Source: Bernardetiaceae bacterium
GTDB taxonomy: Bacteria; Bacteroidota; Bacteroidia; Cytophagales; Bernardetiaceae
Direction of reading: 5' to 3'
DNA: 34,680 nt
Assembly: GCA_020832465.1 (NCBI GenBank)
Contig: JAFIER010000014.1
Coordinates: 1 to 34,680, forward strand
The notes beneath the pieces are model-generated. The model made no database searches. It saw only the letters and a list, made by a program, of their open reading frames with translations, and was not told where the DNA came from. Positions 1 to 34,680 of the stretch are shown here, piece after piece. The stretch's first letter is position 1; every line of letters begins with the position of its first letter. The translations under genes were made by a program, and so were the position numbers.

Positions 1-1054
1 TATGAAAAAGAAAAAGAAAATCTTCTCCGTTAGGCGAAATAATGCGTTTTTCGAAGTGCATACCAGCCAGCGCATTATCAAACTTTTTAAATTCACCCGT
101 TTGCAAATAATACCCCCTAGGGAAAATAATACCTTGCTCATCGGGTAATAATACGCAGGCTTCGCCTATAGCATCTACACGGCGCACTTCTTTGAGTTTT
201 TCATTAAAAATAAAATAACGAAACTTGCCATCTTCTTGGTAGGGTTCGATTTTGAGTAGAATCAAATTACCCAAATCCGCATAAAAATAATTGGCATCAT
301 CAAGTCTTTGATTCGGATTTTCCACCGGCTCAGCATAAATGCCTTCACCACTTTCCGTATTGTTATCAATCTTGATAGTGAGGTTGCCACCTACGGTTTC
401 TACAAAAACACGGTCTAAAATAGAAACGTGGGGGTGCTTACCCTGCCTAAAGCTATCCCGCTCGGCACGCACCCAATCAAACTCCTGCTGTTTCGGATAT
501 TGCACCTCACGCTCGCTGCGGCTATCGATATAGACAAGTTTGTTTTCTTTGGTAACCTCCCACTTAAAGGCTTTAATATCTTGCGGACGGCTACCGACCT
601 GAAAAACAGCATAAAGAAAAGGTGCTTTAGTATAAAACTTACTAAAAGTAGTCCGTTTGTAGTATTTATAAAGTTGCTGAAAATCCTCTTTGAGCTTTTC
701 AGTGATAATCAAATCTAAGTCATCAGCATGAAAAGAGTTATCTTCGTCCTCGAATCTATACAAACTAAAAACATCTGAAAGCTGTAGCTCTTTGCGCAAT
801 CCCATTTGCACGTTATAACCAAAGAGAAAGGATTGGCTATTGCCAATCTCGACCATATCACGTGGCATGCAATTATTTTCAGTATAAATGCGGTCATTGG
901 CAATGAGCTTATTTTCTATTGCACCAAAAATATTACGCCTTGAGGCGTTGAGCTTGGTGAGTCGTGTTTGTAAATCTTGTGCTTGAGCATCAAGACGCTT
1001 ACGAATAATTTCATAAGTACCGCTTTCTAAAGCTTGACTATCGTTTTTTTCCAT
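1..1054 (-). CDS. DNA repair ATPase (DUF3686 family), 5' part, cut by the window edge
   Basis: An open minus-strand frame runs from an ATG at 1054-1052 off the left edge, giving about 351 N-terminal residues without a stop. The translation begins MEKNDSQALESGTYEIIRKR and continues with a coiled-coil-like LDAQAQDLQTRLTKLNASR segment, then ENNCMPRDMVEIGN and FLFGYNVQMGLRKE. This order matches, from memory, the N-terminal region of the large bacterial proteins annotated as DNA repair ATPases (DUF3686); these are usually well over 1000 residues with an AAA-type ATPase module further downstream, which is not visible here. The role in repair is a database-style annotation rather than something shown by this fragment. 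The start lies 35 bp from a type B repeat that separates it from the divergent gene at 1289. Confidence 0.75.
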   Translation of the reverse strand, partial: MEKNDSQALESGTYEIIRKRLDAQAQDLQTRLTKLNASRRNIFGAIENKLIANDRIYTENNCMPRDMVEIGNSQSFLFGYNVQMGLRKELQLSDVFSLYRFEDEDNSFHADDLDLIITEKLKEDFQQLYKYYKRTTFSKFYTKAPFLYAVFQVGSRPQDIKAFKWEVTKENKLVYIDSRSEREVQYPKQQEFDWVRAERDSFRQGKHPHVSILDRVFVETVGGNLTIKIDNNTESGEGIYAEPVENPNQRLDDANYFYADLGNLILLKIEPYQEDGKFRYFIFNEKLKEVRRVDAIGEACVLLPDEQGIIFPRGYYLQTGEFKKFDNALAGMHFEKRIISPNGEDFLFLFH

Positions 1055-1088
1055 AATGTATTTGAGAACTAAAATGCTAATTTGCGTA

Positions 1089-1195
1089 GGAGTTGTACAT
1101 CAAGTGGATAAATCAACTTAAGTAGTTTGAGCAACACAAATAGTTTGCTAAAAAATGTTTGTGTTGGCCTAGTTTATCCAAATTGTCGTACCCCC
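1089..1195. repeat. Type B palindromic element with 7-bp flanking duplication
   Basis: A 107-bp non-coding unit. Its left end (TGTACATCAAGTGGATAAA, from 1094) and right end (TTTATCCAAATTGTCGTACC, to 1192) are imperfect inverted repeats matching the type B ends at 3369-3582. An inner palindrome pairs AACACAAA (1133-1140) with TTTGTGTT (1158-1165). The direct repeat TTGCGTA flanks the unit at 1082-1088 and 1196-1202 and looks like a target-site duplication. The element lies between two divergent genes, and the right duplication supplies the TA of a TATCTTTG promoter box. Confidence 0.65.
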
Positions 1196-1200
1196 TTGCG

Positions 1201-1208
1201 TATCTTTG
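1201..1208 (+). promoter_or_regulatory. Candidate -7 box TATCTTTG of the gene at 1289
   Basis: TATCTTTG fits the Bacteroidota -7 consensus TAnnTTTG and lies about 80 bp upstream of the ATG at 1289. No TTTG lies 19-21 bases upstream now. If the type B element and one TTGCGTA copy are removed in thought, a TTTG at 1061-1064 falls 22 bases upstream, close to the usual spacing. Confidence 0.4.
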
Positions 1209-1288
1209 AAAAACAAAATACGAACTATTTTTTTATTTTACGATTTTTTTTTAGTTTTAGCCAAAATTTTAGACAAAAACTTTACTAC

Positions 1289-1696
1289 ATGACAAAGATT
1301 TTATTGGATAAACCTTATGCTTCATTAGTTTATGTAGCTGAGGGCAATTATTTGAAACTAACTTGGAAGGCAGATATTGATAATGAATCTTATAAAGATT
1401 TGTGGAATTTTGTGCTTAATCAGTTTATAGTACGCCAAATCAATCGTTTACTTATAGACCAGCGTGAGCTGGGCAATATCAGTATGGCTGCCCGTGCTTG
1501 GTTTATGGTAAAGTTTGTACCTACAATTCGCAAACAGGTTACTGGCACAATTGTGCTGGCTATGATACAAACAAAGCACGTAGGGAGAAAAGCTGCTTTT
1601 GCTTACCTTATCAATGGAGCTAAAAATAAGCTCAACCTAAAACTTGAAAAATTTAATGACCCAGAAGAAGCTAAAAATTGGATTGTTATCAATTAA
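1289..1696 (+). CDS. Small protein, possibly STAS/SEC14 (SpoIIAA-like) fold
   Basis: This encodes 135 residues from the ATG at 1289. The frame is open further upstream to 1127, but that stretch runs through the repeat element and gives an atypical Phe-rich peptide, so I chose the internal ATG that starts MTKILLDKPY. Visible features are a beta-rich N-terminus (ASLVYVAEGNYLKLTWKADI), a central helix with ILLIDQRE-like spacing (NRLLIDQRELGNIS), and a C-terminal helix ending EEAKNWIVIN. This pattern resembles the STAS/SEC14-type proteins common in Cytophagales, which have no well-defined function. There is no signal peptide or membrane segment, so it is probably cytoplasmic. The gene is real with good confidence; the fold assignment is tentative. 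No antisigma partner is adjacent. Confidence 0.7.
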   Translation: MTKILLDKPYASLVYVAEGNYLKLTWKADIDNESYKDLWNFVLNQFIVRQINRLLIDQRELGNISMAARAWFMVKFVPTIRKQVTGTIVLAMIQTKHVGRKAAFAYLINGAKNKLNLKLEKFNDPEEAKNWIVIN

Positions 1697-1888
1697 GCAC
1701 TGCCCAGCAAAACTATCCTTACAATTACCGTAGCAAAGCAATACAACAATATTGAATTTTAGCACAAGCACTTAGCCTTATAAATGCTACTTACGCTTCT
1801 CGCCTAAAGGTCAGAATTTGCTTTTTTGCATTTTTTTTTGTATAATGGGTGCTTACTTAAACACAAATCATCAAAAAAACTTAGATAA

Positions 1889-2707
1889 TTGGCAAAACCA
1901 CAACGCATTCTCATCAAATACGGCGGCAATGCTATGCGCCGCCCCGAGCTACAAACCGCTATCATTACGCATATCAAGCAAATGAAAAGCAGTGGATTAG
2001 AAGTTATTTTAGTCCACGGTGGCGGTCCCTTTATTCAAGAAATTTTAGACCAAGTAGGGCTTGAATCCACTTTTGTAGCGGGGCATCGCTATACAAGCGC
2101 GGCCATGATGCCTTATGTTGAAATGGCACTCAAAGGCAAAGTCAATGGTAGGCTTGTCGGCGAATGCCAGCGGCAGGGTATGCAGGCTATAGGTCTATCA
2201 GGCAAAGATGGTAATAGCGTCATAGCTACAAAACGTCATCATATAGCAAAAAATGGTGATATACACGATTTAGGACAGGTTGGCGATGTCGCTCAAGTCA
2301 ATACAGACCTTATCGAGTTACTACTCAAACATGGGTACTTGCCCATTTTTACCTGCATTGCCAGCGATACAAACGGCTTAGATTATAATATCAATGCGGA
2401 TATGTTTGCAGGGCATCTTGCTGCTGCTTTGCAAGTAGATAGCTATGTAGTGCTCACCGATGTCGATGGTCTGATGCAAGACATCAAAAAACCCGAAAGT
2501 ATGATCAATGAACTCAAACTTCAAGATATTGAACCTTTAAAAGGAGAAATAATTCAAGGGGGTATGATTCCGAAAATAGATTCTTGTGTCATTGCCTTAG
2601 AAAATGGGGCAGGCAGCGCACGTATCTTAAACGGTACGAAGCCCGAGCAGCTCTCTGATTTGTTTGTACATCAAAAGCCACTCGGTACGCTTATAAAGAA
2701 GCAATAG
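1889..2707 (+). CDS. argB: Acetylglutamate kinase (ArgB), TTG start
   Basis: A 272-residue cytoplasmic amino-acid kinase that phosphorylates N-acetyl-L-glutamate with ATP, the second step of arginine biosynthesis. Visible landmarks are KYGGNAM (K10), the HGGGP loop (43-47), HRYTSA (R67), GLSGKDG (102-108), NINAD (167-171) and GGMIPK (K229). The start must be TTG at 1889 or a later codon, because the codon just before it (1886-1888) is an in-frame TAA and the next ATG (M16) would remove the catalytic K10. The N-terminus is short and lacks the extra helix found in arginine-inhibited hexameric kinases, so feedback inhibition of that kind is not expected, although KYGGNAM itself also occurs in inhibited enzymes. 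The gene ends 13 bp from the convergent H-NOX gene. argD follows at 3712; the other arg genes are not in the window. Some Bacteroidota use N-succinyl intermediates, so the exact acyl group is an assumption. Confidence 0.93.
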   Translation: MAKPQRILIKYGGNAMRRPELQTAIITHIKQMKSSGLEVILVHGGGPFIQEILDQVGLESTFVAGHRYTSAAMMPYVEMALKGKVNGRLVGECQRQGMQAIGLSGKDGNSVIATKRHHIAKNGDIHDLGQVGDVAQVNTDLIELLLKHGYLPIFTCIASDTNGLDYNINADMFAGHLAAALQVDSYVVLTDVDGLMQDIKKPESMINELKLQDIEPLKGEIIQGGMIPKIDSCVIALENGAGSARILNGTKPEQLSDLFVHQKPLGTLIKKQ

Positions 2708-2720
2708 TGACAAATAATTG

Positions 2721-3251
2721 TTACTTCAGGCTCAAGAAGGTAAGCCTTATTTCGCTCTCTGATAATTTTTCAATTTCAATGTCTTCTTTGAAATAAGTGG
2801 CCACACCTTTTACTAACGAGATGTAAAGGTCTATCAAATTGCGCTTAGACTTGTATTGCACTAAAAGCGTATACTTATTTTCCTCTGTATAAATAAAGTT
2901 AGGAGGCTTAGCTTTGTTAAAATGCTTACCTACAAGGCTATGAATATTATCGAGTTTGAGTATAAAATCTTTTGCATCTTTCAGCCCAATATACCAAAAT
3001 TTATATTCCCTTGGCGCATAATGACAAACCCAATACACACCGAACAAATCAAAAATTTCAGAAAGAGGCTTTTTCAATATCGTGCTACTATTAGTTATAA
3101 GCTGAAGAGATTGATGCTCATCAATATCTTCTGTTTTTGTAAATCTATAGTCTTCTGGCAGTGCCGTAGCTTTAAGCACTTCTTGCCATTTAGACTCTCC
3201 AAACTGCTCGGTAATCATTTCGCCCAAGCATCTATGTATAGTACCCTTCAT
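2721..3251 (-). CDS. Stand-alone H-NOX (haem nitric oxide/oxygen-binding) protein
   Basis: This encodes 176 residues from ATG 3251-3249 (MKGTIHRCLGEMITEQFG), the usual length and opening of H-NOX proteins. The open frame extends upstream to 3320, but that part enters a repeat palindrome and is unlikely to be translated. The proximal haem ligand is His104 (in LDNIHSLVG), and the haem-propionate motif YxSxR is present as Y133-K-S135-K-R137 with conserved prolines at 116-117. The residue corresponding to the distal tyrosine of O2-binding H-NOX (Thermoanaerobacter Tyr140) is Leu142, so an O2-excluding NO sensor is predicted. H-NOX proteins normally control a partner histidine kinase or cyclic-di-GMP enzyme; none is adjacent here, and the nearest kinase is at 9577. 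The gene converges on argB, and a cluster of nested repeats lies just upstream. Confidence 0.85.
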   Translation of the reverse strand: MKGTIHRCLGEMITEQFGESKWQEVLKATALPEDYRFTKTEDIDEHQSLQLITNSSTILKKPLSEIFDLFGVYWVCHYAPREYKFWYIGLKDAKDFILKLDNIHSLVGKHFNKAKPPNFIYTEENKYTLLVQYKSKRNLIDLYISLVKGVATYFKEDIEIEKLSESEIRLTFLSLK

Positions 3252-3302
3252 CGGCGATGTTTGTTTTTTGTCATACTTACTACTAAACACTCTGCCTCCA
3301 CC

Positions 3303-3370
3303 AGAAATAACATTTCTCAAAGAAATGTTATTTCTAAGCCCATTTTTCCATAACGCTATGGAAAAATGGG
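3303..3370. repeat. Type A palindromic element (left part), interrupted by a type B element
   Basis: Two adjacent perfect hairpins. The first pairs AGAAATAACATTTCT with AGAAATGTTATTTCT (3303-3317 and 3321-3335). The second pairs CCCATTTTTCCATA with TATGGAAAAATGGG (3339-3352 and 3357-3370). The remaining type A end, AAAAATGTATAGCAGTATG, occurs at 3583-3601, after the type B element. The outer left end normally seen in this family (CATACTRCTATAC) is missing next to the H-NOX gene. The lower-order hairpins could also act in transcription termination or RNA stability. Confidence 0.7.
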
Positions 3371-3582
3371 GTGTACGTCAAGTTGGTAAATCAACTTAGG
3401 TAGTTTCAGCCTTTACAGTTTTTAAAGCTGTAGCCCGAAGCTCCAGCTTCGGAAGTGGCTTATAACGAAGCTGGAGCTTCGTACTACAGGCAGTAAAGAT
3501 GTTAGATGTCAAATTTTTAGAAATAACATTTCTCAAAGAAATGTTATTTCGGTGCTAATTTAGCAAAGTTGTCGTACACCCT
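3369..3582. repeat. Type B element with nested inverted repeats, inserted in a type A element
   Basis: A 214-bp non-coding unit with ends GGGTGTACGTCAAGTTGGTAA (3369-3389) and TTAGCAAAGTTGTCGTACACC (3560-3580). AAAAATG at 3362-3368 and 3583-3589 flanks it as an apparent 7-bp duplication. Inside are a short palindrome AAGTTG/CAACTT, an outer pair CTTTAC/GTAAAG (3411-3416, 3493-3498), a long pair CTGTAGCCCGAAGCTCCAGC / GCTGGAGCTTCGTACTACAG (3428-3489), and the core hairpin GAAATAACATTTCTC...AGAAATGTTATTTC (3519-3550). From here to argD (3583-3711) I see only AT-rich sequence. Confidence 0.7.
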
Positions 3583-3711
3583 AAAAATGTATAGCAGTAT
3601 GTTTTTTGTAAAAAGAAAAATACAGCAATTAGTATGCTAAAACAACAAAAGTCATCGCAAAAAATATTTAAATTATTATAAAATCTATTTACTCAAAACA
3701 AAAACGATAAT

Positions 3712-4914
3712 ATGCAAAAAAATCAAACCAACCTCTCACTTTACGAGACAGACAAATCCAATTACTTACCTACTTTTGCACGCTTTCCGCTTGCTTTCTC
3801 TCATGCAAGTGGTGCTCAAATTTGGGACGTAGAGGGCCGAGCTTACCTTGACCTTTTGGCAGGTATTGCAGTCAATAATGTAGGGCATTGCCACCCTAAG
3901 GTCAGTGCAGCGATTAGCCTTCAGGCGCAAAAACTGATGCACATTTCAAACTTTTTTGTCAGCGAACCCCAAGTGGAGCTTGGTGAGCGACTTACACGCT
4001 CTGCGGCTATGAACCGTGTATTTTTTACCAATAGCGGTGCCGAATCTGTAGAGGGTGCAATCAAAATTGCACGTAAATACGCTTTTAAAAAGGGGCGAAG
4101 CGGTCAGATTTTATTTATGGAAAATAGTTTTCATGGACGCACCTTAGCCACTATTGCAGCGGGTAAAAAAGCCTATCAAAAAGGTTTCGGACCTATTCCA
4201 GAAGGTTTTCAGTCCTTGCCTTTTAACGATATTCAAGCCGCTCGTGCTGCAATCAATAAAGATATTGCTGCTGTTATTCTCGAGCCTATACAAGGCGAAG
4301 GAGGTGTTGTACCTGCTGATACAGACTACTTAAAAGCGATGCGCCAACTTTGCGACGAGCAAGGCGTACTGCTTATTTTTGATGAAATTCAATGCGGCAT
4401 AGGGCGTAGCGGAAAATTATTTGCCAAAGATCTCTACGGTGTGCAGCCCGATATAATGACCTTAGCCAAAGGCTTGGGCGGTGGCATGCCTGTAGGTGCA
4501 TTTTTATGCACAGAAAAAGTAGCTGCCGAGATAGACGGAGGCGATCATGGCACTACCTTTGGCGGAAATCCATTAGCTTGTGCAGCCGCACTTGCAACGC
4601 TAAAAGTCATAGAAGAAGAAGGACTTTGCGGGGCAGCAAGGCATACAGGGGCGTGGCTTACCGAAAAACTCGAGGGTTTGAAAAAGCGTTTTCCAAATCA
4701 TATCAAAGAAATAAGAGGAAAAGGCTTAATGCTCGGCGTAGTTATGCACAGCGAAGCCAAACCTATTGTAATGGCACTCCTCGAAAGAGCTATTATTGCC
4801 AATGCCACCGCCGGAAATGTACTGCGCTTAGTGCCCCCTTTGAATATTCGCAAACAAGAGCTCGAAGTCTTTTTAAATGCCTTTGAAGAAATTTTAAATA
4901 GTATGAAAGCCTAA
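3712..4914 (+). CDS. argD: Acetylornithine aminotransferase (ArgD)
   Basis: A 400-residue PLP-dependent class III aminotransferase of the usual length for the family. It converts N-acetylglutamate 5-semialdehyde and glutamate to N2-acetylornithine and 2-oxoglutarate in arginine biosynthesis; ArgD enzymes often also act on succinyl-diaminopimelate precursors. Visible landmarks are TNSGAESVEGAIK (106-118), SFHGRT (139-144), EPIQGEGGV (191-199), FDEIQCGIGRSG (223-234, with D224 expected to bind the pyridine nitrogen), the Schiff-base lysine K253 in TLAKGLGGGMP, and HGTTFGGNPLAC (279-290). The ATG at 3712 gives a normal N-terminus (SLYETDKSNYLPTFARFPL). It lies in the same direction as argB but is separated from it by the H-NOX gene and the repeat cluster, so it is probably transcribed on its own. 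Ornithine and succinylornithine aminotransferases are the main alternatives. Confidence 0.93.
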   Translation: MQKNQTNLSLYETDKSNYLPTFARFPLAFSHASGAQIWDVEGRAYLDLLAGIAVNNVGHCHPKVSAAISLQAQKLMHISNFFVSEPQVELGERLTRSAAMNRVFFTNSGAESVEGAIKIARKYAFKKGRSGQILFMENSFHGRTLATIAAGKKAYQKGFGPIPEGFQSLPFNDIQAARAAINKDIAAVILEPIQGEGGVVPADTDYLKAMRQLCDEQGVLLIFDEIQCGIGRSGKLFAKDLYGVQPDIMTLAKGLGGGMPVGAFLCTEKVAAEIDGGDHGTTFGGNPLACAAALATLKVIEEEGLCGAARHTGAWLTEKLEGLKKRFPNHIKEIRGKGLMLGVVMHSEAKPIVMALLERAIIANATAGNVLRLVPPLNIRKQELEVFLNAFEEILNSMKA

Positions 4915-5017
4915 CCCCATAAAAGCACAAATAAATCTCATAAATTCAATAAAAATGAGGGCTTAATCAAAGCCAAAAGAAAAACTAATTATTTTTTTGA
5001 AAAAAAGTGAGCATTTA

Positions 5018-5049
5018 TTTGCACAAACAAAAAAAGTTTTATATCTTTG
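5018..5049 (+). promoter_or_regulatory. Bacteroidota-type promoter upstream of a small RNA
   Basis: TTTG (5018-5021), exactly 20 bases, then TATCTTTG (5042-5049), a full match to the Bacteroidota primary-sigma consensus. Transcription is expected to begin near 5055. No open reading frame of useful length follows before the terminator at 5109-5141. Confidence 0.65.
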
Positions 5050-5054
5050 TATTG

Positions 5055-5141
5055 TCGGTTCTATCACAGAATCGACGTGTTTTCATAGCTGGTTGAAAGA
5101 TTACAGAAAAAAGGCTCTTCGCTGAAGGGTCTTTTTTTTTT
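5055..5141 (+). ncRNA. Candidate small RNA of about 87 nt, family unknown
   Basis: The stretch is bounded by a consensus promoter and an intrinsic terminator. It contains a hairpin of 8 pairs (TCGGTTCT 5055-5062 with AGAATCGA 5068-5075, one G-U, loop ATCAC), about 33 unpaired bases including CATAGCTGGTTGAAAG, and the terminator stem. It does not show the features of SRP RNA, 6S RNA, tmRNA or tRNA that I know. It lies between argD and the sdh operon, which has a separate promoter about 90 bp further on. A leader attenuator for sdh is a possible alternative, but the strong terminator and the second promoter favour an independent transcript. Confidence 0.5.
5109..5141 (+). terminator. Intrinsic terminator of the candidate small RNA
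   Basis: AAAAGGCTCTT (5109-5119) pairs along its length with AAGGGTCTTTT (5125-5135), allowing two G-U pairs, with loop CGCTG. A run of ten T follows at 5132-5141. Confidence 0.75.
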
Positions 5142-5233
5142 GCTTTAGATTTCCGCCCCTTTGTTTGTAAGCTACTCTCCTGAAATTTGCTCACCTTTTT
5201 CTAATTTAGAATTTGTCAAAATAAGTCTTAAAT

Positions 5234-5265
5234 ATTGCAAAACTACTCTTTGATATGTATCTTTG
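5234..5265 (+). promoter_or_regulatory. Promoter of the sdhCAB operon
   Basis: ATTG (5234-5237), 20 bases, TATCTTTG (5258-5265). This matches the Bacteroidota consensus in both boxes and spacing and predicts a leader of about 100 nt before the sdhC ATG at 5375. I see no clear riboswitch-like structure in that leader. Confidence 0.65.
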
Positions 5266-5374
5266 GAAACTTAAAACAAAATAACTTAGCAACTGCTTTT
5301 ATACAATAAAATTGTTAGTTATAGGCGATTTTGTTAATCTGTTTTTATTAAAATCTAACATCAAATAAAAAATT

Positions 5375-6052
5375 ATGAATTGGTTTACACGTGTATTAAC
5401 GAGTAGCATAGGGCGTAAGGTTTTGATGGCACTTACGGGGCTGTTTTTAAGTCTATTTCTTGTGGTTCATTTGATAGGCAATTTACAGCTTTTAGCTGGC
5501 GATGAGGGTGCGGCGTTCAATGCGTATGCAGCCTTTATGACTACTACGCCTATTGTCAAGGTTGCTTCTTACCTTCTTTATGCTACTTTTTTGTTGCATA
5601 TCGTGCAAAGTATTTTGCTTACGATGCATAACCGCTCGGCACGCCCAGTGGGGTATCGTAGCGCGGGCAGTTCGCAGGGCGTATCCTCTACCTCGCGTAA
5701 TATGGGGATTTTGGGTACGATTATCTTAGTTTTCTTGATTATCCATTTGCGTAATTTCTGGTACGAGATGCATTGGGGCGAAATCACTACAGATGCAGCA
5801 GGCAATAAAGACCTTTACAAGGTTGTTTCTGAAGCATTTGCTCAGTGGTGGTACGTGGCTTTGTATATTGTTTCTATGGTAGGCGTGGGTTTTCACCTTT
5901 GGCATGGCTTTGCCAGTTCGTTCCAAACCTTAGGTTTGAATCATGCAAAATACACCCCCTTTATTAAAAGTTTAGGTTATGGTTTTGCTATTCTTATTCC
6001 CTTGGGTTTTGCGCTGATTCCTATCATTATGTTTGTACAAAGTGGCAATTAA
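5375..6052 (+). CDS. sdhC: Succinate dehydrogenase/fumarate reductase cytochrome b558 subunit
   Basis: A 225-residue integral membrane subunit that anchors the succinate:quinone oxidoreductase and carries haem b near the quinone site. Five hydrophobic segments can be read at roughly 15-36, 62-84, 110-128, 158-178 and 200-221. Histidines placed in or near them (H32, H75, H85, H124, H174, H177) are the candidate haem ligands, as in the single-anchor, dihaem type B enzymes. The start MNWFTRVLTSSIGRKVLMAL is typical of the Bacteroidota b558 family. It is the first gene of the operon with sdhA and sdhB; a 227-bp gap with a hairpin separates it from sdhA. Direction (succinate oxidation or fumarate reduction) cannot be told from sequence. 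Confidence 0.92.
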   Translation: MNWFTRVLTSSIGRKVLMALTGLFLSLFLVVHLIGNLQLLAGDEGAAFNAYAAFMTTTPIVKVASYLLYATFLLHIVQSILLTMHNRSARPVGYRSAGSSQGVSSTSRNMGILGTIILVFLIIHLRNFWYEMHWGEITTDAAGNKDLYKVVSEAFAQWWYVALYIVSMVGVGFHLWHGFASSFQTLGLNHAKYTPFIKSLGYGFAILIPLGFALIPIIMFVQSGN

Positions 6053-6129
6053 GCGTAGTCTTTAGGATTCTTTACAAAAAGCCTAAAGCTGTGTAAACAA
6101 TTTTTGTACACAAATTTTTATATATTCAT

Positions 6130-6178
6130 AAAAAACAGGCAGTTATTTAGATAGAATCATTCTAAAATACTGTTTTTT
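6130..6178 (+). terminator. Imperfect hairpin with T run between sdhC and sdhA (possible attenuator)
   Basis: AAAAAACAG (6130-6138) pairs with CTGTTTTTT (6170-6178), and ATTTAGA pairs with TCTAAAAT inside it, leaving a short bulge. The T run at the 3' side resembles an intrinsic terminator. Since the operon continues, it may give partial termination or mark a processing site. Confidence 0.35.
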
Positions 6179-6279
6179 GAATATAAAACCACTAAGAATT
6201 GCAGAATTTCTAAAAAGTTCGTAATTTTTAGTATTCTAATAAAATATACAAGTCATTTACCTATATCACAGAGATTCTT

Positions 6280-8202
6280 ATGAACAGAGAACTCAAGTCT
6301 CACATCCCCGAAGGCGCAATCGCTGAAAAGTGGGATAATCATAAATTTAATATTCGCTTGGTCAATCCGGCAAATAAGCGAAAATACAATATTATTGTAG
6401 TCGGTACTGGTCTTGCAGGTGCATCAGCAGCTGCTTCTTTTGCAGAGTTGGGCTATAACGTCAAAGCCTTTACTTTTCATGATAGCCCTCGCCGTGCGCA
6501 CTCCATAGCCGCCCAGGGGGGTATCAATGCGGCTAAAAACTATCAAAATGATGGTGATAGTATTTTTCGTTTGTTTTACGATACGGTAAAAGGAGGCGAT
6601 TATCGCTCGCGCGAAGCCAATGTATATCGTTTGGCACAAGTAAGCGTAAGTATTATCGACCAGTGCGTAGCTCAGGGTGTGCCTTTTGCTCGCGAGTATG
6701 GCGGTTTATTAGATAACCGTTCTTTTGGCGGTGCTTTAGTATCTCGTACTTTTTATGCCAAAGGGCAGACTGGGCAGCAGCTTTTGCTTGGCGCGTATAG
6801 TGCATTAAGCCGGCAAGTAGCTACGGGCAAAGTCAAGATGTATCCACGTACTGAAATGCTCGATGTTGTACTTATCGATGGCAAAGCAAGAGGTATTATT
6901 ACACGTAACCTTATAACAGGCGCTGTAGAAGCACACGATGCCCATGCCGTAGTTTTGGCTACTGGCGGTTACTCTAACGTATTCTACCTCTCTACTAATG
7001 CCATGGCTTGCAACGCCACAGCTGCTTGGCGCGCGCATAGGCACGGTGCTTATTTTGCAAATCCTTGCTTTACGCAAATTCACCCTACTTGCATTCCTGT
7101 TTCAGGCGACCACCAGTCTAAGCTGACGCTCATGTCTGAATCATTGCGAAACGACGGACGTGTTTGGGTGCCTCGAAACCCCGCTGATAAAAACAAAAAA
7201 CCAAGCGAAATTGCAGAAAAAGACCGTTTTTATTACTTAGAAGAGAAATATCCTACCTTTGGCAACCTCGTACCCCGAGACGTAGCTTCGCGCAATGCGA
7301 AGTATGTATGCGATGAAGGATTAGGCGTAGGCAAAACAGGCAAAGCCGTATATTTAGATTTTTCTGACGCTATCAAACGTGAAGGACGTAAATATGTAGA
7401 GGATAAATACGGTAATCTTTTCGATATGTATCAGCGAATTACAGATGATAATCCTTACGAAACGCCTATGAGAATCTATCCTGCACCTCACTATACTATG
7501 GGCGGGCTTTGGGTAGATTATAACTTAATGACTACCATAGAAGGCTTATACGCTATTGGAGAAGCCAATTTCTCCGACCACGGTGCAAACCGCTTAGGTG
7601 CAAGTGCTTTGATGCAAGGATTGGCTGACGGCTATTTCGTTATTCCTTATACTATCGGAAACTACCTGGCTGCCGAGCCTTATAAAGTAGAGGATACTTC
7701 TCACCCCGCATTTAGCGAGGCTATAGATAGGGTAAAAGAACGCATGAACCGCCTAATCAATATCAAAGGCAATACAGTGCCTGATGACTTTCACCGCAAA
7801 CTCGGTAGGATTATGTGGGATCATTGCGGTATGTCGCGTACGGGTGACGGCTTAAAGCAAGCCCGTGAGCAAGTGCGACAGCTTCGTGAAGAGTTTTGGA
7901 AAGATGTAAAAGTTGTAGGTACGGCTGACGGTTTGAATACTGAATTGGAAAAAGCATCTCGCATTGCTGATTTCTTAGAACTCGGAGAGCTTATGATTGT
8001 AGATGCCCTTGACCGTGAAGAGTCTTGTGGCGGGCACTTCCGTGAAGAGCATCAAACACCCGAAGGTGAAGCACTTAGAAATGATGAAGATTTTGCCTAT
8101 GTAGCCGCTTGGGAATATCAAGGCGAAAACAAAGACTTCATATTGCACAAGGAAGACCTCGCTTTCGAGAACGTCAAACTTACGCAGCGTAGTTATAAGT
8201 AA
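6280..8202 (+). CDS. sdhA: Succinate dehydrogenase/fumarate reductase flavoprotein subunit
   Basis: The 640-residue catalytic subunit that oxidises succinate (or reduces fumarate) with covalently bound FAD. The dinucleotide-binding motif is [13 protein letters not shown] (40-52). The covalent FAD histidine is expected at H74 in [15 protein letters not shown]. Substrate-site motifs HPTCIPVSG, the proton-transfer arginine region [10 protein letters not shown] and [11 protein letters not shown] are all present, as is the C-terminal [17 protein letters not shown] motif. Length fits the b558-type enzyme of Bacteroidota and Epsilonproteobacteria. The ATG at 6280 gives an N-terminus with a short extension before the FAD fold. 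It lies 227 bp after sdhC and 63 bp before sdhB. Confidence 0.95.
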
Positions 8203-8265
8203 TTTATAGCTTCTGTGCATTACACTTATTCAAAAAAACTTCTCATTCTAAATCGATACAAAACG

Positions 8266-9057
8266 ATGGCTGAAGAAACTAGAAAATATACATTGGAAAT
8301 ATGGCGACAAAAAAACGCCAACGATAAAGGTGGTTTTAAAACCTACCCCATAGATGACGTATCACCAGATATGTCGTTCCTTGAAATGATTGATTTGCTC
8401 AATGACCGCCTGGCACGCACTGGCGAAGAGCCTGTTACCTTTGACCACGACTGTCGTGAAGGCATTTGCGGCGCTTGTAGCATGTATATCAATGGACACC
8501 CACACGGACCGCATCAAGGCGTTACAACCTGTCAATTGCACATGCGTTCGTTTCCTAATAATGCTAAAATTGTCGTAGAACCTTGGCGTGCGCAAGCATT
8601 TCCTGTAGTAAAAGACTTGATGGTAGATAGGGCTGCATTTGATAGAATTATCCAAGCAGGTGGTTATGTTAGCGTCAATACAGGCAGTGCAAGAGATGCA
8701 AACGAAACGCCTATTTCAAAAGAAATTGCTGATGAAGCATTTAATGCCGCCGCTTGTATTGGCTGTGGTGCTTGTGTAGCTGCTTGTAAGAACGCCTCTG
8801 CTATGCTTTTTGTAGCTGCTAAGGTATCCCAACTCGCAATCCTACCACAAGGGCAAGCAGAACGCAAGGCTCGTGCAGAAAAAATGGTCGCTCAAATGGA
8901 CGCAGAAGGTTTTGGTGCATGTACAAACACTGGAGCTTGCTCAGCAGAATGTCCTAAAGAAATCGGACAAGAGCACATCGCACGCCTAAACCGTGAGTTC
9001 TTGGGAGCAAGTCTGTCCTCTAAAAATGTAGGAGACTTCAAGCTCATCAAGCAATAA
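8266..9057 (+). CDS. sdhB: Succinate dehydrogenase/fumarate reductase iron-sulfur subunit
   Basis: A 263-residue electron-transfer subunit linking the flavin of SdhA to quinone at SdhC. The [2Fe-2S] ligands are C63, C68, C71 and C89 (CREGICGAC ... TTC). The C-terminal ferredoxin domain has [11 protein letters not shown] (C164, C167, C170, C174) and C219, C225, C229 ([11 protein letters not shown]) for the [4Fe-4S] and [3Fe-4S] centres. The open frame begins at 8215, but the ATG at 8266 ([15 protein letters not shown]) fits family starts, and the upstream codons look like a translated leader. A long hairpin begins at its stop codon and a terminator follows at 9135. Confidence 0.95.
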
Positions 9058-9058
9058 A

Positions 9059-9107
9059 AACAATTTAGAGCTAACAGTTTTAGAAAAACTGTTAGTTCTA
9101 AATTGTT
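9059..9107. repeat. Long hairpin right after sdhB, core-palindrome family
   Basis: AACAATTTAGAGCTAACAGTTTT (from 9059) and its complement ending at 9107 form a 23-bp stem with one mismatch and a 3-base loop. The inner part (CTAACAGTTT/AAACTGTTAG) is the same core palindrome found inside the mobile elements of this window. It could protect the 3' end of the sdh transcript. Confidence 0.6.
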
Positions 9108-9134
9108 TCAGGGTCTAAAATCAAGACGCTATTT

Positions 9135-9175
9135 AAAAAAGTCTGTGTAATTGTAATAATTGCACAGACTTTTTT
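9135..9175 (+). terminator. Terminator of the sdhCAB operon
   Basis: AAAAAAGTCTGTGTAATT (9135-9152) pairs with AATTGCACAGACTTTTTT (9158-9175) over 18 positions with one G-U and a 5-base loop, ending in a T run. It lies about 80 bp after the sdhB stop. Confidence 0.8.
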
Positions 9176-9197
9176 GCCTTAGCAAGTATGATGTATT

Positions 9198-9356
9198 GGG
9201 TGTACGACAACTTTGCTAAATTAGCTCCGAAATAACATTTCTGTCAGAAATGTTATTTCTATAAGTTCATTTCTTTGAGACAGGTTATTTCTAAGCCCAT
9301 TTTTGCATAGCGTGGGGCATGCAAACCCCACGTTATGCAAAAATGTATAGTAATAT
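9198..9356. repeat. Chimeric repeat: type B left end, type A right end
   Basis: It starts with GGGTGTACGACAACTTTGCT (type B end) and is followed by the core hairpin GAAATAACATTTCT/AGAAATGTTATTTC (9229-9259). A second hairpin then pairs 9300-9317 with 9326-9343 (18 bp, one G-U, TTTTTGCATAGCGTGGGG arm). It ends in AAAATGTATAGTAATATG, a type A end. The 220 bp from here to the kinase start at 9577 hold AT-rich sequence without a gene I can support. Confidence 0.6.
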
Positions 9357-9576
9357 GATTGGGCTTATATGCTACATTTATGCTGTTTTAATATTTAAAT
9401 CTTGTTAATATGGAATTTGCTTGTATAAAATTTGTTTTCTTAGCAAGTTGTTACTTTAAAAGCAGTGCTTACGGTTCTATTAGCACTGCTCATGCTAAAC
9501 CTAGAATGCGATAACGTCCTAATTAAAATCGTGTTTTGTTTTGTCTTATTTTATTAAACTTTACAGCAAACCCCTC

Positions 9577-11100
9577 ATGAAACAACGTATTACCCAAAAA
9601 ACCATCGCAGTTATTGTTGGCAGTATGACTTTTGCCCTATGTGGACTAATTGGATTGCAATTTTATTGGATAAATACCTCTTTAGCCTTAAACAAAGAGC
9701 GTTTTACGGATAATGTACACAAAGCCTTAGAAAAAGTCTCACAAAAATTAGAAAAAAATGAAATCATAAAGCATTATGCTAAGTCAGGTGGTTATCCATC
9801 TCGTTTTGGTACGCTCCCCCATAGCAATCGTCAGTTATATACACCTGATTTGATAGACCCACGTCAGCACTTACCCTTACGATTTACAAATCCTAATAAA
9901 CGCATTGAAGAGCCCCTTGATTTAATCATACAAACTATACCTGATAGCTACCGTGGCAAATCGATGCTTATGCACCTTTTGAGTAAGTGTAGCACGCTCG
10001 AGGGGGTGGCCGAGGAGCTGAGCGTGTATGAAAAACCCATTGCGGAGCGAGTGAGTTATAAACAATTAGATTCTCTTTTACACGTAAGTATGCAAGAAGT
10101 AGGTATCAAAGCAAAATTTCGTTTTTTAGTTTTTGATAAAAATAATGACGAAATTCTTTTTGCCCAAAATCCAGCTGAACGCAAAGAAATTTTTGAATCT
10201 GAATATAATGCACGCCTTTTTCCCAATGACCTGCGCAATAATAATCACTATCTTTATCTATATTTTCCAACAGAATCAAAGTATTTAGTAAGTAAAATGT
10301 GGGGCGTGCTACTTGCCTCTATTGCGTTTATCGGAATTATTATTTTCTGTTTTTGGAAGGCTATTGAGACTATTCTAAGTCAAAAACGCATTTCTGAAGT
10401 TACAAACGATTTTATCAATAATATGACGCATGAGTTTAAAACACCTATTTCTACCATATCGCTCGCTTCAGAGCTTTTGCAAGACCCGAGCGTGGCGAGT
10501 TTGCCCTCAGCCTCCGCACGCTATCTCGGTATGATTAAAGCCGAGAGCAAGCGTTTGCACGCACAGGTAGATAAAGTCTTACAAGTAGCACGCCTCGATA
10601 GAAGTGATTTCAAACTCAAAATACAGCCTTTAGATTTACATCACATTATCGAAAATGCTATTCAAAATATTTTTATTCAAGTAGAAAAAAGAGGTGGAAA
10701 AGTTCAGCTTTCGCTCGATGCCGAACGCACAGATATTCAAGCAGACGAAGTGCATATCACGAATATTATTTCTAACCTTGTCGATAATGCCAACAAATAC
10801 TCACCAGAAAAACCAGAAATAAGCATTCGCACCGAAAGCTTAAAAAATGGTATCTTGGTATCAGTGGCTGATAATGGATTGGGCATATCCAAAAAAATGA
10901 AAGATAAAGTTTTTGATAAGTTTTATCGCATACCTACGGGCGATTTGCACGATGTCAAAGGTTTTGGATTAGGTTTGAGTTATGTCAAAACTATGGTAGA
11001 GGCACACGGCGGTAATATTACATTAGATAGCGAGCTCGGCAAAGGCTCTACCTTTAAAATATTTATGCCTTATACCTACAAAGGCCTGTTGCAAGAGTAA
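9577..11100 (+). CDS. Two-transmembrane sensor histidine kinase, orphan
   Basis: A 507-residue inner-membrane kinase. TM1 is near residues 8-33 (IAVIVGSMTFALCGLIGLQFYWI) and TM2 near 241-262, framing a periplasmic sensor region of about 200 residues with no family I recognise. The phospho-acceptor is H285 in NNMTHEFKTPISTI, followed by the ATPase domain with N box NIISNLVDNANKYS, G1 DNGLGIS, F box FDKFYRI and G2 GFGLGLSYVKT. The ATG at 9577 (MKQRITQKTIAVIV) was chosen over a TTG at 9541 because it starts just before TM1. In related bacteria such kinases are often followed by an OmpR-type regulator; here none is adjacent on either side, so the partner must lie elsewhere. Confidence 0.88.
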   Translation: MKQRITQKTIAVIVGSMTFALCGLIGLQFYWINTSLALNKERFTDNVHKALEKVSQKLEKNEIIKHYAKSGGYPSRFGTLPHSNRQLYTPDLIDPRQHLPLRFTNPNKRIEEPLDLIIQTIPDSYRGKSMLMHLLSKCSTLEGVAEELSVYEKPIAERVSYKQLDSLLHVSMQEVGIKAKFRFLVFDKNNDEILFAQNPAERKEIFESEYNARLFPNDLRNNNHYLYLYFPTESKYLVSKMWGVLLASIAFIGIIIFCFWKAIETILSQKRISEVTNDFINNMTHEFKTPISTISLASELLQDPSVASLPSASARYLGMIKAESKRLHAQVDKVLQVARLDRSDFKLKIQPLDLHHIIENAIQNIFIQVEKRGGKVQLSLDAERTDIQADEVHITNIISNLVDNANKYSPEKPEISIRTESLKNGILVSVADNGLGISKKMKDKVFDKFYRIPTGDLHDVKGFGLGLSYVKTMVEAHGGNITLDSELGKGSTFKIFMPYTYKGLLQE

Positions 11101-11140
11101 AGCAGTTTCTAAGCCTGAATAGCAAGCCTATTAGAATGTT

Positions 11141-11169
11141 ACTAACAGTTTTTCGTAAACTGTTTTAGT
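11141..11169. repeat. Degenerate core palindrome after the histidine kinase
   Basis: ACTAACAGTTT pairs with AAACTGTTTTAGT around a short loop. It resembles the core hairpin of the repeat families here, with one extra T pair, and has no recognisable element ends. Confidence 0.4.
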
Positions 11170-11201
11170 GCTGGGCCAAGCAGCCACCCTATAAGCATAA
11201 A

Positions 11202-11237
11202 AAAACCCCTAAGCATTTATAAATACTTAGGGGTTTT
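11202..11237. terminator. Bidirectional terminator between convergent genes
   Basis: AAAACCCCTAAGCATTT (11202-11218) pairs with AAATACTTAGGGGTTTT (11221-11237), 17 bp with one mismatch. A and T runs on the two sides let it serve both the kinase gene (+) and the PKD lipoprotein gene (-). Confidence 0.8.
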
Positions 11238-11279
11238 CTTTTATTTGCTTAATTCTGCAAATTTGGTTTTATTGACAGC

Positions 11280-12329
11280 CTACTCCCACTCTAATACTAA
11301 AGTAAGTTTGAAACCATTTTGCTCAGGAAGAGCGATTTCTGTTGGCAAATCTTGTCCTTCTACGATATAGTCTGAAATAGCAAAAGGTTGCTCAGAAATA
11401 TAGAAAGGATAGTTTTCAGTATCAAATGCACCTGCATCTGTGTCATAGTGTAAAAGGAATAATATAAGACCTTCATTTAAGGCTGTCCAGCGTACATTTT
11501 GAGTAACTGCACTTCCATCTGCATTTGAAGCTTCAAAAGGATAAGCAGCAGGAAGAGGAGCTGGTCCTTCAAGTTCGCCATCAGCAGCTTGCATAGGGAA
11601 CAAGAAACGAGGTTGGAAAACGGGATTTTCATCAACATCGTCCAAGAAAACAACAGCATTAAATACAGGCTGATCAGGTCCGAAAGGAATCTCCTCAACT
11701 ACAACACCGAGAAGAATTGCAGTACGAGTAGCCTCCTCTACAGTAACAGCAAGTGTTTTGCTATCTGTTGCACCAGCCGAGTTAGCTACAGTAAGTGTAA
11801 CGTTATAGCGACCAGGCTCATTAAATGTAAAGTCAGCAGTTTCGCCCGTGGCAGAACCTTGACCTGCAAAATCCCACTCAAAAGACACAGCATTTTGGCT
11901 TGTGCTGTTGAAACGGATAGACTGACCTACTTGCGCAGGATCAGGCGTAAAGGTAAAATCAGCGACAGGAGCAGGCGCAGAAGCAGTCGCTACAACAACA
12001 GTAGCAGTGAAAGTATTTTCACCACCAGCACCGATAGCTTTCAAAGTTACAGCATACTCACCAGCCGCTTCGTAAGTATGTACGGGGTTGCGGTCTGTTG
12101 AAGTAGCACCATCACCAAATGCCCACTCGAAAGTTTCTGCATTTGTGCTCGAGTTAGCAAAATTTACTTGCTGACCAGGTGTAGGGTCTTGTGGAGAAAA
12201 TGTAAATCCAGCAACAGGTGCTGGTGCAGGTGCCGGCGCTTCTTCTTCTTCGTCTTTGCCGCAGCTTGTGAACAAGACTGACACTGAAAGCAAAAGCATC
12301 AGCATCAGATAAGTGTACTTTCTAATCAT
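11280..12329 (-). CDS. Lipoprotein with two PKD domains
   Basis: A 349-residue protein with a lipoprotein signal peptide (MIRKYTYLMLMLLLSVSVLFTSC, lipobox cysteine about residue 23). It is followed by an acidic run and an Ala-Pro linker (EEEEAPAPAPAPVAG). PKD domain 1 covers about 39-115 (FTFSPQDPTPGQQVNF ... FEWAFGDGATS ... HTYEAAGEYAVTL). PKD domain 2 covers about 121-198 (ADFTFTPDPAQVGQ ... FEWDFAGQGSATG ... NVTLTVAN). The last 150 residues form a domain I do not recognise, ending KLTLVLEWE. PKD domains usually mediate protein or polysaccharide contacts, so a surface-exposed structural role is likely. Expression from the 337-bp divergent gap toward DUF5686 is presumed. Confidence 0.85.
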   Translation of the reverse strand: MIRKYTYLMLMLLLSVSVLFTSCGKDEEEEAPAPAPAPVAGFTFSPQDPTPGQQVNFANSSTNAETFEWAFGDGATSTDRNPVHTYEAAGEYAVTLKAIGAGGENTFTATVVVATASAPAPVADFTFTPDPAQVGQSIRFNSTSQNAVSFEWDFAGQGSATGETADFTFNEPGRYNVTLTVANSAGATDSKTLAVTVEEATRTAILLGVVVEEIPFGPDQPVFNAVVFLDDVDENPVFQPRFLFPMQAADGELEGPAPLPAAYPFEASNADGSAVTQNVRWTALNEGLILFLLHYDTDAGAFDTENYPFYISEQPFAISDYIVEGQDLPTEIALPEQNGFKLTLVLEWE

Positions 12330-12666
12330 GTTTGATATAAGTTAAAATAAGAAATAATTGAAATTAAAAAATTGAAAACTTTTTGCCAAATTAAAGAAAT
12401 CAAAACGAATATAGCAAATATATTTGACAAATTCTTTTTGGTTTCTTGTAATAAAAACCTTAGATGTTAGTCTAAAGCTATACCAAAGGTACGCAATTCT
12501 TTGGAATTATGTAGCAAGCATTAAGTTAAAACACTAATTTTTTTTAAAGTTCTTTAAATAAACGTATAAGCAACCTCTATATTGTTTATTACATCTTTTT
12601 ATCGAGCGCAAAACTTAACGCTTTTATTTCTTTGTAAATTATTTATTACCAAACAGTTACACACTC
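12330..12666. other. Divergent intergenic region, AT-rich
   Basis: This region lies between the PKD lipoprotein (-) and the DUF5686 gene (+). On the minus strand, CAAATATA (12415-12422) and CAAAGGTA (12484-12491) are complements of TATATTTG and TACCTTTG, both fitting the -7 consensus, but neither has a -33 box at the normal spacing. No repeat element and no small gene were found. Confidence 0.4.
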
Positions 12667-15195
12667 ATGTTTTATTTATACAAAATCTATTTCTTGTTTT
12701 TTATGTTAGTTTTTAGTTTTTCGTCTCTCACGGCTCAAGATATTAGCGGTATGGTTACTGACGAAGCGGGCGAGCCAATGCCCTTTGTGAGTGTATATAT
12801 CAAAAATACTACAAGAGGCACAAGCACCAATGAAGATGGTAAGTATAACCTCAAAATTCAAGAAAAAGACAGGGGGGGGATTATCGTTTTTCGCTTTATA
12901 GGCTATAAAACGCTGGAAGTACCGATACAAAATCGTACATCAATAGACGCACAAATGCAAAGCGAAACGACTACACTTCGTGAAATTGTGGTTTCGAACA
13001 AATACGAAGATCCGGCTTATGATATGATTCGTGAAGCACAAAAAAGGCGCAAAAAATACCTCAATGAAGTAGAAGAGTTTAGCTGCGAAACCTATATCAA
13101 AGGCACGCACAAGCTCACAAAACTCGGATTAGAGGATAAGTCTGCCTTTTCTTTAATGATACCCAAAGAAGATAGAGAGGAGCTCGATAGCATCGGTAGT
13201 TTAGGCAATATAGACGAGATTGTTTATCTTTCTGAATCTATGAGCACTTACTACTTCCAAGCCCCCAGCCGTGAGAAGGAAATCATGCACTCTTCGCGTG
13301 TAAGTGGCGATAGCAGGGGCTTTAGCTGGAACAGTGCAAGGGTTTTTAATTTTAATTTTTATAAGCCTAATGTTTCTTTTGGCTTATCAGCACGCGATTT
13401 TATCTCGCCTATTGCGCCTACGGCATTTGCGCACTACGACTACAAATGGCGCGGTTCGTACAAAGAAGATAGTCTCGAGGTGCACAAAATAGAAGTTATT
13501 CCCAAGCGCAGGAGCACACCTCTTTTTCATGGCATGCTATATTTGCAAGATGGAAGCTGGCGCATTCACGCTACGGAGCTTTACGCTTTACGCGAATCGG
13601 GTATGGACTTCGTAGATACGCTTTTCATAGACCAAGTCTATGTGCCCGTGGAGGGTGGGGCTTGGCTCCGCAGTACACAACATTTGCGTGCACCGATTAC
13701 AATAGATTTAATGGGTTTTAAAGTAGGTTTAGAAGCTAATTTTATCGGTATTTTTTCTGATTTTGATCTAAGTCCTGATTTTGAACGCGGATTTTTTGGT
13801 AGAGAAAAGATGCGGATTTTAGAAGGTTCGAACGAACGTGATAGCAGCTATTGGCAGGGCAGACGCCCCGTGCCGCTTAGCGTTAATGAGTTTAAAGATT
13901 ATAAAGTCAAGGATTCTGTCTATCAAGTTGTAAATTCTGATGCCTACAAAGATTCGGTGCAGCAGTATCGCAATAAGTTTAGATTTCGCAATGTCTATGG
14001 CGGTTATACTTATCACAACCTAAAAGGCAATTATAAATTTAAATTTGGTTCTTTACTTGCCGGTGGTGTGCAGTTCAACACCGTAGAGGGCTGGATTTTG
14101 CAACCTTCTGTAGGCTTTACGAAGGAAAACCCCGATAAATACAGCAAAACAGAAATTGATGCTACGGCACGCTATGGTTTTTCAAGTAATAGCTTGTATT
14201 CCAAAGGGGGTATTCAGCACCGTTTTAATTCGACGAATCGCTTGACGATTGCTGCGGGGGGCGGACGCTTTGTGCGGCAGTTCAACCCTGATGCGATTGA
14301 TGAGTTTTTGAATAGCTATTCGGCGGTTTTTTATAGGCAAAGTTTTGTCAAACTCTATGAGTCGCAATACGGCATGCTGGGCGTAGGCGCGGAGCTACTC
14401 AACGGTGTATATATAAAAACGAATGCAAAATTTGAGCGTCGTTTGGCATTGCAAAATGCCGAGCCTATTCCTCCAGTGCTCAACTGGTTTAATCGCGATG
14501 CGGAGTTTACGAGTAATAATCCGCTACAGCCTGAGTCTGACGAGTTGCTTTTTGATCCGCACCATGCCTTGACTTGGGAAACGGACATAGAAATTCGCTT
14601 CGGACAGCAATACCGCCGCGAGCCGCGTCGCAAAATCAACTACCCGACTCGCTATCCGATTTTAAAAATGCGTTATCTTAAAGGTATAGAAGGCATAGCC
14701 CAAAGTGCTACAAATTTTGACTTTGCATCGGCAAGTCTCTCGCATGATATTTCTCTTGGGTTGCTCGGGCGTTTGTATTATGCGGGTGAAAGCGGTTTGT
14801 TTTTGAATCGCAACAGCTTATTTTTTCCTGATTTTCATCATTTCCAAACGACTGAAATTTCTGTAGTTTCTCGGCAGGGCACACAGCAATTTATGCTTTT
14901 ACCATATTATAGCCATAGTACTTCGGACTATTATGGGGAGTTTCATGTAGAGCATCATTTTAATGGATTTATACTGAATAGCCTGCCGCTTGTGCGCAAG
15001 CTCAACTGGCAGTTGATAGCCTCTGGGCGTTATTTGCACACGGCAGAGCAAGGGGATTACTTTGAGTGGGGTGTAGGCCTAAAAAATATTTTTCGCTTTT
15101 TGCGTGTAGATTTTGTAGGTTCTGTAAATGCGCCCGTAGGTGCTTCTCGCTTTGGTTTTCGCCTGCGCTTAGATTCACCTTTTGTAAATTTTTAA
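12667..15195 (+). CDS. CarboxypepD_reg-like plus DUF5686 outer-membrane protein
   Basis: An 842-residue exported protein. A signal peptide ends near residue 24 (FSSLTAQD). A carboxypeptidase-regulatory-like beta-sandwich covers about 25-110 (ISGMVTDEAGEPMPFVSVYI ... TSTNEDGKYNL ... IVFRFIGYKTLEVPI), the kind of domain that precedes TonB-dependent receptors. The remainder (NKYEDPAYDMIREAQKRRKKYLNEVEEFSCETYIKG and onwards) matches the DUF5686 family, which is rich in alternating aromatic beta-strands and ends with SRFGFRLRLDSPFVNF, as expected for a C-terminal outer-membrane barrel strand. The function of DUF5686 is unknown to me beyond envelope location. No TonB plug domain is evident. Confidence 0.85.
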   Translation: MFYLYKIYFLFFMLVFSFSSLTAQDISGMVTDEAGEPMPFVSVYIKNTTRGTSTNEDGKYNLKIQEKDRGGIIVFRFIGYKTLEVPIQNRTSIDAQMQSETTTLREIVVSNKYEDPAYDMIREAQKRRKKYLNEVEEFSCETYIKGTHKLTKLGLEDKSAFSLMIPKEDREELDSIGSLGNIDEIVYLSESMSTYYFQAPSREKEIMHSSRVSGDSRGFSWNSARVFNFNFYKPNVSFGLSARDFISPIAPTAFAHYDYKWRGSYKEDSLEVHKIEVIPKRRSTPLFHGMLYLQDGSWRIHATELYALRESGMDFVDTLFIDQVYVPVEGGAWLRSTQHLRAPITIDLMGFKVGLEANFIGIFSDFDLSPDFERGFFGREKMRILEGSNERDSSYWQGRRPVPLSVNEFKDYKVKDSVYQVVNSDAYKDSVQQYRNKFRFRNVYGGYTYHNLKGNYKFKFGSLLAGGVQFNTVEGWILQPSVGFTKENPDKYSKTEIDATARYGFSSNSLYSKGGIQHRFNSTNRLTIAAGGGRFVRQFNPDAIDEFLNSYSAVFYRQSFVKLYESQYGMLGVGAELLNGVYIKTNAKFERRLALQNAEPIPPVLNWFNRDAEFTSNNPLQPESDELLFDPHHALTWETDIEIRFGQQYRREPRRKINYPTRYPILKMRYLKGIEGIAQSATNFDFASASLSHDISLGLLGRLYYAGESGLFLNRNSLFFPDFHHFQTTEISVVSRQGTQQFMLLPYYSHSTSDYYGEFHVEHHFNGFILNSLPLVRKLNWQLIASGRYLHTAEQGDYFEWGVGLKNIFRFLRVDFVGSVNAPVGASRFGFRLRLDSPFVNF

Positions 15196-15256
15196 ATAAA
15201 ATTTAGTTTTTGATTTGCTTTTTATCGTGCATTTGACTATTATTATAAAAATATCG

Positions 15257-15347
15257 GGTAGTCTTAAAGATGTAATGCTCAAAGTCTTTCAAAACTAACA
15301 GTTCTCAAAGAACTGTTAGTTCTAAGCATTACTTGTTATACACTACC
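15257..15347. mobile_element. Type C MITE, copy 1, with 8-bp target-site duplication
   Basis: A 91-bp non-coding element identical base for base to the copy at 27728-27818. Imperfect inverted ends are GGTAGTCTTAAAGATGTAAT at the left and ATTACTTGTTATACACTACC at the right. The centre is the perfect hairpin AACTAACAGTTCT / AGAACTGTTAGTT. AAATATCG flanks it on both sides (15249-15256 and 15348-15355). It lies just 15 bp before the ATG of the TPR/SpoIIE gene, inside its 5' leader. Confidence 0.88.
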
Positions 15348-15362
15348 AAATATCGTAGTCAA

Positions 15363-18300
15363 ATGCCTATGCGAACTTATTTTACCCTTTTGTTGGTTTT
15401 CACGCTTACTTATTGCTATTTGCCCATTTCTGCTCAGGATTTGGGCAAATCAGCGTGGGAGAAGCGCATTCGTACGACAGAAAATGCTGCCTTACGTGCG
15501 GCTTTGCTCAATGACTATGCAGATTTTTTGATAGAACGAGAAGAAATCACGGAGGGCTTACAGCGCGCTCAAGAGGGTTTTAATATAGCCTTCGAGGAGG
15601 GCTTACCCAAAGAAATGGCAAGGAGTTTTAAGCTCATTGCACAAGGGTATCGTAGCCAAAAGCAGTTTGTACCTACCTTGCGTTATTATTTGCAAAGCAT
15701 TAAAATCTTAGAAAAAAATAATCTTACGATCTATTTAGCTGAAAATTATCAAGAGGTAGCGATGCTATACAAAGAGCAAGACATACCTGCCAAAACGCTT
15801 GAGTATTACAGCAAGGCTAAAGAAGCACAAATAAAAGCGGGGCAGCAGGTCAATATCAATATCCTCAAAGGCATTGCACAGGCAAGTCAGGATATTCAAA
15901 ACTATCCGCAAGCCATTGCATACTACCACCAAGTGCTCCAACGCCCCGAGGTGCAAAATCAAGATACTGAAAAATTACTGATTTACCAAAGCCTTACCGA
16001 TGTCTATAAAGCGACATCAAACTATGACTCCGCGATTTATTACAGTAAGCAAATTTATGAAATCAATAAAAAAATTGGCGATACGCAGGCCACTGCCGTT
16101 GCACTCAATAATTTAGGATTTTTACATAAATATTTAGAAGACTATGAGCTGTCTTTGCTTTATTTTAAGCAGTCTTTGGATATCGATGGGAGCACTGCAA
16201 AAGGCATTACTACATTGAGCAATATCGGCGTTATTCATCAAATCAAAGGCGACTATACGCAATCACTTCAAGCCTTTGGGCAAGCACTCAAAATAGCCAG
16301 CGATAAAAAAAGTCCAGAGGATATTGCCCAAGCACACAATTACTTAGCCGCTGTATATCTTATCAAAGGCGACTTGAGTAAGTCTAAATCTCATGCTGAA
16401 AAAGCCATTAAAGTAAGTCGTGAAAATACTTATCCAGAAGGGCTTACTTTGGGATACCGCACTATGGCTGCAACCTCAAAAGCCATGAGCGATTATAGAA
16501 ATGCTTTGGTTTATTACAGCGAGTACGCCTCGCTTCGCGATTCGCTTTTGCAAAACGAAAAAGCGGGCTTGCAAGCCTCGCTCAACCGTCAGATTGCATT
16601 TGAAAAAAGTGAAAAAGAACTCGAACTTTTGCTCATCGACGAAGAGGTGCAGGATTTAGCCTCCAAAAAGAAGCGATTAGAGCAAGATAAAAAAGTACAA
16701 GAACTCGAAATTCAAATTCAAACTCAAAAAATTAACGAAATTACACTCAAAACAGAGCAACTCGAGAAAGCCAAAGCCTTGCAAGCCCTACGCCTTACAC
16801 AGCAAGAACTCGCTGCCCAAAAACAAGAACAAGCAATCTCGGCACTCCAAAAAGATAAAGAAATTCAAGATTTAGCCCTAAAGCAACGTGCACTCGAAGA
16901 CCAAAAACGAAAAGATGCACTCGCCGCATCAAAACGTGAAAATCAATTGCAAAAAGAAAAAATTGCCGAAGAAGAAAAAAGAAAGCAATACACTTATTGG
17001 GTGTTCGGGCTGCTCGGGCTCGTTATCCTTTTGATTGCCATTGGATTAGTGCAACAACAGCGCGGAAGGCGCAAGCTCGCAAAGCAAAACAAAGAAATAG
17101 AAAAACAAAACAAAGCATTAAGCGTACAAAAACAGGAAATTTTAGTCCAAAACGAAGAGCTTGAGCAGCAGCAAGAAGAAATTCTCTCGCAGAGAGATAA
17201 CATCGAGAAAAAAAATGCACAACTCGAGGCACAAGCAAGCATACTCACGCTCAAAAACAAAGAAGTAGAAGCCTCTTACCAAAATATATCTCTTATCAAT
17301 CAAATCGGACGTGAGATAACCGCCTCCTTAGATGCAGGGCAAATAGAAGCTACCGTATATAAAAGTATCAATGCACTTATGCCAGCAGAAGTATTTGGCA
17401 TAGGCACTTACGAATATCATGAAAAAAGAATTAGATTTGCGGGAGTCGTTGAAAAAAATAACCTACTCCCTACACACTACGATGCGCTTGAGGATACGGA
17501 TAAGTTTTCCGTGCAATGCCTTACCCAATCGGACGAAATTGTAATCAAAAATTTGAAAGAAGAGCGTCCTGATTATTTTGAAAAAGGTAGTGAGGAGGGC
17601 GAAATGCCCCTATCGCTGATTTATCTCCCTTTGCAACTTCAAGATAAAATTTTGGGCGTAATTACGGTACAAAGTTTTAGCCCTGATGCCTACGATACAC
17701 AAAAAATTACGATACTGCGTGCATTAGCTGCTTATACCGCTATTGCATTAGATAATGCACAAAATTATGCCCTTATCGAAAGCAAAAACCGACATATCAC
17801 CGATAGTATCCGATACGCACAAACAATTCAAGAAGCAGTGCTACCCACACATGAGCGCATGAACGCCGCACTTAATGATTATTTGGTGCTTTTTAGACCC
17901 AAAGATATTGTATCTGGAGATTTTTACTGGTTTGCACAAGCCGCAGGCAAAACCTTTATTGCCGTAGTCGACTGCACGGGGCATGGCGTACCAGGAGCAT
18001 TTATGTCTATGATTGGAAATACAATCCTCAACGAAATTATTAATGATAAAAAAGTGTACGAACCTGCTCAAATACTCGAGGAGCTGCACGAAGGTGTCAA
18101 AATTGCACTCAAGCAAGAGCATAAAAACAAAATGAAAAAACGCACTAATGACGACGGTATGGACGTATGCCTATGCGCTATTACATATCCAACAACAGAT
18201 CATACAGAAACAGTTAAAGTGAGTTTTACGGGTGCAAAAAGACCGCTTATTTATATTCCTAAGGGCAAGGCAGAGGTAGCCTATTTGCGAGGTGATAATA

Positions 18301-18578
18301 AATCTATTGGCGGTACGCACAAAAATCATAGACAATTTACGCAACAGGAGATACAGCTTACACGTGGCGCACACTTATATCTTACTTCTGATGGATACAC
18401 AGACCAACAAAGCCCACAACGCCGCAAATTTGGAACGCCACAACTCTTAGATTTATTATCTAAAATTGCAGAGCAACCCATGTCAGAACAAAAATCTAAG
18501 CTCGAACAAACCTTAGATGCCCATCAAAAAAATGAAGAGCAACGCGATGATATTACCATCGTCGGTATTCATTTATAA
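15363..18578 (+). CDS. TPR sensor with GAF and SpoIIE-type PP2C phosphatase output
   Basis: The protein has 1071 residues from ATG 15363 (a second ATG is at 15369). The frame is open to a TTG at 15333, but that part lies in the MITE. A signal peptide (TYFTLLLVFTLTYCYLPISAQD) leads into about 380 residues of TPR repeats with NNLGFLHKYLEDY, SNIGVIHQIKGDY and HNYLAAVYLIKGD as clear units. A long coiled coil comes next, then a single membrane segment near 543-563 and a second coiled coil to about 640. A GAF-like domain spans about 645-800 (NQIGREITASLD ... LPLQLQDKILGVITVQSF), and a SpoIIE/PP2C domain runs from about 809 to the end. Metal-site motifs are SGDFYWF, DCTGHGVPGAFMSMIG and, near the end, RDDITIVGIHL. 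It should dephosphorylate a Ser/Thr phosphoprotein, classically a STAS antagonist; the target is not visible here. Confidence 0.88.
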   Translation: MPMRTYFTLLLVFTLTYCYLPISAQDLGKSAWEKRIRTTENAALRAALLNDYADFLIEREEITEGLQRAQEGFNIAFEEGLPKEMARSFKLIAQGYRSQKQFVPTLRYYLQSIKILEKNNLTIYLAENYQEVAMLYKEQDIPAKTLEYYSKAKEAQIKAGQQVNINILKGIAQASQDIQNYPQAIAYYHQVLQRPEVQNQDTEKLLIYQSLTDVYKATSNYDSAIYYSKQIYEINKKIGDTQATAVALNNLGFLHKYLEDYELSLLYFKQSLDIDGSTAKGITTLSNIGVIHQIKGDYTQSLQAFGQALKIASDKKSPEDIAQAHNYLAAVYLIKGDLSKSKSHAEKAIKVSRENTYPEGLTLGYRTMAATSKAMSDYRNALVYYSEYASLRDSLLQNEKAGLQASLNRQIAFEKSEKELELLLIDEEVQDLASKKKRLEQDKKVQELEIQIQTQKINEITLKTEQLEKAKALQALRLTQQELAAQKQEQAISALQKDKEIQDLALKQRALEDQKRKDALAASKRENQLQKEKIAEEEKRKQYTYWVFGLLGLVILLIAIGLVQQQRGRRKLAKQNKEIEKQNKALSVQKQEILVQNEELEQQQEEILSQRDNIEKKNAQLEAQASILTLKNKEVEASYQNISLINQIGREITASLDAGQIEATVYKSINALMPAEVFGIGTYEYHEKRIRFAGVVEKNNLLPTHYDALEDTDKFSVQCLTQSDEIVIKNLKEERPDYFEKGSEEGEMPLSLIYLPLQLQDKILGVITVQSFSPDAYDTQKITILRALAAYTAIALDNAQNYALIESKNRHITDSIRYAQTIQEAVLPTHERMNAALNDYLVLFRPKDIVSGDFYWFAQAAGKTFIAVVDCTGHGVPGAFMSMIGNTILNEIINDKKVYEPAQILEELHEGVKIALKQEHKNKMKKRTNDDGMDVCLCAITYPTTDHTETVKVSFTGAKRPLIYIPKGKAEVAYLRGDNKSIGGTHKNHRQFTQQEIQLTRGAHLYLTSDGYTDQQSPQRRKFGTPQLLDLLSKIAEQPMSEQKSKLEQTLDAHQKNEEQRDDITIVGIHL

Positions 18579-18588
18579 ATCGCTACTT

Positions 18589-18695
18589 ATACTACTATAC
18601 ATTTTTACATAGCGTAACGCTATGCAAAAATGGGCTTAGAACTAACACATGTCTCAAAGAAATGTTAGTTCTGGCTAGCGAATGTATAGCAGTAT
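18589..18695. repeat. Type A palindromic element, most complete copy
   Basis: Ends ATACTACTATACATT (18589-18603) and AATGTATAGCAGTAT (18681-18695) are inverted with one mismatch. Inside are a hairpin ATTTTTACATAGCG/CGCTATGCAAAAAT and a core hairpin AGAACTAACA...TGTTAGTTCT (18639-18672) followed by GGCTAGCG. GCTACTT occurs at 18582-18588 and again at 18700-18706, four bases beyond the right end, and may be a displaced target duplication. The second copy includes the stop codon of the lipoprotein gene ending at 18701. Confidence 0.65.
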
Positions 18696-18700
18696 GATTG

Positions 18701-19417
18701 CTACTTAAATTTTATTTTGTGGGTAAGATAATCCATTTTTTTCTGTACTTCTAAAATCGGAATGCTAAATGCTACGCTATTTTTATTCTTTTCTACAAAA
18801 GCTTTATGCGAGGTATTTTTGATTTTTCCTTCAGTTTGGAATGCAAAGCTATAGACTGCATTTTTCAAAAATACATCAATTTCGCTATCCCTACTTGTAT
18901 TATTATCTATTGCTTCATTACCTTCAAAGCTAAGTTCTTGGGTCATTTTGATAATATGATTGGCGTGTAACCGCTCGAGATTGCCTTTTTTATCGTAAGC
19001 AAAAGCAGGTTGCTGATTTTGCCCTGTGCGCTCGCTCTCATCAAACATAAGATATAAAGCAGTATTTAGGACATCTATATTATCAAAATCAAAACTTATT
19101 CCAAAGGTATAGTTTGCTGTATCTCTGATAGCAATAGCCTTTTTTACGCCTTTAACCTGCTCGGCATCATAGGCTAACTCTTCTATCGCTCGATAGCTAT
19201 TGCGTACCATGCTACGCACGGCTTCCTCGTTATCTTGCTGTGCATTTGCACCCTCTTGGAGTATCATTTGAATCATAGGCGCACTTTGCGAGGCATCTAA
19301 CACAAAACGATAAGAACCACTGCCATCTTTTTGTAAGACAAGCTCTTCTTTAATATCAATACAAGAATTTAGCCCTATTGTCAGGATAAGACATAGGGCT
19401 ATTTGAAAAATACGCAT
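18701..19417 (-). CDS. Lipoprotein, paralogue of the gene at 19559-20290
   Basis: A 238-residue protein from ATG 19417-19415 (MRIFQIALCLILTIGLNSC, lipobox LNSC). The open frame begins at 19456, but the upstream residues precede no signal sequence and overlap a repeat. The mature protein starts CIDIKEELVLQKDGSGSYRF, and the motif GISFDFDNIDVLN recurs in the neighbouring gene, so the two are paralogues. I do not recognise the family. The C-terminal part (VAFSIPILEVQKKMD) matches the end of the paralogue only weakly. A periplasmic or outer-membrane anchored protein is expected. The stop codon TAG abuts a type A element. Confidence 0.8.
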   Translation of the reverse strand: MRIFQIALCLILTIGLNSCIDIKEELVLQKDGSGSYRFVLDASQSAPMIQMILQEGANAQQDNEEAVRSMVRNSYRAIEELAYDAEQVKGVKKAIAIRDTANYTFGISFDFDNIDVLNTALYLMFDESERTGQNQQPAFAYDKKGNLERLHANHIIKMTQELSFEGNEAIDNNTSRDSEIDVFLKNAVYSFAFQTEGKIKNTSHKAFVEKNKNSVAFSIPILEVQKKMDYLTHKIKFK

Positions 19418-19444
19418 ATAAATTAGGTATAAAAAATGGTCGTT

Positions 19445-19551
19445 GTGTATTTGCAAATGTTGTTCAATAAGTAGTTTAAGCGCCTATTAGAACTAACATT
19501 TCTGACAGAAATGTTAGTTCTGGGGTAATTTAGCAAAGTTGTCTTGCACGC
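19445..19551. repeat. Degenerate type B element between two lipoprotein paralogues
   Basis: The left half, GTGTATTTGCAAATGTTG then TCAATAAGTAGTTTAAGC, resembles the type B left end. The centre is a perfect core hairpin AGAACTAACATTTCT/AGAAATGTTAGTTCT (19489-19521). The right half, TAATTTAGCAAAGTTGTC then TTGCACGC, matches the type B right end with substitutions. No flanking duplication is evident. Confidence 0.5.
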
Positions 19552-19558
19552 TTAGATT

Positions 19559-20290
19559 TTAGAGTTGAATGGCATTCATTACCTTTGCCTTAGGCTTAGG
19601 CTCACCTTCTTGGGTCATGATGTCTCTAAAAGGCATGACAAGCTCGAGGTTCTTCTTATCTACTTGCTTGACTTTCTTATTAGAAAATCCACGTATTTTT
19701 TTGCTACTTTCAAAGCTAAAATGGTAGTTTGCACTATTCATCAGCATACCTGCCATAGCTGCACCTTCACCATCGCTTTCTTCCTCTTCATCTTCACTCA
19801 TAGATTGCGACAAAGATCCCATAAGGGTAAGCACAAAAGGTGAGATTTTAAGATGTTGAAACATCGCATCTTTATATACAAAAATAGGCTCTTGACTCAT
19901 CGTTGCGGGGTCGAGTTGCATCAAAAACTCGTTGAGTGCATCGACATTATCAAAATCAAAACTTATACCTATTTGATGTGCCACTGTATCTATTACTTGC
20001 TTGGCATTGCTTATTCCAGCGACCCCTTCGGCAGCTTCTACCAATTCACTAAAAGGCCCTTCCTCTTGCTGATCCATCATGCTACGCGTAATATTAGGTG
20101 GGGCTTCATCGCTATCGCCCATGCCCTGTATGGATTCCATAAGTTCTTGGAGTTGAGTCCAATCTACGAGCATGGTATAAGTACCGTCTCCTTTTTTGTT
20201 GATTTTAACTTTTTCTTTGATGTCTATACATGAGGTAAGGCTAAAAGCCAAAATGGCTAAAACCGTTACAAAACAAATAATTTTTCGCAT
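19559..20290 (-). CDS. Lipoprotein, paralogue of the gene at 18701-19417
   Basis: A 243-residue protein from ATG 20290-20288 (MRKIICFVTVLAILAFSLTSC, lipobox SLTSC). The longer frame to 20356 adds residues that do not fit a signal peptide. The mature start CIDIKEKVKINKKGDGTYTM and the motif GISFDFDNVDALNEF align with the neighbouring lipoprotein. A Met- and Glu-rich middle (SQSMSEDEEEESDGEGAA) is specific to this copy. No family is recognised. The pair lies in tandem on the same strand with a degenerate type B repeat between them, so they probably arose by duplication and may or may not be co-transcribed. CAAATATA at 20332-20339 (minus-strand TATATTTG) is a possible -7 box. Confidence 0.82.
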   Translation of the reverse strand: MRKIICFVTVLAILAFSLTSCIDIKEKVKINKKGDGTYTMLVDWTQLQELMESIQGMGDSDEAPPNITRSMMDQQEEGPFSELVEAAEGVAGISNAKQVIDTVAHQIGISFDFDNVDALNEFLMQLDPATMSQEPIFVYKDAMFQHLKISPFVLTLMGSLSQSMSEDEEEESDGEGAAMAGMLMNSANYHFSFESSKKIRGFSNKKVKQVDKKNLELVMPFRDIMTQEGEPKPKAKVMNAIQL

Positions 20291-20430
20291 GATGTTGTGA
20301 TTAAACGATAGTATAATGTATTTATGAAAAGCAAATATAAAAAATTTGCACCGCATTCTCCTATATAGAGTGAGGTATTTAGGTTAAAAAAAGTATTTCT
20401 GTATGAAGCTGTTATTTTACCAAACGTCGT

Positions 20431-20543
20431 CATACTCCTATACATTTTTCCATAGCTTGGGGTTTTCAAACTCCACGCTATGGAAAAATGGGCTTAGAAA
20501 TAACATGTCTCAAAGACATGTTATTTCTGGCTAGCAAATTTCT
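20431..20543. repeat. Type A palindromic element with a decayed right end
   Basis: It starts CATACTCCTATACATTTTTC, then a hairpin CCATAGCTTGGGG...CTCCACGCTATGG, TGGGCTT, a perfect core hairpin AGAAATAACATGTCT/AGACATGTTATTTCT (20497-20529) and GGCTAGCAAATT. The expected end ATGTATAGCAGTATG has diverged. In the core hairpin, both arms carry the same paired change (ATGTCT/AGACAT) relative to other copies. Confidence 0.6.
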
Positions 20544-20581
20544 GGCTTTATGCCTATCTCTTCTCTGTTGCATCATAAAGC

Positions 20582-21112
20582 TTAACGTGGCGTAGCAAGC
20601 ATTTGCGTCCAGTAATTGGCGGAGCGTCCGATACCCATTTCTGTAAAATTAGGATTCATGATATTGCGGCAGTGCCCAGGGCTATCTATCCAGCCCCTAA
20701 TGACATCTTCTTCGCTTGTGTATCCCTTAGCTATATTTTCGCCATAAGTACGCCAATTGTAGCCTGCGGCTGTGAGTCTATCTCCAGGCGAGGAGCCATC
20801 CGCCCCTGTATGGCTAAAGAAATTTTTACTTCTCATCTCTTCGCTGTAATCAGCAGAAATTTCAGCTAAATGTTCGCTCCAGCGAAGTGTTGCTGTAGCT
20901 GGCATGTAATCATCTCCACATTGACAGCCTTCACTGCGTTGGGCATTTACAAGTTGTAGGAGTTTGTTTGCATCTACAGCAATAATCTCACCCCTTGGGG
21001 GATTGCTCGGGGCGTTAGCTATATCTTCGTCGTCCTCGAGAAGCTCGCATGAAGTAGTGGATAAAGATAGCCCAATAGCTAATAAAACCCATAGAAAAGC
21101 GTAATTTTTCAT
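20582..21112 (-). CDS. CAP-domain (SCP/PR-1-like) lipoprotein
   Basis: A 176-residue secreted protein with lipobox LSTTSC (C22) and a short acidic linker, followed by a CAP domain from about 48 to the end. CAP cavity residues are visible: H81 (LRWSEHLAEIS), H101 (FFSHTGADG), E125 (GENIAKGY) and the H147 region (DSPGHCRNIMNP). The ending, IGRSANYWTQMLATPR, is typical of bacterial CAP proteins. Bacterial members are surface proteins of mostly undefined function; some bind sterols or lipids in eukaryotes, which should not be transferred here. Two cysteines (C63, C65) and C148 could form a disulfide. Confidence 0.9.
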   Translation of the reverse strand: MKNYAFLWVLLAIGLSLSTTSCELLEDDEDIANAPSNPPRGEIIAVDANKLLQLVNAQRSEGCQCGDDYMPATATLRWSEHLAEISADYSEEMRSKNFFSHTGADGSSPGDRLTAAGYNWRTYGENIAKGYTSEEDVIRGWIDSPGHCRNIMNPNFTEMGIGRSANYWTQMLATPR

Positions 21113-21201
21113 ACGTATTTGATTTTTAGTTTTTTAATGCTTTTGACTACAAAATTTATACCTTAAATAGGAATGTTTGCATTTTTAGGCTGATGTTTGA
21201 C

Positions 21202-21299
21202 CATACTACTATGGAAAAATGAGCTTAGCAATAACAGTTTTCAAAACACTATTAGTGCTGAAACTACCTAAGTCTATTTCCCAACTTGACGTACACCCG
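21202..21299. repeat. Chimeric repeat: type A left end, type B right end
   Basis: It starts CATACTACTATGGAAAAATG (type A) and ends GAAACTACCTAAGTC...CCCAACTTGACGTACACCC, the complement of the type B left end. A partial core palindrome lies between (AATAACAGTTTTC, AAAACACTATTAG). Its arrangement is the reverse complement of that at 9198-9356. The 260 bp from here to 21561 are AT-rich, with no gene or clear promoter. Confidence 0.55.
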
Positions 21300-21561
21300 T
21301 CTTTCATATAGGAATAAAATTTTGCTCAAAATGTTATGGCTAAATTCTGAGTTTGCTTTGCTTAGCTACTTTATAAGAGCCTAATATTGGGTTCTGATTA
21401 AATTTTATCCTTAAAAAAACTTAAAATGCGCTTTTTACACACAAAAAAAACACTCGATTGGTTTGAATTAACAATTATATGTAAATTGCGCCTACAAAAA
21501 TATACACCCAATTAGAAAATATTACCCAAATAACTAAATAATTTACAAAAGCCCTATAAAC

Positions 21562-22815
21562 ATGCGACTTTTTTTTACTCAAATCCTGTGCTTAGTGCTT
21601 CTACTAAGTGCATATTTATATGATACTCACGAACTCAAGGCACAAGATTACACCACCACTTTTGGAACGGCAAAACAGCAGTTCCTCGCTCCTTACGACA
21701 ATGCCTATAAGCAAAACATGCCATTAGAGGTTGTTTTAGCTTACGTTGATTCGCTATGGCAGACTTGCGTAGCCTTACAAGAAGAAAAAGAAGCCCGTGC
21801 AAGCAAGACCACAAGTATTGGTGGCAGTACGGATATCGATATAAACCCCGAGGAGCTTGAAGAAATAGTAGAGGAGCATCTTATATGGACCAATACTTTT
21901 GCGCTGATGCACACTATAGGCGATGATACAACTTTTCTAAATTTTCTTCCGACCTACAAAAACTCAAGCTACAGATTCTCTACCGCTTCCCAGGCCGTGA
22001 ATATCGATGCAACCCCCTCGCTTCTACGAGAAAATAATCAAAACTACAGAGAAGGTGTCCTCGAGGATATTGTAATTATATCAGAAGAGATTGCTATTGA
22101 TTGTGTTTGGATAAAACTTACCGACTACTATGCCCTTTGGGACTCAGAGCGCATAAACCCTTACAATATAGATGCTTCTAATTTTAATGATACGATTGCA
22201 CTGACTTTATACGATGAAAAGCAAAATCTAAATTGGGCAATGCCCTTAGATACTGGCATTATCAATTCTCATTTTGGAATCAGAAACTATAGGTGGCATC
22301 ACGGCACAGACCTCGACCTGAATAGCGGCGATCCCGTGCGCGCTACTTTTGATGGTGTTGTGCGTGTAGCTAAATACGGAAGGGGCTACGGCTATCACGT
22401 TGTTATTCGCCATTATAACGGTCTTGAAACGCTTTACGGACATTTGCGCAAACTTTATGTAAAACCCGGCACTTATGTACGCGCTGGGCAACAGCTCGGT
22501 GAAGGCGGAAGCACTGGACGAAGCACCGGGCCTCACTTGCACTTTGAAGTACGCTACGAAGGCAATGCCATTGATCCCGCCTTGCTTTTTGATTTTGAAC
22601 AGCAAACCATCAAAGAACAAGTATTTTCGCTCACACCACAGCATTTTAGTCATTTGAGCCAAGCACGCCAAAGTGCTTATCATAGTGTGCGCTCCGGCGA
22701 TTCACTATGGAAAATTAGCCGTAGATACGGCACAAGCATTCAAGCACTCTGCAAGCTCAATGGTATCTCTTCTAAAACTTCATTGCGTGTAGGCATGCGA
22801 TTGCGTGTGCGTTAA
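21562..22815 (+). CDS. M23 (LytM) peptidoglycan endopeptidase with C-terminal LysM
   Basis: A 417-residue exported murein hydrolase. A signal peptide covers about 1-28 (LCLVLLLSAYLYDTHELKAQD). The middle contains a helical region of about 200 residues without a known family. The M23 domain covers about 235-345: zinc ligands H246 and D250 in HHGTD and H327 in HLHFEV, with catalytic-site histidines H294 (YGHL) and H325. The C-terminal LysM covers about 371-416 (YHSVRSGDSLWKISRRYGTS ... LCKLNGIS ... LRVGMRLRV), for binding to peptidoglycan. All active-site residues are present, so it should be an active endopeptidase rather than a degenerate NlpD/EnvC-type activator. It is followed by a terminator. 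Confidence 0.9.
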   Translation: MRLFFTQILCLVLLLSAYLYDTHELKAQDYTTTFGTAKQQFLAPYDNAYKQNMPLEVVLAYVDSLWQTCVALQEEKEARASKTTSIGGSTDIDINPEELEEIVEEHLIWTNTFALMHTIGDDTTFLNFLPTYKNSSYRFSTASQAVNIDATPSLLRENNQNYREGVLEDIVIISEEIAIDCVWIKLTDYYALWDSERINPYNIDASNFNDTIALTLYDEKQNLNWAMPLDTGIINSHFGIRNYRWHHGTDLDLNSGDPVRATFDGVVRVAKYGRGYGYHVVIRHYNGLETLYGHLRKLYVKPGTYVRAGQQLGEGGSTGRSTGPHLHFEVRYEGNAIDPALLFDFEQQTIKEQVFSLTPQHFSHLSQARQSAYHSVRSGDSLWKISRRYGTSIQALCKLNGISSKTSLRVGMRLRVR

Positions 22816-22825
22816 AACTGCTTAT

Positions 22826-22858
22826 AACTTTGACAAAGCTTTGCGCTTTGTCAAAGTT
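22826..22858. terminator. Hairpin terminator after the M23 peptidase gene
   Basis: AACTTTGACAAAGC (22826-22839) pairs perfectly with GCTTTGTCAAAGTT (22845-22858), loop TTTGC, 10 bases after the stop codon. A CCCCTATTTTTT stretch follows rather than an immediate T run. Confidence 0.6.
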
Positions 22859-22932
22859 CCCCTATTTTTTGTGTATTTATTTGACTTTGTGCTTTTTTTG
22901 TTTTATATAAAGCCTTATCAAAACACAAAAAC

Positions 22933-24366
22933 ATGGGAATTCATATCATAGACGTACTCATTTTTATTTTTTATATGATTGGTATGCTCGGCATCGGGTA
23001 TTACTTTATGCGCCAAAATACAGGTGCAGAGGATTACTACGTCGGTGGTCGGAATATATCAAGTGGGCATATCGGTCTTTCGGTAGTAGCGACAGATGTC
23101 GGTGGTGGATTTTCTATTGGGCTGGGTGGCTTAGGTTTTACTATGGGTTTATCGGGCTCTTGGATGCTTTTTACAGGTCTTATAGGTGCGTGGCTGAGCG
23201 CAGTATTTTTGATTCCGAAAGTCAAAGAATTAGAAAAAATCAAAACGCTTTATACCTTTCCCGAAATTTTTGGACATTTTTATAACCCTCAGGTGGCTAT
23301 TTTGGCTGGTCTTATTTCTGGGATTGGTTATATTGGTTTTACAGCCTCGCAGATTTTGGCGGGTGCAAAGCTCGCCTCTGCTACGGTAGTGGAGCTCAAC
23401 GAAACTCATGCCTTAATTTTGATGGGTATTATCGTCATCGTCTATACTGTTATGGGGGGGATAAAAGCTGTTATTTACAGCGATACGATTCAATGGGGAA
23501 TTTTGATGCTGGGGCTTATCTGTATTGGTATTCCTCTGGCAGTCATAAAATTAGGTGGTTTAGCGGAGATTCGCGCTCATGTCAAACCTGAATTTTTGCG
23601 TTTGGATAATTTGGCGTGGACAGATTTAGTAAACTGGGGCATCACGATTATTCCTATTTGGTTTGTAGGTATGACCCTTTATCAGCGCATTTATGCTTGC
23701 AACTCGGAGCGCACGGCAAAGCGGGCTTGGTTTATTGCTGGCATTTTTGAATATCCAATTATGGCATTTATGGGTGTGGCTTTGGGTTTGCTATCTCGTG
23801 TAGCCGTAGATGTGGGCATGTTTGAATATGCGGGTTATGCTACCATAGAAGGCTTAGACCCCGAAAAAGGTTTACCATTGCTACTGCGCACCGTACTTCC
23901 CGTAGGCTTACTCGGGATTATGCTCTCTGCCTATTTCTCTGCAATTATGTCCACGGCAGATAGCTGCTTAATGGCTGCTTCGGGTAATTTTGTAACAGAC
24001 CTTATCGGACGTTTCAAAAAGTTTACAAGCGAAAAACAAATGCTTCGCTTTTCGCAAATAATGACGCTCATTTTAGGGGGGGGTGCCCTCTTTTTAGCCA
24101 GCCAAATGCAAAATGTGTTAGAGCTTATGCTCTACTCTTATGCTTTTATGGTCTCTGGGCTTTTTGTGCCCTTAGTTTCTGCTTTTTATTGGAAAAAAAG
24201 CACGCCAGAGGGCGCATTAGCAGGCATGCTCGTCGGTGGGGGCACAACACTGGCATTGATTATGGGAGGCTGGGATTTGCCATTGAGCTTAGATGCCAAC
24301 TTTTTTGGTATTATCGCCTCTTTGATTGCCTTTCAAATTGGCTCGCGGCTGACCTATAAGCCGTAG
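22933..24366 (+). CDS. Sodium:solute symporter (SSS family)
   Basis: A 477-residue inner-membrane protein with about 13 hydrophobic segments, starting HIIDVLIFIFYMIGMLGIGY and carrying the family signature after TM1 (YYVGGRNISSGHIGLSVVATDVGGG). A second family region is GIMLSAYFSAIMSTADSCLM (TM8-9 area), where serines help to form the sodium site. The substrate cannot be assigned: SSS members move proline, pantothenate, sugars, acetate and others. It stands alone between the M23 gene and the acetyltransferase gene, with about 100 bp on each side and no obvious catabolic partner. Confidence 0.9.
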   Translation: MGIHIIDVLIFIFYMIGMLGIGYYFMRQNTGAEDYYVGGRNISSGHIGLSVVATDVGGGFSIGLGGLGFTMGLSGSWMLFTGLIGAWLSAVFLIPKVKELEKIKTLYTFPEIFGHFYNPQVAILAGLISGIGYIGFTASQILAGAKLASATVVELNETHALILMGIIVIVYTVMGGIKAVIYSDTIQWGILMLGLICIGIPLAVIKLGGLAEIRAHVKPEFLRLDNLAWTDLVNWGITIIPIWFVGMTLYQRIYACNSERTAKRAWFIAGIFEYPIMAFMGVALGLLSRVAVDVGMFEYAGYATIEGLDPEKGLPLLLRTVLPVGLLGIMLSAYFSAIMSTADSCLMAASGNFVTDLIGRFKKFTSEKQMLRFSQIMTLILGGGALFLASQMQNVLELMLYSYAFMVSGLFVPLVSAFYWKKSTPEGALAGMLVGGGTTLALIMGGWDLPLSLDANFFGIIASLIAFQIGSRLTYKP

Positions 24367-24462
24367 CGATGCAAGTGCTGAAAATAAACGAACTCTAAAC
24401 TGCATTATTTTCAAAATTTTTGATTATTTTTTATTAACCAAATTACAAAACAAATTTACAAT

Positions 24463-24912
24463 ATGTTTGAAACAAAAATTTTTCACCTTTTAAGTGAGGT
24501 CAGTGATAATGAATTTGACCGTATCAATAGTTTTCTTTTTACACACCTCGATGAGTTTGGCGACCCAAAAGAAGATATTGCCAAAGCCATGCGCTATGCA
24601 CTTGGTGAAGAGTCCTGGCAAGGCGGTTTTGTGGCTGCCTTATATGACCAAGAATCAGCGGGAAAAGTAGTAGGTGCTGTAGTGATGAACGAAACAGGTA
24701 TGAAAGGATATATTCCCGAAAATATTTTAGTTTATATCGCCGTAGATAACAACTACAGAGGCAAAGGCTTGGGTAAAATGCTTATGAAGGCCGCTATAGA
24801 AACGGCGAAAGGTGCAATTGCACTTCACGTAGAACCAGATAACCCCGCCAAAAAACTCTACGAAAAACTCGGATTTACAAATAAATATTTAGAAATGCGA
24901 CTGCTAAAATGA
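24463..24912 (+). CDS. GNAT-family N-acetyltransferase
   Basis: A 149-residue cytoplasmic acetyltransferase. The acetyl-CoA-binding motif A is VAVDNNYRGKGLGKMLMKAA (R/QxxGxG as RGKGLG). Motif B is LHVEPDNPAKKLYEKLGF, with the expected tyrosine. N-terminal strands and helices (SEVSDNEFDRINSFLFTHLD) form the substrate side and are not diagnostic. The substrate is unknown. A core palindrome follows 40 bp after the stop. Confidence 0.88.
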   Translation: MFETKIFHLLSEVSDNEFDRINSFLFTHLDEFGDPKEDIAKAMRYALGEESWQGGFVAALYDQESAGKVVGAVVMNETGMKGYIPENILVYIAVDNNYRGKGLGKMLMKAAIETAKGAIALHVEPDNPAKKLYEKLGFTNKYLEMRLLK

Positions 24913-24952
24913 TAAGGTAAGTCATACTGCCTAAATAAGTGCTATGAGCTAT

Positions 24953-24985
24953 AGAACTAACAGTTCTCAAAGAACTGTTAGTTCT
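24953..24985. repeat. Core palindrome downstream of the GNAT gene
   Basis: Perfect hairpin AGAACTAACAGTTCT / AGAACTGTTAGTTCT with loop CAA, identical to the heart of the type C MITE but without its ends. A CATACTGCCTA motif at 24922 may be a remnant of a type A end. A weaker palindrome (ATAACATGGCTGGCAGAAATG) lies at 25025-25045. Confidence 0.6.
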
Positions 24986-25174
24986 GATTTGTATTTGATA
25001 AAAAAAACAAACACAGCGAGAGATATAACATGGCTGGCAGAAATGTTACTTCTAACATTCAGGCATTTTTGTCTGTCGATTTAAAGCACTTTGGTCTCTT
25101 TATTGGTATGTTTACTTTTAGCTACAAATGGCATCAAATCAGTATATTGCGACTTCTCACAAAATATAAGTCTT

Positions 25175-26065
25175 ATGCGAATCAATAAAAGAAAAATTTT
25201 TGATATTATAGAGTCTGATACTAAGGGGTATCTGCCTAGTCGTATATTTGATTATTTTATTATTACACTTATTTTGTGTAGCGTAGTAGCTACCATTGTA
25301 GAGTCTTTTGAGCACGAAGTAGGGCATCATAATCAATGGCTTTATTATTTTGAAGTTTTTACGATTACCATTTTTACGACTGAGTATTTGCTTAGGTTAT
25401 GGACTGCCGACCTTTACTATCCCAATAAGCCATATTTGCAAGCCATCTTTAAGCGCATGATGCAACCTATGCTTATCATTGATTTGGTTGCCATCATTCC
25501 TTTTTTCTTACCCCTTGTAATGACTGTTGATTTGCGCTTTTTGCGTGTATTACGTACTTTTAGGCTTTTGCGCATCTTCAAATTACAGCGCTACTCACGC
25601 GCCTTAGATGTGGTTTGGAGGGTTTTGAATGCCAAAAAACATGAACTTGGGGCTACACTTTTTTTGGCTTTTATACTGCTGATTATGTCTTCTACGATTA
25701 TGTATTATGTCGAGAGTGACGAGAATCCAGAATTTTCAAATATCTTACGCGCATTTTGGTGGACAATTGTTACACTCACGACCGTAGGCTACGGCGATGT
25801 CGTGCCCGTAACATGGCTCGGAAAAATTATTAGTAGCTTTATTGCTGTTATCGGTATAGGTATTGTTGCCTTGCCTACGGGCATTTTAAGCTCCGGCTTT
25901 TTGTACGAACTTGAAAAAGAAAAAGAACGCAAAGCTTACGAACTTAAAAAATTGCAAAAAGCGCATAAGCATCGTAAAAATAATGATAGCCATAGTGATG
26001 ATGATGATGAGACCCCTAAAAAAAGATACTGTCCGCACTGCGGTGAAAAAATTTATATTGATTAA
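25175..26065 (+). CDS. Voltage-gated potassium channel (6 TM) with a zinc-ribbon-like tail
   Basis: The protein has 296 residues from ATG 25175. The frame is open to a TTG at 25091, but the first 28 codons overlap repeat-rich sequence and precede the conserved N-terminal region MRINKRKIFDIIESDTKG. Six membrane segments are seen, with a voltage-sensor S4 at about 121-142 (LRFLRVLRTFRLLRIFKLQR, arginines at every third position). The potassium selectivity filter TVGYGD is at 203-208. The cytoplasmic tail has a charged coiled-coil segment, a His/Asp-rich stretch (HKHRKNNDSHSDDDDE) and a terminal CPHCGEKIY, a single CxxC knuckle that could bind metal across subunits of the tetramer. Potassium selectivity is supported by TVGYGD; the gating stimulus besides voltage is unknown. 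Confidence 0.9.
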   Translation: MRINKRKIFDIIESDTKGYLPSRIFDYFIITLILCSVVATIVESFEHEVGHHNQWLYYFEVFTITIFTTEYLLRLWTADLYYPNKPYLQAIFKRMMQPMLIIDLVAIIPFFLPLVMTVDLRFLRVLRTFRLLRIFKLQRYSRALDVVWRVLNAKKHELGATLFLAFILLIMSSTIMYYVESDENPEFSNILRAFWWTIVTLTTVGYGDVVPVTWLGKIISSFIAVIGIGIVALPTGILSSGFLYELEKEKERKAYELKKLQKAHKHRKNNDSHSDDDDETPKKRYCPHCGEKIYID

Positions 26066-26072
26066 AAATAGT

Positions 26073-26080
26073 TATCTTTG
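26073..26080 (+). promoter_or_regulatory. Candidate -7 box TATCTTTG of the FAD dehydrogenase gene
   Basis: TATCTTTG fits TAnnTTTG and lies 36 bp before the ATG at 26116, just after the stop of the channel gene. No TTTG is found at the standard distance upstream, so this rests on one box. Confidence 0.4.
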
Positions 26081-26115
26081 CCCTCTGAAACAGTTTGTAC
26101 GGCTAAAACCTTTTT

Positions 26116-27699
26116 ATGCAAATCATGCAAAAACCAATAGAAATCACGCTCGCACCCGAGATTGCTTTTGATGCTAAAAAACTCGAGCATTATATTCAAC
26201 AAAAATATGGGCTTTCGCCCGATGATAGCATACGGCTGTTGCACCGCACCGTCGATGCACGCGCCAAAAAACCAAGGGTTCATATTCGTTTTGCTGTATA
26301 TGACAAAGCCAATGTGCCTGATTTGATAGCTTATAAAACAAACTTTCCCAATGTTTCGCAGGCTAAAAAAGTATTGATTATTGGTGCTGGTCCTGCGGGT
26401 ATATTTGCGGCTTTGCGCTTGATAGAATTAGGCATTAAGCCCGTTATTATCGAGCGAGGCAAAAACGTTAAAGAGCGAACAAGCGATATCGCTGCTATTA
26501 GCCGCCGTCATATTGTCAATCCTGATTCTAATTATTGCTTTGGCGAAGGGGGCGCAGGCACTTACTCCGATGGCAAACTATATACACGTGCCAAAAAACG
26601 CGGTGATTGGCGGCGCATGCTCGAAATATTTGTCGCTCACGGCGCAAATGCAAATATTTTATACGAAGCACACCCTCATATCGGTACAAACAAGCTGCCA
26701 CGTATTATTGCTCAAATGCGAGAAAATATAATTGCCGCTGGTGGTGAAGTGCATTTTAATACAAAGGTTACAGATTTTATACTCACGCCCGACCGCAAAA
26801 CAATGAAAGGCGTAGTCTTGGCTAATGGTTCAAGCCTCGAAGCAGAAGCCGTTTTGCTCGCTACGGGACACTCAGCCCGTGATATTTTTGAGTGCTTAGC
26901 GCAAAATAAAATTGCCATTGAAGCCAAACCTTTTGCCTTAGGCTTGCGCATTGAACATCGGCAGGCGCATATAGATAAATTGCAATACCGATGTGAAGAT
27001 AGGGGAAACTACCTACCGCCCTCTCCTTATGCTTTGGTAGCCCAAGTCAAAAAAGGACAAAAACAGCGTGGTGTATTTTCTTTTTGTATGTGCCCAGGTG
27101 GATTTATCGTACCCTCAGCCACAGAAGAAGGCGAAGTAGTAGTCAATGGTATGTCACCCTCAAGACGCAATTCTAAATACGCCAACTCTGGCATAGTCGT
27201 ATCCGTAGAACCCGAAGACTGGGCAATATATAAACAAGAAGGTGCATTAGCCGCACTAAGATTTCAACAAAACATCGAAAAAACAGCCTGCCAAATCGCT
27301 AACGGCACACAAGCCGCCCCAGCACAAATGCTTACTGATTTTATAGCACAAAAAAAATCTAATACGCTTATTGATACATCATACCAGCCTGGTTTAGTAT
27401 CTACTGAAATAGATGAACTACTACCTGAGTTTATCAGCCATACGCTACGAGAAGGATTTAAACTCTTCGAAAAGAAAATGAAAGGCTATATCCACGAAGA
27501 AGCCGTACTTGTAGGCGTGGAAAGCCGAACCTCTTCGCCAGTGCGCATTCCAAGAGACAAAACAAACTGCCAGCACCCCGAAGTTAAGGGACTTTTTCCT
27601 TGCGGTGAAGGCGCAGGCTATGCCGGTGGTATCGCCTCAGCAGCCATGGACGGTGAACGATGTGCAGAACAAATTGCGCTATTCGTACAAGCAAAATAA
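26116..27699 (+). CDS. FAD-dependent dehydrogenase (COG2509 type)
   Basis: A 527-residue cytoplasmic flavoprotein. An N-terminal region of about 80 residues (KKLEHYIQQKYGLSPDDS ... RRTVDARAK-like segments) precedes the FAD-binding Rossmann motif VLIIGAGPAGIFAALRL (GAGPAG at 90-95). GEGGAGTYSDGKLYTR and ATGHSARDIFE are family signatures of uncharacterised FAD-dependent dehydrogenases, and the C-terminal GEGAGYAGGIASAAMDG completes the FAD site. The family has no established reaction. A second ATG at 26125 could also be the start. Its terminator is split by a MITE (see 27698-27842). It follows the channel gene by 50 bp. Confidence 0.88.
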   Translation: MQIMQKPIEITLAPEIAFDAKKLEHYIQQKYGLSPDDSIRLLHRTVDARAKKPRVHIRFAVYDKANVPDLIAYKTNFPNVSQAKKVLIIGAGPAGIFAALRLIELGIKPVIIERGKNVKERTSDIAAISRRHIVNPDSNYCFGEGGAGTYSDGKLYTRAKKRGDWRRMLEIFVAHGANANILYEAHPHIGTNKLPRIIAQMRENIIAAGGEVHFNTKVTDFILTPDRKTMKGVVLANGSSLEAEAVLLATGHSARDIFECLAQNKIAIEAKPFALGLRIEHRQAHIDKLQYRCEDRGNYLPPSPYALVAQVKKGQKQRGVFSFCMCPGGFIVPSATEEGEVVVNGMSPSRRNSKYANSGIVVSVEPEDWAIYKQEGALAALRFQQNIEKTACQIANGTQAAPAQMLTDFIAQKKSNTLIDTSYQPGLVSTEIDELLPEFISHTLREGFKLFEKKMKGYIHEEAVLVGVESRTSSPVRIPRDKTNCQHPEVKGLFPCGEGAGYAGGIASAAMDGERCAEQIALFVQAK

Positions 27700-27842
27700 T
27701 AAAAAGCCCACTTGCAGTATAAAATATGGTAGTCTTAAAGATGTAATGCTCAAAGTCTTTCAAAACTAACAGTTCTCAAAGAACTGTTAGTTCTAAGCAT
27801 TACTTGTTATACACTACCTAAAATATAAGCGGGCTTTTTATT
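27698..27842 (+). terminator. Intrinsic terminator of the FAD dehydrogenase gene, loop interrupted by a MITE
   Basis: AATAAAAAGCCCACTTG (27698-27714) can pair with TAAGCGGGCTTTTTATT (27826-27842), with G-U and one end mismatch. Without the 91-bp MITE and one 8-bp duplication, the arms would be about 12 bases apart, forming a normal intrinsic terminator just at the stop codon. With the insertion, the loop itself contains the MITE hairpin. Confidence 0.65.
27728..27818. mobile_element. Type C MITE, copy 2, with 8-bp target-site duplication
   Basis: A 91-bp element identical to 15257-15347, flanked by TAAAATAT at 27720-27727 and 27819-27826. Ends are GGTAGT...ACTACC with TGTAATGCT/AGCATTAC pairing inside. 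No coding capacity; a transposase acting in trans is needed. Identity of the two copies with different target duplications shows recent movement. Confidence 0.9.
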
Positions 27843-27872
27843 ATTGACAAAATGTGCAAAATTTAGTTTTCT

Positions 27873-28090
27873 ACCATACATTCGCCAACCAGCAATAACA
27901 TTACTTTGAGAAAGCGTAGTGCTAACCTATTGCAGCCTGCAGTAAGAAAGCTCGAGTGTACGTCGAGTTAGTCAATCGGCTTAGGTAATTTCAGCACTAA
28001 CAATTTTTTGCAAACTGTAGCCCGAAGCTCCAGCTTCAAAAGTCTAGAACGAAGCTGGAGCTTCGGACTACAGATATAAGTTTTAGTGCT
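27873..28090. repeat. Type A remnant followed by a type B element lacking its right end
   Basis: ACCATACATTCGCC, AACCAG and CAATAACATTACTTTGAG (27873-27910) match the outer part of a type A element. From 27956, GTGTACGTCGAG and GGCTTAGGTAATTTCAGC match the type B left end. An outer pair AGCACTAA/TTAGTGCT (27993-28000 and 28083-28090) encloses the long pair CTGTAGCCCGAAGCTCCAGC / GCTGGAGCTTCGGACTACAG (28015-28073). No type B right end follows; the phosphatase gene stop is 16 bp further on. Confidence 0.6.
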
Positions 28091-28105
28091 ATAAACTTAT
28101 AAAAT

Positions 28106-30361
28106 CTATACTCTAATTCCCATAACCAAGATATCGTCTATTTGCTTTTCATTTCCCGTTTTCATCCATTCCATGATTTTCTGGTCTAAAATTACTTGCT
28201 GCTCACTTGCTGGGAGGTGATGGATTTCTAATAAGATTTTTTTGAGGTTAGCAATCATAAATTTCTTTTTGCGCTCGCCACCAAATTGGTCTTGGTAGCC
28301 ATCAGAAAATAAATAAAATATCGTAGGCTGGCTCGCATCAATAGTATGCTTTGTAAAAATTCGTTCTTTTTCTTTCTGTTCGCCGCCTATAGACATTTTA
28401 TCTGCTTTGATTTGATAAAGTGTATTGTTTTGGATATAAATAAGCGAGTTTTTTGCACCCGCATAATCCACTTGTTTTTGTTTTTTATCAATACTCAATA
28501 ATGCCATATCCATACCGTCTCGGTTTTTGGTTTCTTTTTGGCGCAAAGCATTTCTAATTTGCTTATGCAATTTGTTGAGTATCATATCAGGCTCATGTAT
28601 TTTTTTGCTTTGTATGCTTTCGTTGAGGATTTCTGTACCTATCATAGTCATAAAAGCCCCTGGCACGCCATGCCCTGTGCAATCGATAGCTGCTACGATA
28701 AGTTTATCCTCATCGACGGCTTCGAAATAATAAAAATCCCCACTAACAATATCTCGTGGCTTGAAAAGCACAAAATAATCTTCTAAATATTGGCTCATAT
28801 AGGCAAATGGAGGCAATATCGCTTGTTGGATTTTTTGAGCATATTGAATACTATCAGTAATATGTCTGTTTTTATCCTCAAGCTGATTTTTTTGTATGTT
28901 GATAACCTCTAATGTTTGCTCAAGCTCTTCGTTTGTCTGATTGAGCTCTTCATTACTTTCTGCCAATTCGGCGGTGCGTGCAATGACCTTTTGCTCGAGT
29001 TCTACATTTTTTTCTTCGATAATTTTTTGTACTTCCAAAACCTTTTCCTTTTCCAAACGCTCATTTTCTATTTGACTTTTCGTAATTTTTTCTCGCATAA
29101 TATTGATGCGCGCAGCTAAGGCAATAGAAAAAGAAACCATCTGCAATGTAAACCCTATTTTGAGGCTATTATCAAGTATCAAATATTCAATTGTTTGCTC
29201 TAAAGGAACAAGTGTTATAAAAACGATGTATATTATAGCAAAACAAAAGAAAGGTATGTTAGCATAAACATAATACCGATGTATGGTTTCCTTTTTGGTA
29301 GCTAATAAGATAGAAAAAACAATAAAAATCAGAATAGCAATGCCATAATTACTATTATGCAATATTGGTGATAAAAAACTTGTAACTGCTCTTATATAGA
29401 GCACTGCATGAATTATTATGATATACCACTTGAGATATTGAAAGAGTTTATGCCACTTGGGATAATTAGTGGAAGTTTGTAAAAAATGCTGTGTGAAAGA
29501 TATAAAGAAAAATATGATAAGATCCGCACAAGCACTTTGTATGATATTATCAATATTTATTTGAAAATAATCAATAGAAAAGTTAAAAAACAAGGAATTG
29601 TAGTAGCTATAACTATAAAATAAATAACAAATAAAAGCGGCAATAGCACTGCTATAATACAAGTAACTTTTATCTTTTATAAAAAAGTAAAGCACAAAAT
29701 TATATATCAACATAGCTCCCAAAATTCCAAAAATAATACAATCAAAAACAAATTTTTGTATATATTTTTGTGAAATCACTTTGGCAGGTTTCAAAGAAAA
29801 AAGACTCAAAAACTGCTCAAGTTTTGCTTTATTATAAAAATCAAAAGTAACTTCTGAAAATGTTCGCTTAGCACGAATATAAATCACTTGCTTACCTTTA
29901 ATCAGAAAAACAGGAGTCGCATGATCATACCAAAAATTGTAAGGAAAGCTTCTTGCAGAAGGTGGATAATGGAAACCACTTATACTGCTATAAAATAGCG
30001 TATCATCAGGTGAATAGTAGAGTTCATTTTTAAATAAACTTGGATACTTTACCATCCAATTCGTTTCTTGAGTCTGATTATCGAGAGAAATTCTTAACCA
30101 AAAAGTTGTATGATTATTGATAACGATATTGCTATCTATGTCTTCTAATTTATTGAAAGCATAAACATATCGAGGCGATGTAACGTCATCTATCGTGAGG
30201 GTATTGAGACTATCATACAAAAATTCTATGTAGCCTGTAAGCGACTGCTCGTTATCGGATACATTTTCAATGACAAAATAATCATGTGCTTCGCGCGTAC
30301 TTTGCGCTTGTAAAATAGTGTAACATACAAAGAAAAACAAAAACAGAATATTTTTTTTCAT
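28106..30361 (-). CDS. 7TM-DISM receptor with SpoIIE-type PP2C phosphatase output
   Basis: The protein has 751 residues. A signal peptide (KKNILFLFFFVCYTILQAQ) is followed by a periplasmic 7TMR-DISMED2-like beta domain about 25-180 (TTFWLRISLDNQTQETNWMV, VIYIRAKRTFSEV). The 7TM-DISM membrane region covers about 203-420. A coiled coil with IENERLEKEKVLEVQKIIEE and ELAESNEELNQTNEELEQTL runs to about 495, and a PP2C domain from about 499 to the end carries SGDFYYF (D542), DCTGHGVPGAFMTMIG (D560) and a final QIDDILVMGIRV. It should couple an extracellular ligand, often a carbohydrate-like one in this receptor class, to dephosphorylation of a cytoplasmic target. Its output domain closely resembles that of the TPR protein at 15363. 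Confidence 0.9.
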   Translation of the reverse strand: MKKNILFLFFFVCYTILQAQSTREAHDYFVIENVSDNEQSLTGYIEFLYDSLNTLTIDDVTSPRYVYAFNKLEDIDSNIVINNHTTFWLRISLDNQTQETNWMVKYPSLFKNELYYSPDDTLFYSSISGFHYPPSARSFPYNFWYDHATPVFLIKGKQVIYIRAKRTFSEVTFDFYNKAKLEQFLSLFSLKPAKVISQKYIQKFVFDCIIFGILGAMLIYNFVLYFFIKDKSYLYYSSAIAAFICYLFYSYSYYNSLFFNFSIDYFQINIDNIIQSACADLIIFFFISFTQHFLQTSTNYPKWHKLFQYLKWYIIIIHAVLYIRAVTSFLSPILHNSNYGIAILIFIVFSILLATKKETIHRYYVYANIPFFCFAIIYIVFITLVPLEQTIEYLILDNSLKIGFTLQMVSFSIALAARINIMREKITKSQIENERLEKEKVLEVQKIIEEKNVELEQKVIARTAELAESNEELNQTNEELEQTLEVINIQKNQLEDKNRHITDSIQYAQKIQQAILPPFAYMSQYLEDYFVLFKPRDIVSGDFYYFEAVDEDKLIVAAIDCTGHGVPGAFMTMIGTEILNESIQSKKIHEPDMILNKLHKQIRNALRQKETKNRDGMDMALLSIDKKQKQVDYAGAKNSLIYIQNNTLYQIKADKMSIGGEQKEKERIFTKHTIDASQPTIFYLFSDGYQDQFGGERKKKFMIANLKKILLEIHHLPASEQQVILDQKIMEWMKTGNEKQIDDILVMGIRV

Positions 30362-30475
30362 GTCTAAATTTTATAACACTTAGTCGCACTAATAAATAAA
30401 TTGCCTATAAAAAATACCGCATTATAAAATTAGTATTGAAGGCTAGTAGGTAGATAGCTCAAAATTCAAACAATA

Positions 30476-30506
30476 CAAAGATAATAATGCCTATTGAATA
30501 TACAAA
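30476..30506 (-). promoter_or_regulatory. Promoter of the 7TM-DISM phosphatase gene
   Basis: On the minus strand, TTTG (30506-30503), 19 bases, then TATCTTTG (30483-30476). Both boxes and spacing fit the Bacteroidota consensus; the start of transcription is expected near 30470, giving a leader of about 110 nt. Confidence 0.6.
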
Positions 30507-30608
30507 TTTAATGGTAAAAAGTTTTTTTTGAGCAAAAATATTACAACGAATTTGATATTACTAAGCCTATCGTTCAAATCTAAAATACTGCTATAATCAA
30601 GCCATAAG

Positions 30609-30860
30609 TTACAATTCAGGCATATCATACATCAATATTTTCTCATGAAAAAAGTCTAAACCATAGATTTTACCTCGCTCCTCATCGATAGCAATACTGA
30701 TAAGATAGTCTTCTGTCTTGATATTGGCAACGGGATTGCCGTCCCAGTCAAAAATATGGATTTCCGTAGAAGTAGGCTCGTCCAAGTATTTACTCTCTGG
30801 CTGCTCGAGGTAGAGTGCGTAAATGTAATTGTCTGTTACACAAGCATCAAAGTAGTACAT
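30609..30860 (-). pseudogene. C-terminal remnant of a BF3164-like beta-propeller lipoprotein
   Basis: The 83 codons read YYFDACVTDNYIYALYLEQ, EIHIFDWDGNPVANI and ISIAIDEERGKIYGLDFFHE, which resemble the last two blades of the six-bladed propeller lipoproteins (BF3164 type) common in Bacteroidota; full proteins have roughly 350 residues. An in-frame TAA lies six codons upstream of the ATG, and the repeat at 30885 follows directly, so the N-terminal three-quarters, including the signal peptide, is gone. A short translated protein cannot be excluded, but a decayed gene is the simplest reading. Confidence 0.6.
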
Positions 30861-30884
30861 AATAAGGGACGCGCCTTAGATAAT

Positions 30885-30960
30885 ATTTTTGCATAGCGTG
30901 AGGTTTGCAAACCCCACGCTATGCAAAAATGGACTTACAAAATAACCTGTCTCAAAAAAT
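30885..30960. repeat. Type A-like palindromic element beside the truncated gene
   Basis: ATTTTTGCATAGCGTGAGGTTT (from 30887) pairs with AAACCCCACGCTATGCAAAAAT (to 30930), followed by GGACTTACAAAATAACCTGTCT, a decayed half of the core hairpin. Outer ends are not recognisable. The remaining bases up to 31206 include a short CA run (31060-31070) and a possible -7 box TAAATTTG at 31160-31167. Confidence 0.55.
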
Positions 30961-31206
30961 CAGTTTTTTAACTCTTTAACCCCAGCACAAGCTCAGCTTT
31001 TTTTAGCCGACAAAATCAAACCGAAAATATACGAATACGAATTTTGAAAAGAATCCCACACACACACACTTGCTATAGTTTTTGCGTCTAATTTATATTT
31101 TTTTGAAAAAATGTCGCTTTTTATCTGTATTAAGTCGTAATAATATCTAATAAAAATTGTAAATTTGCCACTAATTACTATGTACAACTAATTTCTTAAA
31201 TTTGAT

Positions 31207-33516
31207 ATGGATATGAGAAAAATAAACTATCATCTTCAACAAATCTTCGCTTTTACCACTTTTCTAACTTTTTCATTGATAAGCCACATAGCATTTGCAC
31301 AGTTTACCACTACTGGTGGACTGACCCCAGGCCAAATTGCTGAAAGACTGCAAAATACAGGCGTAGAGATAACCGCCGTGCGTATCGTAAACTGCCTACC
31401 TACTGCACAAGGTGGATTTGACGTAGATCTACCTACGAATGAGTTAGGAGCTATCGCTCTTGGTAGTACAGGTATATATATGGGTACTGGTCCGGCTAAC
31501 AACCTGGCTGGTCCGGCTTCAAATTTTCTATCTGGTGAAACGACGGGTCTTATTGGCTTTGATCCTAACCTATCTCCACTGCCAGGCGTTACTGGCAGTA
31601 TCAATGACCTTTGTTATATAGAAGTAGATATTATCTCCAAAGGAGATACAATTCGTTTTCCTTTTACATTTGGTTCGGAAGAGTACCCCGTATATGTAAA
31701 CACACTTTTTAATGATGCTTTTGGCTTCTTCATCACAGGTGAAAACCCATCGCCGGGCAATGCGCCTTTTCCTGGTGGCTCAACAGCTACCGGCTTAGAT
31801 GCTGCGGGTAACTATGACGATTATAACCTAGCGATAGTACCCGGTACTGCAGCTGACCCTGTAAGAATCAACAGTATCAACTGGGGGCGAGTAGGCCCTG
31901 GTGGTGGGCCTGCGACTAACCCCAACTTCTATTATCATAACCTCACCCAAGTCTTGTTCGCGAATACATTGACTTTCGGACCGACTCCCTTCCCCGTCAG
32001 CCCTCCCGGACAAGAAATTGCAATGGATGGACTCACTACGGGCTTAGTAGCCGTAGCTGCTGTAGTGCCCTGCGAAAAGTACACTATTAAATTAAAAATT
32101 GCAGATATATCTGATATAAGCGTTGACTCTTTTGTATTTATTGAGAAACTTGAAGAGGTCATTGGTACTGAAGTGCCAGTAGATTTAGGGGAGGACCTAG
32201 AGATTTGTTTAGGCGAAACTGTAGGTTTGCAAGCCAATACTACTCATACTAACTATCATTGGGATTTCTTTGATACAGACGATGTAATCATCAGAGTATC
32301 TAATGACTCAGTCGAGAGCTTCACGGGATTAGAACCAGGCGAATACCGCGTACGCTTAACCATATTTGAGGGTCAAATCTGCGAGAATAGTGATGAAATT
32401 ATTATTACCGTCCTTGACCGCCCAAGAGCAAACTTTGATGCGACTGAGATTATTCTTTGTAATGTAGATGGAGAAATTGTATTAAATGCAACAGCCAATG
32501 GCACGAACCAAGGAGACAATCCCTCTTATCAATGGCTTGCCGACGGCATACCGATTGAAGATGCTACGGAGAGCTTGCTGACCGTCTTTAATCCTGCTGA
32601 TGATGTCCCCATTGAAGTAACTTATAGCGTAGCCATAACCAATAATGAGACTGGTTGCAACTTCACTGAAAACATTACAGTAACTTATTTCCCTAATCCG
32701 ATTATGGAAAATCTCCCCGAAGAGGTATTTACCTGCGGTGATAGTGTAACCTTAGATGCTCGTGCGCTAAATCTTGCAGAAGGAACACCCACAGGATATG
32801 TTTGGTATTACGAACCTACGGGAAGCGTTCCGATAGCTAACTCTCCTATATTGCGTGCAGTAGAACTGGGAGTATATACTGTAGAGGTAACAACCAATGA
32901 ATGTATCACGGTACAAAGCGTAACGCTTATATGCCCTGAAGACGTAAGTTCTTACCGCATCAACCTTGTCGGCGAGCCAGGTAGTGGAAAAGCTTTCCTA
33001 ACTTGGAATGCTCCAAGCGAGGTTGATAATGTGGAATACTTTGAAATCTTTGGTTTTGATGCGCGTTATCTTTCTACAAAAGTAGGCGAAACAGAAAACA
33101 ATCAATTTACAGTAACAAGCTTGCTAAACGGCATCAAGTATGACTTTGCTGTGCGCCCTATTTTGCGCACAAATAGCGGTCGTGATCCATTCGTACCGGG
33201 CGCAATGTCTAATGTAGTAACTGTGTATCCTTCTATCGTATTAGCAAACGAAACAGAGAGCCTCGAGCGTGCATTTACCGTATTCCCTAATCCCAACGAA
33301 GGAAACTTCAATATAAGATGGGAAGGCTTGAATGACCAAAACTTGAAGTTTACGGTATTCAATGTCAATGGACAGCGTGTGTATAGTAAAAATATTACCG
33401 CAAATAGCAATGGTGAGGAAAGCTTATCGCTTAATCATCTGGCTGACGGAATTTACGTATTGACTATCGAGACTGACAAAGGAATTTCACAACACAAAAT
33501 CAGTATTGTACGATAG
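31207..33516 (+). CDS. T9SS-secreted choice-of-anchor L protein with type A sorting domain
   Basis: A 769-residue surface or secreted protein. A signal peptide ends near residue 32 (FSLISHIAFAQ). A choice-of-anchor L domain follows, about 33-315 (TTTGGLTPGQIAERLQNTGV ... FPFTFGSEEYPVYVNTLFND ... AFGFFITGENP). Next are Ig/PKD-like segments (LGEDLEICLGETVGLQANTT ... YRVRLTIFEGQIC), a further cysteine-paired Ig-like part, and a fibronectin III-like domain about 580-665 (AFLTWNAPSEVDNVEYFEIF). The last 75 residues form a type A T9SS C-terminal sorting domain (FTVFPNPNEGNFNIRW ... FNVNGQRVYSK ... LADGIYVLTIETDKGISQHK). It should cross the outer membrane through the type IX system and stay attached or be released. 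The domain series suggests adhesion; no enzymatic domain is seen. ATG 31213 is an alternative start. Confidence 0.9.
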   Translation: MDMRKINYHLQQIFAFTTFLTFSLISHIAFAQFTTTGGLTPGQIAERLQNTGVEITAVRIVNCLPTAQGGFDVDLPTNELGAIALGSTGIYMGTGPANNLAGPASNFLSGETTGLIGFDPNLSPLPGVTGSINDLCYIEVDIISKGDTIRFPFTFGSEEYPVYVNTLFNDAFGFFITGENPSPGNAPFPGGSTATGLDAAGNYDDYNLAIVPGTAADPVRINSINWGRVGPGGGPATNPNFYYHNLTQVLFANTLTFGPTPFPVSPPGQEIAMDGLTTGLVAVAAVVPCEKYTIKLKIADISDISVDSFVFIEKLEEVIGTEVPVDLGEDLEICLGETVGLQANTTHTNYHWDFFDTDDVIIRVSNDSVESFTGLEPGEYRVRLTIFEGQICENSDEIIITVLDRPRANFDATEIILCNVDGEIVLNATANGTNQGDNPSYQWLADGIPIEDATESLLTVFNPADDVPIEVTYSVAITNNETGCNFTENITVTYFPNPIMENLPEEVFTCGDSVTLDARALNLAEGTPTGYVWYYEPTGSVPIANSPILRAVELGVYTVEVTTNECITVQSVTLICPEDVSSYRINLVGEPGSGKAFLTWNAPSEVDNVEYFEIFGFDARYLSTKVGETENNQFTVTSLLNGIKYDFAVRPILRTNSGRDPFVPGAMSNVVTVYPSIVLANETESLERAFTVFPNPNEGNFNIRWEGLNDQNLKFTVFNVNGQRVYSKNITANSNGEESLSLNHLADGIYVLTIETDKGISQHKISIVR

Positions 33517-33574
33517 TTACTCAAATTTATGATAATGTAGATAGAATAAGTACCTAAACTTACTTTAGCTTCAG

Positions 33575-33607
33575 AACTAACAGTTTCTTGAAAACTGTTA
33601 GTTCTTG
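33575..33607. terminator. Core palindrome acting as terminator between convergent genes
   Basis: AGAACTAACAGTTT (33575-33588) pairs perfectly with AAACTGTTAGTTCT (33594-33607), 14 bp, loop CTTGA. It fills the gap between the stop codons at 33516 and 33612 and has the same core sequence as the mobile repeats. No long T run follows, so the terminator role is inferred from position. Confidence 0.5.
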
Positions 33608-33611
33608 ATTA

Positions 33612-34680
33612 TCAATAATTATGTGCATAAATCTCCTTAGGCAACTTTGTTTCCCCTATTTTATTGAAATTTTTATCCAAGATAATCACCGAAGCAGGCT
33701 TTTTCTTATAATAATAAGTAAAGTTTAGAGGTTTACCATTCTCGTCAGTACCGCTTGGAAGCCCTTGATAAGCCAGTCGGTAATAGACTTCACGGTATTT
33801 GTCAGGAATAATGTCCCGATAAGCAGGATTTTCTAAATAAAATGTACTCTCTTCTTGTTCAGAAGGAAGCCCCTCGGTGAGTTTATCAAAATACTGACTA
33901 CCTGCATAATATGATTGACTCGGATTGCCCTCCAAGTCATTGACATACACCTGCTCGTCCATACCATAAGAAAAAACAAGCGCATTGCCATCTAATGTTT
34001 TCTGATGATTAGGAAAAACATAATACTGTCCCCAAGCTCGGTCATTATAAGCGGCACAATCCCCCTCAAAATTTAGATGTGTTTGCATGCCTTTATCTTT
34101 TAATGATATAGATATGAATTTATTATTGACTAAATAGCCCGGATTATGAGAGGCAAGAGGTTCTGGGTCGTCCAAAACTGGGAAATACAAAGTATCATTT
34201 TTAATCATGCCTGTCTTATTTTTGGAAGCACGAGGTAGTGGCCCTGTACGTAACCGTTTTCTAAGTGCCTTCATATAGGCTCTACTTGTATCTTCGACAG
34301 TGTAAAAAGGATACACATCTTTGAGCTCGCCCTCTTTATCGAAGAGCAAAATTCTATAAGATTTTCCGCCAGATACAAATATAGAATCAAAGTTATGAAT
34401 ATATAAACCCGAAAAGTCATTCACGCCCTTAGGACCTTCGTTTTCAAATGCTATTTCAAATTTCTTAGGTCCTCCTCGTCTTGCATCAAAAAATTGTATT
34501 ATAGGCTCCTGTTTAAAATTCCACATATTTACCCAAGCAAAATAAATTTCGCCGTTTTCTTCATGTGGATACACATATTCGCTATGATAAGACGTGCGAT
34601 TATCCAACTCAAAAGCACGTTGCTTATCTGTAGCAGTAAGCCCATGCGTATAAGCTGTCGCCTTTTCGCCCTCTGACTGG
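33612..34680 (-). CDS. DUF4221-family protein, N-terminus beyond the window edge
   Basis: An open frame of 356 codons runs from the stop at 33612 to the right edge with no stop; an internal TTG at 34607 is not the true start. The C-terminus reads IPDKYREVYYRLAYQGLPSG ... ASVIILDKNFNKIGETKLPK, which matches the pattern at the end of DUF4221 proteins, and the repeated strands (GKSYRILLFDKEGELKDVYP, YHSEYVYPHEENGEIYFAWV) fit a beta-propeller. Such proteins are usually lipoproteins of about 370-400 residues, so only the signal peptide and first blade are probably missing. Function is unknown. It lies convergent to the choice-of-anchor L gene. Confidence 0.78.
   Translation of the reverse strand, partial: QSEGEKATAYTHGLTATDKQRAFELDNRTSYHSEYVYPHEENGEIYFAWVNMWNFKQEPIIQFFDARRGGPKKFEIAFENEGPKGVNDFSGLYIHNFDSIFVSGGKSYRILLFDKEGELKDVYPFYTVEDTSRAYMKALRKRLRTGPLPRASKNKTGMIKNDTLYFPVLDDPEPLASHNPGYLVNNKFISISLKDKGMQTHLNFEGDCAAYNDRAWGQYYVFPNHQKTLDGNALVFSYGMDEQVYVNDLEGNPSQSYYAGSQYFDKLTEGLPSEQEESTFYLENPAYRDIIPDKYREVYYRLAYQGLPSGTDENGKPLNFTYYYKKKPASVIILDKNFNKIGETKLPKEIYAHNY

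Follow-up and report, generated by a model that had tools for sequence, protein, structure and literature searches.

Does the 460-nt gap that separates argD from sdhC accommodate a gene of its own and, if so, what might the product of that gene do? A sequence-only reading of the 34,680-nt stretch of DNA analysed here (the window) had proposed that positions 5018-5141, which lie inside this gap, constitute a complete small transcription unit made up of a consensus promoter, a structured, frame-free stretch of about 87 nt and a strong intrinsic terminator, with sdhC served by a separate promoter further downstream. It is now established by computation that the locus belongs to a conserved, structured RNA gene family. 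It is also reasonably probable, as far as sequence can indicate, that 5054-5138 specifies a stand-alone, trans-acting small RNA (sRNA) of an uncatalogued Cytophagales family, the conserved core of which would serve as a seed that hides start codons and thereby represses translation.

Organisation of the predicted transcription unit

Each of the components proposed for the locus was found (Table 1). The upstream promoter, in which TTTG is followed after 20 nt by TATCTTTG, takes the Bacteroidota sigmaA form, and because the sigmaA box TAnnTTTG has been mapped at -12 to -5 in Flavobacterium (PMC9723704), promoter spacing would place the transcription start at G5054 and give an RNA of ~85 nt. By itself the promoter is weak evidence, since the TTTG-N19-21-TAnnTTTG pattern occurs three times in the 34.7 kb of the window against 0.98 expected; apart from the copy that precedes the sRNA, an exact match lies at 30476-30506 on the minus strand. 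The promoter claimed for sdhC consists of TTG at 5235-5237 and a second TATCTTTG box at 5258-5265.

The predicted 85-nt transcript folds with a minimum free energy of -30.4 kcal/mol compared with -16.6 kcal/mol for shuffled sequences (z = -5.05), a value equalled by none of 200 shuffles. The terminator hairpin comprises 16 pairs, GU pairs allowed, with a loop of 3 nt and a T tract immediately after it. A listed 42-codon frame opening with TTG runs over the sRNA (4997-5125), and because this frame begins upstream of the promoter the transcript contains no listed frame. Judged on its sequence, the locus is best read as a free-standing gene that appears to possess the attributes generally looked for in a stand-alone sRNA, namely its own promoter, no reading frame, a conserved RNA structure and an intrinsic terminator.

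Table 1. Coordinates in the window of the predicted sRNA gene, its component features and its flanking genes
Feature	Position	Strand	Basis or remark
argD	3712-4914		TIGR00707; upstream flank of sRNA gap
-33 promoter element TTTG	5018-5021	+	Sequence; pattern count
-7 promoter box TATCTTTG (Bacteroidota TAnnTTTG)	5042-5049	+	Sequence
Predicted small RNA, ~85 nt	5054-5138	+	Fold z -5.05; covariance-model match 5045-5135
5' hairpin, 9 bp	5054-5076	+	Fold; equivalent hairpin covaries in 18 relatives
Conserved core CATAGCTGGTTGAAAGA, predicted seed	5084-5100	+	Conservation; ensemble pairing
Intrinsic terminator hairpin and T tract	5105-5141	+	Hairpin 5105-5139
Separate sdhC promoter (TTG ... TATCTTTG)	5235-5265	+	Sequence; context, outside sRNA
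sdhC	5375-6052		TIGR02046; downstream flank of sRNA gap

An uncatalogued family distributed across the Cytophagales

The sequence-only reading had recognised no RNA family in this locus and had called for both an Rfam/Infernal scan and a search for conservation in the Cytophagales. Scanning of the window against Rfam 15 returned nothing at the gathering threshold, as did the scan of 20 relatives, and the claim therefore holds for that collection; the sub-threshold matches recorded in the window were to BTnc231 (23.1 bits, with 80.4 needed) and FopS (20.4 bits, with 56 needed). Searches of the available literature for sRNAs of the Cytophagales or of Cytophaga yielded no relevant paper. The family is uncatalogued, a new family of a known kind of sRNA.

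The conservation search was more productive. With up to two mismatches allowed, the 21 nt enclosing the core CATAGCTGGTTGAARGA (window 5084-5100) were found in 71 of the 241 genomes of the order, a figure that includes a few chance coding matches (e.g., TTTTCATAGCTGGATGAAACA), and in 43 of 103 genera, against three matches for a reversed-pattern control. In the remaining genomes most mismatches affected the four leading bases or lay towards the 3' end, sparing CATAGCTGGTTGAARGA. Two families, coded f10 and f12, account for a large share of the 241 genomes and gave no match, and family f19 yielded a single doubtful set at three mismatches. Named carriers include Thermoflexibacter ruber (two loci), Flexithrix dorotheae, Flammeovirga pacifica and a Bernardetia MAG, the flanks listed for the last being identical to those in one genome of the family to which the window belongs. 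Closer to hand, a second copy on the minus strand elsewhere in the same genome (G000:C101:11075-11130) carries the identical 21-mer TTTTCATAGCTGGTTGAAAGA with a 5' hairpin and terminator that differ in sequence from those of the window copy, and the same 21-mer recurs exactly in relatives. It is conservation, invisible to the sequence-only reading, that lifts the locus well above chance, as does its membership of a large family with a near-invariant core, which that reading likewise could not reveal.

The layout of 5' hairpin, core and terminator is retained in relatives, and among 60 distinct members, defined as loci passing simple filters for core and terminator, nearly all fold better than shuffled sequences (z-scores between about -0.4 and -6.5, the majority under -3) and 57 lie outside any frame of 90 or more codons. 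In 18 relatives with the hairpin-core-terminator layout, the 13-bp 5' hairpin is paired in 97% of alignment cells and ten of its 13 pairs display compensatory double changes, a level reached by none of 500 shuffles; sliding one strand of the hairpin alignment destroyed this covariation. A covariance model built from those 18 relatives, into which no sequence of the window's family was admitted, recovered window positions 5045-5135 at E = 2.7e-6, the same-genome paralogue at 6.1e-6 and two sister genera at 4.1e-11 and 3.3e-7.

The neighbourhoods of these loci bear on a very improbable alternative, that the RNA acts in cis on the gene downstream, in the window sdhC, as its leader or attenuator. 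That gene is indeed the next one downstream on the same strand, 233 nt off, and two sister genera have the RNA immediately ahead of a UbiA prenyltransferase gene on the same strand (L018 1642-2550; L073 551-1450). However, the downstream genes vary between loci, a fixed position upstream of one type of gene or operon was not observed, and sdhC has the promoter box of its own already described; moreover, at 24 of 57 loci, among them that of the same-genome paralogue, the RNA and the next gene downstream converge, so that a role as cis leader is hard to sustain. The occurrence of relatives in unrelated gene neighbourhoods likewise argues against an sdhC leader.

Several further loci deserve record. 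One relative has three tandem sRNA copies at L162 1005, 1388 and 1770 (G025:C62), spaced ~383 nt apart, and two further copies (L096 and L129) share one contig of a Cytophagales MAG. A second type of sRNA, seen in one genus and present in several copies per genome (L237, L288, L289, L290, L292, L313), has a TAACTTTG box followed 8 nt on by CATAGCTGGTTGAA(A/C)ATAAAAACACCC and usually a terminator; the core stands at its 5' end and is followed by different downstream sequence. Among eight viral contigs checked there was one convincing candidate, IMGVR_UViG_3300036376_000018 (L509 7090-7160), in which a hairpin, the core CATAGCTGGTTGAAGGA and a terminator suggest a phage- or prophage-borne member.

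Extension of the family to the whole class with the core TTTCATAGCNGGNTGAAA was rejected, since most matches beyond the order have flanks in common that belong to a single, unrelated coding gene. Exact 19-mer matches in 'uncultured Bacilli', Aeromonas and Planococcus were rejected as being without a strong terminator hairpin; those in 'uncultured Bacilli' share one conserved flank.

The conserved core as a putative seed

The invariant stretch of the core starts exactly at CAU, the complement of AUG. In the mechanism that we favour, the sRNA would be transcribed from a sigmaA-type promoter of its own and end at the intrinsic terminator, the 5' hairpin would probably shield its 5' end, and the core 5'-CAUAGCUGGUUGAARGA-3', lying between both hairpins, would act as the seed. 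This core is complementary to 5'-UCYUUCAACCAGCUAUG-3', corresponding to a start codon and the 14 nt preceding it, and pairing would be expected to hide the start codon and so diminish translation of target mRNAs, which on this mechanism would carry CAGCTATG-like starts.

Several considerations point to start-codon pairing, and together make such a mechanism likely: the CAU with which the core begins, the accessibility of its 5' part (in the ensemble of many family members its first 9-11 nt are largely unpaired), the existence of members composed of core and terminator, the second sRNA type with the core at its 5' end, and the analogy with FopS discussed below. The members composed of core and terminator are about nine short ones in which TAnnTTTG lies only 8-16 nt upstream of CATAG; their RNA would begin with the core or directly beside it and contain nothing else but the terminator, a layout equivalent to that of a 5'-seed sRNA.

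In many TTTTC-type members, that of the window included, the core is able to close a 6-bp hairpin of its own, which counts against the seed reading. The hairpin, UUUUCA-UAGCUGGU-UGAAAG, has the same 8-nt loop as the 23S rRNA hairpin GGGAGA-UAGCUGGU-UCUCCC (a 41-nt E. coli sequence with the UAGCUGGU loop is annotated as 23S rRNA), it forms in the fold of the window copy, and RNAalifold draws the same structure for the 18 relatives. The core could on these grounds be a protein- or ribosome-related structural motif, the RNA mimicking rRNA and thereby binding or titrating a ribosomal or RNA-modifying protein. We nevertheless consider such mimicry improbable: the stem of the core hairpin pairs without compensatory change, the TTTCC and ATTCC subtypes break it by a C-A mismatch, short members have little or none of its 5' half, and by our estimate a 10-mer shared with ~4.5 kb of rRNA has a ~3% chance of arising when all core 10-mers are counted.

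The search for targets

If the core does act as an anti-start-codon seed, its complement might be expected at gene starts. In 37 carrier genomes the core complement AACCAGCTATG occurred 222 times, sRNA loci counted, as against 82 occurrences of ACCAAGCTATG, a rearrangement of the same word that preserves its dinucleotides. In carrier genomes of other families, nine of the 20 automatically listed non-sRNA sites of AACCAGCTATG coincided with the beginning of an open frame, compared with none of 28 for the rearranged word (Fisher p = 1e-4), these counts not being fully independent because some of the start-site genes are mutual orthologues. Several of the frame starts belong to genes resembling those of envelope proteins. 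The corresponding proportion was 5/30 in genomes in which no sRNA was detected (p = 0.05 versus 9/20), and only 6/59 (p = 0.17) in the window's family together with two related families.

Within the window's own genome, where an extended seed was used and AACCAGCTATGAAA was sought with up to two mismatches, none of the 12 ATG-bearing sites was a start-codon target, and the total of AACCAGCTATGAAA-like sites did not exceed that of the control (51 versus 61). Core-complementary sites were not enriched at 142 gene starts across the examined loci. Neither sdhC nor any other gene of the window could be retained as a target, the matches being no better than chance. Evidence for targets is thus suggestive as regards other families, and the window's genome supplies none.

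This lack of start-codon targets in the window's genome would be accommodated if the core were conserved for pairing with another RNA, whether an sRNA, a sponge partner or a phage RNA, or with mRNAs at positions other than the start codon. The near-invariant stretch of 17 nt exceeds the usual length of a seed, and the candidate on a viral contig is consistent with such a partner. Set against this are the precision with which the core begins at the complement of AUG and the enrichment of start sites in some families, and we attach to this alternative, too, a low probability.

The start-codon-blocking reading can be taken further, to an order-wide system in which several types of sRNA (hairpin-core-terminator, core-terminator and multicopy 5'-core) employ one near-invariant 17-nt anti-start-codon core to silence mRNAs having AACCAGCT directly before the AUG. 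We put this forward as a doubtful proposition that, if true, would reveal a common 'address' on a group of mRNAs, those of mobile-type and envelope genes among them. In L265, L264, L280, L291 and L278, AACCAGCT directly precedes the ATG of genes that, judged by eye, seem to be of mobile type, a set that comprises REP-like transposase, four-helix-bundle, GxxExxY and GIY-YIG proteins.

Significance and comparison with known small RNAs

To our knowledge, work on small RNAs in the Bacteroidota has concentrated on Bacteroides and a small number of flavobacteria. A near-invariant 17-nt core in about three of every ten sampled Cytophagales genomes, cultivated species such as Thermoflexibacter ruber and Flexithrix dorotheae among them, offers a ready way into the study of post-transcriptional regulation in the Cytophagales, and the covariance model can be used for annotation of the family.

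Three known systems invite comparison. Rfp18 of Flavobacterium, the third stem-loop of which is described as pairing with metalloprotease mRNAs (PMC9723704), resembles the present RNA, by description only, in being conserved, structured, presumably trans-acting and from the same phylum. With the Bacteroides sRNA BTnc231 (RF04180) the likeness lies in alignment of its model to the hairpin, the linker and a similar terminator; however, that sub-threshold match rests largely on the terminator.

The third comparison is with FopS (RF04319, taken together with GibS), which binds the RRM protein RbpB. There are 14 FopS in B. thetaiotaomicron, and FopS blocks translation of susC at the start codon (PMC11697453). 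The two groups are alike in that their members are short, occur in several copies, have a sigmaA promoter and contain TTTTCATAG in a conserved seed, which in FopS pairs near start codons and in the present family is predicted to do so, the R1' seed of FopS being GTGTTTTTCATAGTATTAGATTTAAGGTTAACAAA, which contains TTTTCATAG (PMC11697453). Multiple copies are present here also, two in the window's genome and three in tandem in a relative, and the viral-contig candidate parallels the phage- or prophage-borne members reported for FopS. The shared sequence is, however, essentially TTTTCATAG (alignment versus shuffles, p = 0.01 for the window copy and 0.002 for the paralogue); the remainder of the core is unlike the R1' seed, the FopS covariance model scores the locus below its gathering score, in many Cytophagales members the core is preceded by a 5' hairpin that covaries, and the invariant part of that core would pair upstream of the AUG. 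The family thus provides a comparison for FopS through which to ask whether the phylum evolved anti-start-codon seeds on more than one occasion.
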